NCBI RefSeq assembly: GCF_029945535.1
Contig: NZ_JAQSCU010000006.1
Coordinates: forward strand, 62,001 to 126,000
From: Methylotenera sp.
Lineage (GTDB): Bacteria; Pseudomonadota; Gammaproteobacteria; Burkholderiales; Methylophilaceae
Direction of reading: 5' to 3'
DNA: 64,000 nt
Shown: piece after piece, positions 1 to 64,000 of the stretch
Layout: every line of letters begins with the position of its first letter
Numbering within the stretch: the stretch's first letter is position 1
Translations under genes and position numbers: made by a program
The notes under the pieces: generated by a model
Told to the model about the DNA's origin: nothing
Database searches by the model: none
The model's input: the letters and a program-made list of their open reading frames with translations, nothing else

Positions 1-925
1 CTGGACTGGCCTTAAAAACACTAAATTCCGCTTAGGTCGTCAACAAACTAATTTAGACAATGTACGCTTTATTGGTGACATTGGTTTTAGACAAGTCATG
101 CAAGTGTTTGATGGTGTTTCTGTGACCAATAAATCTATTCCTGATACCAATGTATATGCAGCACACTTTGAATCAGTCAACCAAATCAATACCAGATACC
201 GCACTGCTGGCGCGTTAGATATTGTGAATGCTAAATATAGTATTTCCGGCACTGAGGGTATAACAGGCTATGGTTATTTTTCAAAATTTGATGACTTAGG
301 TTTTGGTAATGCTTGGTTTGGTGGAACAACCAATGCAGGTAGAAATCAATCAAATAAGACATTAGGTTTACGTTTAGATGGTGTACATCCCTTCAATCCA
401 AACTTCAGAGCGGCTTACACGGCTGAGTACGCCAAACAAACGGATTACTCTGGTGGCGATAGTCTTATCGATGCGCATTATTTGAAACTAGGCGGCGGCG
501 TTGGTTTTGACGCATTTAATATCCGTATCGACCAAGAAACGCTCTCAAGCAATGATGGTAAGTTTGCCTTCCAAACGCCATTTGGCACGAATCACTTATT
601 CCAAGGCTGGGTCGATAAGTTTCTAGCGACGCCAAGACAGGGTATTAAAGATACCTTTGTTACTGCAACTTATCGTTTAGATGATTTCCTATTCTTTGCT
701 GATTACCATGTGATTAATTCTGATGTAGATTTCGCTAAAGTCGGTGGAGGTACTGGAGATAAGTACGGTAAGGAGTGGAATGTCGCTGTAACATATAACG
801 TGAATAGTAACATTATGACTAAGCTTGAATACGGTAAGTTTACTGAGAGCGACCAATATGTAGCTACTGCTAACCGCATTCGCGACACAGATAAGCTTTG
901 GTTAACTGCAATGTACACATTCTAA
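1..925 (+). CDS. outer-membrane porin (alginate-export-like), 5' partial
   Basis: The reading frame is open from base 2, so the N-terminus and signal peptide lie outside the window; about 307 C-terminal residues are visible. Alternating hydrophobic and polar strands rich in Gly, Tyr and Asp, and a terminal aromatic residue (ends in MYTF), fit an outer-membrane beta-barrel. The pattern resembles the alginate-export-like porins that often sit next to nitrate assimilation genes in methylotrophic Betaproteobacteria. Its position directly upstream of nirB suggests passage of nitrate or nitrite through the outer membrane. That substrate is inferred from context only. The separate sigma-54 promoter downstream suggests it is not simply co-transcribed with nirB. 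Confidence 0.8.
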   Translation, partial: WTGLKNTKFRLGRQQTNLDNVRFIGDIGFRQVMQVFDGVSVTNKSIPDTNVYAAHFESVNQINTRYRTAGALDIVNAKYSISGTEGITGYGYFSKFDDLGFGNAWFGGTTNAGRNQSNKTLGLRLDGVHPFNPNFRAAYTAEYAKQTDYSGGDSLIDAHYLKLGGGVGFDAFNIRIDQETLSSNDGKFAFQTPFGTNHLFQGWVDKFLATPRQGIKDTFVTATYRLDDFLFFADYHVINSDVDFAKVGGGTGDKYGKEWNVAVTYNVNSNIMTKLEYGKFTESDQYVATANRIRDTDKLWLTAMYTF

Positions 926-964
926 GGCGATTTAATATCAGTTTAAAAAACAATTATGTTTAGA

Positions 965-1006
965 TACTTATGCACCATGATGGATTTCCATTTTGGTGCA
1001 TAAGTA
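965..1006. promoter_or_regulatory. NtrC-like enhancer: 13-bp inverted repeat
   Basis: Perfect 13-base arms (965-977 and 994-1006) enclose TGCACCA and TGGTGCA, the half-sites of the enteric NtrC consensus. Read inward from each end, each arm gives TGCACC-N4-TGG, so the element looks like two converging NtrC sites. It lies about 90-130 bp upstream of the sigma-54-type promoter at 1093-1109, a normal enhancer distance. A third TGCACCA half-site is at 1136-1142. A hairpin terminator for the porin gene is the alternative, but no U-tract follows. Confidence 0.6.
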
Positions 1007-1092
1007 CGTTTGTGGGCTTAATTCAAAGATAATTTATTGAATATATAAACTTAAGCAGTTGTATTTAAATAAGATTTAAATTTTCTTGTTTG

Positions 1093-1109
1093 TTGGTATA
1101 GATATTGCT
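1093..1109 (+). promoter_or_regulatory. sigma-54 (RpoN) promoter for the nitrate cluster
   Basis: TTGGTATAGATATTGCT carries the invariant GG and GC spaced by 10 bases, with the flanking TT of the -12 element. The CAC of the -24 element is not conserved. Transcription would start near 1120, leaving a leader of about 50 bases before nirB. Together with the upstream NtrC-like repeat this suggests nitrogen-limitation control. Confidence 0.6.
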
Positions 1110-1171
1110 TTTATGGGTCTGTAACTTTGAATTAATGCACCAAATAATCTAACTGAAAAGACGATTGAATT

Positions 1172-3601
1172 ATGCAAAAAATGAAATTAGTAGTAGTTGG
1201 TAACGGCATGGCAGGCATGCGTACGGTAGAAGAGTTGCTTAAAATTGCACCTGACATCTACGATATTACTGTGTTTGGTGATGAGCCTTATCCTAACTAC
1301 AACCGTATCATGCTATCGCCAGTGCTGGCGAATGAGCAGACGATTGACGACATCATTCTAAACACGCGTGAATGGTATGCCGAGCATAACATCACGCTAC
1401 ATACCAATGCGCGCGTCAACAAGATTGATCGTAAAAACCGCGTGGTTTATGCTGAAGATGGCACTAGCGCAGAATATGATCGGTTACTTTTGGCTACTGG
1501 TTCCAAGCCATTTATGCCGCCTATCCCGGGCAAAGATCTTGAAGGCGTTTTAGGCTATCGCGACATTAAAGATACTAATGACATGATTGCCGCTGCAAAG
1601 AAATACAAGCATGCGGTGGTAGTTGGTGGTGGTTTGCTTGGTTTAGAAGCGGCTAATGGCTTAAGCATTCAAGGTATGGATGTGACTGTCATCCATAGAA
1701 ACGAATGGTTGTTAGAGAAGCAATTAGATAAAACTGCAGGCATCATGCTGCAAAAATCTTTAGAGGCTAAAGGTCTTAAATTCCATCTGTCTACCAATAC
1801 GGAAACTATCATTGGTGATGAAAACGGCCGTGTTAAAGCGGTTCAGTTTAAAGAAGGCTTTGAGTTGCCTGCTGATTTATTAGTACTTGCTGTAGGGATT
1901 CGTCCGAATTTCGCACTGGCTGAATCTGCTGGTATCCACTGTGACAAAGGTGTGGTGGTGAATGACACCATGCAGACTTTCGATCCACGTGTGTATGCAG
2001 TTGGCGAATGCGTTGCGCATCGCGGTATTTCATACGGTTTAGTTGCGCCGTTGTTTGAAATGGCAAAAGTCTGCGCAACGCATTTAGCTAATTTTGGTAT
2101 TGGTTTATATAAAGGTTCTGTGACGTCAACAAAACTAAAAGTCACAGGGATTGATTTATTCAGTGCTGGCGACTTCACTGGCGACGACGAAACAGAAGAG
2201 ATTGTTTTGCACGATGCAGTTGGTGGGGTATACAAAAAACTCATCATCAAAAACGACAAAATCGTTGGTGGCGTGCTTTATGGGGATACCACGGACGGTT
2301 CGTGGTATTTTCAAATGCTTAGGGATGGCAAGCCTATCCATGAGATTCGTGATCACTTGTTGTTTGGCCCATCTGCGATTGGAGATACTGGCCATCAAGG
2401 TCAAAACCAAGCATCCACCATGACCAATGAAATGGAAGTATGTGGTTGTAATGGCGTGTGCAAAGGTACCATCGTTAAAGCGATTCAGGACCAAGGTTTA
2501 TTCACTATTGATGATGTGAAAAAACAAACTAAAGCAGGTTCAAGCTGTGGTTCATGCGTGGGTTTGGTTGAGCAGATTTTAGCTTCTACTTTAGGCGGCG
2601 GTTATGCGCCACCTTCAACCAGCAAGGCAGTTTGTGGTTGTACCGATAGAAATCATGAAGAAGTCCGTGCGGAAATTCGTACACATAAATACTTAAACAT
2701 TCCAGATGCTATGACGGGCATGGGATGGCGCACGCCGAACGGTTGCGCTACTTGCCGTCCAGCGCTTAACTATTACCTGCTTTCTACTTGGCCGCATGAA
2801 GCAAAAGATGATCCGCAATCACGCTTTATTAACGAGCGTGTGCACGCCAATATTCAAAAAGATGGTACTTATTCAGTGATTCCACGTATGTATGGTGGCG
2901 TAACTACGCCAGACCAACTGCGCAAAATCGCCGATGTTGCCGATAAATATGCCGTGCCTATGGTAAAGGTGACAGGTGGTCAGCGTATTGACTTGTTGGG
3001 CGTGAAAAAAGAAGACCTAGTCGATATGTGGGCAGATTTAGATATGCCTTCTGGATATGCTTACGGCAAAAGTATCCGTACGGTTAAAACCTGTGTGGGT
3101 AGTGAGTTCTGCCGTTTTGGTACGCAAAATTCAACCCAAATGGGTATTGATATTGAAAAAGCATTTGACCACATGTGGGCGCCACATAAAGTTAAATTTG
3201 CAGTTTCAGGTTGCCCGCGTAACTGTGCAGAATCTGGCATTAAAGACGTTGGTATTATTGCGGTAGATTCAGGCTGGGAAATCTATGTAGGCGGTAACGG
3301 CGGTATTAAAACCGAAGCCGCACAATTCTTATGTAAAGTAAAAACCTCTGATGAAGTACTAGAATATTCAGGTGCTTTCATTCAAGTGTACCGTGAAGAA
3401 GCGCGCTACTTAGACCGCACGGTGCATTGGCTAGAGCGCGTTGGTTTGGAGTATGTAAAACAACGCATACTTGAAGATGTAGAAGGCCGTAAAGCCGCTT
3501 ATGAGCGCTTGATTTATACCTTGCAAGGTTCTGTAGATCCTTGGGCTGAGCGTGTGAAAAATCGTGATAAACATAAAGAATTTGAGATTATTGAGGTTTA
3601 A
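1172..3601 (+). CDS. nirB: assimilatory nitrite reductase [NAD(P)H], large subunit
   Basis: Reduces nitrite to ammonium in the cytoplasm with electrons from NAD(P)H via FAD, an Fe-S centre and siroheme. The 809 residues show an N-terminal Rossmann pyridine nucleotide oxidoreductase (GNGMAG near residue 9; second GGGLLGLEAA near 152), a BFD-like [2Fe-2S] domain (Cys424, 426, 459, 462) and the ferredoxin-like and siroheme/4Fe-4S half-domains. The siroheme ligands are seen as C641-x5-C647 and C681-x3-C685. Length is slightly below the usual 830-850. Its partner nirD lies about 3.1 kb downstream, separated from it by the transporter and kinase genes, rather than being adjacent as in enteric bacteria. 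The ATG at 1172 is the only start in the leader consistent with the family. Confidence 0.95.
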   Translation: MQKMKLVVVGNGMAGMRTVEELLKIAPDIYDITVFGDEPYPNYNRIMLSPVLANEQTIDDIILNTREWYAEHNITLHTNARVNKIDRKNRVVYAEDGTSAEYDRLLLATGSKPFMPPIPGKDLEGVLGYRDIKDTNDMIAAAKKYKHAVVVGGGLLGLEAANGLSIQGMDVTVIHRNEWLLEKQLDKTAGIMLQKSLEAKGLKFHLSTNTETIIGDENGRVKAVQFKEGFELPADLLVLAVGIRPNFALAESAGIHCDKGVVVNDTMQTFDPRVYAVGECVAHRGISYGLVAPLFEMAKVCATHLANFGIGLYKGSVTSTKLKVTGIDLFSAGDFTGDDETEEIVLHDAVGGVYKKLIIKNDKIVGGVLYGDTTDGSWYFQMLRDGKPIHEIRDHLLFGPSAIGDTGHQGQNQASTMTNEMEVCGCNGVCKGTIVKAIQDQGLFTIDDVKKQTKAGSSCGSCVGLVEQILASTLGGGYAPPSTSKAVCGCTDRNHEEVRAEIRTHKYLNIPDAMTGMGWRTPNGCATCRPALNYYLLSTWPHEAKDDPQSRFINERVHANIQKDGTYSVIPRMYGGVTTPDQLRKIADVADKYAVPMVKVTGGQRIDLLGVKKEDLVDMWADLDMPSGYAYGKSIRTVKTCVGSEFCRFGTQNSTQMGIDIEKAFDHMWAPHKVKFAVSGCPRNCAESGIKDVGIIAVDSGWEIYVGGNGGIKTEAAQFLCKVKTSDEVLEYSGAFIQVYREEARYLDRTVHWLERVGLEYVKQRILEDVEGRKAAYERLIYTLQGSVDPWAERVKNRDKHKEFEIIEV

Positions 3602-3650
3602 AAACCTGCTGACAGCAATGGAAGGTCGGACTTAAGTTCGCCCTATTTCA

Positions 3651-3693
3651 CTCACGTGGCATCTCGACTTGAATTGTCTAGATGCTACGTGAG
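3651..3693. repeat. intergenic hairpin between nirB and the nitrate transporter
   Basis: The arms CTCACGTGGCATCT (3651-3664) and AGATGCTACGTGAG (3680-3693) pair over 14 positions with one G-T wobble and a 15-base loop. There is no following U-tract, so it may be an mRNA processing or stability element that sets the ratio of nirB to the downstream genes, or a remnant of an intergenic repeat. A near-palindrome centred on ACTTAAGT (3624-3643) lies just upstream. Confidence 0.55.
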
Positions 3694-3748
3694 AATGGTT
3701 AAAGTTGTCGTGTGTTGCGTAACAAGATAATGAGTTCAAAAAGGAAAT

Positions 3749-4957
3749 ATGATGCAAAAAAGTTTTTGGCAAGTAGGACATAAACCAACGCTGTTCTCAG
3801 CGTTTCTATACTTTGATTTAAGCTTTATGGTATGGGTATTACTCGGGCCATTAGCGGTGCAAATCGCTGCTGATTTACATTTATCGCCTGCACAAAAAGG
3901 CTTGATGGTGGCAACGCCAGTATTGGCTGGTGCACTATTACGTATTGTTATGGGCGTGTTGGTCGATCAAATCAAACCAAAAATGGCTGGTTTAATTGGT
4001 CAAATTATTGTGATATTAAGTTTGCTTATGGCGTGGCTACACGGCATAGAAACTTTTCAGCATGCGCTTATGTTGGGCATAGGCTTAGGTTTTGCTGGCG
4101 CCGCGTTTGCAGTTGCTTTGCCGCTTGCAAGCCGCTGGTATCCGCCAGAGCATCAAGGTACAGCGTTAGGTATTGCTGGTGCAGGCAACTCAGGCACCGT
4201 GTTTGCTGCATTGTTTGCGCCAAGTTTAGCTGTAGCTTATGGTTGGAATAATGTATTTGGTTTGGCGTTAATTCCGTTAGGCATTGCGATGTTTGTGTAC
4301 ATCATTTTTGCAAAAGATAGCCCAGATGCGCCGCCAGCTAAGTCACTTAGCCAATACGTGGCTATTCTGAAAGACAAAGACGCTTGGTGGTTTATGTTTT
4401 TTTACAGCGTGACTTTTGGTGGTTTTGTTGGTTTAGCTTCATCACTCACTATTTACTTTAATGATCTTTATAGCCTAGGTGCAGTTAAGGCGGGTTACTG
4501 TACAGCAGCATGTGTTTTTGCCGGCTCACTAGTTCGCCCAATTGGCGGCTTGGTAGCTGATCGTATCGGCGGCGTTCGCACACTATTAACTATGTACAGC
4601 ATTGCAGCTGTGTTACTCGTGATTATGAGTTTTGGTCAACCGACTTATCAGTTAGCACTTGCGATTATTATCCCTGTGATGGCGATTTTAGGTATGGGTA
4701 ATGGCGCCGTGTTTCAATTGGTACCACAACGCTTCCGTAAAGAAATCGGTGTGATGACTGGCTTGGTGGGTATGGCTGGCGGTGTAGGTGGTTTCTACCT
4801 TGCGGCAAGTTTAGGCTACTTTAAACAAACTCACGGCAACTACCAAATTGGTTTATTGATATTCGCTGGTTTGGCTGTGTTAGCGATGATAGGTCTAGCT
4901 GGCGTTAAAACCAGATGGAGAACTACTTGGGGCAGTGTAACAACAGCTAAAGTTTAA
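3749..4957 (+). CDS. narK: nitrate/nitrite transporter, MFS NarK/NasA family
   Basis: A 402-residue major facilitator with about 12 membrane spans. Two nitrate-signature stretches are visible, GAGNSGTVFAALFAP in the N-half and GMGNGAVFQLVPQRF in the C-half; both are family hallmarks. It should import nitrate (possibly in exchange for, or together with, nitrite) for the reductases encoded around it. A good Shine-Dalgarno (AAAGGAAAT) precedes two adjacent ATG codons at 3749 and 3752. The assimilatory setting argues for a NasA role rather than respiratory nitrite export. Which of the NarK1/NarK2 types it belongs to cannot be settled by eye. Confidence 0.92.
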   Translation: MMQKSFWQVGHKPTLFSAFLYFDLSFMVWVLLGPLAVQIAADLHLSPAQKGLMVATPVLAGALLRIVMGVLVDQIKPKMAGLIGQIIVILSLLMAWLHGIETFQHALMLGIGLGFAGAAFAVALPLASRWYPPEHQGTALGIAGAGNSGTVFAALFAPSLAVAYGWNNVFGLALIPLGIAMFVYIIFAKDSPDAPPAKSLSQYVAILKDKDAWWFMFFYSVTFGGFVGLASSLTIYFNDLYSLGAVKAGYCTAACVFAGSLVRPIGGLVADRIGGVRTLLTMYSIAAVLLVIMSFGQPTYQLALAIIIPVMAILGMGNGAVFQLVPQRFRKEIGVMTGLVGMAGGVGGFYLAASLGYFKQTHGNYQIGLLIFAGLAVLAMIGLAGVKTRWRTTWGSVTTAKV

Positions 4958-4988
4958 GTTAGCAGAAATAGCGCTGTAAAATAGCCCC

Positions 4989-6683
4989 ATGTCATTAAAA
5001 TTTGAAATAGGCCAATCCAGCCTAACCGGTCCGCGCACACGTAATGAAGATTACGTGGGTGTGGTCACACCAGCGAGTGCGCAGTTAAGCATTAAAGGCG
5101 CACTGTTGGCGGTAGCGGATGGCGTCAGCGGCAATGCAGGTGGTGGTGAAGCCTCTGAAATGACCATGCGCACGGTGACCTCAGATTACTACGCCACACC
5201 AGATACATGGGAACCACTGACGGCACTAGATAAAGTGCTGACAGCAGCCAATCGCTGGCTAATCGCCCAAGCGAATGCAAACCGCGATATGGTTGGCATG
5301 GCGACTACGCTTTCGTTATTGGTATTGCGTGGGCAGCATTATTATTCGGCCCATGTGGGCGATACGCGTATTTACTTGCTGCGAGATGGCAAGTTAAAGC
5401 AACTCACTACTGACCACGTGTGGGATAGACCTGAAATGCGCCACGTGTTAAAGCGCGCAGTTGGTTTAGACCGACATTTAGAAGTGGATTATGCAGATGG
5501 CACGCTTCAAGTCGGCGACGTATTTGCTTTGATGAGTGATGGTGTTTGGGATGTGCTAGGCGAGCAAAATATTCATAAAACGATGGCGCTTTATGACAGC
5601 CCGCAAATGATTTGCGACGAACTCACTAAATTAGCCATTGAAAAAGGCAGCACCGACAACAGCACGGCGGTTGCCGCCAGAATTACGCAACTTGGCGAAG
5701 AAACCCTTTCTGAGTTGTTAGCTGACGGTAAACACCTAGTTGTGCCAAATAAATTGCAGGTAGGCGAAACCATAGATGACTTCGAAGTGACCGAGGTTTT
5801 ATATGAATCTCGCGCAAGTTTGTTATACAAAGTACGTCACCTCAACAGTCGGCAGCTTTTTGTATTAAAAACATTGCAGCCCTTATTAGCCAATGATGTC
5901 GATAGTTGCAATGGCTTGCTTAATGAGGAGTGGCTGGCAAAGCGCGTGGTTTCTCAATATGTGCCGCAAGTATTCCCAGTGGCCGCAGAGAAACGCAGCA
6001 AACTTTATTATGTGATGAGCTGGCATGAAGGTTCGACGCTGCAACAGCGCTTAGATAGCGGGCATCATTTTACTGTAGCTGGCGTGGCTAAAGTCGGTAT
6101 AGATTTGTTACGCGGTGTGGCGGCATTGCACCGACTCAATATCGTACATCGGGATATTAAGCCGGATAACATTCATCAAGCGACAGATCAGCGATTGCGT
6201 ATTTTGGATTTAGGTGTAGCCTTAAGTAGCATGATTGTTGCCACAGAGATGACACAAAACCCTGGTACACCGAGCTTTATGGCACCAGAGTTATTTGATG
6301 GTACGCCAGCCACAGTACAGAGTGATATTTATGCTGCAGGTGTCACGCTTTATCATTTACTTACCCGTAAATATCCGCATGGTGAGATTGAGCCGTTTCA
6401 ACGCCCAAAATTTGGTGAGCCGATTCCACCAACAAGATATAGACCAGATATACCGTATTGGTTAGAGAATATTATTCTTAAAGCCATTGCGCGCGATATA
6501 AAGGTGCGTTTTGAAACGGCAGAAGAAATGCTGTTAGCACTTGAACATGGCGAGTTAAAGCCAATTTTAGCACCAGCACGCACACCACTTATTGCGCGAG
6601 CTAGATTAGTTAAATGGCAGTGGATCGCAATTTTTTCATTTGTAATCAATCTGCTGTTAATTTATTTGCTGATTGTTTCATAA
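4989..6683 (+). CDS. bifunctional PP2C-type phosphatase / Ser-Thr protein kinase, membrane-anchored
   Basis: The 564 residues form a fusion. Residues 1-235 are a PP2C (PPM) phosphatase with the metal-binding signatures ADGVSG (43-48), VGDTRIY (123-129), SDGVWD (183-188) and DNSTAV (223-228). Residues 265-525 are a eukaryotic-like kinase with the ATP-binding lysine K294, catalytic H387-R388-D389 with K391 and N394, DLG (407-409) in place of DFG, and MAPE (431-434). A single C-terminal membrane span (about 546-564) tethers it to the membrane with both domains cytoplasmic. It lies 31 bp after the transporter gene and before nirD, so it is probably co-transcribed. By position it may reversibly phosphorylate the transporter or reductase; that target is inference. 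Confidence 0.9.
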   Translation: MSLKFEIGQSSLTGPRTRNEDYVGVVTPASAQLSIKGALLAVADGVSGNAGGGEASEMTMRTVTSDYYATPDTWEPLTALDKVLTAANRWLIAQANANRDMVGMATTLSLLVLRGQHYYSAHVGDTRIYLLRDGKLKQLTTDHVWDRPEMRHVLKRAVGLDRHLEVDYADGTLQVGDVFALMSDGVWDVLGEQNIHKTMALYDSPQMICDELTKLAIEKGSTDNSTAVAARITQLGEETLSELLADGKHLVVPNKLQVGETIDDFEVTEVLYESRASLLYKVRHLNSRQLFVLKTLQPLLANDVDSCNGLLNEEWLAKRVVSQYVPQVFPVAAEKRSKLYYVMSWHEGSTLQQRLDSGHHFTVAGVAKVGIDLLRGVAALHRLNIVHRDIKPDNIHQATDQRLRILDLGVALSSMIVATEMTQNPGTPSFMAPELFDGTPATVQSDIYAAGVTLYHLLTRKYPHGEIEPFQRPKFGEPIPPTRYRPDIPYWLENIILKAIARDIKVRFETAEEMLLALEHGELKPILAPARTPLIARARLVKWQWIAIFSFVINLLLIYLLIVS

Positions 6684-6745
6684 ATAGTTTCGTAAATTTG
6701 TTAATAAGTTTAAATGTCCGTAAGTTTGAGTTAAGGTAAAAAATC

Positions 6746-7075
6746 ATGAGTAACTGGGTAAAAGTAGCGCCATTTGAAGACATTCCAAAGTTAGGCGCGC
6801 GCGTTGTTCGCACAACAAACAAAGACAATATCAGCGTTGATATTGGCGTATTCCGTTTAGAAGATGACCGCATATTCGCCGTCAATAACAGCTGCCCACA
6901 TAAAGGTGGGCCACTGTCAGAAGGCATCGTATATGGCGATAAAATTGCTTGTCCGCTACATAGCTGGAAAATCAGTTTAGTCGATGGCAAAGCAGAAGAG
7001 CCAGATGTCGGTGAAACTGCCTGTTTTAACACCAAGGTTGAAGACGGCGTTGTGTATTTAGAGTTAAAAGACTAG
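6746..7075 (+). CDS. nirD: nitrite reductase [NAD(P)H], small subunit (Rieske-type)
   Basis: A 109-residue Rieske-like [2Fe-2S] protein with both ligand pairs visible, CPHKG near residue 51 and CPLHSW near residue 71. This matches NirD, the accessory subunit of NirB. Full Rieske ligation is kept, whereas some NirD proteins lack it. It lies 62 bp after the kinase gene with an AAGGT-type ribosome site, and 67 bp before nasA, supporting one nitrate/nitrite operon. Confidence 0.92.
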   Translation: MSNWVKVAPFEDIPKLGARVVRTTNKDNISVDIGVFRLEDDRIFAVNNSCPHKGGPLSEGIVYGDKIACPLHSWKISLVDGKAEEPDVGETACFNTKVEDGVVYLELKD

Positions 7076-7142
7076 TTTAATTAAAGCTAGTCTAACTAAG
7101 ACTCAAATTCCTAAAAGAACCAAATTTAAAGTTCAGCTAAAA

Positions 7143-9857
7143 GTGATTAAAGAAACCAAATCGACTTGTTGTTACTGCGGCGTTGGCTGCGGCGTCATCA
7201 TATCTAGCCAAAATGACAAGATTATTGACATCAAAGGTGACCCTAATCACCCCGCTAACTTTGGGCGCTTATGCACCAAAGGGGCTACGCTGCATCTTAC
7301 TGCCAAGCTTGATAATCGCCTGCTTTATCCTGAAATGCGTCTAACACGTGAAGCAACGCGCAAACGTGTTTCTTGGGACGACTCACTTAACTACTTAACT
7401 GAACAATTTGCGCAAACCATAGAAAAGCACGGCCCTGACTCCGTTGCTTTCTATATTTCAGGTCAATTGTTAACTGAAGATTATTATGTGTTCAACAAAC
7501 TCGCCAAGGGTTTGATTGGTACCAATAACGTCGATACGAATTCACGTCTTTGCATGAGTTCTGCTGTCACGGGCTACAAAGCCACACTGGGTTCAGATGC
7601 ACCACCAGCGTGTTATGAAGATATAGACTCTACCGAATGCTTATTTATCACGGGTTCAAATACTGCATTTGCACACCCGATTATTTTCCGCCGCATTGAA
7701 GATGCTAAGAAAAATAATCCAAATCTGAAAATTATTGTGGTTGACCCACGCCGCACGGATACTGCGCAAGCGGCAGATTTGCACTTGGCTATTTTGCCTG
7801 GTACAGACGTCGCTTTATATAACGGTATGTTGCACGTATTACTGTGGGAAGGCTTGCTGGATATGGCTTTCATCAAGGCTCATACCAATGGTTTTGATGC
7901 GCTAAAAGATACCGTGCGCGAATACACACCAAAAATGGTGGCAGATATTTGCGGCATTAAAGAAGCGGATATTATCACGGCGGCTAAATGGTTTGGTAAA
8001 GGCCCTAGCCTTTCTATGTATTGCATGGGTTTGAATCAAAGCATACACGGCACAGATAAAAATGCGGCCTTAATTAACTTGCATTTAGCCACTGGGCAAA
8101 TTGGCAAGCCAGGTGCAGGGCCATTCTCACTGACAGGTCAACCTAACGCAATGGGCGGACGTGAAGTGGGAGGCATGGCGAATTTATTATCTGCTCACCG
8201 CGATTTAGCAAACCCAGAACACCGCGCAGAAGTTGCTAATTTTTGGGGTGTAGAAAGCGTACCAGCAACGCCTGGTAAAACGGCGATTGAAATGTTTGAT
8301 GCCGTGAAAGATGGCAGCATTAAAGCCATTTGGATTGCCTGCACCAACCCCGCGCACTCTATGCCAGATGTGAATAATGTGATTACTGCCTTACAAAATG
8401 CGGAGTTGGTGGTAGTACAAGATGCCTATAACAACATCGACACCAACCAATATGCGGATGTGTTGTTACCAGCTAGCACTTGGGGCGAGAAAGAAGGCTC
8501 AGTCACAAACAGCGAGCGACGCATTACCCGCGTCAATCCTGCCGTTCCAACGCCAGCAGAAGCGCGCCATGACTGGGCGATTATGGTCGATTTTGCACAA
8601 CGTTTAGAAAAACGTTTAGCAAAAAATTCCAACTTGTTTCCATATACAACGACTGAAGAAATCTTCAATGAACACCGCGAAAGTACACGTGGTCGAGATT
8701 TAGATATTACTGGCTTAAGCTATAGCTTGCTTAACGAGCAAGGCCCACAACAATGGCCGTTCAAGGCTGGCGATACCACTGGCGCAGCGCGTTTATACAC
8801 GGATGGCGTGTTTCAAAAACCAGACGGCAAAGCACAGTTCGTCAATACTATCTACAAAGGCACTGCTGACAAAACTGATGCGCGTCATCCGCTACATTTA
8901 CTCACAGGCCGCTTGCGTGACCAATGGCACGGTATGAGCCGCACAGGTACGGTGGCGCAACTGTTTAACCATGCCGAAGAACCTGTGATACAAATGAACG
9001 CAGATGACATGATGCGCCGCTCCATCAAAAATGGTGACATTGTTAAAGTGAGTAATAAACGCGGTAGTTTAGTGTTGGCAGCCCAATTGTCTGATGAAGT
9101 GCAAGCTTCACAAACCTTTATAGCGATGCATTGGGGCAGCCAATTTATGCACGGTTTGGGCGTGAATGCATTAATGCCGCCAACTTTTGATAAAATTTCA
9201 AAACAACCCGAGCTTAAACACACCGCAATCAAAATTGAAAAGCTAGAGTTGCCGTGGCGCATGACTGTGATGCGCACCATTCAGAACTTAGATATGCTGG
9301 AAAAAGTTCGTGGATTATTAGCCAACTTTGACTATGCGACTTGCGGTTTATTTGGTCGAAAAACTGACCATCATGTCGGTATGCTGATTTTACGCGCTGC
9401 CCACACGCAAGCGCCAACTAGTGCATTGATAGAACAGATTGACCAAATACTGGAGATGACAGATGACATGCCATTGCTCAACTATCAAGATGCAAAACGC
9501 GGCATTAGCAAACGCATTTTAGTCAGTAACCATAGTGGAAAACCAGAAGTTACTGGCGTACGCTTGGTAGGTGAAACACTCGCTACCGATTGGCTGAAAG
9601 AAGTCATGACTTCAGGCGAATTTACAGCAGAACTTCGCCGCTGGGCGCTCGCACCACTGAGCACTCCGCCAGCAGGGCAACGCAGCCGTGGCAAGATTAT
9701 TTGTAATTGTTTAGATGTCGCCGAAAACGATATTATCGAAACCATACAGCTGGGCGCAGACTTGATTACTCTGCAAAATAAACTGAAATGCGGCACAGAG
9801 TGCGGTTCTTGCGTTCCGGAGCTTAAACGTTTAGTCGCGGCAAATAGCAAACATTAG
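7143..9857 (+). CDS. nasA: assimilatory nitrate reductase, catalytic subunit
   Basis: Reduces nitrate to nitrite in the cytoplasm. The 904 residues contain an N-terminal [4Fe-4S] motif (C9-x2-C12-x3-C16-x27-C44), the molybdopterin oxidoreductase body with a likely Mo-ligating Cys137 (RLCMSS), a molydopterin dinucleotide-binding domain, and a C-terminal BFD-like [2Fe-2S] domain (C854, C856, C887, C890). This is the NasA layout found where electrons arrive from a flavoprotein or ferredoxin. No nasB/nasC reductase gene is in the window. The start is a GTG with a weak ribosome site, so a few residues of uncertainty remain. The cluster ends here, facing the convergent diguanylate cyclase gene. Confidence 0.94.
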   Translation: MIKETKSTCCYCGVGCGVIISSQNDKIIDIKGDPNHPANFGRLCTKGATLHLTAKLDNRLLYPEMRLTREATRKRVSWDDSLNYLTEQFAQTIEKHGPDSVAFYISGQLLTEDYYVFNKLAKGLIGTNNVDTNSRLCMSSAVTGYKATLGSDAPPACYEDIDSTECLFITGSNTAFAHPIIFRRIEDAKKNNPNLKIIVVDPRRTDTAQAADLHLAILPGTDVALYNGMLHVLLWEGLLDMAFIKAHTNGFDALKDTVREYTPKMVADICGIKEADIITAAKWFGKGPSLSMYCMGLNQSIHGTDKNAALINLHLATGQIGKPGAGPFSLTGQPNAMGGREVGGMANLLSAHRDLANPEHRAEVANFWGVESVPATPGKTAIEMFDAVKDGSIKAIWIACTNPAHSMPDVNNVITALQNAELVVVQDAYNNIDTNQYADVLLPASTWGEKEGSVTNSERRITRVNPAVPTPAEARHDWAIMVDFAQRLEKRLAKNSNLFPYTTTEEIFNEHRESTRGRDLDITGLSYSLLNEQGPQQWPFKAGDTTGAARLYTDGVFQKPDGKAQFVNTIYKGTADKTDARHPLHLLTGRLRDQWHGMSRTGTVAQLFNHAEEPVIQMNADDMMRRSIKNGDIVKVSNKRGSLVLAAQLSDEVQASQTFIAMHWGSQFMHGLGVNALMPPTFDKISKQPELKHTAIKIEKLELPWRMTVMRTIQNLDMLEKVRGLLANFDYATCGLFGRKTDHHVGMLILRAAHTQAPTSALIEQIDQILEMTDDMPLLNYQDAKRGISKRILVSNHSGKPEVTGVRLVGETLATDWLKEVMTSGEFTAELRRWALAPLSTPPAGQRSRGKIICNCLDVAENDIIETIQLGADLITLQNKLKCGTECGSCVPELKRLVAANSKH

Positions 9858-9905
9858 GTTTTGATTCGCAATCTTGATGTTTTGCAGATGCTAATACGGT
9901 GACTT

Positions 9906-11327
9906 TTAAAGAATGATCGAGTCATCATAAAATCGAATTAAATTTCGACCTTCATCTTTGGCTTTATACATTGCAGCATCAGCCCATTTCATCAGGTCAA
10001 TTTGGCTAGTGTGATCTTTAACAAACACAACAGCGCCAATACTTGCCGTGCACTCAAGCTCTACCACTTTATCTTTCTGCCCAGTATGAGTGACTGTGAG
10101 TAAGTATGGCTTAGATAATGCGTCTAGTATTTTTTCAGCAATTAATTTAGTTTCTGAAATTGACTCTGCTTCATCCAGGCTTAACTCACTCAGTATCACA
10201 ACAAACTCATCGCCACCAAGACGAGCAACCGTATCAACTTCTCTAATGCAGCCTTTTAGGCGGTTAGCAGCTTCAATCAATAGTAAATCACCTGCTTGAT
10301 GTCCATGAGCATCATTGATAGGCTTAAAGTTATCTAAGTCTAGAAACATGAGTGCGCCGTAGTATCCACTTCGCTTACTGGTTGAAATGGCTTTGGTCAG
10401 CCGGTCACCTAACAGGCGTCGGTTGGGCAGCTGGGTCAAGGTGTCATAAAAAGCAAAGTTGCGCACTTGCTCTTCCATATTCTTGCGTTCAGTAATGTCG
10501 GTATGCGTGCCACATATGCGAGTAGCTTTATGCTCGGCATCCCATGAGACTACTTGCGCTTGATCTAGCACCCATTTGTATTCACCACTTTTTGTGCGCA
10601 TGCGGTACTCAAGTGCATGCATTTGAGTGCGCCCTTCAATATTGTCTCGAACTGATTGCCACGCCATTTCACGATCATCCGGGTGAACAAAATCTGCCCA
10701 TTGCCTAACTGTGAACTCAATATTGCTCAATTGATAACCAAGAATCTCTGCCCAGCGCTCATTTCTAGTCACAATATTGTTTTTGATATCCCAATCCCAA
10801 AATCCAAGTTGACTGGCTTTTAATACCAGTTGCAGTCTCTGCTCACTTGCATGCAGTGCAGCTTCGGATTTTTTATATTCATCAACTTCAATGAGTGATG
10901 CTTGAGCAGCTTTTAATGCTTCATATGCATTTAAATGCTCATAGACCTCTTTATCGTACTGAGAAGGTGAGGGCAGCTTGAGGGCTTGAGGGGTGATATA
11001 GACTAATGCGATTGCGGTAACCACTGAAATCGACGCGGTTACGGCTTTCATGCTGGCATCAATCCAATAGATCGGATTCCAAAAAGTCACAATTTCTAGC
11101 AAATGCGTGGTGCCGCATGAAAGAATAAATGCGCTAAATAGCAAAAAAATCCCACGAAATTGCAGGTCTTTTCTGCGCCAGACAAAGTAAGTTAAAGTGA
11201 TAGGAATTGAGTAATACGCCAGCACAATCGCGGCATCGGATAATACATACAACCATAGAAGACTTGGAGACCAGTTAATACAGTATCCATGTGGCAGCAA
11301 ATTGCTTGTATTAAGTAATATCGACAT
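9906..11327 (-). CDS. diguanylate cyclase with ethylene-receptor-like membrane sensor and PAS domain
   Basis: A 473-residue protein. Residues 25-112 hold three membrane spans closely resembling the ethylene-binding domain of plant ETR1: D31, Y38, I41, P42, I68, C71 and H75 align, at a constant offset of 6, with the residues I recall as required for ethylene binding in ETR1 (D25, Y32, I35, P36, I62, C65, H69). The Cys and His are the copper ligands. A short coiled coil (about 125-160) leads to a PAS/PAC domain (161-286) and a GGDEF domain (290-470) with intact GGDEF (371-375) and the inhibitory RxxD site (362-365), so it should make cyclic-di-GMP. It is monocistronic, convergent with nasA. The ligand could be ethylene, copper or another small olefin or gas. 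Confidence 0.9.
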   Translation of the reverse strand: MSILLNTSNLLPHGYCINWSPSLLWLYVLSDAAIVLAYYSIPITLTYFVWRRKDLQFRGIFLLFSAFILSCGTTHLLEIVTFWNPIYWIDASMKAVTASISVVTAIALVYITPQALKLPSPSQYDKEVYEHLNAYEALKAAQASLIEVDEYKKSEAALHASEQRLQLVLKASQLGFWDWDIKNNIVTRNERWAEILGYQLSNIEFTVRQWADFVHPDDREMAWQSVRDNIEGRTQMHALEYRMRTKSGEYKWVLDQAQVVSWDAEHKATRICGTHTDITERKNMEEQVRNFAFYDTLTQLPNRRLLGDRLTKAISTSKRSGYYGALMFLDLDNFKPINDAHGHQAGDLLLIEAANRLKGCIREVDTVARLGGDEFVVILSELSLDEAESISETKLIAEKILDALSKPYLLTVTHTGQKDKVVELECTASIGAVVFVKDHTSQIDLMKWADAAMYKAKDEGRNLIRFYDDSIIL

Positions 11328-11657
11328 GATTAAATTCCAAAAACAAAGTCATCACTAATGTTGTTTAAATCTGTAGTTTTAAATCGTAACTAATTTCAGT
11401 ATTTAGTGCCTATATCTTGTATTGTTTTTAGTGCTACTAATAACATCTATTCCATTATAAATAGAAGATGGAAAGCCTAGGCAGGTAAGGGTTATAGTGA
11501 TGATTTAATTTAAACAATTTGTAACAATAGTTTAAATTTTATGTATGTATAGCATTATTTCGGCAGTTTTGCGAATTAATTTAGGGTGGGTCAATCAATT
11601 CGCTTAGATAAAATCTGTCCCGTAAGCTTACTCAATGCTAAATATAGGGAAACTTGA
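11328..11657. other. 330-bp AT-rich divergent intergenic region
   Basis: Separates the diguanylate cyclase gene (-) from alkB (+) and should hold both promoters. A perfect 9-base inverted repeat AATTTAAAC/GTTTAAATT (11507-11515 and 11530-11538) lies in its middle. A direct repeat of TTTAGTGC occurs near 11402 and 11429. TATAAT-like hexamers occur on the minus strand near 11453. No small gene or stable RNA was recognised. An Ada-type operator for alkB was not evident. Confidence 0.4.
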
Positions 11658-12296
11658 ATGGATTTGTTTGAGAATATGCAGCCAAACAAGTTGGAGATCA
11701 TTAAAGATGCCTATTTGCTAAAAAGCTATGCCTTAACGAATGAAAAGGCGCTATTGAGTGATTTAGAGCAGGCTGTCAGTCAGGCACCTTTGCGGCATAT
11801 GATGACAAAAATGGGTTTCGCAATGTCTGCAGCCATGACCAATTGTGGGGTGCTTGGCTGGGTAAGTGACCACCAAGGTTATCGCTATGATATGAAAGAC
11901 CCCGCCACTAACAAACCTTGGCCAGTGATGCCAGCTAGTTTTCAGCAACTAGCAACTTTGGCTGCGGCTGAAGCAGGATTTAATGATTTTCAACCAGACG
12001 CTTGTTTAATCAATCAATATCAAGTGGGTGCAAGCATGGGTTTGCATCAAGATAAAAATGAGCTGGATTTTAATCAGCCTATCGTCAGCGTTTCATTGGG
12101 AATACCCGCAGTCTTTCAATTTGGCGGCTTAAACCGAATGGATAAAACCCACAAAATCCCTTTGATGCATGGAGATATTGTCGTGTGGGGCGGTCAGTCT
12201 CGTATTCATTTTCACGGAATAGCGCCGCTGAAAATGAATACGCACCCTATTTTGGGTGCGTATCGGTATAACCTGACTTTCCGAAAAGCGGGTTAA
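11658..12296 (+). CDS. alkB: alpha-ketoglutarate-dependent DNA dioxygenase AlkB
   Basis: Repairs 1-methyladenine and 3-methylcytosine in DNA by oxidative demethylation, releasing formaldehyde. The 212 residues match Escherichia coli AlkB in length. The iron ligands H130, D132 and H186 and the 2-oxoglutarate-binding R203 and R209 with N205 sit exactly one residue before their E. coli counterparts. A ribosome site (AGGGA) lies 8 bases before the ATG. No ada gene is nearby, so it is a stand-alone gene. In a methylotroph the formaldehyde product could be reused, but this is only a remark. Confidence 0.93.
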   Translation: MDLFENMQPNKLEIIKDAYLLKSYALTNEKALLSDLEQAVSQAPLRHMMTKMGFAMSAAMTNCGVLGWVSDHQGYRYDMKDPATNKPWPVMPASFQQLATLAAAEAGFNDFQPDACLINQYQVGASMGLHQDKNELDFNQPIVSVSLGIPAVFQFGGLNRMDKTHKIPLMHGDIVVWGGQSRIHFHGIAPLKMNTHPILGAYRYNLTFRKAG

Positions 12297-12297
12297 A

Positions 12298-12639
12298 TTA
12301 TAGTTTTAACGCTGCTTTAATGCGTTTAAATGTTTGGGTAACAATGTTGCCATCTAATTGATAATGTTTATGCAGCGCTTGTTTCACTTCCCAAGTGATT
12401 TTTACGCCCGCTGGAAAAGTCACTAAATCACCTTTGCCAAACTTAACAATACTACCGCAGCAAGTTGTCACAACGCATTCACCCTCTAAAATATAAGCAA
12501 TTTCTTGCTCTGGGAATGACCATGGAAAAGTTGAAACTTCTTTTTGCCAAGTTGGCCATTTACTCACGTTAAGCGTGTCTAGTTTTGCTTGCGCAGGATT
12601 ATGTTCTACGGTGATTTCTTTAACTGGCGTTTGTTTCAT
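12298..12639 (-). CDS. small cupin-fold protein (Cupin_3/DUF861 type)
   Basis: A 113-residue single-domain cupin. The pattern PEQEIAYILEG (about 43-53) followed by FGKGDLVTFPAG (about 67-78) is typical of the Cupin_3 family related to (S)-ureidoglycine aminohydrolase. The usual metal-binding histidines of the first cupin motif are largely replaced, so catalytic activity is uncertain. It converges with alkB, with stops one base apart, and is divergent from the Sua5 gene. Function unknown. Confidence 0.75.
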   Translation of the reverse strand: MKQTPVKEITVEHNPAQAKLDTLNVSKWPTWQKEVSTFPWSFPEQEIAYILEGECVVTTCCGSIVKFGKGDLVTFPAGVKITWEVKQALHKHYQLDGNIVTQTFKRIKAALKL

Positions 12640-12750
12640 GATGGTTTCTTAATTGATAGAGATGCGCTATTTTAACGTATCACAGGCAAATGATGATTGT
12701 TAACTGACATAAGTAGTAAAATAGTCGTTTTGTATCAGCAATTATTTTAT

Positions 12751-13734
12751 ATGCGCATTAGTTTAGAAGAAGCAGCAATAAGGCTTCAAAATGGCGAAGT
12801 TGTGGCGATTCCTACCGAAACCGTTTACGGCTTAGCGGCGGACGCGACGAATGATATTGCGTTGCAGAAAATATTCACAACAAAGCAGCGCCCTGCTGAT
12901 CATCCACTGATCGTGCATATTGCCGATATAAGTCAAGTTGCAGAGTGGGTCACGGACTTTCCAGAGGTGGCAGTTAAACTGGCTAAAACCTTTTGGCCAG
13001 GTGCTTTAACCTTGATATTGCCAGCAAAGAATCATGTTTCACGTGTGGTGCGTGGTGGCGAGCCAACCATCGCCTTGCGTGTGCCGAATCACCCAGTAGC
13101 ACTGGAATTGCTAAAACTAAGCAAATTAAGCGTTGCCGCCCCCTCTGCCAATTTATTTACTCAACTTAGTCCAACCACGGCGACTCACGTTGAAGCTGGC
13201 TTAGGTGAGAGTATCCCAGTGCTGGATGGTGGTGCGTGCCAGGTGGGGATTGAATCGACTATTGTGAGCGTTGCGGTAGATGGTCAATGGCAACTGCTAC
13301 GTCCGGGTATGATTAGCGAAGTAGAGGTTGCTAAAGTAGCTGGCAGACCACAGAAGAAAGTGGCTGAGTCTAGTAAAGTCGCCGCTGCGGTTGGAACCCC
13401 CAAAGCGCCAGGTCAGCATGCATTGCATTACTCTCCTCGCACGCCGTTATTGTTGTTTAAAGACAGAGCAGCCTTACTTGATACATCAGAGCAACTAATA
13501 AAAGCAGGCAAAGCTTGTGCGGCCTTGTTAATCGGCGATGGTGATAAGCCTCGTTGTTATGTCATGCAGTTAACTAAACAACCAGCAGAGGTAGCCGAGC
13601 AGTTATATGGTGCTTTGCATCAGCTAGATGCGTTAAAAGTAGATAGACTTTTAGTTGAATTACCACCCAATACTCCAGATTGGGCGGCGGTATTGGATAG
13701 GTTAAGCCGCGCTGGTTTTAATAAAGATACTTAA
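12751..13734 (+). CDS. threonylcarbamoyl-AMP synthase (Sua5/YrdC family, with C-terminal Sua5 domain)
   Basis: Makes L-threonylcarbamoyl-adenylate from Thr, bicarbonate and ATP for t6A37 modification of ANN-decoding tRNAs. The YrdC fold covers residues 1 to about 195, with PTETVYGLAADA near the N-terminus, the KxR motif in KQRP and the conserved SAN block (PSANLF). The C-terminal Sua5 domain follows after a linker, giving 327 residues, the long Sua5 form rather than short TsaC. I chose the ATG at 12751 because the protein then begins at the conserved N-terminal segment; an upstream in-frame TTG at 12697 would add 18 unconserved residues. Confidence 0.9.
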   Translation: MRISLEEAAIRLQNGEVVAIPTETVYGLAADATNDIALQKIFTTKQRPADHPLIVHIADISQVAEWVTDFPEVAVKLAKTFWPGALTLILPAKNHVSRVVRGGEPTIALRVPNHPVALELLKLSKLSVAAPSANLFTQLSPTTATHVEAGLGESIPVLDGGACQVGIESTIVSVAVDGQWQLLRPGMISEVEVAKVAGRPQKKVAESSKVAAAVGTPKAPGQHALHYSPRTPLLLFKDRAALLDTSEQLIKAGKACAALLIGDGDKPRCYVMQLTKQPAEVAEQLYGALHQLDALKVDRLLVELPPNTPDWAAVLDRLSRAGFNKDT

Positions 13735-13844
13735 GTTAAGTTATTTCGATGGGTATAACCCTTTATTTTTTATGCATAAAGGTCTAGTGCATGTGTATGA
13801 TTTGGGTTTGCAATAAGTACGGTAAATTTTAAGGATTAAAGAAG

Positions 13845-14204
13845 ATGACAAAAAAATTAAATCAATGGATTATCGTGGCAGTTTTAATTGCGATGCAGCC
13901 ATCATGTAGTTCTTTCGGTTATAACCCGTTTAGCACTGGTGTAAATGAGCAATCACGCACGCCACAAAACGCAATTGCCTATGCATGTGATGAAGGAAAG
14001 CAGTTTTATGTGCGCATGCAAAATAATGGTAACGATGCTTGGTTAATTTACCCTGACCATGAAGTGAATTTAACCAAATCTACCGACAATAGTAATCGCT
14101 TTACCAGTGGCGTGATTACGTTGTTGATTAATGGTGACGCAACGACCTTAAACGATGGTGAAAAGGTCGCTTATACAGGTTGCAAGGCACAAGTCAAAAA
14201 GTAA
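13845..14204 (+). CDS. MliC-like (C-type lysozyme inhibitor) probable lipoprotein
   Basis: A 119-residue protein with a hydrophobic N-terminal signal (about residues 5-20) ending at a Cys (PSC), a weak lipobox. The rest follows the MliC/PliC pattern: YACDEGKQFYVRM at the start, a central Ser/Asn-rich strand, then GDATTLNDGEKVAYTGC with a C-terminal cysteine likely disulphide-bonded to the first. MliC proteins protect peptidoglycan by inserting into the lysozyme active site. It is a single gene between Sua5 and a zinc-ribbon gene. Similarity is judged by pattern only. Confidence 0.65.
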   Translation: MTKKLNQWIIVAVLIAMQPSCSSFGYNPFSTGVNEQSRTPQNAIAYACDEGKQFYVRMQNNGNDAWLIYPDHEVNLTKSTDNSNRFTSGVITLLINGDATTLNDGEKVAYTGCKAQVKK

Positions 14205-14311
14205 CTTAGCAATACTATTTAAGCCTTGCTTACATATCTAAAAAGGCGTAATTTAGTCATCAATCTTTGATTCTTGTTTTAACTACAGGTATTAACTATG
14301 GAGGTCTCACC

Positions 14312-14530
14312 ATGGATAATAAATACGGTTTGGGTAGCACTAAAGTGGCTACCGAGCACCATGAAACACATCATAAAGCGCCAGTGGAAACTGCTAAGCA
14401 CTGTAAGTTCTGCGGCAGTGCAGATTTGGTATTAAGTCCCACTATGCATGACCATCGTTGCGCGCAATGCGGAGAGTTACAAAACGATGTGCCACCAGGC
14501 TATTCTTCAGGAAGAAGTAGTGATTTTTAG
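14312..14530 (+). CDS. small zinc-ribbon protein
   Basis: A 72-residue soluble protein with an N-terminal His-rich stretch and a C-terminal zinc ribbon (CKFC...CAQC, two CxxC knuckles about 20 residues apart). The ATG at 14312 is chosen because an excellent ribosome site (GGAGGT) lies 6 bases upstream; an earlier in-frame start lacks one. Function unknown; such ribbons often bind nucleic acid or act as metal-dependent adaptors. Confidence 0.7.
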   Translation: MDNKYGLGSTKVATEHHETHHKAPVETAKHCKFCGSADLVLSPTMHDHRCAQCGELQNDVPPGYSSGRSSDF

Positions 14531-14656
14531 ATGCTAAATTGGCATTGTTTGCCTAGCGTCAAAGACAAGACGAATATTTTTACCATAAACATGTAAAAAA
14601 ACCAAAATAAAGCGCTAATTATGCGAATTTATAACGATTTAATTCGCTAAAAGTTT

Positions 14657-14662
14657 TATAAT
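14657..14662 (+). promoter_or_regulatory. -10 element (TATAAT) upstream of gnd
   Basis: A consensus TATAAT sits 52 bases before the gnd start in a 183-bp AT-rich gap. No good -35 hexamer is present at 16-18 bp spacing, so the promoter assignment is tentative. Confidence 0.4.
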
Positions 14663-14713
14663 CTTGCGTACAAAAATACCCTTTCCATTAAACAACTCCA
14701 AAAGAGAAGATAA

Positions 14714-16225
14714 ATGTCTACACAAAATGCTGATATTGGCCTAGTTGGCCTAGCTGTTATGGGCCAAAACTTGGCTCTAAATATTGCCGATCATGGCTAT
14801 ACCATTGCGGTTTACAACCGTGATTCTAAAAAAATGGTGAACTTCATTGAAGAATGTAAAAAGAATGAGCCATCATTTGAGCGTGTTGTAGGACATGCTG
14901 ATTTAGCTTCATTTGTTTTAAGCATCAAACGCCCACGTAAGATTATTTTGTTAGTTAAAGCTGGTAGCGCAACAGACGTTACGATTAATGCTTTATTACC
15001 TTTCTTAGAGCAAGGCGACATCATTATTGATGGTGGTAACTCATTGTGGACAGATACTATCCGCCGTGAAAAAGAATTAGCGGTTAAAGGCATCGATTTC
15101 ATCGGTTCTGGTGTTTCAGGTGGTGAAACTGGCGCACGTTTCGGCCCTTCATTAATGCCATCAGGTACACGTAAAGCATGGGCGAGTTTAGAGCCAATTT
15201 GGCGCGACATCGCTGCTAAAGTGGACGCTGTCACAGGCGAGCCTATGGAAGGCGGTACACCAGGTAAGCCAGTTGTTGGCGGTTTCTCATGTGCTGAGTA
15301 CATTGGTCCAGACGGTGCAGGTCATTACGTAAAAATGGTGCATAACGGTATTGAATATATCGACATGCAATTGATTTGTGAAGCTTACTGGTTGATGAAA
15401 AACTTGCTTGGCATGCCGGCAAATGAAATCGGTAAAGTATTTGAAGAGTGGAATAAAGGCGAACTATCAAGCTTCTTGATTGAAATTACTGCTGATATTC
15501 TGCAACAAAAAGATCCAATGGGTCCTGGCTTCTTGGTAGACAAGATTTTAGATACTGCTGGTCAAAAAGGTACAGGTCAATGGACTGCAGCGAATGCGCT
15601 TGAATTGGGCGCACCAGCTAACGCGATTGCTGCTGCTGTTTATGCGCGTGCACTTTCAAGCTTGAAAGAAGAACGTGTTGAAGCTAGCAAAATCTTAAAA
15701 GGCCCAGCAATTAAAGTTGAAAGCGACAAAAAAGCGATTATCGACGCAATTAAAAACGCTCTATATTGCTCAAAAATCTGTGCTTACGCGCAAGGTTTCC
15801 AATTGATTGATAAAGCACAAGTGGCTTACAACTGGAAATTGAACTTCGGTGAAATTGCTCAAATCTGGCGTGGTGGTTGTATCATCCGTGCACGTTTCTT
15901 GCAAAAAATCACTGATGCTTACGCATTGAACTCACGTTTGAAAAACTTGATGTTAGATCCATACTTCACACAAGCCATGAACGATGGTCAAGAAGGTTGG
16001 CGTAAAGTGATTGCCTTGGCAGTCACAAACGGTATTCCAGCACAAGGTTTCGCTGCTGCGATGGCTTATTACGATGGTTACCGCAGTGCGGTATTGCCAG
16101 CTAACTTGCTACAAGGTCAACGTGACTACTTTGGTGCGCACACGTATGAGCGTACTGATAAACCACGTGGTGAGTTCTTCCACTTGGATTGGCCAGAAGC
16201 AGGTCGTCCACAATTAGAAATCTAA
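14714..16225 (+). CDS. gnd: 6-phosphogluconate dehydrogenase (decarboxylating)
   Basis: Converts 6-phosphogluconate to ribulose 5-phosphate and CO2 with NAD(P)H. The 503 residues begin with a Rossmann motif ([15 protein letters not shown]) and contain the substrate-binding [18 protein letters not shown] block and the catalytic Lys/Glu region around [13 protein letters not shown]. It is the long homodimeric type. In ribulose monophosphate methylotrophs this enzyme closes the dissimilatory formaldehyde oxidation cycle; that role is inferred from the presumed host. A ribosome site (AAGAGAAG) precedes the ATG and a strong terminator follows. Confidence 0.95.
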
Positions 16226-16250
16226 GTTAAAAGCTGAGATTTAAAACTAA

Positions 16251-16275
16251 AAAGCCCGCGAAAGCGGGCTTTTTT
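16251..16275 (+). terminator. Rho-independent terminator of gnd
   Basis: A stem AAGCCCGC/GCGGGCTT with a GAAA tetraloop is followed by a run of T residues. It lies 25 bases after the gnd stop. Confidence 0.92.
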
Positions 16276-16298
16276 GCATCTGTAAGTAAGTAGAAAGT

Positions 16299-16411
16299 AA
16301 AAAAGCACTGCCCTGTACCAGTTCTTGGCATCACCATTCTCGCTAAGTGCTGAAGCACTAAGTCGAATGCGAGAGCCGCATGGATATTGGCTCGTAGGGC
16401 AGTGCTTTTTT
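16299..16411. repeat. 113-bp palindromic element, bidirectional terminator or dispersed repeat
   Basis: Perfect 15-base outer arms (16300-16314 AAAAAGCACTGCCCT and 16396-16410) enclose about 80 bases that hold further nested complementary blocks. One is CTCGC...GCGAG (16339-16343 and 16368-16373 region) closing on an AGTGC-TGAA-GCACT hairpin (16346-16359). The A-run on one side and T-run on the other could terminate both gnd and terC. The elaborate inside is more than a terminator needs and suggests a mobile intergenic repeat or a structured RNA. Confidence 0.75.
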
Positions 16412-16418
16412 GAAGTTT

Positions 16419-17387
16419 TTACTTGTGCAAAGCTTTGTAGCTTGTGCTTTTTAAGCTGAGTAATATGCTAATACCCAGTACGGCAATTACCACAGCGAGC
16501 GAAACAGCAACAGGTATCTTAAACCACTCCACAATCAACATTTTTGTACCGACAAACATCAATACCACAGCTAAGCCATATTTAAGTAAGTGAAATCGAT
16601 CTGCCATATCTGCCAATAAAAAATACAGAGCGCGCAAACCGAGAATGGCAAAAATGTTGGAAGTGAATACGATGAATGGGTCGCTAGTGATAGCAAAAAT
16701 AGCAGGGATACTATCCATTGCAAAAATCACGTCAGAAAATTCGACTAGAACTAGGACTAAAAACATCGGTGTGAACCAGCGTACGCCTTTTTCCACAATC
16801 CAGAATTTGTCACCATGATAGCTATCAGTAATACGCACATGGCGACGCAGCCAACTGAGTAATGGGTTTTTCGCCAAATTTGGCTCTTGGTCTGCAAAAA
16901 TAAACATCTTGATGCCAGTAATCAGCAAAAATGCGCCGAACACATAGAGCACCCAATGGAATTCGGCAATCAACCAGGCGCCAAGCAATATCATCAGCGC
17001 TCTCAGCACAATCGCGCCTAGCACGCCGTAAACCAGCACGCGCTTTTGATATTCAATTGGCACGGCAAAGTAAGAGAACAGCATGACGAAAACAAAAATA
17101 TTGTCCATCGCTAAGGTTTTTTCCAGCAAATAGCCTGTGATATATTCCATTGTTTTGGCATCGGCAATTGCGCGCCCTGAAGTATGGTCTAACCAAGCCC
17201 ACAATGCGCCACCAAACGCTAGCGCTAGTGAGAACCAAATGAAAGACCAAACGAGCGCCTCTTTAGCACTGACTTTGTGCGCACCTTTGCGACCTAATGC
17301 GAACATGTCTATAGACAGCATAGCAACGACGAATAGGCCAAAACCTGACCACATCCACCATGTTCCAATTGTTTGCATTTCACCCAT
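16419..17387 (-). CDS. TerC/Alx family integral membrane protein
   Basis: A 322-residue protein with about 8-9 membrane spans. The family's acidic membrane motifs are present: MLSIDMFALGRK near the N-terminus, EKTLAMDNIFVF, and VEFSDVIFAMDSIPAIFA in the second half. TerC/Alx proteins are linked to tellurite resistance, alkaline response and manganese export; the Asp residues are the likely metal path. No ter operon is nearby, so a housekeeping Mn2+ or membrane-protein role is more likely than tellurite resistance. It lies 38 bp after the AI-2E gene, probably in the same transcript. No yybP-ykoY (Mn) riboswitch fits in the short gap. Confidence 0.9.
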   Translation of the reverse strand: MGEMQTIGTWWMWSGFGLFVVAMLSIDMFALGRKGAHKVSAKEALVWSFIWFSLALAFGGALWAWLDHTSGRAIADAKTMEYITGYLLEKTLAMDNIFVFVMLFSYFAVPIEYQKRVLVYGVLGAIVLRALMILLGAWLIAEFHWVLYVFGAFLLITGIKMFIFADQEPNLAKNPLLSWLRRHVRITDSYHGDKFWIVEKGVRWFTPMFLVLVLVEFSDVIFAMDSIPAIFAITSDPFIVFTSNIFAILGLRALYFLLADMADRFHLLKYGLAVVLMFVGTKMLIVEWFKIPVAVSLAVVIAVLGISILLSLKSTSYKALHK

Positions 17388-17425
17388 TTGATTTATCTTT
17401 CTAAGTTTTTTATGTGTATTATTTT

Positions 17426-18505
17426 TTAATTAACTACTGTTACTTCATCTACTGTTACTTGATCCAAATGTGCAGTCCATTCACGCCAAACTGCCCATAC
17501 AACCGACAGCACAATTGGGCCTATAAATAGTCCAACCAAGCCAAAAGCAAGTAGTCCCCCTAGCACGCCAAACAACACTAATAGAAATGGTATTGGGCTG
17601 ATACTACTGATGAATAAAGGTCTAAGTACATTATCGAGTTGGCTAACGATAGCTGCACCCCAAATCCATACACCAATGGCCGCACCAGTTTCACCTTGCA
17701 ACAATAACAACAGTCCTGCAGCACCCCAAGCTAAAGGGGTACCAAATGGGATAAGCGCTAATATCATCGTCAATACGCCAAACATCACAGGTGAACTTAA
17801 ACCTGCGACCCAGTACCCAAGCCCAGCTACCATACCTTGCACTAAAGCTGTGAGTAAAATGCCATATACTACGGCGCGAGTAGTGGTGCCTGCGGCATGC
17901 AAATAGTCGTGAACATGTGCGCCTATAAATCGCTCTAAAACGTGACGTAATTCGCGCACAATACGCGTGCCGTCACGAAAGAAGAAAAATAAAATAACGA
18001 CAACGAATATCATTTTTGCCAAGCTTTTACCTAGTCCACCCGCTAGCATGCTCAGGTCTGCTGTATGTGCAGCAAGCCAAGTTTTAAATACTAATGAAGC
18101 ACCATTGGGATTGGCGGTAAAGTGAGCCTGCTGTTGCATTAACCATTCACCTAGCCAAGGTAGACTGCGTAATGTTTCTGGGACCGGTGGAGGGTTCGCT
18201 AAAAACGCCTGAAGCGCAGGAAATAAATGACCGAGCTCAAGTTGAGCCAGCCAGATGAGCCAAATTAACGGTAAAAATAGCGTCAGTGCTAGCAATGCCG
18301 TAGCTAAAAAGGCCGCCAGTGTATCTTTGTTGTTACACCAGCAACGAATTCGCTCAGCCACTGGCCATGATGCATAAGCTAAAACACCTGCCCATGCGAT
18401 AGGTGCAAGAAACGGTGCAACCACCATAGACGCGAGTGCTATTAAGCCGCCCAGTGCTAGCCATGGCACGATGCGGCGACTAAATGTAGTTTTAGCATTC
18501 AGCAC
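17426..18505 (-). CDS. AI-2E family (PerM/YdiK-type) membrane permease
   Basis: A 359-residue protein with about seven spans: two N-terminal pairs, a long extracytoplasmic middle region (about 100-165), and a C-terminal block with IPFGTPLAWGAAG and the family signature LDNVLRPLFIS. Members move small molecules or act in Na+/H+ exchange; substrates are rarely proven. It starts 9 bp after yqhA and precedes terC, so is likely part of the htpX-yqhA-perM-terC unit. Confidence 0.85.
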   Translation of the reverse strand: MLNAKTTFSRRIVPWLALGGLIALASMVVAPFLAPIAWAGVLAYASWPVAERIRCWCNNKDTLAAFLATALLALTLFLPLIWLIWLAQLELGHLFPALQAFLANPPPVPETLRSLPWLGEWLMQQQAHFTANPNGASLVFKTWLAAHTADLSMLAGGLGKSLAKMIFVVVILFFFFRDGTRIVRELRHVLERFIGAHVHDYLHAAGTTTRAVVYGILLTALVQGMVAGLGYWVAGLSSPVMFGVLTMILALIPFGTPLAWGAAGLLLLLQGETGAAIGVWIWGAAIVSQLDNVLRPLFISSISPIPFLLVLFGVLGGLLAFGLVGLFIGPIVLSVVWAVWREWTAHLDQVTVDEVTVVN

Positions 18506-18514
18506 TGTGAAACC

Positions 18515-19054
18515 TTATTTAGTTTTAGCGCCATGGTTACCACTAGCAATTCTATCCATTAGCGCAAACATTACACCAGAAAATACTAGTGTTAAGTGAA
18601 TACCCACTAACCAGGCAAGCTGATAATTACCATTAGGCTCAGCTAATACTTCTTTTACGTTGATAAAGTATTTAAGCAATTCAATCCCAGAAATCGCCAC
18701 GATAGAGCCAATAAGCTTTAGTTTTAAGTCGGAAAATCCAACATGCCCCATCCACTCTGGGCGGTCTTCATTGTCACCCGTATCAATTTTAGAGACAAAG
18801 TTTTCATAACCCGCAAAGATGATAATCAGCAGTAAATTTGCGACCAATGTAATATCTACTAGAGTCAAAATCCCTAATAATGCTGCGCCACTATCCCCAC
18901 CAAATACCGTCGGTACTAGGGCGAAGAATGCCTTGCCAAACTTAACCAGTAACAAGGCAATGCCTGCAATTAAACCGAGGTAGAACGGTACTAACAGCCA
19001 ACGACTTCCAAACATAAAGTGTTCTAAGAACAGCTCAACACGTTTCATTTTCAT
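18515..19054 (-). CDS. UPF0114/YqhA family inner-membrane protein
   Basis: A 179-residue protein with four predicted spans (about 17-38, 58-80, 111-130, 144-165). The conserved N-terminal ...EHFMFGSRWLLVPFYLGL block and DRPEWMGHVGFSDLKLKL loop are family hallmarks. Function is unknown. It lies 15 bp downstream of htpX, suggesting envelope-stress co-expression. Confidence 0.88.
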   Translation of the reverse strand: MKMKRVELFLEHFMFGSRWLLVPFYLGLIAGIALLLVKFGKAFFALVPTVFGGDSGAALLGILTLVDITLVANLLLIIIFAGYENFVSKIDTGDNEDRPEWMGHVGFSDLKLKLIGSIVAISGIELLKYFINVKEVLAEPNGNYQLAWLVGIHLTLVFSGVMFALMDRIASGNHGAKTK

Positions 19055-19069
19055 TCTTTCATCTCAATT

Positions 19070-19948
19070 TTATGAATTACTACGCAACGCAGAAATGCGT
19101 TCAGACAAGTCTGGATGACTTGAGAACAAGCGTTTAAAGCCGCTAGACCCACCTCCAGAAATTCCGGAAGCCGCCATTTGTTTAGGTAAAGCAGATGGTT
19201 CGTGTTCAGCTTGCAAACGTTCTAATGCAGCAATCATCTTTTTAGCACTTGATAACTTTGCCGCACCAGCATCTGCACGGAACTCACGCTGACGTGAGAA
19301 CCACATGACGATAATGGAAGCTAGTACGCCCAATAGTAGTTCTGCAATGATCATCGTGACAAAGAACGCTGGACCTGTACCTTTTTCAGTTTTGAAAATA
19401 ATTTTATCCACCGCGTAGCCAATGACGCGTGAGAGGAACATTACAAAAGTATTCACCACGCCTTGAATTAAGGTAAGCGTTACCATGTCGCCATTAGCAA
19501 TATGCGAAACTTCGTGAGCCAGCACAGCCTCAGCTTCATCTTTACTCATTTTATTAAGTAAGCCTGTTGATACCGCTACTAATGAGCTATTTTTAGTCAT
19601 GCCCGTTGCAAAAGCGTTGACCTCAGGCGAGTCAAATACAGCGACTTCTGGCATCTTGATGCCGACCATATCGGCCTGAGCACGCACTGTTTTAATCAAC
19701 CAAGTTTCAGTAGGCGTACGTGCCTCTTCAATGACTACCGCACCAGACATGCGCTTGGCAGACCACTTAGACATTGCCAATGAGATAAATGCACCACCAA
19801 AGCCCATGATGGCGGCAAAGGCCAGTAGATTGCCTAAGTCCAGACCGTTGGCATTAAGGTAAGGCTCTACCCCAAGTATGCGCATGGTTAGTGAAAGCAC
19901 CAACATAATGGCAAGGTTGGTGGCTAAAAAATAAATAATACGTTTCAT
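19070..19948 (-). CDS. htpX: HtpX membrane zinc metalloprotease
   Basis: Membrane protease that cleaves misfolded inner-membrane proteins, partnering FtsH. The 292 residues have two N-terminal spans, the zinc motif HEVSH (in [16 protein letters not shown]), two central spans and a third zinc-ligand region near [12 protein letters not shown]. The ATG at 19948 follows a GGAG ribosome site by 6 bases; an in-frame TTG 12 bases upstream lies inside that site and is unlikely. It heads the run yqhA, AI-2E and terC. Confidence 0.93.
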
Positions 19949-20030
19949 TGCGAACTCCAAAACATCAAAATTAAGCGGTTAATATAATCTTCAGTTTGCT
20001 CAAGCTAAAGTATTGGTAAAGTAAGTTTTC

Positions 20031-20378
20031 TTAGTCCTCAGTAACTAACGGAGTCGGTGCGGGATCATAAGAATGCTCGCGTAGCTTTTCCAGTCTTCTG
20101 GTCAGTGTACGAGCGCAACGGTCACTCGCGCGATCAATGGCGACATACAAGTCAGCTTCGGTGTCTTCTATGACAATGTTACTGTGCCCAGCCAACACCA
20201 AATTAATCTGGCATTTTTTATCTATGCCACCACGCGGTCCATTGATATCAGCTAGGCTGATACGTGCATGCATGATATGCCCATCATTTCTATCTAGGGC
20301 GAACTGCATGCGGCGTGTGGCGTAATCACGGATTCCGTCTGTCAATGAAAAACCATTGGTTTGAATATCAAGTTGCAT
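20031..20378 (-). CDS. ribosome hibernation factor (HPF/RaiA family)
   Basis: A 115-residue short-form HPF/YfiA-type protein that binds the 30S decoding site in slow growth. The beta-alpha-beta-beta-beta-alpha order is visible, with the basic helix DRCARTLTRRLEKLREH near the end. It lacks the long C-terminal dimerisation domain. Context (next to htpX, not rpoN) differs from the usual rpoN-hpf order. It is divergent from the LysR gene across 112 bp. Confidence 0.85.
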   Translation of the reverse strand: MQLDIQTNGFSLTDGIRDYATRRMQFALDRNDGHIMHARISLADINGPRGGIDKKCQINLVLAGHSNIVIEDTEADLYVAIDRASDRCARTLTRRLEKLREHSYDPAPTPLVTED

Positions 20379-20490
20379 CTTAATCTCCTAAGTAAGCATT
20401 AACGTTTAGCTATACTAGGTGAATTAACACATCGTAAAAATAAAGATTATACTGATATATAATTCGTAAAAAACTGATGGTTAACCGATT

Positions 20491-21387
20491 ATGTTGAACT
20501 ACAAACAATTAAATTATTTTTGGCAAGTAGCGCGCGCGGGCAGTATTGCACGCGCTAGTGAACAGCTTGACCTCACACCACAAACCCTTAGTGGGCAGAT
20601 TGGGTTGTTAGAAGCTTCACTTGAAGCAACCTTGTTTAAACGAGTTGGGCGCGGCTTAGAGCTTACTGAAACAGGGCGTTTAGCATTATCTTATGCAGAT
20701 GAGATATTTGAAATAGGCGCAGAGATGGAGCAGGCCTTGAGTGGCGGTACGGTGAAGCAAGTGACAACTTTTAGAGTGGGTATTGCGGATGTCATGCCTA
20801 AATCCATCGTTTACAGCCTACTTGCACCTGCCATGGCGCTGAGTGAGCCAATCAAAATTATCTGCAGAGAAGATAAGTTAGATAAGTTGCTAGGCGATTT
20901 AGCCATACATCGTCTTGATTTGGTGCTGTCAGATAGACCCATGCCTGAGCAATTGGACATCAAGGGGAATAACCATAAACTGGGTGAATGTGGCATCAGC
21001 TTTTTTGCCACACCTACACTGGCAGCCAAGTATCAGCAAGGCTTCCCAGCGAGCTTGAATCAGGCGCCATTATTAGTGCCGAGTCTAGATACTGCAATGC
21101 GTCGTAGGCTGATGCGCTGGTTTGATGCGGAGCGTATTCGCCCACAAATTGTTGGGGAGTTTGATGATAGCGCATTGATGAAAGCTTTTGGTCAAGCTGG
21201 TATCGGTATTTTTATGGCACCCTCAGTCATTGCGTCGGAAATTACGCGGCAATTTGGGGTTGTTGAACTTGGCAAAACTGAAGAAGTGCAAGATTATTAC
21301 TACGCCATTTCAGTTGAGCGGCGTTTTGATCATCCAGCCGTCGCGGCAATCCGCGATACGGCTAAACAAGGGCTTTTTACAAATTAA
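20491..21387 (+). CDS. nhaR: LysR-type regulator, NhaR-like
   Basis: A 298-residue LysR regulator. The N-terminal helix-turn-helix (about residues 4-62) starts LNYKQLNYFWQVAR, a sequence characteristic of the NhaR group that activates Na+/H+ antiporter genes in response to Na+. The substrate-binding domain covers about 90-295. No nhaA lies in the window. The divergent hpf gene and the convergent dienelactone hydrolase gene are its neighbours, so the target here is open. Confidence 0.8.
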   Translation: MLNYKQLNYFWQVARAGSIARASEQLDLTPQTLSGQIGLLEASLEATLFKRVGRGLELTETGRLALSYADEIFEIGAEMEQALSGGTVKQVTTFRVGIADVMPKSIVYSLLAPAMALSEPIKIICREDKLDKLLGDLAIHRLDLVLSDRPMPEQLDIKGNNHKLGECGISFFATPTLAAKYQQGFPASLNQAPLLVPSLDTAMRRRLMRWFDAERIRPQIVGEFDDSALMKAFGQAGIGIFMAPSVIASEITRQFGVVELGKTEEVQDYYYAISVERRFDHPAVAAIRDTAKQGLFTN

Positions 21388-21413
21388 GGTGCTTTTTAAA
21401 AGTATTATTGCGA

Positions 21414-22163
21414 TTACATTGTTCGGCTGAACAAGTTCAACGCTAATTGGTAGCAGAGCATTGCCGTTTGAGCATCGTAACGCTCATCGCCATCACGCAT
21501 AAAAGCGTGTTGTGCATTAAACTCATGCCAAGTGAACGTGAGGTTAGCTTCAGTTAGCTTGTTATACACTTGAGTTCTACCAGCGGTTGGGATGTGGTTA
21601 TCTTGCTTGCCCCAAATCATCAAAAGTTCGCCTGTAATATCGCTTAGGCGCTCCATACTGTGTTGACCCGGTTTATTTGGGATGGTCATGGAATGTAAAT
21701 CGGTTGCATAGAAACAAGCGGTACTTTTGATTTCTGGCTGTAGTGCTGCACGGAAAGCTAGATGGCCGCCGATACAAAAGCCCATTGCGCCAATGTTACC
21801 TTCATACCAATCCTGTTGTTTAATAAACTCAATCATGGCTTGGTTGTCTGTGTCGTAATCTTGCACATCTTTGGCAGCTTTGTCCGCATTGCCTTTATCG
21901 CGACCAGCATCGTCATATGCCAATATCGTGCCAATTGGGTTTAATTCATGAAACACTTCAGGCACCAGTACTACATAACCATGGCTAGCGATGATTTTAG
22001 CGGCACTTTCAATTGGACCAGTTTGCTGAAAAATTTCAGAATAAAACAATACAGTAGGAAACTTGCCGTCAGCACTTGGCTTGCCGCCTACAGGGCGATG
22101 AATATACGTGCGCATCACACCGGTTGCGGTATTGATGTCTGCGATTTGGCTTTGAACTTTCAT
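21414..22163 (-). CDS. dienelactone hydrolase family alpha/beta hydrolase
   Basis: A 249-residue single-domain hydrolase. The catalytic Cys is in GFCIGGHLA, the Asp in WGKQDNHIP and the His in NAQHAFMRDG, the DLH triad order. No aromatic-degradation genes are nearby, so the natural substrate is unknown; many such proteins are general esterases. It is monocistronic. Confidence 0.87.
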   Translation of the reverse strand: MKVQSQIADINTATGVMRTYIHRPVGGKPSADGKFPTVLFYSEIFQQTGPIESAAKIIASHGYVVLVPEVFHELNPIGTILAYDDAGRDKGNADKAAKDVQDYDTDNQAMIEFIKQQDWYEGNIGAMGFCIGGHLAFRAALQPEIKSTACFYATDLHSMTIPNKPGQHSMERLSDITGELLMIWGKQDNHIPTAGRTQVYNKLTEANLTFTWHEFNAQHAFMRDGDERYDAQTAMLCYQLALNLFSRTM

Positions 22164-22309
22164 TGCTTACCTTTTAAATGAGCGCGGGAATGCGCGTCTA
22201 AATGAGTGTGTAGTAAAATAATTTCGATATTGTACAACGATGAAATTCATTACGGTAAGGATGATGTTGAATAACTTGGATCAAGCACTTATGATGTTAA
22301 GACAAATGC

Positions 22310-22326
22310 GCCGTCATACTGACGGC
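22310..22326 (-). terminator. hairpin downstream of the alternative oxidase gene
   Basis: A perfect 7-base stem GCCGTCA/TGACGGC with a 3-base loop lies 10 bases beyond the oxidase stop on its strand. Only a weak U-rich stretch follows, so terminator function is plausible but unproven. Confidence 0.5.
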
Positions 22327-22335
22327 TGTTTAGGA

Positions 22336-22968
22336 TTAGCTATTGGTTAAAACATCTGCAAAATAATGGTTTACATCACGGTGATTAGCTTCGTCATCGC
22401 GCACAGCAATAATCACTTCTCTAAGCCTAGCGTTCGCATCTAGCTGCCAATAATCAATAGCAATTTGCGGCGCTGGAACATTTTCATAGGTGCCATTATC
22501 AACACCTGCTAGATATTCTGTATAGCTGTAAACTGCTTCTTCTTCAAAGTAAGCCACCAAGCGATGCGCTGTTTTAGATGAAATCAAATAAAGTAGAAAG
22601 AAAAGATTATAGAAAATACCTTGAGCCAACATAATTAAGCCGCGTTCAAATCGATTGGGCTGGGCAATGTGAATAAACGTCATTAAATGCATGCGCTCAT
22701 TTTCGGCTTCATCTAAAAGTTTGCGTATCCAGCCATTATCAGGTTGCATAAGACGAATGGCTTTTAAATGCTGTAAAGCCCCAGCCACCATGCCTGGCAC
22801 GGCAGCTACAGTCTCCAACACAACAGCACGATGCCCATAGCGATTGGCAAAAAAAGTATCTGCAAAGAAACGCAATATTTTGGTCATGGCTAAAGCTACG
22901 CGGTCAGAAAAGTCCTCTGGCGTATGGTGAGGTCTGGCAATAAATTGCATTTCAGTGATGTGACTCAT
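22336..22968 (-). CDS. aox: alternative oxidase (diiron ubiquinol oxidase)
   Basis: A 210-residue inner-membrane-bound quinol oxidase that reduces oxygen to water without proton pumping and resists cyanide and nitric oxide. All six diiron ligands can be assigned: E52 (LETVA), E91 and H94 (NERMH), E143 (EEEAVYSY), E193 and H196 (DDEANH). Two hydrophobic helices (about 50-68 and 110-130) fit the monotopic fold. The ATG at 22968 is preceded by a run of eight G residues that forms the only ribosome site; an in-frame TTG further upstream would translate that run. The gene is alone, between dienelactone hydrolase and thiS. Confidence 0.92.
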   Translation of the reverse strand: MSHITEMQFIARPHHTPEDFSDRVALAMTKILRFFADTFFANRYGHRAVVLETVAAVPGMVAGALQHLKAIRLMQPDNGWIRKLLDEAENERMHLMTFIHIAQPNRFERGLIMLAQGIFYNLFFLLYLISSKTAHRLVAYFEEEAVYSYTEYLAGVDNGTYENVPAPQIAIDYWQLDANARLREVIIAVRDDEANHRDVNHYFADVLTNS

Positions 22969-23291
22969 AGTGACCACCCCCCCCAAATAATTGAAGAATC
23001 ATTTTATACCGGATGCGCACCAATCTATTCATGATATTTAACCCAGAAAAATAGTGTTATTCGATTTTTATCATTAACTATAATCAAGACTGGCAGGGAG
23101 TCATTTTGTTCAGTCCGTAGGCGATAAGTTTTTAGGTTCCAGTATGATTTCATCCTGAGTGATAACAACGGTACGCTAAAATAGTAGAGATAAGGTTTGC
23201 TATACGGGCTACTAATTTCGTAAAATGATGTTTTATAATGTAATTATTTTATGCTGCGCATAAATTTTTACTTCTTGCTAAAGTACACGCT
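22969..23291. other. 323-bp divergent intergenic region (aox / thiS)
   Basis: Contains the G8 tract at the aox ribosome site (C run 22977-22984 on the plus strand) and a partial FNR-like sequence (TTGAT-N4-GTTAA, minus strand, near 23080-23095). Next to thiS are a TATAAT hexamer (23234-23239) and a 7-base palindrome TTTATGC-tgc-GCATAAA (23248-23264). No TPP riboswitch features (CTGAGA box) were found. No gene was recognised. Confidence 0.45.
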
Positions 23292-23507
23292 ATGTCAGTC
23301 ACGATACAAATCATTATCAACGGTAAGCCACGCAGTTTTGATGCGGAAAATTTCACAGTAGCGCAATTGGTGGTTAATCTAAATTTAGAAGGTAAGCGCC
23401 TCGCTATTGAATGTAATGGTGAAATAGTGCCGCGCAGTCAGTTTGCAGATACACGGTTGGCAGATGGCGATAAGTTGGAAATAGTCGGTGCGGTAGGTGG
23501 CGGTTAG
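23292..23507 (+). CDS. thiS: sulphur carrier protein ThiS
   Basis: A 71-residue ubiquitin-like protein ending in Gly-Gly, the C-terminus that is adenylated and thiocarboxylated to donate sulphur for the thiazole ring of thiamine. It ends GAVGGG, with an extra glycine. It precedes thiG by 79 bp. No ThiF is in the window. Confidence 0.92.
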   Translation: MSVTIQIIINGKPRSFDAENFTVAQLVVNLNLEGKRLAIECNGEIVPRSQFADTRLADGDKLEIVGAVGGG

Positions 23508-23586
23508 GGTCGAAAAAGACTTAGGTCGGACTTGAGATTAAGACGCTGCGTTAACCACTAAACTACAATGTTAAAAGGATAAAAAA

Positions 23587-24372
23587 TTGTTAGACTTATT
23601 AAAAATTGCAGGTAAAAGCTATCAATCCCGCTTATTAGTGGGCACTGGTAAATACGCAGATTTCGCGCAAACACGTGCGGCGATTGATGCTAGCGGTGCA
23701 GAAATTATCACGGTGGCGATACGTCGTACTAACATTGGACAGAATGCTGGCGAGCCTTCTTTGTTGGATTTTTTACCACCAGAAGAATTTACTTATCTGC
23801 CGAATACTGCGGGTTGTTATTCTGCAGATGACGCCGTGCGTACCTTGCGCTTAGCACGTGAGTTGTTAGATGGTCACAAATTGGTGAAACTAGAAGTATT
23901 AGGAGATCCTAATACCTTGTATCCGAACATGATAGAAACGCTCGCGGCGGCAAAAACATTGGTAAAAGATGGTTTTGACGTGATGGTGTATTGTTCTGAT
24001 GACCCTATCATTGCCAAGCAGTTAGAAGAAATTGGTTGTTGTGCTGTGATGCCATTAGCGTCTTTAATCGGCTCTGGCATGGGCATTTTAAACCCATGGA
24101 ATCTGCAAATCATCATTGCTAATGCTCAAATCCCAGTGCTGGTGGATGCTGGCGTGGGCACGGCTTCTGATGCGGCGATTGCCATGGAGCTGGGTTGTCA
24201 GGGTGTGTTGATGAATACCGCTATTGCCGCAGCGCGAGATCCTGTGTTGATGGCATCCGCCATGAAAAAAGCGGTTGAAGCAGGGCGTGAAGCTTATTTA
24301 GCTGGCCGTATGCCTAAAAAACTATACTCAGCTAGCCCAAGCTCACCATCTGAAGGTTTGATTACAAAATGA
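23587..24372 (+). CDS. thiG: thiazole synthase ThiG
   Basis: Forms the thiamine thiazole phosphate from 1-deoxyxylulose 5-phosphate, dehydroglycine and ThiS-thiocarboxylate. The 261 residues follow the TIM-barrel ThiG pattern; the Schiff-base lysine lies in KLEVLGD, and phosphate-binding loops appear as PLASLIGSG and [11 protein letters not shown]. Translation starts at a TTG with an AAGGA ribosome site 8 bases upstream. Its stop overlaps the apaG start (ATGA). Confidence 0.94.
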
Positions 24373-24752
24373 CCACAGATAAGCATTACGAATGCACCGT
24401 CACGGTTGAAACGGAATTTCTTGCAGATCAATCAGATATTGCACGAAATCGCTACGCGTTTGCTTACCACGTTAAAATCGCTAACACTGGTAATGTTGCG
24501 GCGCAGTTAATTAGCCGTCATTGGATAATTCAAGAGGCGAATGGTGAGCAGCAGGAGGTCAAAGGTTTAGGTGTAGTTGGTGCACAGCCTTTATTGAATC
24601 CGAATGAACATTTTGAATATACCAGCGGCACAGTATTGAGTACGCCCATGGGTGAAATGCATGGCACTTATCAAATGGTGGCAGATGACGGTACGCAGTT
24701 TGATGTTGTGATTCCACCATTTACCCTTGATATGCCTAGAGTTTTGCATTAG
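24369..24752 (+). CDS. apaG: ApaG/CorD domain protein
   Basis: A 127-residue single ApaG domain, fibronectin-like beta-sandwich, with the signature [15 protein letters not shown]...GLGVVGAQP and the [13 protein letters not shown] block. ApaG has been linked to Co2+/Mg2+ tolerance, but its biochemical role is unclear. It overlaps thiG by 4 bases (ATGA), implying translational coupling, an arrangement not usual for apaG (more often with ksgA/apaH). Confidence 0.92.
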
Positions 24753-24793
24753 TGCTTAATTTCTCGTTTAATCTCTAAAGTGATGACAATCAA

Positions 24794-26134
24794 TTGATAA
24801 AAAGAATTACAGCACTTATTTTGGTGGCGTTTATTAGCGGTGGTCTTACTGCATGTGCAAGTAAAAGTCCAAAAGCAAGCCCACCCACTAAGCCAATTGC
24901 TAAGTGCGACTGTAGCCCCAATAAAAATGCTGTAAAGGCATTGCCTGATACTAGCCCTGTACAAATTGTTGAGCCTGATAGACCGTTAATAGATGCTAAG
25001 CCCACGGATGTAAAACCCACAGATGTAAAGCCTGCTGACTCTAAAATCGCTGACTACGGTTTATTAAAACCCGCGTTATGGGAAGAGGTAGATGGCTTAG
25101 GTCAAAGTAAACAAAATTTATCTGATTTGAGCCTATCTTGGCCAGCTTGGATGCAAAGTTGCAGTACCCTTATCAATAAACCTATGTGGCAAAGAGTCTG
25201 TAATGCTGCCACGCAACTTAATAGCCAAACAGCCAATAAGCCTAATTCAGAAGCTATACTTGCCTATTTCAAACAAAATTTCTCGGTTTATAAAACGACC
25301 AATATTGATGGTACTGATAGCGGCCTAATCACAGGCTATTACGAGCCAATACTAAGAGGCAGTCGTTTTAAATCTGCCAAATATCCTAATCCCTTATACC
25401 AAGTGCCAACTGATTTGGTGACGGTCGAGCTGGATAGCTTGTTCCCAGAGCTGAAATACAAGCGTGTACGTGGTCGATTGGTGGGAAATAAATTAGTACC
25501 CTATTACAATCGTGCTGACATTGAGTCAGATGCTGCACCGTTAAAAGGCCGTGAGTTTATGTACATAGATGACATCATTGATGTTTTTTATTTACAAGTG
25601 CAAGGCTCAGGGCTAGTGCAGTTAGAAAGTGGTGAGCAAGTGCATGTGGGCTATGCAGACCAAAATGGAATGACTTATAACTCTATTGGGCGCTTACTAG
25701 TAGAACGTGGTGAGTTGACCATGGCTAATGCCTCTATGAATGGCATTAAAAATTGGGCGCGCAATAACCCAGCCAAGCTACGCGAATTACTGAATAGCAA
25801 TCCCAGCTACGTATTCTTTAGAGAGCTGCCCGCGGGCTTGCCAGGCCCATTGGGAGCGCTGGGCGTGCCTATTCTAGCTGAACGCGTTGTGGCTATAGAT
25901 CCAAAATATGTGCCGTTAGGCGCGCCGGTATTTTTATCTACCACGGAGCCGAACAGTTCTAAGCCGCTAAAGCGTTTGATGATGGCGCAAGATACAGGCG
26001 GTGCGATTAAAGGTGGCGTGCGCGCTGACTTCTATTGGGGTGATGGCAATGAAGCAGGTGCCAAGGCCGGTGCCATGAAGCAAGCAGGCAAGATTTGGGT
26101 ATTTTTACCGAAAGAATTTGTGATTAATAAGTAA
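24794..26134 (+). CDS. mltA: membrane-bound lytic murein transglycosylase A
   Basis: A 446-residue lipoprotein that cleaves peptidoglycan to 1,6-anhydromuropeptides. A TTG start gives a clear lipoprotein signal with lipobox LTAC (Cys near residue 20). A Pro/Lys/Asp-rich linker with short TDVKP repeats follows (about 65-85), then the MltA domain (about 170-330, GYYEPILRGSR) and the 3D domain with catalytic Asp in AQDTGGAIKG and RADFYWG. It lies 41 bp after apaG and ends before a strong bidirectional terminator. Confidence 0.93.
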   Translation: MIKRITALILVAFISGGLTACASKSPKASPPTKPIAKCDCSPNKNAVKALPDTSPVQIVEPDRPLIDAKPTDVKPTDVKPADSKIADYGLLKPALWEEVDGLGQSKQNLSDLSLSWPAWMQSCSTLINKPMWQRVCNAATQLNSQTANKPNSEAILAYFKQNFSVYKTTNIDGTDSGLITGYYEPILRGSRFKSAKYPNPLYQVPTDLVTVELDSLFPELKYKRVRGRLVGNKLVPYYNRADIESDAAPLKGREFMYIDDIIDVFYLQVQGSGLVQLESGEQVHVGYADQNGMTYNSIGRLLVERGELTMANASMNGIKNWARNNPAKLRELLNSNPSYVFFRELPAGLPGPLGALGVPILAERVVAIDPKYVPLGAPVFLSTTEPNSSKPLKRLMMAQDTGGAIKGGVRADFYWGDGNEAGAKAGAMKQAGKIWVFLPKEFVINK

Positions 26135-26170
26135 GAATTTGAATCATTCAATGCATACGGTAGATAACAA

Positions 26171-26195
26171 AAAAGGGTGCATAAAGCACCCTTTT
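26171..26195. terminator. bidirectional terminator between mltA and pqqA
   Basis: A perfect 10-base stem AAAAGGGTGC/GCACCCTTTT with loop ATAAA, flanked by A and T runs, can end transcription of both convergent genes mltA (+) and pqqA (-). Confidence 0.93.
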
Positions 26196-26221
26196 GCATA
26201 AGCCTGAGCTTATTATTTAAA

Positions 26222-26293
26222 CTATTTATTCATTACGTACATTGTAACTTCGAAACCAAAACGCATTTCTGTAGCTGCTGGTGTTGTCCACAT
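26222..26293 (-). CDS. pqqA: pyrroloquinoline quinone precursor peptide PqqA
   Basis: A 23-residue peptide, MWTTPAATEMRFGFEVTMYV followed by MNK. It carries the invariant E15-x3-Y19 (EVTMY) whose Glu and Tyr side chains are joined by PqqE and become PQQ, and the RxGFEVTMY context of proteobacterial PqqA. The ribosome site AGGAG lies 8 bases before the ATG. No pqqB-E genes are in the window, so it is an orphan precursor with its own terminator. PQQ is the cofactor of methanol dehydrogenases. It is far below usual gene-calling size limits. Confidence 0.92.
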   Translation of the reverse strand: MWTTPAATEMRFGFEVTMYVMNK

Positions 26294-26375
26294 AATAATT
26301 CTCCTTTTTAGTTTAATTTCGCATCGCATTTCTGCTTAACGTGTTGCTACTATAAGCCTGTGTTGAATTAATAGT

Positions 26376-26430
26376 ATGACTAGAGTCATGAATGTCAGCT
26401 AATGAAATTCATTAGATTTATATTAGCTGA
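26376..26430. promoter_or_regulatory. cluster of palindromes upstream of pqqA
   Basis: Three perfect dyads: ATGACT-ag-AGTCAT (26376-26389), CTAATGAA-a-TTCATTAG (26399-26415), and a wider TCAGCTAAT...ATTAGCTGA pair (26395-26403 and 26422-26430) enclosing the second. They lie 80-140 bp before pqqA and immediately after the stop of the gene at 26434. The wider pair may be a terminator for that gene, the smaller ones operators for pqqA. A TATAGT hexamer on the minus strand lies between them and pqqA. Confidence 0.5.
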
Positions 26431-26433
26431 CGA

Positions 26434-28101
26434 CTAGTTTGCAGCGCTGCGCTTCAGCAGTTTGCGTCTTATCCAAGCCAATCCACCCATAATAAATATT
26501 AATACAGCAGCTACTGGTAATGGTAGTAATGATGGTGACGCTAACTTTAAAGCAGCACCATCTTTAAGTGCCTCAGGAAGAGGATTTGGCGTGGTTGGTA
26601 TGATCTTCCATTGGCTGCGGTCAGCAGGTGCCTGATGCATGTATTGATCAAAGCTATACACAGGTGCTAAACCAAAAGCGCGGCTTGAGGGAATTTGCGG
26701 AATACGTACAAAGTAAATCGCTTCAATATCTTCGCCAATTTGGCGCGTAAAAGGTGTAGTTGGGTTATGGTCTGTGTAAAGCTTGCTTGACCATTGATTG
26801 GCGCCTAGTAATAGATCTTCACCAATTGCATCAAACGTCACCGCTGGAAAAAGACGCGTAGTTTCGGTGTTGAGATAATCATAAATCGCACGGCCTTTGC
26901 TTAGGCTCATTTCTGTGGCGCTCACGTAAAAGTAAGCTGCGGTGGCTTTAAGTAGGCTTTCTACACCACGGGTTGGGATGTTCCAACCTAGGGCGCGTAA
27001 AGCATCAATGCTGATACCCGCACAGTTATTACGTGAGTGTTCATAAACCAAATCATTGCGATAAAAATGCGTAAAGGTTTTATTGATAGCTGCTTGGAAT
27101 TGTGTAGGAACTTTGTACGTTTTTAACACCGCGACCAACATATAAGATGGACGATAATAACTTTGCCCACTATTTAAGTCTGCTAGGTATTTATCCATTG
27201 GTGTCACGGCGGCAATAATGCCTTTTTCACTATTGGATGCGAGATTATAAAAGTTATTCACCAACCATCGCGAGTAATCGCCACTGTGTTCCATGCGACC
27301 AGTTACCACCGCAAAGTGGCCGCCGTGCGCTTCGTCATCATCACCTTGCGCACCGTTAAGCAAGAACCCAATGACGGCTTTGCCAGCCAGTTGCCTTGGT
27401 TCATTTTCAGTAGGAAGCGCGTTTTTGGCCCATAACAAACGACTTTCATACGCACTTTTAGCGCCACCATTTTCAAATTGCACTAAAGACTTTAAGCTCT
27501 CTTCTTTTTGTAATGGCTTAAGCTGCCCTAATAGATCTATTTTATAATCCTCAGGCCAAATAGTGTGTGCTGTAATCCATAACGGCTGAGTGTATTTAGA
27601 AGTTTTGCCTGCAAAATCTAATGCTTCATTAGACCAATTGCCGCGAATTCTTACACTACGCTGACTAAAAAATTGTAATGTGCTGTCATTCCAGTAAGAT
27701 AAATTAGTGGCAATTTTAGGCGCAAGACGCAGGCTCATGTCTTGGCTACCACTGGCTTGAACTTGCTTGCCATTTTCAGTCAATACGGCATCGGTCACCA
27801 CACCTTCCGCCCCAACCCAAATCAATGGTGGTAAATCCTTAACCGCCATATTTTCATCTGTGGAGTCAGCATCCCAGAACCATTTTTTGACGACAATTTT
27901 TTCTTTATTAAAATACCAAAACATTTGTCCGGGGCTATCTGCCGCACAGCTTTCTGTGCATGACTGCCCCGTAGTCAGTGCCATGCTGTTTTCAGGGTAA
28001 AGCCCTAATTTTTCATCTTCGGCATCAAAATTTAGTGCAAAAACATGTGTGCTGGCCAATAACAAACTGGATGAAAGTAACGTCTGATTGATTTTATGCA
28101 T
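26434..28101 (-). CDS. secreted protein with permuted papain-like His...Cys pattern and C-terminal membrane anchor
   Basis: A 555-residue protein, not assigned to a named family with certainty. It has an N-terminal signal peptide (about 1-22) and a paired-Cys loop (C48, C52). The motif GGHFAVVTGRM (His262) and the later RNNCAGISIDALRALGW (Cys360) give the His-before-Cys order of circularly permuted NlpC/P60-like enzymes (LRAT/YiiX/DUF4105 group). The C-terminus LPLPVAAVLIFIMGG followed by RRKLLKR is a membrane anchor resembling VPLPA/PEP-CTERM tails. It is the last gene of an eight-gene run, one base after the LplT-like gene. A periplasmic hydrolase or acyltransferase is the best guess. Confidence 0.65.
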   Translation of the reverse strand: MHKINQTLLSSSLLLASTHVFALNFDAEDEKLGLYPENSMALTTGQSCTESCAADSPGQMFWYFNKEKIVVKKWFWDADSTDENMAVKDLPPLIWVGAEGVVTDAVLTENGKQVQASGSQDMSLRLAPKIATNLSYWNDSTLQFFSQRSVRIRGNWSNEALDFAGKTSKYTQPLWITAHTIWPEDYKIDLLGQLKPLQKEESLKSLVQFENGGAKSAYESRLLWAKNALPTENEPRQLAGKAVIGFLLNGAQGDDDEAHGGHFAVVTGRMEHSGDYSRWLVNNFYNLASNSEKGIIAAVTPMDKYLADLNSGQSYYRPSYMLVAVLKTYKVPTQFQAAINKTFTHFYRNDLVYEHSRNNCAGISIDALRALGWNIPTRGVESLLKATAAYFYVSATEMSLSKGRAIYDYLNTETTRLFPAVTFDAIGEDLLLGANQWSSKLYTDHNPTTPFTRQIGEDIEAIYFVRIPQIPSSRAFGLAPVYSFDQYMHQAPADRSQWKIIPTTPNPLPEALKDGAALKLASPSLLPLPVAAVLIFIMGGLAWIRRKLLKRSAAN

Positions 28102-28102
28102 G

Positions 28103-29470
28103 TTATTTAGCTAATTTAATCCATGCCATAAATGTTTTGAAATATTCAGGTTGGCGAATACACAGGTAGATAGTCACCAATACATTAAGCAATGCGGTGG
28201 CTAAAAATAACTGTGGAATATTAAGACCTTTACCGAGCAAGAGAATAGAGAAGCCCGCTGAAACCACCATAAACAAGGCATTCAAAATATTATTAGCAGC
28301 AATTACGCGGGATTGATGGCTTTTTTCAGCGCGTGATTGAATTAGGGCGTATAGGGGGACGATATAAAGCCCGCCAAAGAAACCTGTTAAGGCAATATCA
28401 GCCAACAAGCGCCAGCGTGCCACGGACTCATGGTTAAAACTGTATACATCAGGGTTGTAAGCATGGCTGTAGGTGATAAATGATTTGTAATCGAACATGG
28501 CTTTAAGATTTACAGTTTCATGCAGGTAAGTGCTAGAAAAGTATAAATCAGCGCCAAATATAGTGAGTCCGATGGCGCCGAATACCACCAATCCCACTTC
28601 TAACTTCCCTTTGGATAGCTTTTCGCACATGAGTGAACCAATGCCGATGCCGATTGAGAAAATAGACAGCAGTAAAATAAAAACACTTTCATCGCCTAGC
28701 AAGATGTCTTTTGCAAAATTTGGGAATTGCGCTAATAAAGTTGCGCCGTAAAACCAGAACCAAGAAATACCAACAATCGCTAGCCATATGGTTTGGTCTG
28801 CCCAAATAAATTTAATGTTTTTTACCGTTTCGGTGATGGGGTTCCAATTGATTTTGAGGTTAGCGTCCGCGGCAGGGGAGGTGGGTATGCCTCGGCTACT
28901 AAAGTAACCTAAAAAGCCAATGGCAATAATGGCGATACTGGTAAATAGCTCGTGATGTGCAACGGTGGCAAGTGATGCGCCTAATACTTGGCCTAACAAA
29001 ATTGCTACGAAACTACCCATTTCCACCATGCCATTGCCGCCTATGAGTTCCGCTTCTTTTAGATGCTGTGGCAGGTAAGAATATTTAACTGGGCCGAATA
29101 TGGTTGAATGCATGCCCATCATGAATAAGGCTGCGGCTAGCAGCCAGATGTTATGCAAAAAGAATCCAGCGCTGGCGAAAGTCATAATCCCTATTTCAAA
29201 TATTTTTACATACCGAATGATTTGCGACTTCTCGAATTTATCGGCGATTTGCCCCGCGGTGGCGGAGAATAGAAAGAACGGCAAAATAAATAACCCTGGC
29301 AGCAAAGTGGCGAGTGTTGCACCATCTATGCTACTCAGGCTTGAAGCATGAAAAGCCACCAGTGTAATGAGCGCGGTTTTAAATACGTTATCGTTAAATG
29401 CGCCTAAAAACTGTGTAAAAAAGAATGGTCGAAAACGCTGCTCACTCATTAATGTGAATTGATTACTCAT
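28103..29470 (-). CDS. lplT: LplT-like lysophospholipid transporter (MFS)
   Basis: A 455-residue major facilitator with about 12 spans. The N-terminal FRPFFFTQFLGAFNDNVFK motif and KYSYLPQHL near residue 130 are typical of LplT and of the transporter half of LplT-PlsC-acyl-ACP synthetase fusions. LplT flips lysophospholipids across the inner membrane for reacylation by Aas. Here the Aas-like gene lies in the same run 7 kb upstream rather than adjacent, which supports the assignment. Substrate not provable from sequence. Confidence 0.85.
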   Translation of the reverse strand: MSNQFTLMSEQRFRPFFFTQFLGAFNDNVFKTALITLVAFHASSLSSIDGATLATLLPGLFILPFFLFSATAGQIADKFEKSQIIRYVKIFEIGIMTFASAGFFLHNIWLLAAALFMMGMHSTIFGPVKYSYLPQHLKEAELIGGNGMVEMGSFVAILLGQVLGASLATVAHHELFTSIAIIAIGFLGYFSSRGIPTSPAADANLKINWNPITETVKNIKFIWADQTIWLAIVGISWFWFYGATLLAQFPNFAKDILLGDESVFILLLSIFSIGIGIGSLMCEKLSKGKLEVGLVVFGAIGLTIFGADLYFSSTYLHETVNLKAMFDYKSFITYSHAYNPDVYSFNHESVARWRLLADIALTGFFGGLYIVPLYALIQSRAEKSHQSRVIAANNILNALFMVVSAGFSILLLGKGLNIPQLFLATALLNVLVTIYLCIRQPEYFKTFMAWIKLAK

Positions 29471-29521
29471 GGATTGATTCCTATTTTCTAGTTTTTATTT
29501 GAATACTTTATTTGGACGTAT

Positions 29522-30898
29522 CTATTCTTTAGTATCAGTTTTAAGTAATGAAAATGCCATGCCAGCCAATAGCAGCACGCCTAAAAATAAACCACCCCAT
29601 AGCAGCCAGCGTTTGTAGTCAATAGGTGCAGTCCAAGTGTTTGCTTGTTCAGTTGTTGTGTTGTTAGTACTCACTTCTAATGTAAGGCCTGCATTTGCTA
29701 GAGTTTGGATTTTCTCAATTTTGTATTCCGGAATTAAGCTAGCGATTGAAACGTTGTTAACAATGCTAGGTTTTTCACCAACATGGAGTGTGAAGGGTGC
29801 TTGTCCGCGTGCGTTCCATACCACAGTGGATGGTAGCCAGCCTAAAGATAAACTTGGGTTCTCTGCGCCGATACCGCCGCTTGCCTGGTTGAATTGCAGG
29901 CGCCAATAACGAGCAGCAGTTGGCGATAAAACTACGTCAGGGCTAGTGAAAGTTTTGCCTTGTTGCATCAGGCGATACACCGATGCGCTTGTGAGGTATT
30001 CCCAAGGCTCGTTGGTATTGTTACGCACCTGTATGGTTGCATTGGTAATCGTGTTATTTTGCGGTAGTTTGACATGCAAGTAACTTGCAGGAAAATGTCC
30101 GGAAGATTCGAAATCGATATTCACTAAGCCATTTTTAGTGTCTTCGCTGCGTTCGATAAATTGAATTGTTTGCAGCACTAGTTGAGGTGCGATGCTTTGC
30201 ACTTTGCTGTATTCCGCATTGGCTTTTGTGAGGTTAAAGCTGGAGCTACTTGGATCCGTGGCGCGAATTTGTAAATAGCGTGCTTCGGTTGGGCTATCTA
30301 GCGAAATGGTATTTTGTAATAGACTATTGTTGGCATTAACAGTTTTGAGTAATACGGCATTTCCTGCATGCGACCAGCTTTGTAAATCGTTACTAATCAG
30401 CACTTCTAACGTGAGCAACTTGCCGTCCACGCCTTGCCAATCAACTGAAATAGTCTCTAAAGGCGCATGTTTTTTGCCAGCATCTAGCAGATAAATGGCA
30501 TTGGTTTTTTTGCTAGCCGCAGCTTCGCCGTCGCTTGAAACAATATCAAGTGAAGTATTGCCTGCACCTTTCTGTAAATGAATACGTAACTCGTTTGGGT
30601 TGCCCAGCGCACTTTCTTTAATCGGATAAATAATCAGCGGCTTGCTGTCTTGGTGCGTTGTGGTTTGTGGATGTAAATCCTCATAAGGCATTAGCGCATA
30701 TGGCACTTGTTCGCCTGACGCGTTTTGTATGGTCAGGTCTTGCAGTGTGCTGCTGTGCGTGTATTGATAGACCTCTTTGCTGATATTGGTTTGGTAAAAT
30801 GGCTCGTTACCATTGGCATCTAACTTAAAGTTGGCAGCCATTGCGGATGGCGTAAGCACAACGAGCAAGCCAGCAATCATGAGTTTAGTTTTTTTCAT
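29522..30898 (-). CDS. DUF3999 family exported protein
   Basis: A 458-residue protein with a signal peptide (cleavage after AMA, residue about 21), a long beta-rich extracytoplasmic region and one C-terminal membrane span (about 430-450). The layout and sequence fit DUF3999. Genes of this type usually sit next to DUF2339 genes, as here, 45 bp apart; the two probably form an inner-membrane complex with the DUF3999 part in the periplasm. Function unknown. Confidence 0.85.
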   Translation of the reverse strand: MKKTKLMIAGLLVVLTPSAMAANFKLDANGNEPFYQTNISKEVYQYTHSSTLQDLTIQNASGEQVPYALMPYEDLHPQTTTHQDSKPLIIYPIKESALGNPNELRIHLQKGAGNTSLDIVSSDGEAAASKKTNAIYLLDAGKKHAPLETISVDWQGVDGKLLTLEVLISNDLQSWSHAGNAVLLKTVNANNSLLQNTISLDSPTEARYLQIRATDPSSSSFNLTKANAEYSKVQSIAPQLVLQTIQFIERSEDTKNGLVNIDFESSGHFPASYLHVKLPQNNTITNATIQVRNNTNEPWEYLTSASVYRLMQQGKTFTSPDVVLSPTAARYWRLQFNQASGGIGAENPSLSLGWLPSTVVWNARGQAPFTLHVGEKPSIVNNVSIASLIPEYKIEKIQTLANAGLTLEVSTNNTTTEQANTWTAPIDYKRWLLWGGLFLGVLLLAGMAFSLLKTDTKE

Positions 30899-30943
30899 GG
30901 CTATATCCTTTTTGAGTCTGTTCTTATTTTTAGATTTCTATTT

Positions 30944-33751
30944 TTAAGCGGTATGAAGTTCTTTTTTAACTGGCGGTAGTGGCGCAAAATAACCCATCAC
31001 CAGCAACATCAAACCTGCACCTATGAACGAAGCGATGCGTTCAACCGAGCCATGTTGTGATAAATCGAGCAAGAATAATTTAGCCACCACTAAGCCCATT
31101 AATGCTGCGCCAACAATCCAAATTTGGCGTTGACCACGTTTATGTGCAAGCAGCATGAGTGCGAAGGCTGTGATGCCCCACAAGAATGTGAACGACATTT
31201 GCACGGTAGAGTTGGTGAATATTGACGCCCATTCGAATGGCGTGCCTACCCAATGATGCAGCGTGCGCAACAATATACCATTGAGCAAGGTAAAGCCCAT
31301 GAGGCTAGGTATTACAGGCATCATGCTTTGCAGCTTGCCTAAATGTTTATACACACCGCGATGCCAGATGAATAACAATAGTAGTACGGCGGCTAAGGTA
31401 ATATCTAGCGGATTAATAAGCGGCACATAAGGCAATGGCGCTGCGTTGCCGCTTGAGTTAAGCGACATGAACATAAACCAACCGATTAGTGACGCAACTA
31501 GTGGCACGCAGCCAATCCAAGCCCAAGTGTGGGCGCTGCTTAGTTGCTCACTAGTAAGCGCACTCTTTTTAGCGAACTGCCAGCGTGTGATGCCCAATAC
31601 AATGGCAATTGGAATGATTGCCCAGCCAATGTCTTTCCAAACGTTGGATTCTTGCACATATAGCCCAAGCTGATATTGCCATTCCATCACGCCAACAATT
31701 GCACCTATCCATAACAATGGTGCGCGTAAAAACGAGCCATTTGGAATATGGTCACGTTTAATCAGCCAGATGTATGCGGCAAAAGCTCCAATCCAGCTGT
31801 AAGCACCGAAGTAGGCAAATGGGTGTTTGTTATCAAACGCAGCTAAGAATAACTCCCAAAGTAGGGTGATTGCCATGGCTGGCATTAATAGCAGGCTAAA
31901 TTTCGCAAGTTTCTCCCATCTAAAAAAGCGCGAAACAAATGGCAACAACACGCTAGTGATGGCGATAAATGCGAGGCTTGCATGCATGAATAAGTCTTTA
32001 TCTAACAACTCATCAACGGCAGTTAAGCCCGATGACACCCACCATAACCAGCCCCACAAAGCTAACAGTGTGGTCAGTAATGAGAACTTTTCAGGACGTA
32101 ATTTATTCCACAAAGCACCACATGCCCAGCCAGAAAGCGCGATAAATCCAACGCCTAAATACATATTTTGGTTAGTCACTCCTGTGTAACCAGTAAGTCC
32201 CCAGCCCTTAATAAAGGCTAAGGCTGCGAGTATTTGTAAGGCAAGACCTGACAAAGTCGGGAATGTGCGATTTTGACGTAAACCCACCCATAACAAGCCC
32301 ACACCTTCAACAGCCCAAGCGGCAGACGTCCAGCGACCATCTAACGCTAATGGTAAAGTCAGCGTGATGAAGCCTATGCCTAGTGCTAAAAAGCATTCAC
32401 CCAAGAATTTCAGCGTTTCGAGTTTATGCTTTAGCACCCACCAAGCTAAACCTGTATAGAACACACCAAGTGCTAACGCGCTGTAAGCAAGGCCGAAATG
32501 TGAATCTCTCAGCAAAGCATATTGCAGACTAAACGCGACTAATGGTGTGCCAAAGACTAAAGTAGCGTCTACATAATCACTCGCTTTTGCCGCTTGGCGA
32601 TGGGCGAATAACACTGCAATGCCTGTGAACAACAGGAAGAAAATAATTAGGAATGGCTCGGTGGTGGCAAAGTTGTCTGGCACGTAGTTTTTCGCACCCC
32701 ACAAAGTGCCAATGACAAACGTGAAAGCCCAACCAAGCACGTTTAGTGGGCGCCAGCTCTTATTGAATGCAACATAAGCAATCGCCAAATTTAGCACTAG
32801 GTAATAGCTAAACAACGCCACATGGCTACCATGCCCAGTTGAGGTAAGTACAGGCGCTAAAAAGCCGCCTGCAAAGCCGAGTACGGCGAGTGGCATGGCA
32901 GATTGCTTGACCGCGATGAATGCTGAAAGAAATGCGATTGCAACCAGCAATGGAAAAGCAGCGCCTGCAGGTATTAATTGATACAGCTTCAATGCGGCAA
33001 AAATCGTGAGGTATAAAATGCCGATACCACCACCTTGTAAAGCCCATGAGTACTCAGTGCGTTTGTCGCGCAAGCGCCAGCCGACTACCAGTAAAGCAAT
33101 GCCGCCTAAAGCAACCGCGGCTAAACGTAACTCAATAGGAATAAAGCCATTATCAACCGCAAGTTTGAGTAAAAAGCTAATGCCGATAAACAAAATCACG
33201 ATGCCAGAACGCACGAGCGTGTTGCCGCCAAATAGCCAATCTTTTGCAGCGGTAATACCATTTTCAAGAAAGTTAGGCTCGGCTAGTTTAATTGGGGGTC
33301 TTGTGATGGTTTTTGGCGCAGCAGAACTTGTGGTCGAAGCGCTGACTCGTTTGATAGAGATTTCTTGAGCGCCTGCTGCGTGAATGTTTGGTTTTACAGA
33401 AGCCAAAGCTTGCTCAGTTAAGTCGTTATCAGAGCTTGTATTGAGGGTTGTTGAGGCACTCGTTTCAATCGCAGACTCAGCCACTGGCTCAATGATCATA
33501 CTAGGCACCTCTGCTTTAAGTGCAGCAATTGGCAGCGACGTGTTCTGTTGCTGGTTTTCCACAAATTTTTTTAGGGTATCCAGTCGCGTGCTTAATCGAG
33601 TGATTTCAAGGCTTAACTTTTCAGTTTCTCGCTCAACTTCTTTAATCTTGGTGTCTTTATTGTTGGACGAGAATAGTGAGAAAAAGCCCGTTATGCCGCC
33701 AATTGTGACGACTATCCCCAATAATCCCAGCATTAAAAATAATGATTCCAT
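30944..33751 (-). CDS. DUF2339 family polytopic membrane protein
   Basis: A 935-residue protein. One N-terminal span is followed by a coiled coil (about 36-68) and a low-complexity Ser/Thr/Ala linker to about 160. More than 20 membrane spans then fill the rest, starting at WLFGGNTLVRSGIVILFIGI. This is the DUF2339 layout. It is paired with the DUF3999 gene. Function unknown; the shape suggests a channel, flippase or cell-surface assembly scaffold. It lies 24 bp after the amidohydrolase gene. Confidence 0.88.
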   Translation of the reverse strand: MESLFLMLGLLGIVVTIGGITGFFSLFSSNNKDTKIKEVERETEKLSLEITRLSTRLDTLKKFVENQQQNTSLPIAALKAEVPSMIIEPVAESAIETSASTTLNTSSDNDLTEQALASVKPNIHAAGAQEISIKRVSASTTSSAAPKTITRPPIKLAEPNFLENGITAAKDWLFGGNTLVRSGIVILFIGISFLLKLAVDNGFIPIELRLAAVALGGIALLVVGWRLRDKRTEYSWALQGGGIGILYLTIFAALKLYQLIPAGAAFPLLVAIAFLSAFIAVKQSAMPLAVLGFAGGFLAPVLTSTGHGSHVALFSYYLVLNLAIAYVAFNKSWRPLNVLGWAFTFVIGTLWGAKNYVPDNFATTEPFLIIFFLLFTGIAVLFAHRQAAKASDYVDATLVFGTPLVAFSLQYALLRDSHFGLAYSALALGVFYTGLAWWVLKHKLETLKFLGECFLALGIGFITLTLPLALDGRWTSAAWAVEGVGLLWVGLRQNRTFPTLSGLALQILAALAFIKGWGLTGYTGVTNQNMYLGVGFIALSGWACGALWNKLRPEKFSLLTTLLALWGWLWWVSSGLTAVDELLDKDLFMHASLAFIAITSVLLPFVSRFFRWEKLAKFSLLLMPAMAITLLWELFLAAFDNKHPFAYFGAYSWIGAFAAYIWLIKRDHIPNGSFLRAPLLWIGAIVGVMEWQYQLGLYVQESNVWKDIGWAIIPIAIVLGITRWQFAKKSALTSEQLSSAHTWAWIGCVPLVASLIGWFMFMSLNSSGNAAPLPYVPLINPLDITLAAVLLLLFIWHRGVYKHLGKLQSMMPVIPSLMGFTLLNGILLRTLHHWVGTPFEWASIFTNSTVQMSFTFLWGITAFALMLLAHKRGQRQIWIVGAALMGLVVAKLFLLDLSQHGSVERIASFIGAGLMLLVMGYFAPLPPVKKELHTA

Positions 33752-33775
33752 GACGCTCCCCCTTTGCTTTTCTTG

Positions 33776-35011
33776 TTATGCTTTTGTTTTAATTAATTCT
33801 GTATCAAAAACTCTTCTTGTTTCAAAAGTCTCTTTTGAAAATCCTACACCCTGCCATTGAATTAAACGTTTTAAAGCAAAATCAAACATTAGCGGATTGT
33901 AATTGCGTAATGCCTTTAAAAATAATAAATGTGACTCTTCCAGCAACCCCTCTCGGTATAGCTGCTTGGTGGAAACAAGTGGCAATATGGCGGGCAACGG
34001 ATAATCAGTGCCATTGAGCAAGCGTCCGTGCCAATCTGAGCGTGATAGAAGAGGCTTAATAACCCACGCATGATTAAATAAGGTGATTGCGGAAATTTCG
34101 CCGAATACTAAATGTTGATAAGCGGTTGTATCCATCATGCGAGTAAACAAATCAAAACTTTTTACTGTTTTATTCTGATTGTCTAAGTCATCGTCATAAC
34201 CATCACTTGCGAAGTGAGCGAGTACCACGCGCACGCCAGAGTCTAGCGCTGTGCGCATTTTCAACGGATTACCAAAAGCCTGGTTACCGACTTTTACTGC
34301 ACTTTCGCGGCCTGTGTGACTAATGATGGGCATATCTAAATCATGCAACTTTTGGTAAAACTTAGCGCATTTAGGCGATGCTGGGTCTATATTCATACCT
34401 GTAGGCAGCCACTTAATGGCGCAAGCACCTTCGCTGTGAGCTTTTTCTAGTGCATCTATAGCATCTGGACGATATGGGTGAATCGAAGCGACACATTCAA
34501 AATACTGTGGATATTGATTAGCGATTTTTGCCGCATATTCATTAGGCACATGAAATATAGAACTTTTACTATCAGCCACACCTTGCTCATCGCGAAACCA
34601 ATCAAAGGCAAACAGCATGGTTTTATAACCGTGTGGCATCTCGCTCGCCAATTGCGTCATGCGCCTTACAAAACTGGCATCTTCATTATGCTCAACGATG
34701 CAGCCACCATTCATATAAAAATTCTTTTGCACTTTTAAAATCGGGTGCATCCAGCTTTCCATATTAGGGTTAAACCATGCACCACTGCCACTATCGCCCG
34801 CTCCCATGATATGGGCATGGCAATCCCACACTTGGCTTGCGTCAATGCCTGCCCAAATTTGTGCCATCAGTGGGTGATTTTTTAACTCGTCTGGCAGACC
34901 AGATAAACATGGGTTGGTGAATCCAGATTCAGGCCAAAGTCTGATGCCCGCAACGGCGCTGGTTGATAGGCCAAGTGCCGCTGTGCTAAGTAAAAACTGT
35001 CTGCGATTCAT
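33776..35011 (-). CDS. Tat-exported amidohydrolase (Amidohydro_2 family)
   Basis: A 411-residue protein beginning MNRRQFLLSTAALGLS, a twin-arginine signal. The amidohydrolase TIM barrel shows metal-binding DCHAHIMG (about 63-70), a conserved Lys in CAIKWLPTGMN, ISHTGRES, VLAHFASDG, and the catalytic Asp in LNGTDYPLP. This is the pattern of PF04909-type (decarboxylase/lactonase-like) enzymes. Export by Tat implies a folded, metal-loaded periplasmic hydrolase. Substrate unknown; its place beside lipid-remodelling genes suggests an envelope or lipid headgroup substrate. Confidence 0.8.
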   Translation of the reverse strand: MNRRQFLLSTAALGLSTSAVAGIRLWPESGFTNPCLSGLPDELKNHPLMAQIWAGIDASQVWDCHAHIMGAGDSGSGAWFNPNMESWMHPILKVQKNFYMNGGCIVEHNEDASFVRRMTQLASEMPHGYKTMLFAFDWFRDEQGVADSKSSIFHVPNEYAAKIANQYPQYFECVASIHPYRPDAIDALEKAHSEGACAIKWLPTGMNIDPASPKCAKFYQKLHDLDMPIISHTGRESAVKVGNQAFGNPLKMRTALDSGVRVVLAHFASDGYDDDLDNQNKTVKSFDLFTRMMDTTAYQHLVFGEISAITLFNHAWVIKPLLSRSDWHGRLLNGTDYPLPAILPLVSTKQLYREGLLEESHLLFLKALRNYNPLMFDFALKRLIQWQGVGFSKETFETRRVFDTELIKTKA

Positions 35012-35038
35012 GTGGTTTTGAAGTTAAGCTAAGAGCTT

Positions 35039-36664
35039 TTATAGAAAGCCAGTAAAAGACGCACGCACGCTGGGGCGATTGTCTTCGCCTGGCATCGACT
35101 TGCCTTTCACTAACTTTTCATACAAGGCTAAGCCATTCTCATCTAGTTTGCTGTCGCTGCCATTGTCAAACACCAGCTTGCCATCATGACCGAATAACAC
35201 TAGTTGCAAAGGGTCGGCCTCAGTAGCGCCTGCTCGTAAAGCAATGTCGTCTGGCGTTATGGCAAAGCTGCCGAGTACATTCTTAGTGACAAAATCTACC
35301 TGCGGATAGGCGATGTAAACTAGCTCGGAACAGACGATAGTATCGGTAGTGTTGACGTCAAAATTAAAGTCATATTTCTTACCTAAGTTCCCTAACGCAA
35401 GTTCTACTGCTTCTAGTCGATCTGCCAGAGTGAGATTTTTAGGGCGCAAAATCGCCACGTCATCCACATTCATAAAGTCTTGCAGTTTATTAAGCTGCAC
35501 GCCGTTTCTTAAAGCTTCAACTACGCCGCGACCTTCAGTGATTTTAGCTAGATTTTTTTGCACTATAGGTAAATCTAGTGCGTTCATTTCACGAAGCTGA
35601 TCGGCTGTGCCTATGTAAATCGCTGCATGACCAAAATGACCTGGGATACTTTTGTCTGTGAGTGTGAAAGGAGTTTTCTCAAGCAAAATATCGCCAGGCT
35701 GTAATTGTGCCAGCATGTTTTTCAACATTACAGCATCATCCTTAAGCTTGCCAGCACGCCAGCGCACTATGCCCATGGTATTGCCAACTAGTTTGGAGCT
35801 GGTAAATTTGATTTTATTTAAACCGCGCCCTGACAAATCAACCGCGCCACCTGCAGCTTTCACGGGTAAAGTGAAAATTTCTTTAAACACATTGCCGCCC
35901 TTTAAGCCTTTAATCATCGGGCTTTGCGCAACTTCGCGATATAGCGATTGAATAGAAGGCGAGCTCTGGCTTATTTGCAGCTCAATTTCAGATTTATTAT
36001 CTGCAAAGAAACGTACAGCATCGTTAAACGTTTTCCGATATTCAGGGTTGTTAGAGCGCACGGTTGACGAGTCATAAAAACCTTCTGGTATACCGAATTC
36101 TGGGTAACCCTCGTTGAGTTTATTGCGTTGTAAATGATTGTTATCCAAGGCTTCATGCATTTCTTTGCTATTTTCAAACAAGGTCACCGCGGCTGACATA
36201 GCAATCACGATTTCAGTCACGCGTGCTTTATCGTCAATTTCATTATCCACGCGATATAACGCACTTCTATGTGATAAAGCTTGTTTGAATAGGTTATTGC
36301 GTAACTCATGTGCCTCAGAAAGTGCTTTTGCCACGCGCAAGGCATAAGCGGAAGGTAGTGCGCCGTGATGCTTTTTTATCGCCTGATTAGACTCATCCAC
36401 AAAATGTGGCAGTTGTTCACGCAGTTTTTTTGATTGATCTATTAGCGTTAAAACTTGCAGCGCGTCTTGCTCAAAATAAGAGGGATTACTTAATTTTTGG
36501 ATTGGACTGTTAGGGTTTATAAGGCTGCTGTCTGGATTGGCTGCACCTTCAGTTGAGTTGGTCGCGTAAGCAGGAGTAGCCAATAGCAGCGATAGGCAAA
36601 GAACATGAAAAATCTTTTTGTTAGATGCGGTTATTTTTTTGAGCGTCGTTTTATTGTATTTCAA
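35039..36664 (-). CDS. YiiX/YebB-like permuted NlpC/P60 cysteine hydrolase
   Basis: A 541-residue secreted protein with a signal peptide (about 1-34) and a helical N-terminal region to residue 310. A permuted papain-fold domain follows: QPGDILLEK (322-330), GHFGHAAIYIG with His346, VVEAL (381-385), and DTIVCSELVYIAY with Cys445. The His-then-Cys order is that of the YiiX/LRAT-like group, whose eukaryotic members act as phospholipid acyltransferases or phospholipases. It lies 26 bp after the Aas-like gene. A periplasmic lipid or peptidoglycan hydrolase/acyltransferase is inferred. Confidence 0.82.
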   Translation of the reverse strand: MKYNKTTLKKITASNKKIFHVLCLSLLLATPAYATNSTEGAANPDSSLINPNSPIQKLSNPSYFEQDALQVLTLIDQSKKLREQLPHFVDESNQAIKKHHGALPSAYALRVAKALSEAHELRNNLFKQALSHRSALYRVDNEIDDKARVTEIVIAMSAAVTLFENSKEMHEALDNNHLQRNKLNEGYPEFGIPEGFYDSSTVRSNNPEYRKTFNDAVRFFADNKSEIELQISQSSPSIQSLYREVAQSPMIKGLKGGNVFKEIFTLPVKAAGGAVDLSGRGLNKIKFTSSKLVGNTMGIVRWRAGKLKDDAVMLKNMLAQLQPGDILLEKTPFTLTDKSIPGHFGHAAIYIGTADQLREMNALDLPIVQKNLAKITEGRGVVEALRNGVQLNKLQDFMNVDDVAILRPKNLTLADRLEAVELALGNLGKKYDFNFDVNTTDTIVCSELVYIAYPQVDFVTKNVLGSFAITPDDIALRAGATEADPLQLVLFGHDGKLVFDNGSDSKLDENGLALYEKLVKGKSMPGEDNRPSVRASFTGFL

Positions 36665-36690
36665 TTGAAAGTCCCCGATTGAGTGCTTAT

Positions 36691-38823
36691 TTAAGCGGCT
36701 TCTGCCATTTTTTTAAGTGTGACGTAATCTGTTTTACCTGTGCCAAGTAATGGCAATTCTTCTACATGAATGATTTTGCGAGCAATGGCAATTTCTGGAC
36801 TGCCTAAATTTTTAGCCACTATTTGTAAGTCTTCGCGCTTTAATTCAGGGTCAGATGTAAATAGAACAATGTTCTCACCGCGCTGAACATCGGTTTGCGT
36901 ACTTGCTGCGTGCTGATGCTCTGGTGCGGCAGTGCATGCGATCTTCTCAACCACTTCAAGCGAGACCATTTCCCCAGCTACTTTTGCAAAGCGTTTTACG
37001 CGTCCTTTAATATGTATAAATCCTTGAGCGTCAACATCTACAATATCGCCAGTGTTGTACCAGCCATCTTCAGGTGGAATGAGTACGCCAGGGTTATCGA
37101 ATAAATAATAACCCTTCATGACATTTTCGCCTTTCACATGTAGCAAGCCGCCCGAGTCAATACCTGGTATCGACTCAAGTTTGTGTTCCATGCCTGGCAC
37201 GAACTGGCCAACACTGCCGTTTAAGTTGGCCATTGGCGTATTAGCCGAAAGTACTGGTGCGCATTCTGTTGCGCCATAGCCTTCTAAAATGCGAATACCG
37301 AATTTTTCCGTGTAAGTTTTGCGGACTTCTTCATTAAGCTTTTCTGCGCCCGCCACCACGATTCTCAGTTTGTAGAAGTCATATGGGTGTGCGAATTTGG
37401 CGTAGTTACCTAAGAACGTACTAGTGGCAAAAAACACGGTACAGCCACGGTCATAAATCACTTCTGGGATGACTTTGTATTGTAACGGTGATGGGAAAAG
37501 ATGAATTTTGATGCCATTAAGCACCGGTAATAATGAGCCAGTAAAACCAAAAGCATGGAATATCGGCAACACCATCATGAATTTGTCTGTTGGGCTAAAA
37601 TCTAAAATGGCCATGATTTGCGACATGTTAGACAGCAGGCTTTTATGGGAATGCACCACGCCTTTTGGTTTGCCTTCAGAGCCTGATGTAAATAAGACCA
37701 CAGCAGGCTCATCTGGCTTATTCACTTCCATGGCAGCGCGTGGGTAATGCAGCGCATAGCCCACCAGCCAAGCACGATCGACTACGGTAAAATCCGCACG
37801 TAAATCTTCTAAATATAGTACTTTTAGATTTTTAAGTTCAGCAATGACGCTTTCTAATTTAGCCGTTTCAATAAACTTATGTGAGGTAATGATGGTTTTT
37901 ATATTGGCCGCGATACATGCGTTTTGCATGCCTGAAGTGCCTGATGTGTAATTAATCATGGCGGGTACACGGTTGAATGCGGTCATACCTAAAATGAGTG
38001 CGATCGTGTTGGTGATGTTAGGCATCAGCACGCCCACTGTTTCGTTAGCGCTGCTCACTTTAGTCACGATGCGACCTAAAGCAAGACTCTTTTTGAGTAA
38101 ATCTTGATAAGTTTCTTCCGTCTCATTCAGATCTTCAATGAGCTTGTAGTTGCTGCCAAATTTATCAACGGCGTCTAAAAAAGATTCAAATAATGTGCGG
38201 CTTTTTTGCGCTTGGAATAACATTTTTTGCATGACGCTACGCATACCCTCGCCGGCGATGCGGCGGCGTTGCTTGCCTGTTGGGAAGCCGTAATGGGTGG
38301 CTTTAGGCATGGCGATACTTGTAGTCGGCATCACAGTAAGCGTGACTTTTGGTAACAATCTTCTTGGATGGTGATTTGTTAAACGTCCAAAATAAGACTC
38401 AGCCGCGCCATCAATACGCACTGGCAGAATAGATGCGCCTGTTTTTGCCGCCACAAAACCGGGGCCGTCATAAACCTTCATTAAATTGCCAGTTAAGGTG
38501 ATGCGGCCTTCTGGGAAAATCACTACATTTTCGCCAGTTTCCAGCAGTTTAATCACTTTTTTCATGGCTAGTGGGCTGGTTGGGTCTACTGCCAAATGGG
38601 GTGTTAAGCGTAAAGCTTGTCTAAACGTCCATTTCTTTAGCACTGAAGTGTGTACAACGAAAGTTGCCCTTTTAGGTAAAAATAAGCCAAGTAATAAGCC
38701 GTCTAAAAAGGATTCGTGATTGGCGACGATGAGCAGTCTATTTTCGGCTGGCACATTCTCTAACCCGCGCACTTCAACACGAAACAGAATTTTGCAAATA
38801 AATCGTAATATATTGACCAACAT
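36691..38823 (-). CDS. aas: Aas-like bifunctional acyltransferase / acyl-ACP synthetase
   Basis: A 710-residue fusion. The N-terminal PlsC acyltransferase has NHESFLD (35-41) and FPEGR (103-107). The C-terminal AMP-forming ligase has LFTSGSEGKPKG, YGATECAPVLS, YNTGDI, GRVKRFAKVAGEMVS and the catalytic Lys in LGTGKTDY. Aas reacylates lyso-phosphatidylethanolamine using acyl-ACP it makes from free fatty acid. I chose the ATG at 38823, 7 bases after GGGAGA; a GTG 30 bases upstream is less likely. It follows the ArsR-type gene and shares a transcript with the LplT-like gene far downstream. Confidence 0.9.
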   Translation of the reverse strand: MLVNILRFICKILFRVEVRGLENVPAENRLLIVANHESFLDGLLLGLFLPKRATFVVHTSVLKKWTFRQALRLTPHLAVDPTSPLAMKKVIKLLETGENVVIFPEGRITLTGNLMKVYDGPGFVAAKTGASILPVRIDGAAESYFGRLTNHHPRRLLPKVTLTVMPTTSIAMPKATHYGFPTGKQRRRIAGEGMRSVMQKMLFQAQKSRTLFESFLDAVDKFGSNYKLIEDLNETEETYQDLLKKSLALGRIVTKVSSANETVGVLMPNITNTIALILGMTAFNRVPAMINYTSGTSGMQNACIAANIKTIITSHKFIETAKLESVIAELKNLKVLYLEDLRADFTVVDRAWLVGYALHYPRAAMEVNKPDEPAVVLFTSGSEGKPKGVVHSHKSLLSNMSQIMAILDFSPTDKFMMVLPIFHAFGFTGSLLPVLNGIKIHLFPSPLQYKVIPEVIYDRGCTVFFATSTFLGNYAKFAHPYDFYKLRIVVAGAEKLNEEVRKTYTEKFGIRILEGYGATECAPVLSANTPMANLNGSVGQFVPGMEHKLESIPGIDSGGLLHVKGENVMKGYYLFDNPGVLIPPEDGWYNTGDIVDVDAQGFIHIKGRVKRFAKVAGEMVSLEVVEKIACTAAPEHQHAASTQTDVQRGENIVLFTSDPELKREDLQIVAKNLGSPEIAIARKIIHVEELPLLGTGKTDYVTLKKMAEAA

Positions 38824-38875
38824 TTCAGCTCTCCCAGCTTGAGTTGCTATCACTAATAGTGATAATTATTTTTCT

Positions 38876-39181
38876 TTATATTTCGGTTTCAATATAATGC
38901 AATACGCCTTTTATAGCGCTAGTGATTAGGTTTTTATTCACCCAAAAATATACTTCTTTACCAATTTTTTCACTTTGCAGCGCACCGCTTTGATGCAGAA
39001 TTTTTAGGTGATGCGTCACCGCTGTTCGGCTTAATGTAGAGGCTGCTGCAATTTGCAAAATATTGAGTCGCTCTTCTTTTTCAAATGCCAATAGAATGCG
39101 CTGTCTATGCGCATCACCTAGCGCAATAAACAGATGCGCGATATTTTGCCATTCGTCAGGAATCGTTGTGATTTTCTTCAT
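38876..39181 (-). CDS. ArsR/SmtB-type winged-helix regulator
   Basis: A 101-residue protein of typical ArsR length with the recognition region STLSRTAVTHHLKILHQSGA. There is no CxCxxC metal motif, so the signal is unlikely to be arsenic or classical thiophilic metals; other ArsR members sense redox, fatty acids or use dimer-interface sites. It is the first gene of the eight-gene run to 26434. An AT-rich palindrome touches its start codon, and a TTGACA -35 implies a leaderless or near-leaderless transcript. Confidence 0.85.
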   Translation of the reverse strand: MKKITTIPDEWQNIAHLFIALGDAHRQRILLAFEKEERLNILQIAAASTLSRTAVTHHLKILHQSGALQSEKIGKEVYFWVNKNLITSAIKGVLHYIETEI

Positions 39182-39216
39182 AACTATATAATTAGTTATT
39201 TAGTTTTATATGTCAA
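39181..39216 (-). promoter_or_regulatory. promoter with overlapping operator for the arsR-headed operon
   Basis: On the minus strand a consensus -35 TTGACA (39211-39216) lies 16-17 bases before TAATTA/AATTAT (about 39188-39194). Transcription would start at or within two bases of the ATG at 39181. A dyad ATAACTA...TAGTTAT (39180-39199) overlaps the -10, the usual place for an ArsR-type autorepressor operator. There is no room for a Shine-Dalgarno. Confidence 0.6.
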
Positions 39217-39250
39217 GTGGTTTTATAATTTTTTACAGAAGTAGTATAAA

Positions 39251-39280
39251 TAAAAACGGGCACCTAGGTGCCCGTTTTTA
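39251..39280. terminator. bidirectional terminator after amtB
   Basis: A 30-base perfect palindrome with a GC-rich core CGGGCACC/GGTGCCCG flanked by A5 and T5 runs, placed 31 bases beyond the amtB stop. It ends the nitrogen operon and insulates the arsR promoter. Confidence 0.93.
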
Positions 39281-39310
39281 AATTACTAGCTTACTAATTA
39301 AACATATTGC

Positions 39311-40825
39311 TTATGCGTGATATGCACGTTCGCCATGTTCAGTAGTATCTAAGCCTTCACGCTCAGACTCTTCAGAAACACGTAGACCGATTAACACATC
39401 CACAATTTTGAAAGCGATGAATGACACAACTGCAGAAACTACGATTGCTGTCACAACTGCGTAAATCTGTGCAGTCATTTGAGCAGCGAAGTCATAAGTG
39501 CCTACAGCGTTTGCAACGTAGTCATATACGCCCATACCACCTAGTGCTGGGTTAACAAGCACACCAGTAGCTAACGCACCGAATACACCACCAATAGCAT
39601 GTACACCAAATACGTCTAATGCATCATCGTAGCCAAACATGTATTTCACTTTAGCAACCATGAAGTAGCAGATTGGTGAAACAAGCAGGCCGATAACAAT
39701 TGCGCCCATAGGGCCTACAAAGCCGCAAGCAGGTGTAATTGCAACCAAACCAGCAACTGCACCAGAAGCCGCACCTAACATTGATGGTTTGCCTTTGATG
39801 AACCACTCAGAAAATGCCCATGACAATGTAGCTGCACCAGTTGCAATCATCGTGTTCACTAAAGCTAAAGCTGCATAACCGTTAGCCTCTAAGTTAGAGC
39901 CAGCGTTGAAGCCGAACCAACCTACCCACAGTAAGGCTGCACCAACCATCGTTAATGTCAAGCTGTGAGGAGCCATAGACTCTTTACCGTAACCGATACG
40001 TTTACCAACCATGATTGCACCAACTAAACCAGCAACACCAGCGTTGATGTGAACTACTGTACCACCTGCAAAGTCGATTGCACCTTTAGCCCATAACCAA
40101 CCTGCGTTAGCAATAACAGTTTTAAGTGACTCAGCATCAGTAATAGCATCAGGACCGTCCCAGTACCAAACCATATGAGCCATTGGTAAGTATGAGAATG
40201 TGAACCACAACACCATAAATGCCAAGATGGCAGAGAACTTCATACGCTCAGCAAAAGCACCGATAATCAACGCAGGTGTGATGGCCGCAAACGTTAGTTG
40301 GAAAGCAACGAACACTAATTCAGGAATAACAACACCTTTGCTGAATGTAGCGCCCACTGAATCAGGTGTAATGCCAAACAAGAAGGCTTTACCTAAGCCG
40401 CCAAAGAATGGATTGCCGCCCGTGAACGCAACGCTGTAGCCGTAAATAGCCCAGAGTACGCCCATGAAAGAGAAGATCATGAAGGTTTGCATTAAGACTG
40501 ACAACATATTTTTCTGGCGAACTAAGCCACCATAAAACAAACCTAAGCCAGGGATTGCCATTAGTGTTACCAGAATGGTTGCTAGTAACATCCAAGCAGT
40601 GTCGCCCTTGTTTGGCACAGGTGCGGGTGCTGCTGCAACTGCAGGAGCCGCTTCTGGTGCTGCAACCGCAGCCGTTGGTTCAGCAGCAGGTGCTGTTGCC
40701 TCTGGCATTGCCGCTACTGGTGCTGCATCAGCCGCTGGAGCAGCATCTTCAGCAAATGTGTTTGCTGTAAAACCAAATCCAAGTGCCGTGACTAAAGCAA
40801 ACATCGAGAGTAATTTTTTCATCAT
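39311..40825 (-). CDS. amtB: ammonium transporter AmtB
   Basis: A 504-residue Amt channel with a cleavable signal peptide (to about residue 26, TFA), an unusual Ala/Pro-rich periplasmic segment of about 45 residues, then about 11 spans. Ammonium-transport landmarks include GLGLFYGGLVRQKN, the twin-His helices (MAHMVWYW; FGVHAIGGVFGAL) and DFAGGTVVHINAGVAGLVGA. AAGGGGATC precedes ATG-ATG (40825/40822); an upstream in-frame codon at 40858 lies inside glnK. It starts 7 bp after glnK, the classical glnK-amtB pair. Confidence 0.95.
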   Translation of the reverse strand: MMKKLLSMFALVTALGFGFTANTFAEDAAPAADAAPVAAMPEATAPAAEPTAAVAAPEAAPAVAAAPAPVPNKGDTAWMLLATILVTLMAIPGLGLFYGGLVRQKNMLSVLMQTFMIFSFMGVLWAIYGYSVAFTGGNPFFGGLGKAFLFGITPDSVGATFSKGVVIPELVFVAFQLTFAAITPALIIGAFAERMKFSAILAFMVLWFTFSYLPMAHMVWYWDGPDAITDAESLKTVIANAGWLWAKGAIDFAGGTVVHINAGVAGLVGAIMVGKRIGYGKESMAPHSLTLTMVGAALLWVGWFGFNAGSNLEANGYAALALVNTMIATGAATLSWAFSEWFIKGKPSMLGAASGAVAGLVAITPACGFVGPMGAIVIGLLVSPICYFMVAKVKYMFGYDDALDVFGVHAIGGVFGALATGVLVNPALGGMGVYDYVANAVGTYDFAAQMTAQIYAVVTAIVVSAVVSFIAFKIVDVLIGLRVSEESEREGLDTTEHGERAYHA

Positions 40826-40832
40826 GATCCCC

Positions 40833-41210
<378 letters not shown>

Positions 41211-41239
41211 TTACACTTTCCAATCACGCGTTTGTAAAA

Positions 41240-42016
41240 TTAGAATGTTTTTTGTACAAAAACAGTAAATGCGCTATCACCAATATTATGGTTAGTAGCT
41301 GCCACTAAGTAACCAGCATCTTTTGCAGTTGTATCTGAGTAGTATGCACCTAGATTTACGCCGTTGCTCCATGCTTTTGTGGCGCCGATTTTCCAGTCAG
41401 TATAGTCAAAATTACTAGTTCCTTGACCAGTAAATTCTTGGCGACCTAGGTGAACGTTTGCAGTAACTCCTGTGTCAAGAATGGGGTAGTTTGCGTTTAC
41501 TTCTGCATACCAGCTACCATCTGCATTTCTGAAGCCAAAAGCACCATCAGATGCCACAACGGATAGCTTTGCTGCTAACCATTTGTAGCTCAAGCTGCCA
41601 TATACTTCCGTTGTTTCTGCTTTTTTAACGCCAGGAAGTGCGTCGCCTGGATAAATATATTGTAATAATCCAACGTTATAACCAATGCCCGTATCGCCAA
41701 TTGTGCTAGCAAAACCACCATAAAGATCTAATTCAAGGCTAGAGCTAGTATATTGAGCCGCATCTTCTAACCAGCTAATATTAGAGGCCCAAGCACCTGC
41801 ATAGAAACCACTAGAGTGAGCATAGTCGACACCTCCTTGAACAGCTAACTCTTCGTTGGTTTGTGTCAAGCCACGGAAAATATATTGGCTGAATAAGCCA
41901 ACATTGTATGTAAAGGTATGAGGTGATGTTGCTGCTGGGGCAGCATCTTCAGCAAAAGATATTGATGGAATAGATAGTGCAGCTAAAACTGCCACAGATA
42001 ATAATGATTTACGCAT
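41240..42016 (-). CDS. TorF-type putative porin (TIGR02001-like)
   Basis: A 258-residue outer-membrane barrel with a signal peptide (cleavage after SFA, residue about 22), starting its mature part FTYNVGLFSQYIFRGLTQT, a hallmark of the TIGR02001 group, and ending in the aromatic VFVQKTF. It is the first gene of the unit with glnK (68 bp downstream) and amtB. The conserved linkage suggests an outer-membrane path for ammonium or another nitrogen compound; this is inference. AGGGGAA precedes the ATG. Confidence 0.87.
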   Translation of the reverse strand: MRKSLLSVAVLAALSIPSISFAEDAAPAATSPHTFTYNVGLFSQYIFRGLTQTNEELAVQGGVDYAHSSGFYAGAWASNISWLEDAAQYTSSSLELDLYGGFASTIGDTGIGYNVGLLQYIYPGDALPGVKKAETTEVYGSLSYKWLAAKLSVVASDGAFGFRNADGSWYAEVNANYPILDTGVTANVHLGRQEFTGQGTSNFDYTDWKIGATKAWSNGVNLGAYYSDTTAKDAGYLVAATNHNIGDSAFTVFVQKTF

Positions 42017-42066
42017 ATTGCATTCCCCTAATTAATAAACGAATAAATAATATTCTTTAATATGGT

Positions 42067-42084
42067 AAGCAAGTCGCGTGCCAA
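42067..42084 (-). promoter_or_regulatory. sigma-54 (RpoN) promoter of the porin-glnK-amtB operon
   Basis: On the minus strand TTGGCACGCGACTTGCTT matches the RpoN consensus TGGCACG-N4-TTGC at every defined position. Transcription would start near 42055, about 38 bases before the porin ATG. No strong NtrC palindrome was found just upstream; TGCTCCAATAGCA near 42120 is a weak candidate. Confidence 0.9.
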
Positions 42085-42193
42085 TATAAATTTTGTTTAT
42101 AATCAATATGATAGGAATAATGCTATTGGAGCAGAGTTATGTATATATGTATCAAAAGCTGATAAACTAACACTTGAAACTAAAGGAAAAAAC

Positions 42194-42439
42194 ATGTTTA
42201 ACACAGATAAATTAAATGAAATATCAAGTAAAATCAAAGGGATAGTGAGCGACTCGCCCTTAGGTGATGCAGAAAAGAATATTCATGCACTATTAAAGAG
42301 CATGCTCACCAAAATGGAGCTAGTTTCACGCGAGGAGTTTGATGTGCAAGCAGAAGTGCTGCGCAATACGCGTGAAAAGCTTAATCAGTTAGAGGCGAAA
42401 TTAGCTGAGTTAGAGTCGCTGCAAAAGCATCAGCAATGA
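42194..42439 (+). CDS. ubiK: ubiquinone biosynthesis accessory factor UbiK
   Basis: An 81-residue coiled-coil protein of the UbiK/YqiC (BMFP) family, which helps UbiJ assemble the soluble Q-biosynthesis complex. The conserved MELVSREEFDVQAEVL and a Leu-heptad C-terminus are visible. The ATG at 42194 follows AAAGGAAAA; an in-frame ATG at 42062 would pull 44 unconserved residues and the opposing sigma-54 promoter into the gene and is rejected. Its stop overlaps the next start (ATGA). Confidence 0.9.
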   Translation: MFNTDKLNEISSKIKGIVSDSPLGDAEKNIHALLKSMLTKMELVSREEFDVQAEVLRNTREKLNQLEAKLAELESLQKHQQ

Positions 42440-43983
42440 GTTTAGCGGTTTTATATAGCCGTGCACTAAATGGCATGGATGCGCCAGAGGTGGTGGTTGA
42501 AGTGCATTTGGCAAACGGTTTACCGAGTTTTACAATTGTAGGTTTGCCAGAGGCTGAGGTAAAAGAGAGTAAAGACCGCGTACGAGCCGCTTTGCAGACC
42601 GCTCAGTTTGAGTTTCCAGCACGCCGCATTACCGTAAATTTAGCACCTGCGGATTTACCAAAAGAGAGTGGGCGTTATGATTTGCCGATTGCTTTAGGCA
42701 TATTAGCCGCAAGTGGGCAAATACCAACCGAGCCATTATCCCGTTACGAGTTCGCTGGCGAGCTTGCATTAACTGGCGAATTAAGGCCAATTCGCGGTGC
42801 GTTAGCGATGACATCAAGCATGATGCGCGATGCAAATGTGCCTCAAAATAATAGCCATGTTCAAAATGGAGGCATGCCACAAAAGCGTGCATTTATTTTG
42901 CCTCAAAATAGTGCAGCCGAAGCTGCACTGGTTAAAGAGGCTATTATTTACCCAGCAAATTCACTATTAGAAGTCTGTGCGCATTTGAGTGGGCATACTG
43001 CGTTAACGCAATTGGAATCAGCTGACGTTGTGCATGAGGTGAGCTATCCAGATTTTAGCGATGTAAAAGCGCAAAGCATGCCTAAGCGCGCACTAGAAAT
43101 TGCTGCTGCTGGAGGGCATAGTGTGATTATGAGTGGTCCGCCTGGCACAGGTAAAAGCATGTTGGCATCGCGCTTTGTTGGTATTTTGCCTGAAATGACT
43201 GAGCCAGAAGCTTTAGATTCGGCTGCCATACAATCACTTAACGGCAATTACAAGCTAGAAAACTGGAAGCGCCGACCTTATCGAGCACCACATCATACTG
43301 CTTCAGCGGTGGCGTTGGTGGGCGGTGGAGGCATTCCGCGCCCAGGTGAAATTAGCTTGGCGCATCATGGTGTATTGTTTTTAGATGAGCTACCAGAATT
43401 TGATCGCAAAGTACTTGAGGTTCTGCGCGAGCCATTAGAAAGTGGACGTATTACAATTTCGCGTGCTGCTAGGCAGGCAGATTTTCCAGCCAGCTTTCAA
43501 TTAATTGCGGCGATGAACCCATGTCCATGTGGATATTTAGGGCATCACAATAATAAATGTCGCTGTACGCCTGACCAAGTTTCGCGCTACAAAGCTAAAA
43601 TTTCAGGGCCACTTCTAGACAGAATTGATATCCATATTGAAGTGCCTGCACTGAGTGAAGATGAGCTGACAAAAGCAAGTGTAAGTGAAGACTCACAATC
43701 GATAAGGTTAAGGGTAGAAGGCGCTAGAGAAAAACAGCTAAGCCGGCAAGCTAAACCGAATAACTTACTCGGCACCAAAGAAATCGAGCAATATTGCATG
43801 ACCGATGAAGCTGGAATGCAGTTACTTAAGCAAGCCATTAGCCGATTAAGTTTATCTGCGCGTGCTTACCATCGCATATTAAAAGTCGCCCGTACGATTG
43901 CCGATTTGGCAGGGGACGATGCGATTAAATCAGTTCATATTGCAGAAGCTGTGCAATATCGCAAATACGACAAAGCAGTTTGA
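42436..43983 (+). CDS. comM: ComM/YifB Mg-chelatase-like AAA+ helicase
   Basis: A 515-residue protein that drives branch migration in natural transformation. An N-terminal Lon-like ChlI domain (about 20-140, LPSFTIVGLPEAEVKES) is followed by the AAA+ core with Walker A GPPGTGKS (about 234), Walker B LFLDELPEF, the MNPCPCGYLGH zinc-like motif and the C-terminal Mg_chelatase domain. It overlaps ubiK by 4 bases. With the type IV pilin operon in the same window, competence for DNA uptake is plausible but unproven. Confidence 0.93.
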   Translation: MSLAVLYSRALNGMDAPEVVVEVHLANGLPSFTIVGLPEAEVKESKDRVRAALQTAQFEFPARRITVNLAPADLPKESGRYDLPIALGILAASGQIPTEPLSRYEFAGELALTGELRPIRGALAMTSSMMRDANVPQNNSHVQNGGMPQKRAFILPQNSAAEAALVKEAIIYPANSLLEVCAHLSGHTALTQLESADVVHEVSYPDFSDVKAQSMPKRALEIAAAGGHSVIMSGPPGTGKSMLASRFVGILPEMTEPEALDSAAIQSLNGNYKLENWKRRPYRAPHHTASAVALVGGGGIPRPGEISLAHHGVLFLDELPEFDRKVLEVLREPLESGRITISRAARQADFPASFQLIAAMNPCPCGYLGHHNNKCRCTPDQVSRYKAKISGPLLDRIDIHIEVPALSEDELTKASVSEDSQSIRLRVEGAREKQLSRQAKPNNLLGTKEIEQYCMTDEAGMQLLKQAISRLSLSARAYHRILKVARTIADLAGDDAIKSVHIAEAVQYRKYDKAV

Positions 43984-43985
43984 AT

Positions 43986-44663
43986 ATGCAGTTTACAAAT
44001 CTGCAAGCCACAATAAAGAAAATGGCAAAGTACCCTTCAGCATGGCTTTTGTTGGTGCAAGTGCTCAGCTTGATTATTCATCCGATATTGGAAGTCACAA
44101 AGTTTCATCAGGCAATATTTAGCTGTTTTAATGTAGCTGCGCTGGCCTTGGCTGTTTGGGTGGTGAATCGTAGCCCTTTGTTTAACTGGGCTGCATGGAT
44201 ACTTGCTTTTCCTGCGGTAGTGTTAACGATCACCTACGTTACAACAGAAAATGCGCAGTATCTGCTATGGGCACAAGTTTTTGAAAGCGCGATGTATTTT
44301 TATACGGCAGTTGGCTTGGTGATGTATATGTTTAACGACAATGTGCTTACACGAGATGAGCTGTTCGCAGCAGCCAATACGTTCACTGTTCTCGCTTGGG
44401 GATTCGCGCTCGCTTATTCAGTATGCCAACAGCTCTACCCAGGTAGTATTACTGGTACATTGAACCCAGACCAGCCACGCTCATGGGTGGAGCTTATATT
44501 TTTGAGCTTTTCGATATTATCGAGTACGGGATATGGCGATATTTCACTCGTACATCCCATTGCAAAAGTCATCGGCACATTTCAAATGTTTGTTGGCTTA
44601 ATGTATATGGCATTGATTGTTTCGCGCCTAGTTACGCTTACTGCGGCAGTACGTAAAGATTGA
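43986..44663 (+). CDS. two-pore-segment potassium-channel family protein
   Basis: A 225-residue membrane protein with about six spans ending in an ion-channel pore: pore helix LIFLSFSILS, selectivity filter STGYGDI, and an inner helix. The TGYGD filter indicates K+ selectivity. There is no cytoplasmic RCK/TrkA_N domain, so it is a minimal channel. It begins directly after comM; the ATG at 43986 or ATG at 44022 (better spaced AAAGAAA) may be the true start. Confidence 0.8.
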   Translation: MQFTNLQATIKKMAKYPSAWLLLVQVLSLIIHPILEVTKFHQAIFSCFNVAALALAVWVVNRSPLFNWAAWILAFPAVVLTITYVTTENAQYLLWAQVFESAMYFYTAVGLVMYMFNDNVLTRDELFAAANTFTVLAWGFALAYSVCQQLYPGSITGTLNPDQPRSWVELIFLSFSILSSTGYGDISLVHPIAKVIGTFQMFVGLMYMALIVSRLVTLTAAVRKD

Positions 44664-44755
44664 TGCCATCTCTTTGCCAGCATCGCCAGCGGCAAGGATT
44701 AGCGTGGTAAAATGTCCGCCTAAGATAACACTTACTGCTGAAAACATTAATCAAC

Positions 44756-47700
44756 ATGCCTGCTACCTCTCTTAAAGAACAAAGTCTGACAGAACAAACA
44801 CTGCGAAGCTTACTTCAACAGCGCATCTTAATTTTAGATGGCGCAATGGGGACTATGATTCAGCAATACAAGCTGACAGAGGCTGATTATCGGGGCGCAC
44901 AGTTTGCCGATTTTAAAGCCCCCGCAGGCGAGCGCGAGTTGTTTGTTAAAGGCAATAATGAGCTGTTGACGCTCACCCAGCCGCATATCATCCAAGAAAT
45001 TCATGAAAAATATCTAGCCGCAGGCGCTGATATTATTGAAACCAATACTTTTGGCGCCACCAGCGTGGCACAAGATGATTACCACATGGCGCATCTTGTA
45101 TACGAGATGAACGTACAAGCTGCAAAGCTTGCTAAAGCTTCATGTGAAAAATACAGCACGCCAGATAAACCGCGCTTTGTAGCGGGCACGCTTGGCCCTA
45201 CGCCTAAAACTGCCAGTATTTCGCCCGATGTGAATGATCCCGCTGCGCGGAATGTTAATTTTGACCAGTTAGTAAACGCTTACTTAGAGCAAGCGCGCGC
45301 TTTGGTCGAAGGTGGCTCGGATATCCTAATGGTCGAAACTATTTTCGATACGCTAAATTGCAAAGCCGCTTTGTTTGCCATAGATGCGTTTTTTGAAGAG
45401 GTTGGCTACACGATGCCGATCATGATTTCAGGCACGGTGACCGATGCTTCTGGTCGAATTTTGTCGGGCCAAACCGTTACTGCTTTTTGGAATTCAGTAC
45501 GCCATGCAAAACCCATCACTATTGGTTTAAATTGTGCCTTAGGTGCTACTTTAATGCGGCCTTATGTAGAAGAGCTTTCAAAAATTGCCGAAACTTTTGT
45601 GTGCATTTACCCAAATGCAGGGTTGCCCAATCCAATGTCAGATACTGGCTTTGATGAAACGCCAGATGTGACCTCAAGCTTGGTGAAGGAGTTTGCAACC
45701 AGCGGCTTTTTAAACATCGCAGGCGGCTGCTGCGGCACTACGCCAGACCATATCAACGCAATCTACAATGAAATTAAAGACATCGCACCGCGCCAATTGC
45801 CCGTTATACCTGCATACACGCGCCTTGCAGGCTTGGAGCCGTTTGTCATCGACGAAGATTCTTTGTTTGTTAACGTAGGTGAGCGTACCAACGTCACGGG
45901 CAGTAAAGCTTTTGCGCGTATGATTATTAACGAGCAATACGATGAGGCGCTTTCTGTCGCGCGTCAGCAGGTAGAAAACGGCGCGCAAGTCATCGACATC
46001 AACATGGACGAAGGCATGCTGGATGCCGTTAAAGCCATGACGCACTTCCTCAATTTAATTGCCAGTGAGCCTGATATTGCGCGCGTGCCTATCATGATTG
46101 ACTCAAGTAAGTGGTCAGTCATAGAAGCTGGTTTGAAGTGCGTGCAAGGCAAATCAATTGTGAATTCAATCTCGATGAAAGAAGGCGAAGCAGAGTTCTT
46201 ACGCCAAGCTAACCTTTGCCGTCGTTATGGTGCAGCAGTCATAGTGATGGCGTTTGATGAAAAAGGCCAAGCTGATACTTACGCCCGTAAGATTGAAATC
46301 TGCAAACGTGCTTATGATTTATTAGTTGGCATGGATTTTCCGCCAGAAGACATTATTTTCGATCCAAATATTTTTGCGATCGCCACGGGTATTGAAGAGC
46401 ATAACAACTACGCGGTTGATTTTATTGAAGCCACGCGTTGGATTAAGCAAAACCTGCCGCATGCCAAAATTTCAGGCGGCGTTTCAAATGTGAGCTTCAG
46501 TTTCCGCGGTAACGACCCAGCGCGTGAAGCGATTCATACCGTGTTTTTATACCACGCGATTAAAGCGGGCATGACCATGGGTATTGTCAACGCAGGCATG
46601 ATGGGCGTCTATGATGACCTAGCGCCGGAATTGAAGGAACGAGTAGAAGATGTGGTGCTTAATCGCATTACCGACCACGATAACTTACTTGCGCCAACAG
46701 AACGTCTGATTGAAATTGCAGGCACCTTGGTTGCTGGAGGCAAAAAAGAAGCTGCGACGCTTGAATGGCGTGGCACGCAAGATGCGCCTGCGTCCGTTGA
46801 AAAACGCCTTAGCCATGCCATGGTGCATGGTATTACTGAGTTTATTGTAGAAGATACTGAAGAAGCGCGGGCTGCTGTTGAAGCGAGTGGTGGCCGACCA
46901 ATTCACGTCATCGAAGGTCCGCTGATGTCGGGCATGAACGTGGTGGGCGATCTATTTGGGCAAGGTAAGATGTTTTTGCCACAAGTGGTGAAATCTGCCC
47001 GTGTAATGAAGCAAGCTGTAGCGCATCTCATCCCGTTTATTGAAGCTGAAAAAGCTGCCGATGAAAAACGCACGGGCATTGTTTCTAAGCCCAAAGGCAA
47101 AATGGTCATCGCCACCGTGAAAGGTGACGTGCATGATATTGGCAAAAACATCGTTTCTGTCGTGCTGCAATGTAATAACTTTGAAGTGGTCAACATGGGC
47201 GTGATGGTGCCAGCGGCCGAGATTTTAGCCATGGCAAAAGCCGAGAATGCCGATATTATCGGCCTGAGCGGCTTAATTACGCCAAGCTTAGAAGAAATGA
47301 CGCACATCGCTAAAGAAATGCAACGTGACCCATATTTTAAAGATATGAAAATGCCGCTATTAATTGGTGGCGCTACTACTTCACGCGCACACACAGCGGT
47401 AAAAATCGCCCCACATTACGATGGCCCGATTGTGTATGTGCCAGATGCTTCACGCTCAGTTTCTGTGATGCAAAATCTGCTCACGCCAGAAACGCGCGGT
47501 GCTTACTTAGCTGAGATTCAAGCGGATTACGAAAAAGCGCGTACTCAGCATGCCAATAAAAAAGGCGTGCCATTACTCACGCTGGCAGACGCGCGTAAAA
47601 ACAAAATGGCTTTAAGCTTTACTGGCGAGTTTGCACCAGTAAAGCCAAAGTTTATCGGTCGCCGCGTGTTTAAAAACATTGATTTAAGCTTAATCGCCAA

Positions 47701-48553
47701 ATATATCGATTGGGCGCCGTTCTTCCAAACGTGGGATTTAGCAGGTGCTTACCCCGCGATTTTGAGCGATCACGTAGTCGGCGAAGCCGCCACTAAAGTG
47801 TTTGCCGAGGCGCAAGATATGCTGAAAAAAATTATCGACGGCCGTTGGTTAAGCGCCAATGGTGTCATTGCTTTGCAGCCAGCAAATACCGTGAATGACG
47901 ATGATATTGAAATCTATACGGATGAAAGTCGCAACCAAGTAGCGTTTACCTATTACGGAATGCGCCAGCAAAGCGTAAAACCAGTAATTGATGGCGTACC
48001 GCGCCCTAACCAATGTTTAAGTGACTTCGTTGCGCCTAAAGGCATTGCAGATTATGTAGGTTTATTTGCCGTCACCGCAGGTTTAGGTATTGAGAAAATC
48101 GAAAAACGCTTCATTGATGCGCAAGATGACTATAGCGGCATTATGTTCAAATCCTTAGCGGATAGGCTGGCCGAAGCTTTCGCTGAGTATATGCACGAAC
48201 GTATTCGCACTGATTTTTGGGGTTACGCTGCCGATGAGAAGCTAGGTGTCGATGCTTTAATTAAAGAACAGTATCAAGGCATCAGACCTGCTCCAGGTTA
48301 CCCCGCTTGCCCAGACCATACGGTAAAACCTGATATGTTTGCATTATTGCAATGCGATGAAATCAGCATGACGCTGACCGAATCATTCGCCATGCAACCA
48401 GCCGCCGCCGTTTCAGGCTTTTACTTTGCGCACAAAGAAGCCAAATATTTTAGCGTAGATAAAATTGGCACAGATCAATTAGAAGATATGGCAAAACGTA
48501 GAAATCTACCTAAAGACTATTTAGAGCGCTGGTTAGCGCCGAATTTGAGTTAA
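44756..48553 (+). CDS. metH: cobalamin-dependent methionine synthase
   Basis: Transfers a methyl group from 5-methyl-THF to homocysteine via methylcobalamin. The 1265 residues carry all four modules in order: homocysteine-binding (GLNCALGA and the GGCCGTT zinc cysteines), pterin-binding ([13 protein letters not shown]), cobalamin-binding with DVHDIGKNI (the axial His), and the SAM activation domain ([13 protein letters not shown]). Full length, close to E. coli MetH (1227). No cobalamin or SAH riboswitch was seen in the 92-bp leader. Confidence 0.97.
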
Positions 48554-48566
48554 GAAAATAAATAAT

Positions 48567-49949
48567 ATGCACATTCACATTTTAGGTATTTGCGGTACAT
48601 TCATGGGTGGCATTGCGGTGCTGGCAAAGCAGGAGGGGCATCGCGTCACAGGTTGTGATGCTAACGTTTACCCTCCTATGAGCACGCAACTTGAGGCGCA
48701 AGGTATTGAACTGATTGAAGGTTTTTCACCTGAGCAAACCAAGCTGAACCCTGATATTTATGTGATTGGTAACGTGGTTTCACGTGGCAATCCGTTGATG
48801 GAGGAAATTTTAAACCAAGGCTTACCTTATATTTCTGGCCCACAATGGTTGGCTGAAAATGTGCTGCAAGGCAAGTGGGTGCTGGCTGTTGCAGGCACTC
48901 ATGGCAAAACGACGACAAGTTCTATGTTGGCTTGGGTGCTGGAGTATGCGGGTTTAGCGCCAGGCTTTTTGATAGGTGGTGTGCCTGAGAACTTTGGCGT
49001 TTCTGCGCGTCTGCCTCAAACACCTGGTTTAGCGAAAAGCAAGCAAGATGCTAAAAGTACTTCACCATTTTTTGTCATTGAAGCTGATGAATATGACACG
49101 GCTTTTTTCGATAAACGCTCTAAATTCGTCCATTACCGACCACGCACAGCGGTGCTGAATAATCTTGAGTTTGACCACGCCGATATTTTTGACGATTTAG
49201 CTGCGATTGAAAAACAATTCCATCATTTGGTGCGTACTGTTCCGCAGCAAGGTTTGGTGGTGAGCAACAAGCAAGAGAGCTTGCAGCGCGTGATTGATAA
49301 AGGCTGCTGGAGTAACTTGGAATACTTTGGTTCAGCTGGTGGTTGGGAAGTGCAAAATGTCGATGCACAAGGTCGTTTTGATGTGGTCTTTAAAGGCGAG
49401 CGACAAGGCAACTTAAGCTGGGATATACTCGGCGAGCATAACCGTATGAATGCACTTGCCGTGATTGCTGCTGCACGCCATGTAGGTGTGGCGCCTTGTA
49501 TTGCGATTGAAGCTTTAAGTGAATTTAAAAATGTAAAACGCCGTATGGAAATCAAAGGCGTGGTAAACGACATTACCGTTTATGATGATTTTGCGCATCA
49601 CCCAACTGCCATTGATACTACGGTGGCAGGCTTGCGTAGTAAGGTGGGCAAAGCTCGAATATTAGCCGTCCTAGAGCCGCGCTCTAATACAATGAAATTG
49701 GGTGTGATGAAAAATGCATTACCCGCCAGTTTGAAAGAGGCTAATTTAGTATTTTGTTATGGCGCAAATCTAGGTTGGGATGCGGCAGAGGCCTTATCGA
49801 CAATAAAAGATAAAGCTTCAGTATATGAAGACCTGAATACCATGGTGGCAGCCATTGCTATGGCCGCAAAACCGGGTGATTATGTGTTGGTGATGAGCAA
49901 CGGCGGCTTTGGTGGCGTACATCAAAAAATATTAGATGCTATCAAGTAA
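48567..49949 (+). CDS. mpl: UDP-MurNAc:L-Ala-gamma-D-Glu-meso-DAP ligase
   Basis: Recycles murein tripeptide by ligating it to UDP-MurNAc. The 460 residues are a Mur ligase with N-terminal GICGTFMGGIAVLAKQ, ATP-binding GTHGKTTTSSM (about 111-121), EADEYDTAFFDKRSKF, and the C-terminal DDFAHHPTAI block typical of Mpl rather than MurC. It lies 13 bp after metH, so they may be co-transcribed. Confidence 0.94.
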   Translation: MHIHILGICGTFMGGIAVLAKQEGHRVTGCDANVYPPMSTQLEAQGIELIEGFSPEQTKLNPDIYVIGNVVSRGNPLMEEILNQGLPYISGPQWLAENVLQGKWVLAVAGTHGKTTTSSMLAWVLEYAGLAPGFLIGGVPENFGVSARLPQTPGLAKSKQDAKSTSPFFVIEADEYDTAFFDKRSKFVHYRPRTAVLNNLEFDHADIFDDLAAIEKQFHHLVRTVPQQGLVVSNKQESLQRVIDKGCWSNLEYFGSAGGWEVQNVDAQGRFDVVFKGERQGNLSWDILGEHNRMNALAVIAAARHVGVAPCIAIEALSEFKNVKRRMEIKGVVNDITVYDDFAHHPTAIDTTVAGLRSKVGKARILAVLEPRSNTMKLGVMKNALPASLKEANLVFCYGANLGWDAAEALSTIKDKASVYEDLNTMVAAIAMAAKPGDYVLVMSNGGFGGVHQKILDAIK

Positions 49950-49997
49950 GCTATTCAAGTATAGATTTTACAATTGTAGATTTTGGTAGATTAGAAC

Positions 49998-50987
49998 TTG
50001 GCTCAATCGATTAAGAAAAAACAAGCGGGCATGGTGGATTCACTTATCGTTAAGGTACAAGCGATGAGCGTGATGGCTATGGCGCTTTGGGTTTCCTTTC
50101 TGGTACACGCCATCATATTGAGCATTCACTTCGAGCCAGAGCTTAAGAAATTCAAAGATAAGCTTCCTACATTAGAAGTCATGTTGGTTAATGCTAAAAC
50201 GCTCACTAAGCCAGATAAAGCGGATGTATTGGCACAGGCCGATTTGGATCGTGGGGGAAATACTGACCAAAATCGCAAAATGAAATCTGCATTACCCGCT
50301 ATTAAGCAGCAAAAATCCGAGTTCACATTGAAACCCATGGCTGAAGCGAAGGCTGGTAAAAAAGCCGCGAAAATGACGGCAGAAGAAACAAAAGAGCAAA
50401 AACATATCGCTGAGTTGGAAAAGCAAGCACAAGAGTTAATGACTCAGTTGCAGTCGACGAATAAAGTCGAGTCTGCACCAGCACAAAATGCTGCAGCTAA
50501 AGAAGCTGATATGGGTAACCAAGAAAACCCGAATAAAAAGCTGAATATGAGTGATTTAACCGCCGCAGCTTTAGAAATGGATAGATTAGAAGCGCTGATT
50601 GCGAAACAGCAAGATGACTATCAAAAGCGCCCAAAGCGTAAATTCATCGGTGCAAGAGCGCAAAAATACAGAGATGCCTTGTACGTAGAATCTTGGCGTC
50701 AAAAGGTAGAGAAAGTAGGTAATCTCAATTATCCAGAAGCGGCTAAGAACTTAAAAATGTATGGTCAATTGCAATTAACAGTGTCGATTAATGCAGATGG
50801 CTCGATTGAGTCGATTGAAATCAACCGCAGTTCAGGGCATAAAGTGTTAGACGAAGCCGCCAAACGCATTGTAGAGCTAGCTGCGCCGTATTCTAGGTTT
50901 TCCGATGAGATGCACAAAGAAGTAGATATTTTGAGCATTACGCGTACTTGGACGTTTACTAAAGAAGATAGCCTAGCCACCGAATAA
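49998..50987 (+). CDS. TonB-like energy-transducer protein
   Basis: A 329-residue protein with one N-terminal membrane span (about 23-46), a long charged and coiled-coil periplasmic linker (about 50-210) and a C-terminal TonB domain (about 235-318, with YPEAAKNLKMYGQLQLTVSI and the GSIESIEINRSSGHKVLDEAA core). The linker is Lys/Glu/Ala-rich rather than Pro-rich, unlike classical TonB. No exbB/exbD lies nearby. A TTG at 49998 is used; an ATG at 50031 is an alternative. Confidence 0.8.
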   Translation: MAQSIKKKQAGMVDSLIVKVQAMSVMAMALWVSFLVHAIILSIHFEPELKKFKDKLPTLEVMLVNAKTLTKPDKADVLAQADLDRGGNTDQNRKMKSALPAIKQQKSEFTLKPMAEAKAGKKAAKMTAEETKEQKHIAELEKQAQELMTQLQSTNKVESAPAQNAAAKEADMGNQENPNKKLNMSDLTAAALEMDRLEALIAKQQDDYQKRPKRKFIGARAQKYRDALYVESWRQKVEKVGNLNYPEAAKNLKMYGQLQLTVSINADGSIESIEINRSSGHKVLDEAAKRIVELAAPYSRFSDEMHKEVDILSITRTWTFTKEDSLATE

Positions 50988-51091
50988 TTCTGCTTGAAAA
51001 TTGCAATACTCGGCGTCAGATTCACCTTGCCGTACTAATCGTACTGTCTGCGGCTCTCTTTCTTGATTATTACAATTTTGAAGCAGAATTA
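50985..51091. repeat. 107-bp palindromic intergenic element
   Basis: Arms of 23 bases (50985-51007 and 51069-51091) match at 21 positions, starting in the stop codon of the TonB-like gene. Inside, GTAC-taatc-GTAC (51032-51044) sits within GCCG...CGGC (51029-51054). The core GCCGTACTAATCGTACTGTC resembles, from memory, intergenic repeat sequences of other Betaproteobacteria. It may be a dispersed repeat recruited as a terminator; a poly-T end is absent. Confidence 0.7.
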
Positions 51092-51132
51092 ATTAGGTAA
51101 TCTTTATATTTTGAGAAAAAAGAAATTTAAAA

Positions 51133-51444
51133 ATGACCAACTATTTTGAACACCACGTTTTTTTCTGCCTCAATCAGCGCGCTGACGGTGCAGCCTGTTG
51201 CATGGATAAAGGCGCAGAAGCCGCATTTGACCATATGAAGTCGCGCGTTAAGAAGTTGGGTTTGAGTGGTGAGGGCAAAGTGCGCATCAATCGTGCAGGT
51301 TGCTTGGATCGTTGTGGAGAAGGGCCTATATTGGTGATTTACCCGCAAGCGATTTGGTACACTTTTGTAGATAATGAAGACATCGACGAAATTATTGAAA
51401 GCCATTTGATCAATGGAAAAGTCGTTGAGCGTCTTGCTATTTAG
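51133..51444 (+). CDS. thioredoxin-like [2Fe-2S] ferredoxin
   Basis: A 103-residue protein of the thioredoxin-like ferredoxin family. Four cluster cysteines are in order: VFFCLNQR (Cys12) with AACC, then AGCLDRCGEGP near residue 58. Such proteins are soluble electron carriers of unknown partner. It is convergent with the HIT gene (stops 3 bases apart). Confidence 0.87.
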   Translation: MTNYFEHHVFFCLNQRADGAACCMDKGAEAAFDHMKSRVKKLGLSGEGKVRINRAGCLDRCGEGPILVIYPQAIWYTFVDNEDIDEIIESHLINGKVVERLAI

Positions 51445-51447
51445 TCT

Positions 51448-51894
51448 TTAAGCTGTAGCTGAATTCAAGGCGCATTCGACTAGTGAGCTTACTTTCTCGC
51501 TCAGTTTCTTAATGGTGATCTCATCAAGCGCAACCGCATTGCTATCACGTGCAGCGTCGCCCCAGTGCGAATTAGGAAAGTGCTTATCGTTTTCAAAACG
51601 CGGAATTACATGCCAATGTATATGCGGTGTTTTATTGCCCAAGCTGGCTAAATTGATTTTATCTGGATTAAGCATTTCCCTAAGCGCAGTTTCTACCGCA
51701 AACACTGTCTTCATCATGCGTGCCCGCTGCAATGGCGCTAGATCTGTCATTTCCTTGATGTGTTCGACTAATTCTACGCGACAATACGCTGGATAATCAG
51801 CGTCATTAAGTAACACTACACGGCAGAAATCGTCTTGGTAAAGTACGACATGGAGCATAGGTGTGCACAAGGCGCATGCGGTCACTTCAGTCAT
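51448..51894 (-). CDS. HIT family nucleotide hydrolase/transferase
   Basis: A 148-residue protein with the histidine triad HIHWHVIPR (about 99-107) and an N-terminal CALC pair. This resembles the diadenosine tetraphosphate hydrolase-like bacterial HIT group. Its start overlaps the nadA stop by one base (TAATG), so it is translationally coupled with NAD synthesis. Confidence 0.88.
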   Translation of the reverse strand: MTEVTACALCTPMLHVVLYQDDFCRVVLLNDADYPAYCRVELVEHIKEMTDLAPLQRARMMKTVFAVETALREMLNPDKINLASLGNKTPHIHWHVIPRFENDKHFPNSHWGDAARDSNAVALDEITIKKLSEKVSSLVECALNSATA

Positions 51895-53018
51895 TAAGAA
51901 GCCGCTAACATTCTATCCAAAGTCAATTTTGCTAACTTTGCTTCATGCGCTGGTACTTTGATTTGATTGACGATATTCCCATCTACCAAGTTTTCTAGCA
52001 CCCAAGCTAAGTGTTGTGGGTCTATTCGTGCCATAGTGGAACATTCACACACGACATGACTCATAAATTGCACTAACTTACCTTGCGGTTTCATTTGCTC
52101 TGCTAATCGATTAACTAAATTTAATTCAGTACCCACTAGCCATTTAGTATTGGCTGGCGCCTCAGAAACCGTTTTAAGAATATATTCGGTTGAGCCAACA
52201 TAATCAGAGTTCTGACACACTTCAAATGGCGCTTCTGGGTGAGAAATCACGATGCCATCCGGATGTTCAGCACGGAATTTGGTAATATTCTGCAGGCGGA
52301 ACATTTGATGCACCGCGCAATGGCCTTTCCACAGCAAGATTTTTGCTTTTTTGATTTGCTCTTCAGTCAGGCCACCCATCGGTTGGTCTGGATCCCAGAT
52401 CGGCATCTCATCTAGCGGAATGCCCATTTTATAGCCGGACCATCTGCCTAGATTTTGGTCAGGGAAAAATAACACTTTTTCGCGTTGTTTGAAGCTCCAC
52501 TCTAAGATTTTTGGTGCATTAGTGCTAGTGCAAACAATGCCGCCATGCTCACCACAGAAAGCTTTTAAGTCTGCGGCTGAATTAATGTAAGTGACTGGTG
52601 TAATCGTTTCATCAAAATCTAGTACTTTACTAAGCTCGCGGTAGCTGCGTTCTACTTTGGCAAGATTCGCCATGTCGGCCATTGAGCAGCCCGCTGCAAG
52701 GTCAGGCAGAATGGCAATTTGGTCTGGGCGGCTTAGAATATCAGCCACTTCTGCCATAAAGTGCACGCCTAGAAATACGATATATTCTGCATCTAAAGTT
52801 TCGCAATAGCGCGATAATTTGAGTGAGTCACCTGTGAAGTCGGCATGGCGATAAACAGTTTCATTTTGGTAATGGTGACCAAGAATTACCAAGCGCTTAC
52901 CCAATTTTTCTTTAGCGGCAATAATGCGGCGCTGGCAGTCAGCGTCTTCACTCGCTTGAAAACGCTCAAATTTAATAGGGATACTTTTACTCTCGGTGCT
53001 GATAGTTTCTGTTTGCAT
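51894..53018 (-). CDS. nadA: quinolinate synthase
   Basis: Condenses iminoaspartate with dihydroxyacetone phosphate to quinolinate, the NAD precursor. The 374 residues hold the three conserved [4Fe-4S] cysteines in AAGCSMADMANL, GIVCTSTNAPKIL and VVCECSTMARID, and the long (NadA type with N-terminal extension) form. Followed directly by the HIT gene. No nadB or nadC is present. Confidence 0.95.
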   Translation of the reverse strand: MQTETISTESKSIPIKFERFQASEDADCQRRIIAAKEKLGKRLVILGHHYQNETVYRHADFTGDSLKLSRYCETLDAEYIVFLGVHFMAEVADILSRPDQIAILPDLAAGCSMADMANLAKVERSYRELSKVLDFDETITPVTYINSAADLKAFCGEHGGIVCTSTNAPKILEWSFKQREKVLFFPDQNLGRWSGYKMGIPLDEMPIWDPDQPMGGLTEEQIKKAKILLWKGHCAVHQMFRLQNITKFRAEHPDGIVISHPEAPFEVCQNSDYVGSTEYILKTVSEAPANTKWLVGTELNLVNRLAEQMKPQGKLVQFMSHVVCECSTMARIDPQHLAWVLENLVDGNIVNQIKVPAHEAKLAKLTLDRMLAAS

Positions 53019-53060
53019 GATTTTTTACTTAATTTAAGTCATTCACTTCAAAGTAATAGT

Positions 53061-53507
53061 TTACAACTTTAAGCCGTGTCGTTCACCTAATTTACTTAAG
53101 GCATCTACATTTGTCCACGAAAAAACCCGCGTGGCTGCCTCGCGCCAATCGACCCATTCATAGCGCAAATGCTCGTCTGGTGCTAGTTTGATAGGTAACG
53201 GAGTAGGAAGTTCTAAACCAAATAGATGTTCTGTGTTGTGAGTCACATCTAGCGCATAGCGATGCCGCCAATGCGGATAAATTTCATATATATTTGAGGC
53301 TTGCCAGTCTTGCAAATCATACTGTAACGCATTTAAGCCAGTCTCCTCTTGTACTTCACGAATCGCAGCTTGCACAGGCGTTTCACCTTGCTCTAAGCTG
53401 CCCGTCACAGATTGCCAATATCCTAGTTTATCAGCGCGCTCCATAATCAGCACTTGCAGGTCTTTGGTGTGAATTAACACCAAAGCAGATACGGGGGTTT
53501 TAAACAT
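53061..53507 (-). CDS. nudB: dihydroneopterin triphosphate diphosphatase (Nudix)
   Basis: A 148-residue Nudix enzyme of folate synthesis. The Nudix box is GSLEQGETPVQAAIREVQEE followed by TGL (about 37-59). The preceding GYWQSVTG and following YEIYPHWRHRYALD fit NudB, which acts in pterin synthesis. It lies between nadA and ispH on the same strand. Confidence 0.88.
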   Translation of the reverse strand: MFKTPVSALVLIHTKDLQVLIMERADKLGYWQSVTGSLEQGETPVQAAIREVQEETGLNALQYDLQDWQASNIYEIYPHWRHRYALDVTHNTEHLFGLELPTPLPIKLAPDEHLRYEWVDWREAATRVFSWTNVDALSKLGERHGLKL

Positions 53508-53538
53508 AGTGAATAAAAAAGATGATTGCGTAAGCTTG

Positions 53539-54516
53539 CTATTGGATTTTCTGGGCTTGCGTCAAATTTTTAGGTAGTTGAAACACAACACTTTCAATAA
53601 CACCTTGTAATTCTTGCACGTTACTTGCGCCTAGTTGCTGTAACTTGGCAATCACTTCATTGACCAACACTTCTGGTGCGGACGCACCCGCTGAAACGCC
53701 AATTTTCTTTTTACCTGCAAGCCATTCTGCTTTTAAGTAGCTGGCGTTATCTATCATATAGGCTTCCACCCCTTGGTTTTCAGCCACTTCACGCAAGCGG
53801 TTGGAGTTAGAGCTATTGGGAGAACCCACAATAATCACTAAATCACAATCCTTTGCCATGATTTTTACTGCATCTTGGCGATTCTGTGTGGCATAACAAA
53901 TATCATCACTTTTTGGTGCATTGATTTCTGGGAATTTAGCCTTTAGTGCGTTAATTACCATAGAGGCATCGTCAATTGATAGCGTAGTCTGTGTCACATA
54001 AGCTAACTTTGATGGATTCTTTACAGATAATGTTGCTACGTCTTCGGGCGTTTCTACTAAATAAATGCCCGCGCTTCCTTCTACTTGCCCCATTGTCCCT
54101 TCTACCTCAGGGTGACCCTTATGACCAATCATGACAATTTCCATATTCGCAGCACGCATTTTAGCGACTTCAATATGCACTTTAGTAACAAGTGGGCAGG
54201 TCGCATCAAAAGCGTTTAAGCCGCGTGATTCAGCTTCGGCACGAACGGCTTTTGAAACACCGTGCGCACTGAAAATCACTGTGCTGCCAGCTGGTATTTC
54301 ATCTAACTCTTCAACAAATACTGCGCCTTTGCTGCGAAGTTCATCCACCACAAATTTGTTGTGGACAACTTCATGGCGCACATAAATAGGCGCACCAAAT
54401 TTTTCGAGTGCCTGCTCCACAATAATAATCGCGCGATCAACCCCTGCGCAGAAGCCGCGAGGGTTTGCTAATACAATTTCGGTCGGATTTGGCTTGTTTG
54501 AATCGATATCTGTCAT
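53539..54516 (-). CDS. ispH: 4-hydroxy-3-methylbut-2-enyl diphosphate reductase
   Basis: Last step of the MEP isoprenoid pathway, giving IPP and DMAPP. The [4Fe-4S] cysteines are in [25 protein letters not shown] and [12 protein letters not shown], and the catalytic Glu is in YVTQTTLS context. I use the ATG at 54516; an in-frame GTG at 54522 would add two residues. Divergent from purU. Confidence 0.95.
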
Positions 54517-54548
54517 ACACACTTTTTAATCATTAAATTCACTTAAGG

Positions 54549-54554
54549 TATAAT
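54549..54554 (+). promoter_or_regulatory. -10 element (TATAAT) upstream of purU
   Basis: A consensus TATAAT lies 52 bases before the purU start in the 90-bp divergent gap. A TTCACT-like -35 is too close (about 8 bp), so the -35 is unclear. Confidence 0.4.
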
Positions 54555-54606
54555 GCACATATTAACCTAAATAAGGGTGCGCTTAAAATTCAAGCATGCT
54601 TAAAAT

Positions 54607-55491
54607 ATGAATAATATTGCTGTAAAAACCACTGCCGCTAAAAATACGGCAACACTATTAATTACTTGCCCAGATAGCAAAGGTATTGTCGCAGCTATCG
54701 CTGATTTTTTATATCAGCATAATGCCAATATTTTGCATGCTGATCAGCACCAAGATGCAGAAAATAATCTCTTTTTAATGCGCGTTGAGTGGGATTTGGC
54801 AGGCTTTAGCCTTTTGCCAGCTGACTTCGAGCAACATTTTGCCGAGATTGCAAAGCGTTTCAGCATGGAGTGGCAGTTAAAGCTCTCACAAAAACCACTA
54901 CGCGTTGCCATTATGGTTTCGCAGTATGACCACTGTTTAGCTGATTTGTTGCATCGCCATAAAAACGGTGAGTTGGTGTGTGATATTCCGTTGATTATTA
55001 GTAATCATAGAGACACCGAAGCCTTAGCTAAATTTTACGGCGTTGACTTTCACTATATTGAAGTTAAAAAAGACAATAAGCCAGAAGCGGAAGCGCAGCA
55101 ATTTGCTTTGTTTGCAAAGTACGATATTGATTTAATCGTGCTCGCTCGCTATATGCAAATATTGTCGCCAGATTTTGTGGCGCGTTATCCTAAGCAAATT
55201 ATTAATATTCACCATTCATTCTTGCCTGCGTTTATCGGTGCGCGACCTTATCATCGTGCATTTGAGCGCGGCGTTAAGCTGATAGGCGCAACGGGTCATT
55301 ATGTGACTGAAGTGTTAGACGAAGGTCCGATTATTGAGCAGGATATTGACCGTATTTCGCACCGCGACCAAGTAGAAGACTTGATTCAAAAAGGCCGTGA
55401 TTTAGAGCGTATAGTATTATCCAAAGCTGTGCGCTGGCATATTGAAAATCGTATTCTGCTGTATGCAAACAAGACTGTTATTTTTGATTAA
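54607..55491 (+). CDS. purU: formyltetrahydrofolate deformylase
   Basis: Hydrolyses 10-formyl-THF to formate and THF, balancing the one-carbon pool. The 294 residues have an N-terminal ACT domain (about 15-95, CPDSKGIVAAIADFLYQHN) and a formyltransferase domain with catalytic N-H-D residues (NIHHSFLPAFIGARPYH, IGATGHYVTEVLDEGPII). In methylotrophs PurU also helps to release formate for oxidation; that is context. A strong terminator follows. Confidence 0.95.
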   Translation: MNNIAVKTTAAKNTATLLITCPDSKGIVAAIADFLYQHNANILHADQHQDAENNLFLMRVEWDLAGFSLLPADFEQHFAEIAKRFSMEWQLKLSQKPLRVAIMVSQYDHCLADLLHRHKNGELVCDIPLIISNHRDTEALAKFYGVDFHYIEVKKDNKPEAEAQQFALFAKYDIDLIVLARYMQILSPDFVARYPKQIINIHHSFLPAFIGARPYHRAFERGVKLIGATGHYVTEVLDEGPIIEQDIDRISHRDQVEDLIQKGRDLERIVLSKAVRWHIENRILLYANKTVIFD

Positions 55492-55507
55492 TAACTCAAT
55501 CGGTAAT

Positions 55508-55542
55508 AAAAAAAGCGAAGCACATCATGCTTCGCTTTTTTT
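55508..55542. terminator. bidirectional terminator after purU
   Basis: The stem AGCGAAGCA/TGCTTCGCT with loop CATCA (55514-55536) is flanked by A7 and T-runs; it serves purU (+) and the small convergent gene at 55565-55711 (-). Confidence 0.93.
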
Positions 55543-55564
55543 GACTTTAAAACAGCTTACTTAA

Positions 55565-55711
55565 TTACTTACCATCGTCTGTGGCTGGCGCATCAAGAGC
55601 TGGAACTGCCGCCTCATCGACTGGTGCAATCTCAGGTAATGCTTCATCTGCATATGCAGAAATGGCGCTAAATGCAAATAGTGCTGATAAAACTAAAAGA
55701 ACTTTTTTCAT
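55565..55711 (-). CDS. 48-residue secreted acidic peptide/protein
   Basis: A small gene too short for routine calling. The N-terminus MKKVLLVLSALFAFSAISAY followed by ADE is a clear Sec signal (cleavage after AYA, residue 21). The mature 27 residues are Ala/Pro/Asp/Glu-rich with no Cys, no transmembrane segment and no aromatic residues. AGGGGAAAG lies directly before the ATG and a terminator follows the stop. Function unknown. Confidence 0.72.
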   Translation of the reverse strand: MKKVLLVLSALFAFSAISAYADEALPEIAPVDEAAVPALDAPATDDGK

Positions 55712-55827
55712 ACTTTCCCCTATTCTAAGCAACTGTTTTTAAAATTTATATTTTAAGAGTTAAACACCCTTAAAATACAAATTTACACCCAGAGAATAGC
55801 TTGTGCAACATAAATAGTCGTTTTGGT

Positions 55828-57078
55828 TTATGGTAGGCACTGTTCTAGTGCAAATAAGTCAGCAATCTGTTCGCGCTTTCTAATTAAGTGACATTTATCG
55901 CCATCTACCATGACTTCAGCCGCGCGAGGTCTAGTGTTGTAATTGCTAGACATGCTCATACCGTAAGCTCCAGCTGACATAATGGCGAGTACATCGCCTT
56001 CAACTAAAGCTAGCGTTCTATCATGGCCTAGAAAATCGCCACTTTCGCACACTGGGCCTACTATTTCATAAGTTAGCGCCGCCGTATCATCTTTTCTTGG
56101 CTGCACAGCTTGAATATCATGATAAGCATCGTATAAAGCTGGGCGCATTAAGTCGTTCATGGCAGCATCAACAATCGCGAAGTTTTTTGACTCGGTATGT
56201 TTTAGATATTCAACTTTAGTCAGTAAAACACCTGCGTTACCTACTAACGCTCTACCAGGTTCAAACACTAGTTTGACTTTACGATTGCCAAGTTTTGCAC
56301 GCATAGCTGCGGCAAATACAGTGAATTCAGGAGGCGTTTCGTCGCTATAGCAAATACCAATACCGCCACCAGCGTCAATGTGCTGAATGACAATACCGTT
56401 TTGTGCCAGCGCATCAACTAGCGCTAATACACGGTCAAAAGCATCTAAAAATGGCGATAACTCGGTAATTTGTGAGCCGATATGGCAATCCACGCCGTGA
56501 ATAGCGATGTTGCTCATTTTGGCTGCTTGCAAATAAATGTCTAATGCATCCTCATAAGCCACACCAAATTTATTATTTTTTAAGCCAGTAGATATGTACG
56601 GATGTGTCTTTGCATCGACGTTTGGGTTTACACGTAAAGATATTGGTGCGACTTTACCCATAAAATTAGCAACATCGTTTAAACGCTGCAACTCGCTGGC
56701 AGACTCAACGTTGAAGCAAAAAATGTCAGCATTAAGGGCTGCTTGCATTTCAGTCTCAGTTTTCCCGACACCTGAAAATACGATTTTTCTAGGGTCACCA
56801 CCTGCTGCCAAAACACGCGCAAGCTCACCACCAGAAACAATATCAAAGCCAGCGCCAAGCTTAGCAAATAAATTCAAAATCGCTAGGCTAGGGTTAGCTT
56901 TTACTGCAAAACACACCAAATGATCGCAGTCATTAAAGCCCACACTAAAGTTCTCAAAAGCTTGAGTCAGCGCAGATTTGGAATAAACATAGCAAGGCGT
57001 ATTAAATTCATCTGAAATGCTAGTAAGTGCAACATTTTCAACGTGTAATGTATTGTTTTTAAGTGTAAAAGAGTTCAC
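55828..57078 (-). CDS. lysA: diaminopimelate decarboxylase
   Basis: Decarboxylates meso-DAP to L-lysine with PLP. The 416 residues follow the LysA pattern: AVKANPSLAIL with the PLP lysine, HCHIGSQITEL-type block (DCHIGSQI), GGGIGICY, EPGRALVGNAG, and the substrate cysteine in PVCESGDFLG. The start is uncertain: GTG at 57078 gives the usual family N-terminus; an in-frame TTG at 57123 would add 15 residues. It follows lptM, the common lptM-lysA order. Confidence 0.94.
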   Translation of the reverse strand: MNSFTLKNNTLHVENVALTSISDEFNTPCYVYSKSALTQAFENFSVGFNDCDHLVCFAVKANPSLAILNLFAKLGAGFDIVSGGELARVLAAGGDPRKIVFSGVGKTETEMQAALNADIFCFNVESASELQRLNDVANFMGKVAPISLRVNPNVDAKTHPYISTGLKNNKFGVAYEDALDIYLQAAKMSNIAIHGVDCHIGSQITELSPFLDAFDRVLALVDALAQNGIVIQHIDAGGGIGICYSDETPPEFTVFAAAMRAKLGNRKVKLVFEPGRALVGNAGVLLTKVEYLKHTESKNFAIVDAAMNDLMRPALYDAYHDIQAVQPRKDDTAALTYEIVGPVCESGDFLGHDRTLALVEGDVLAIMSAGAYGMSMSSNYNTRPRAAEVMVDGDKCHLIRKREQIADLFALEQCLP

Positions 57079-57128
57079 AGGATCGCTTGTCAATTTAGAT
57101 TGGATTAAGGTAAGGCAAAGCAAAGTGT

Positions 57129-57257
57129 TTATTTGCTAGCTGGCGCCGACTGCGGATATTCTTTCTCAGGAATATATAAAGGGCCTTTAGTGCCACAGCC
57201 GTATAGCGTAAAGCATACGGATAAAAGCAATAGTATATGGATAGCATTTTTTTTCAT
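57129..57257 (-). CDS. lptM: LPS translocon maturation lipoprotein LptM (YifL-like)
   Basis: A 42-residue lipoprotein. The signal ends at lipobox LYGC (Cys21), followed by the conserved GTKGPLYIP of LptM, which promotes assembly of the LptDE lipopolysaccharide translocon. It lies directly upstream of lysA, the standard neighbourhood. The ATG at 57257 is used; longer in-frame extension upstream is not conserved. Confidence 0.88.
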   Translation of the reverse strand: MKKNAIHILLLLSVCFTLYGCGTKGPLYIPEKEYPQSAPASK

Positions 57258-57520
57258 ATATTGATAGCTTTCAAATTTAAAGTGCAGTGAGTATTTCAAA
57301 GCAGCTAATAACAACAAATTTTATTGATAGAATTTTAACATAAAGGTTAGCTGCATGATATTTTGCATTTTTGCTTATTTCGACGTCACTTTATTGATTT
57401 TTCTGATTTTAAGTATCAATAAACAGCCGCTTATCCTGCTTACTTCGCCGATTGTCGGTTGTTACTAGACTTTCGAAAGGCATGTGAGCATGATGCACTT
57501 AAGTAAAAAGGGGAAGTAAA

Positions 57521-57991
57521 ATGAACTGCAATAAAAAAATCCAATTTAGATCACTATCTAATAGTTTACAAAATGGCTTTACTTTAATTGAGCTAATGAT
57601 TACCGTCGCTATCATAGGTATTTTGGCAGCGATTGCTATTCCTCAATATAGCGACTATGTCATAAGAGCCAGCTTGCCTGATGCTACAAGTACTCTTATG
57701 GCTATGCGGGCTAAAATGGAGCAGCATTTTCAGGACAATCGCAGATATGATGATTCAGGTACTTTCATATCGCCCTGCAATCAGACTATAGCATCAGCTG
57801 GAAAATTTACTTTTGCTTGCTCAAATGTAGCTCCTACAACTTATACAGTTACTGCCACAGGTAGTGGTGTGGTTGCACTTTTTACATATAGTATTGACCA
57901 AGCGAACACTCAAAGAACCGTAAGTGTTAAGCCTGGATGGGGTGCGGCGACCACTGCATGTTGGATTACTAAAAAGGGTGGTACTTGCTAA
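57521..57991 (+). CDS. type IV pilin-like protein (PilE/PilA type)
   Basis: A 156-residue prepilin with a 19-residue basic leader and the prepilin peptidase site G19-F20 (GFTLIELMITVAI), Glu5 of the mature part kept. A hydrophobic N-terminal helix is followed by a small C-terminal domain with cysteines at SPCNQ, FACSN, ACWIT and the terminal GGTC, allowing the D-region disulphide. AAGGGGAAG precedes the ATG. As first gene of a minor-pilin operon it is probably the PilE-type minor pilin rather than the main subunit. Confidence 0.9.
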   Translation: MNCNKKIQFRSLSNSLQNGFTLIELMITVAIIGILAAIAIPQYSDYVIRASLPDATSTLMAMRAKMEQHFQDNRRYDDSGTFISPCNQTIASAGKFTFACSNVAPTTYTVTATGSGVVALFTYSIDQANTQRTVSVKPGWGAATTACWITKKGGTC

Positions 57992-58019
57992 TCTACAGCT
58001 GAACTATTCAAGAAATTAT

Positions 58020-58562
58020 ATGAAAAATTTTAATAAGAATTCTGGATTTTCTCTCATAGAGCTAATGGTGACAGTTGCTGTGTTCGGAATAATGGCTGCG
58101 TATGCAATTCCAAGTTTTAGTACTTGGATTCAAGACTCTAAAACAAGAACAATTGCTGAATCATTGCAAAATGGTGTTCGATTAGCACAAGCGGAAGCTG
58201 TTAATAAAGGGCGCCAAGTGGCTTTCTTTGTAACTAATGTGCAACCTTCTGCAACAGCCGCTGCTGCAACAGTTGGCAGTAATTGGGGGGTCAGAGTAGT
58301 TGTGCCAACGCAAGCTGATGCTGATGGTTATTTGCAGGGTGCTGCATTAAATGGTGAAGGTGGCTCTGTTGTTGTGACAGCAGATGTAGCTGAAATTAGA
58401 TTCAATTCAATCGGTAGACTTGTTAATAGTGGGAGCGCGGTTAACTATAACATCACAAATTCTAAAGGTACTAGGCCGCTAAGAGTTGTTGTTAGTAGTG
58501 CGGGTAGCGTCAGAATGTGTGATCCAAGTAAAAGTATAGTAACTGCTGCTGATGGGTGTTGA
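58020..58562 (+). CDS. fimT: minor pilin FimT/GspH family
   Basis: A 180-residue pseudopilin with prepilin site G-FSLIELMVTVAV near residue 9-10 and the FimT/GspH C-terminal beta-domain (GVRLAQAEAVNKGRQVAFF, ending CDPSK...GC). FimT of some bacteria binds DNA in competence. The ATG at 58020 has no strong Shine-Dalgarno and probably relies on coupling to the pilin gene, 28 bases upstream. It overlaps pilV. Confidence 0.88.
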   Translation: MKNFNKNSGFSLIELMVTVAVFGIMAAYAIPSFSTWIQDSKTRTIAESLQNGVRLAQAEAVNKGRQVAFFVTNVQPSATAAAATVGSNWGVRVVVPTQADADGYLQGAALNGEGGSVVVTADVAEIRFNSIGRLVNSGSAVNYNITNSKGTRPLRVVVSSAGSVRMCDPSKSIVTAADGC

Positions 58563-58965
58563 TGTGAACAATAAATATAACAATTTAAGAAAGAACAACT
58601 CTGGCTCGGTACTCTTAGAAGTGTTGATCTCTATACTGCTTTTTGCTTTTGGAGTTTTAGGGCTCGTGGGCATGCAGTCTATCTCAACACAAAATTCAAT
58701 GAGCTCTCAAGATCGAGCTGTCGCATCAATTTTAGCTAACGATATGGTTTCGCAAATGTGGGCAAGAAATATTAGCAGGCAAGCAAATCTAACTGTTGAT
58801 ATAGCTGCTTGGCAAACAAGAGTGCAGAACTCAATACTGCCTAATGCAAATGGCAATGTGGCTGATGTAAATGGTTTGGCAACAATTACTATCACCTGGA
58901 GGTCGCCAAGTAAAGCTGCTACAGAAAATGATAATAGATACGAAACAACCGTATTTGTTAATTAA
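58552..58965 (+). CDS. pilV: minor pilin PilV
   Basis: A 137-residue pseudopilin with leader and site G-SVLLEVLISILLFAFGVLG near residue 18, typical of PilV (SVLLEVLI). It overlaps the fimT end by 11 bases; a GTG at 58564 is an alternative start. It is part of the tip complex primed with PilW, PilX and PilY1. Confidence 0.88.
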   Translation: MGVDVNNKYNNLRKNNSGSVLLEVLISILLFAFGVLGLVGMQSISTQNSMSSQDRAVASILANDMVSQMWARNISRQANLTVDIAAWQTRVQNSILPNANGNVADVNGLATITITWRSPSKAATENDNRYETTVFVN

Positions 58966-59025
58966 CTGGTAACTCAAAAGCTTTGAAGCTGAAGTAGTAA
59001 AGTCATCGCTCAGGAATTTAATTTA

Positions 59026-60243
59026 ATGAAAAACATCTTCAATACATATTTGGTTAAGCCGCAATCCTCGAAGCAGCGGGGCTTCTCATTAATAGAGCTT
59101 ATGGTAGGTTTGATAATAGGTTTACTTATGTCGCTAGTTGTATATAACGTATTAAATGTTAACGAAGGCAGAAAAAGAACAACCACATCATTAAATGACA
59201 TTAATCAGGCTGGTAGTTATGCAATATATCAATTAGATAAGCAAATCAGAAGTGCAGGGAGTGGATTTACGGGAGGTGGGGATCAAATTGGTGCTAACTT
59301 TACCTATGGATGTAGGCTTGATATGGCGCTTAGTGGGTCGCAGCTTACGCCAGCAGCATCTTTCCCAGCTCCCTTTAATGCTGTCAATGGTGTCGTTAGA
59401 GTCGCCCCTGTAATAATCTTTGACGGCGCAGCAGGTGCGGGTGGAGATGTTATTGTGACCATGGCAGGAACTGCAGGCTTAGGTGAATTGCCCAGTGCCT
59501 TCTCATCGCCAGCAACTGCTGCAACTCTTCAATTAGTAAATCAGGCTGGGATGAGAGCAAATGATGTCTTGTTGTTAGCTGATCATACCGCGACAAATAT
59601 CTCCCCTTGCTTGATGCAGCAGGTGGCATCAACTTTTACTCCAGTGGCTAATGGAAGTGCGGTGCCTTTATTAGGTGCTTACAATTCCGCTTCGGTCAAC
59701 GGGACATCGGCCACAAGTTTTACTGCAACGGCACAAGCAGTTAATTTAGGCCAAGCGCCAAATCTAAATATGTTTGCAGTCGCCGCAAATGGTAGTAACT
59801 TTAATTTAATGAAGTATGACCTCATGCAACCCGTAAACGCAGGAAGCGCCGCTCCTAATCCCGCTATTTATGTTGATGGTGTCTACCAGATACATGCACT
59901 TTATGGCGTAGATACAAACCCTACTACCTCAACATTAACGTGGGTTGCACCTACAGGCGCATTCTCAGCAGTCAATTTATTAAATGGTTCATTAGCAGCC
60001 AATGCAGCGTTGCAAAGAATTAGGGCGATTAAAATTGGGGTAGTCATGCGCACATCTTTATTGGAGCGTGAGGCCGTTAGCGGTGGGCCAGCACATGCTG
60101 TTAGCAATACAACACTAACACTATTCAGTGACTCAGTACCCGTCACTGTAAATTTAAACCCTACAACTTACCGTTATCGTGCTTTTGAAGCTGCTGTGCC
60201 ACTACGTAACACTTTGGTGCTAAGCGGTGCTTTAGGCAATTAA
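59026..60243 (+). CDS. pilW: minor pilin PilW
   Basis: A 405-residue prepilin, processing site G-FSLIELMVGLIIGLLMSLV near residue 19. The long variable C-terminal domain is Ala/Asn/Thr-rich. Size and order between pilV and pilX identify it as PilW. It follows pilV by 60 bp. Confidence 0.9.
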   Translation: MKNIFNTYLVKPQSSKQRGFSLIELMVGLIIGLLMSLVVYNVLNVNEGRKRTTTSLNDINQAGSYAIYQLDKQIRSAGSGFTGGGDQIGANFTYGCRLDMALSGSQLTPAASFPAPFNAVNGVVRVAPVIIFDGAAGAGGDVIVTMAGTAGLGELPSAFSSPATAATLQLVNQAGMRANDVLLLADHTATNISPCLMQQVASTFTPVANGSAVPLLGAYNSASVNGTSATSFTATAQAVNLGQAPNLNMFAVAANGSNFNLMKYDLMQPVNAGSAAPNPAIYVDGVYQIHALYGVDTNPTTSTLTWVAPTGAFSAVNLLNGSLAANAALQRIRAIKIGVVMRTSLLEREAVSGGPAHAVSNTTLTLFSDSVPVTVNLNPTTYRYRAFEAAVPLRNTLVLSGALGN

Positions 60244-60291
60244 ATTACCTGTTAAGCAAGGCAATTTCACATAATTAAATGTAAAAATTAA

Positions 60292-60900
60292 ATGATGACT
60301 AATTTACAAAAAAACAACTTATCTCGTGCTAAAAAGCAGTCAGGCGTGGTGCTTTTTATTACATTAGTGGCTTTGGTCATTATGCTAATAGCCAGTGTGG
60401 CATTAATTCGCTCAACAGACACCAATCTATTGATAGCAGGTAGCTTAGCTTACAAAAGAGATGTCGTAAATCAAGCGGAAAGAAGTCTCCCTGTCATTCG
60501 GGCTCGGTTTGAGGCTGGTGCGCTTTCATCAAGCGCAGCTAAAGAGACTGACAGTCTAGCTAATAATTACTATGCCACCATTCAAGCTAGTAATGCAAAG
60601 GGTATTCCAAATATTTTGTTGGATACAGATGGTTTTGATACGACCTTCCCTAATAACAATATTACTAACGCAGCGGCTGGTATAACCATTCGATATGTTA
60701 TAGACCGCATGTGCTTAGCGACTGGCGCAGTCTCAACAGGTAAATGTACTGTTAGTAAAGCTGGTACAGACGACGGCTGTAATGTAGGTACTTGCGAGAC
60801 TAAACTTCCTGGGCCGGATATGCCAGTATACCGAATAAGCATACGCGCTACTGGCCCCAAGAATACAGAATCATTTATACAATCTACTTTTACTATTTAA
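60292..60900 (+). CDS. pilX: minor pilin assembly protein PilX
   Basis: A 202-residue PilX N-terminal-domain protein: leader, then SGVVLFITLVALVIMLIASV, with Ser/Gly at the processing site and no Glu5, as usual for PilX. It has the typical RSTDTNLLIAGSLAYKRD motif after the helix. It follows pilW by 48 bp. Confidence 0.9.
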   Translation: MMTNLQKNNLSRAKKQSGVVLFITLVALVIMLIASVALIRSTDTNLLIAGSLAYKRDVVNQAERSLPVIRARFEAGALSSSAAKETDSLANNYYATIQASNAKGIPNILLDTDGFDTTFPNNNITNAAAGITIRYVIDRMCLATGAVSTGKCTVSKAGTDDGCNVGTCETKLPGPDMPVYRISIRATGPKNTESFIQSTFTI

Positions 60901-60921
60901 TCAGTTTATATCGAGAATATT

Positions 60922-63900
60922 ATGTTTAAACACATTAAAAGATTACTTGCAGTTTCTACCTTAACGCTACCATTACTTTCGATTGCTGCTACTGATTTAG
61001 CCGATAAGCCTTTATTAACTGGAAATTCCGTTCAGGGTAACGTGGCAATTACTATTTCCGCAGAATTTCCTACGCCGCTTGGCTCCGCATATCAAGGCGC
61101 CTATGATAATGCAGCCAATTATATTGGTTATTTTGATAATACAAAATGTTATGACTATAAAGGTGATGTAGACACGGAGCTACGTTACTTTGTTCCTAGA
61201 GCTGCGCTTGCAGCAAATCACCAGTGCCCCGCCAATACTGCTTGGAGCGGAAATTTTCTTAATTATGCGTTAACGCAGACTATAGATCCATTAAGAAAAG
61301 CCTTAACGGGTGGGCATAGAAGTGTAGATACAGCAGCTTTAACAGTTTTAGAAAAGGCTTACGCATCAGGCCAAGGTGGCGGTGTGAATAGCCCATCAAT
61401 TGCAGCTAATGCTAATTTATATACACCTTTTACTTGGACATCTGTGAATGTAAGAATTAACGGGCTTGGTAAAAGGTTCAGAATTACAGGAACTGGTAAC
61501 TTAAGTAATGCTGGTGTGGAAATTGGCACAACTGCAGTTGCCACAATTCCAGTGGCTCCAGCCACTACTAATATTTACGAGTTTTATGCTCGCGCAAATG
61601 TGTGTGTTGCAGGCCGATTGGAAAGTAATTGTACTCAATATCCTAATGGAAATTATAAGCCAACAGGCCAAATTCAGAAAAACTCTAAAAAGTTAAATTT
61701 TGCGGCATTTGGTTATCTAAACGATGCCGCCGCCGCAAGGGATGGCGGCGTGCTAAGAGCTAAAATGGCACCATTAGGCCCATCGGTTGCTGTTCCTGGT
61801 GGTGTGGATATCGTTAACCCAAACTCTGAATGGGATGCTGCGACGGGTATATTTAATACAAACCCAGACCCTGTCGATGCAGCTGCAAGTGGCGTCGCTA
61901 ATAGTGGTGTGATTAATTATTTAAACAAATTTGGATTGACTGCAGGCAGTTATAAGACTCTTGACCCCGTAAGTGAGTTGCTCTATACAGTAAGTCGATA
62001 TTATAGAAATAAGGGTAATGTATCAAGCTACACAAACAATCTAACACCAGCAATGATTGATGGTTTTCCTGTGATTACAGCATGGAACGACCCAATAAAA
62101 TACTCATGCCAAGCCAATTTTATTATTGGTATTGGTGATACCAACTCTTGGAATGATGCAAATTTGCCAGGCAGTACATCGCGTGGAACTGCTGAACCTG
62201 CTATTCCAGCAGAGGTTACCGCAGATTTAGGAAACGGCGATATGTCCGCTGCAGCAACAGCTTTAGTCAACAATCTAAATGTGGCAACAGCGACAAATAA
62301 AGTAGGTGATTTGCAAGGGACACCTTCGCCTTTAAGTAACTTTAATACTGGTGCAGGCCAAGCCCGCTATTACATGGCTGGTATTGCTTATGATTTACAT
62401 ACGCGTGACATTCGGCCAGACTTTAGTGGCAATCAAACTGTTACCACTTACTGGCTAGATGTATTGGAAAGTGGTTTCAGAAATGATGGTGGAAATCGGT
62501 TTAATCAATTTTATTTAACAGCAAAATTCGGTGGTTTTGATGTGCCAGTTGGATTCGATCCATACAGCCCGACTGCAGTGATGCCCGCGGTTACGACATG
62601 GGACAAAAATGGGGATGGAGATCCAGATAATTACTACAGAGCTAATAATCCAGCGGCTATGTTGGCAGGCTTGGATAAAGCTTTTGCAGATATTTTAAGT
62701 AAAATAACAGGATCATCAAATACTTTTGCGGTCATTAGCCCTCTGGTAAGTGCGGGTAGCATGAGCTTTGCAACGGCATATAAAACAGATGCTTGGACAG
62801 GCAATGTGGTGGGTAACGTAGTATCAATCGCTAATGGTGCTGCGGTAGAAACCAAAGCATGGGATGCCTCGGCAAAATTAGATGCGCAAGTTGCAGGTAG
62901 TGGATGGGATACAGCAAGAAAAATAGCTACATCAACTTGTACGGTTGGCACTGATGATACACAGAATTGCGTTGGTACTCTTTTTAGACCTGCAAATTTG
63001 GTATCTTTATTGTCAAATTTCTCTGCTGTAGCTACAGATCAAGCAAATGCAGTAAATTTTTTGCGTGGGGATGCAAGCAATACAGGGTCACTAGGTACGA
63101 AAAGTTTTAGAACTCGCACTAGTGTATTAGGAGACATTGTAAACTCTAAAGTAATTGCTGTAGGTCCACCACGTGCTCAATTTACTGATGAATTTACTCC
63201 TGGCTACGCAGCATTTAAAGCTACCTACGCCAATCGATCTACTGTTGCGTATGTTGGTGCCAATGATGGAATGCTACACGCATTTAATGGTGTGCCTACG
63301 GGCGGCAACGAGCTGTTTGCCTACGTGCCTAATGCAGTTATTAAAGGCCCAACCAATACTCCTTATGATAATGGTATTGGTTTTCTCGCAAATCCTTCAT
63401 ATGCACATAGATATTATGTAGATGCCACTCCAGTAAAATATGATGTGGATTTTGGTACTGGTACCGCTGACTGGCACACAATTTTAATTGGAGGTTTAGG
63501 TAAAGGTGGTAAGGCATATTACGCTTTAGACATAACTAACCCTGCAGGAATTACTAGCGAGGCCAGCTTAAGTAGTAAGGTTTTGTGGGAGTTCACCCAT
63601 AAAAATATGGGGTATTCATACGGCAAAGCGATAGTTGCGAAAACTGCAAAGTATGGCTGGACCGTAATAATTACCTCTGGATATAACAACGCTGATGGTA
63701 AAGGTTACTTTTTCTTAATTAATCCAAAAACAGGTGCTTTATTTGAACCCCCAATTTCAACAGGTGTAGGTGACACTACGAATGACGCAGGTTTAGCTCA
63801 TCTTGGCGCTTATATGGCAGATGTTAGAAATCCAATCATAGATGCAGTTTATGCTGGAGATAACTTAGGTAATGTGTGGCGCTTAGACCTTGCTAGCAAT

Positions 63901-64000
63901 ACAACCATATCAGCACCAACCAGAATAGCAGCTTTTGGTGCCAATCAGCCAATTACGACACCGCCCTTAATTGAGGTTGATAAGAAAACTTCGAAACGTT
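60922..64000 (+). CDS. pilY1: type IV pilus tip protein PilY1, 3' partial
   Basis: The frame is open from the ATG at 60922 to the window end, 1026 codons, so the C-terminus lies outside. It has a signal peptide (to about residue 20, SIAA), a variable N-terminal half and a Ca-binding-type loop DKNGDGDPD (561-569) followed by NNPAAMLAGLDKAFADIL. The PilY1 beta-propeller begins with VGANDGMLHAFNG (about 778-790) and continues with repeats such as AVYAGDNLGNVWRLDL. PilY1 caps the pilus, binds surfaces and opposes retraction. It is last in the minor-pilin operon as seen. Confidence 0.92.
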   Translation, partial: MFKHIKRLLAVSTLTLPLLSIAATDLADKPLLTGNSVQGNVAITISAEFPTPLGSAYQGAYDNAANYIGYFDNTKCYDYKGDVDTELRYFVPRAALAANHQCPANTAWSGNFLNYALTQTIDPLRKALTGGHRSVDTAALTVLEKAYASGQGGGVNSPSIAANANLYTPFTWTSVNVRINGLGKRFRITGTGNLSNAGVEIGTTAVATIPVAPATTNIYEFYARANVCVAGRLESNCTQYPNGNYKPTGQIQKNSKKLNFAAFGYLNDAAAARDGGVLRAKMAPLGPSVAVPGGVDIVNPNSEWDAATGIFNTNPDPVDAAASGVANSGVINYLNKFGLTAGSYKTLDPVSELLYTVSRYYRNKGNVSSYTNNLTPAMIDGFPVITAWNDPIKYSCQANFIIGIGDTNSWNDANLPGSTSRGTAEPAIPAEVTADLGNGDMSAAATALVNNLNVATATNKVGDLQGTPSPLSNFNTGAGQARYYMAGIAYDLHTRDIRPDFSGNQTVTTYWLDVLESGFRNDGGNRFNQFYLTAKFGGFDVPVGFDPYSPTAVMPAVTTWDKNGDGDPDNYYRANNPAAMLAGLDKAFADILSKITGSSNTFAVISPLVSAGSMSFATAYKTDAWTGNVVGNVVSIANGAAVETKAWDASAKLDAQVAGSGWDTARKIATSTCTVGTDDTQNCVGTLFRPANLVSLLSNFSAVATDQANAVNFLRGDASNTGSLGTKSFRTRTSVLGDIVNSKVIAVGPPRAQFTDEFTPGYAAFKATYANRSTVAYVGANDGMLHAFNGVPTGGNELFAYVPNAVIKGPTNTPYDNGIGFLANPSYAHRYYVDATPVKYDVDFGTGTADWHTILIGGLGKGGKAYYALDITNPAGITSEASLSSKVLWEFTHKNMGYSYGKAIVAKTAKYGWTVIITSGYNNADGKGYFFLINPKTGALFEPPISTGVGDTTNDAGLAHLGAYMADVRNPIIDAVYAGDNLGNVWRLDLASNTTISAPTRIAAFGANQPITTPPLIEVDKKTSKR

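Follow-up and report, generated by a model that had tools for sequence, protein, structure and literature searches.

The Arabidopsis ethylene receptor AtETR1 has a three-helix N-terminal domain carrying seven binding residues, and its output is a GAF-histidine kinase(-receiver). AzoEtr1 of Azospirillum brasilense consists of an ethylene-binding domain (EBD), PAS and a terminal histidine kinase, and a response regulator is encoded downstream of its gene. Ethylene binding by AzoEtr1 has been demonstrated, and a cysteine mutant of SynEtr1 does not bind, as stated in PMC11819568. SynEtr1, or UirS (Slr1212), is the Synechocystis sensor with this domain. It changes motility and cell-surface behaviour and is described as having a light-sensing GAF and a histidine kinase output (PMC5812497, PMC7700396). 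Bidon et al. 2020 (PMC7700396) state that EBDs in bacteria are coupled to outputs absent from plant receptors; non-plant outputs are already in print in general terms. An EBD-linked cyclase was not described among the listed matches of our full-text literature searches, and earlier reviews may already show GGDEF.

The window analysed here, a stretch of 64,000 nucleotides from Methylotenera sp., encodes a protein that combines such a sensor with a different enzyme (Table 1). It shares the three-helix domain and the seven binding residues with AtETR1, and the order of EBD and PAS and the identical spacing of D, C, H and K with AzoEtr1. In contrast, its output is PAS-GGDEF, with the effector enzyme in the same chain. 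The Pfam model ETR1_N (PF25487) matched with 128.3 bits against a cut-off of 27 (E 1.4e-37), over model positions 2-97 of 97. Besides ETR1_N, PAS_3 and GGDEF, four further PAS models were the sole Pfam families at E<=1, so neither MASE nor MHYT, which had no match at this threshold, competes for the membrane domain. ETR1_N thus won the profile comparison with MASE-type sensors that the sequence-only reading had named. HisKA and HATPase had no Pfam match at E<=1 in the 473-residue protein either, and GGDEF stands in place of the histidine kinase. The NCBIfam matches listed (25 of 30) were all to GGDEF-/EAL-type and PAS-containing models, and only the general GGDEF and PAS domains among them exceeded their own cut-offs. 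These results confirm that the protein is an ETR1-family sensor joined to PAS-GGDEF and that the match is not due to chance, in agreement with the earlier proposal of a complete plant-type EBD linked through PAS to GGDEF.

Table 1. Features of the EBD-PAS-GGDEF gene, in window coordinates.
Feature	Position	Strand	Basis or remark
EBD-PAS-GGDEF protein gene	9906..11327	minus	473 aa; ATG start at 11327, end at 9906; ORF, Pfam, 4 syntenic orthologs, purifying selection
PHGxCxxW codons, P12-H13-G14-x-C16-x-x-W19	11271..11294	minus	upstream of helix 1
Ethylene-binding domain (EBD), residues 23-118	10974..11261	minus	Pfam ETR1_N; AlphaFold helices 21-51, 58-83, 87-117
C71 to H75 codons, predicted Cu(I) ligands in helix 2	11103..11117	minus	equivalent to C65/H69 of ETR1
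Predicted sensor-PAS linker helix, residues 121-172	10812..10967	minus	full-length model, moderate to low confidence
PAS domain, residues 186-275	10503..10772	minus	PAS_3, 77.4 bits
GGDEF diguanylate cyclase domain, residues 292-462	9942..10454	minus	Pfam GGDEF, 151.3 bits
I-site REVD	10233-10244	minus	motif residues in alignment A3
GGDEF motif	10203-10217	minus	motif residues in alignment A3

The protein has each of the seven residues on which ethylene binding by ETR1 depends (D31, Y38, I41, P42, I68, C71 and H75), and their spacing agrees with that of the ETR1 residues named in PMC6586836. The spacing from D to C is 40 and from C to H is 4, equal to the spacing in AtETR1 and AzoEtr1, whose printed positions are D25/C65/H69 and D35/C75/H79, respectively (PMC11819568). 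Aligned with an ETR1 N-terminal query, the EBD showed 38% identity over 95 residues (E 9e-19). In this alignment, the constant numbering offset of 6 given by the sequence-only reading is valid for the seven residues and runs through helices 1 and 2; beyond a gap preceding helix 3, the offset is 3. K94 corresponds to the lysine partner of D25 in ETR1, where a change of D25 to asparagine is reported to lower affinity about 100-fold (PMC13012798). Across 157 distinct EBD rows, C71 was kept in 156 and H75 in 154, and the pair at positions 31 and 94 was D-K in 139 rows and N-K in none. All six rows with N31 lacked K94, and K was absent at position 94 in five D31 rows. D31 and K94 thus tend to change together, which fits the prediction of a salt bridge, although five of the six N rows come from one family. 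We also observed EBD proteins that lack a copper ligand and have an output domain (L113, L116, L230, L231, L233, L284 and L285); the EBD may have a second function there.

We consider the window protein to be probably a Cu(I)-dependent one-component ethylene receptor that sets c-di-GMP synthesis (probability about 0.6), judging from the residues described above and from analogy with the characterised receptors. The same scheme is open to a ligand other than ethylene, such as another small soft-ligand gas. It is possible, if unlikely, that the copper site passes a different signal to the cyclase, which could be CO, O2, NO or some other soft ligand. The MHYT domain, another type of copper sensor located in the membrane and often fused to GGDEF-EAL, is reported to sense CO with copper (PMC11347149), and an ethylene source for these bacteria is not evident from the present data. 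However, the residues kept in the window protein include Y38, I41, P42 and I68, which are not named copper ligands, and AzoEtr1, with the same residue set, is the protein for which binding of ethylene is documented (PMC11819568).

The motif ahead of helix 1 lies outside the Pfam model and is nearly invariant among the bacterial EBDs examined, with H13 in 152, C16 in 153 and W19 in 156 of 157 rows. Plant ETR1 has a C-x-C pair at this position instead. When twelve more rows were added to the 157 distinct ones, H13 and C16 were both kept in 158 of the 162 proteins having C71 and H75 (an alignment gap explains one of the four exceptions), while six of the seven proteins without C71/H75 were also without H13/C16. 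On raw counts, this co-loss gave a Fisher p of 5e-8, or 1e-4 in the first 157 rows. When the tree was taken into account, supported branches offered four pairs that were independent of one another (median p of the sign test 0.125), too few for significance, and the co-loss is no more than a suggestion. Copper ligands and near-invariant periplasmic H13/C16 that are usually lost together would suit a sensor of copper status, in which the protein would respond to gaining or losing Cu(I) as such. We regard this as very unlikely, since models of ETR1 bury its copper site in the interface of the dimer (PMC6586836) and visual inspection of the 16 largest clusters of shared neighbours revealed no obvious copper-handling gene.

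The EBD-PAS-GGDEF architecture (480-codon frame) was found in 4 of 52 genus genomes (G000, G051, G035 and G036) and nowhere beyond these in the samples examined. The window protein is 85-97% identical to the three other orthologs, and whole-protein identity over all six pairs is 81-97%. Among the four orthologs, dN/dS was 0.02-0.14 for the EBD, 0.05-0.12 for PAS and 0.04-0.07 for GGDEF, and the linker reached values of up to 0.20; all are rough because synonymous distances are near 1 and, for several pairs, close to saturation. Purifying selection acts on each domain and rules out a decaying gene, an alternative that we considered. The least probable of the explanations that we weighed is that the membrane domain is a mere anchor and PAS the working input. 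Five EBD-GGDEF proteins of family f22 do have N in place of the aspartate, one of them also without H75, so some EBD-cyclases persist without the full site; in the window clade, however, the seven binding residues are kept in all four orthologs and the dN/dS of the EBD is at about the level of PAS.

At the output end, the GGDEF motif occupies residues 371-375 and is preceded, at a distance of five residues, by the I-site R362xxD365. Alignment A3, with 10 rows, showed the motif residues G, G, E and F as invariant, together with R362 and D365, and D373 as nearly so. D330, N338 and D347, which we take to be the metal and GTP residues of the GGDEF domain, were also invariant. The catalytic site and the I-site thus appear intact, as for an active diguanylate cyclase, and the sequence-only reading was right on this point. 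The genome contains one EBD gene, 36 GGDEF matches and 2 PilZ matches, and with this number of GGDEF matches one cyclase may act only locally.

An AlphaFold model of the EBD, built from 68 sequences, showed three helices followed by a signalling helix with a mean pLDDT of 89, and ten-residue blocks from residue 21 on scored 89-97. The full-length model (10 rows) was mediocre, with a pLDDT of 75.8, a pTM of 0.46 and values under 50 at residues 164-172, and was therefore used for helix limits only. The EBD had no PDB sequence match at E<=1 and no Foldseek match against the PDB at E<=0.001, so neither search gave a solved relative with which to compare the EBD model. K/R residues occur in the loop from helix 1 to helix 2 but neither ahead of helix 1 nor in the loop from helix 2 to helix 3, suggesting that the N-terminus is outside and that the C-terminus with GGDEF is in the cytoplasm. 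The EBD is thus predicted to form three membrane helices with the N-terminus out.

If the protein works as an ethylene receptor, the EBD would, by homology, dimerise in the inner membrane with a periplasmic N-terminus and hold Cu(I) by C71 and H75. The copper would bind ethylene or another small pi-acceptor, and D31 against K94 may tune affinity, as the ETR1 mutants in the literature suggest. A change in helix packing could then pass via helix 3 and the long helix 121-172, both taken from the structure prediction, to PAS, where PAS domains may add a second, cytoplasmic input. By reorienting the paired GGDEF domains relative to one another, the PAS dimer would change the speed at which c-di-GMP is made, and the product would probably feed back on the enzyme at the I-site; the sites are present in the sequence and their regulation is proposed. 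Ethylene is reported to regulate the Synechocystis receptor negatively. Biofilm under ethylene is lower in Azospirillum and higher in Synechocystis. From the inverse-agonist model of plant receptors and the Synechocystis analogy, ethylene is expected to lower c-di-GMP output, although the sign is unsettled.

To place the protein among its relatives, we use the name Methylophilaceae, within which Methylotenera falls, for family f1 of the search. The EBD is patchy, occurring in 14 of 52 genus genomes and 32 of 187 family genomes. It was found in 27 of 399 genomes of the order sample (25 over the family cut-off), 16 of 369 of the class sample (12 over) and 29 of 398 of the phylum sample (28 over), and in none of fourteen control genomes. 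Named genomes contained at least 548 confirmed EBD loci, and 63 of the best 80 were labelled as cyanobacterial.

Outputs were assigned by profiles seeded from these proteins, by motifs in short loci and by Pfam scans of ten representatives. The 33 Methylophilaceae EBD genes, a count that leaves out three small fragments of G042, comprised 4 GGDEF, 20 GGDEF-EAL, 2 disrupted GGDEF-EAL (genomes G112 and G120), 1 HD-GYP type and 6 histidine kinase genes; the 4 GGDEF genes are those of the window protein and its orthologs. A c-di-GMP output was therefore seen in 27 of 33 genes, versus 6 with a histidine kinase. Outside the family, the order sample had 23 EBD genes over the cut-off: 7 encode GGDEF and 14 a histidine kinase, and for 2 no output was found. 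All 7 GGDEF came from family f22, and the EBD of one member, L108, is nearly identical to that of Chitinimonas prasina (L205). The phylum sample, from which the window, a genome below the cut-off and a fragment were excluded, had 29 genes and gave 0 c-di-GMP outputs, 28 histidine kinases (L227 and L228 judged so by eye) and 1 unassigned. In the class sample, 11 further EBD genes on short loci included 2 containing GGDEF (L279 and L281), 5 histidine kinases and 4 with no output found. With relatedness ignored, Fisher tests gave p 4e-12 for 27/33 versus 0/29 and p 2e-4 for 27/33 versus 7/23. Among the best 80 of the at least 548 named loci, 9 of 81 EBD ORFs had c-di-GMP outputs, carried by Methylotenera, the Pseudomonadota MAG L129, Methylicorpusculum, Methylomonas, Methylovorus, Paucimonas, an uncultured proteobacterium, Aphanothece and Chitinimonas. 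EBD-GAF-GGDEF proteins were also found in the sampled genomes, beside the EBD-GGDEF-EAL and EBD-HD types. The earlier statement that this sensor drives histidine kinases holds for many EBD proteins, but the kinase is not the sole output, as GGDEF-EAL, GAF-GGDEF and HD-type proteins exist.

Some of these genes have features of their own. The EBD-GGDEF-EAL genes at L105:6815-9076 and L118:7142-9390, from two relatives, are disrupted, one by an in-frame stop early in GGDEF and the other by two frames across the EBD. In five Methylotenera-genus genomes (L091-L095), an EBD-PAS-PAS-GGDEF-EAL gene lies on the same strand as both flanking genes, which look to us like pyruvate dehydrogenase E1/E2 and lipoyl-dihydrolipoyl dehydrogenase. 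L247:1466-2641, from the same genus, encodes an EBD and an HD domain of HD-GYP type (Pfam HD_5, 139 bits; GYP read by eye), whose family would predict the opposite c-di-GMP activity.

A quick EBD tree of 157 rows and 115 columns, with SH-aLRT support only, was weakly resolved. The four cyclases formed one branch (SH-aLRT 97) within a 14-row branch (95) that also held same-genus histidine kinases, the HD protein, Methylophilaceae and Methylococcaceae GGDEF-EAL proteins and a Tolumonas MAG kinase. To account for the branches with support, the GGDEF label must have been gained or lost at least 2 times and GGDEF-EAL at least 4 times. One sensor thus appears to have been re-plugged into different enzymes, with related sensors in one genus carrying GGDEF, HD-GYP or kinase. 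The GGDEF-EAL and HD-type phosphodiesterase on related sensors make c-di-GMP turnover the recurrent output in the family. More tentatively, and at somewhat less than even odds, we propose that, in this family of C1-metabolising bacteria and even within one genus, one copper-gas sensor has been repeatedly rewired to enzymes for the synthesis of c-di-GMP (GGDEF), for its breakdown (HD-GYP type) or perhaps for both (GGDEF-EAL), that methylotrophs and some methanotrophs would thus read ethylene or a similar gas directly through c-di-GMP, and that the periplasmic PHGxC helps load or cap the copper site.

The genes flanking the cyclase gene are syntenic on both sides in all four carriers, with about 1.2 kb extra between it and the nitrate-reductase-like neighbour in one carrier species. 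In each, the cyclase gene lies end-to-end with a nitrate/nitrite assimilation cluster, with which it is convergent and not co-transcribed, and is divergent from an alkB-like gene. The cluster (window 1172-9857) includes NirB-like, MFS transporter, Rieske small subunit and molybdopterin reductase genes and a fused PP2C phosphatase-protein kinase at 4989-6683. In none of the other 48 genus genomes, many of them fragmented, were nasA-like and alkB-like genes near each other: on one contig in G002, G003, G008 and G009 they are separated by over 0.6 Mb (contig coordinates), and in the remaining non-carriers they lie on different contigs or one is missing. Consequently no empty site is readable in the 48 non-carriers, and, the cluster being convergent, an explanation of the locus through these neighbours was rejected and no functional link is claimed. 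No partner gene was common across lineages of c-di-GMP-type EBD genes, shared neighbours being lineage-specific. Rfam gave nothing over gathering scores in the window, and hence no c-di-GMP riboswitch there. A promoter scan found 3 sites versus 5.5 in shuffles, and a terminator scan 3 versus 1.4.

An earlier hint of a link between ethylene sensing and c-di-GMP comes from Geitlerinema PCC 7105, where the GeiEtr2 gene is grouped with a predicted diguanylate-cyclase-domain gene in PMC6682694; there, in contrast to the window protein, sensor and cyclase domain are encoded by two neighbouring genes. The EBD-PAS-GGDEF-EAL proteins of Methylophilaceae, Methylomonas, Methylicorpusculum and a cyanobacterium have the same sensor, PAS and c-di-GMP enzyme domains, but differ by the extra EAL, and 18 of their 23 rows fall outside the 14-row branch of the window. 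If ethylene controls c-di-GMP, ambient ethylene could set biofilm and motility in methanol- or methane-using bacteria. The window protein would offer a one-protein system for bacterial ethylene signalling, with ligand in and c-di-GMP out and thus no response regulator to identify, and the different outputs on related sensors in one genus would provide a natural set for studying how the EBD transmits its signal. The closest functional parallel is with the MHYT-GGDEF-EAL proteins (MucR, NbdA and CdgB), which work alike in that a membrane copper-gas sensor is fused to c-di-GMP enzymes, although MHYT is a seven-helix domain of another family, whereas the window protein would reach the same output through the three-helix ethylene-receptor domain.
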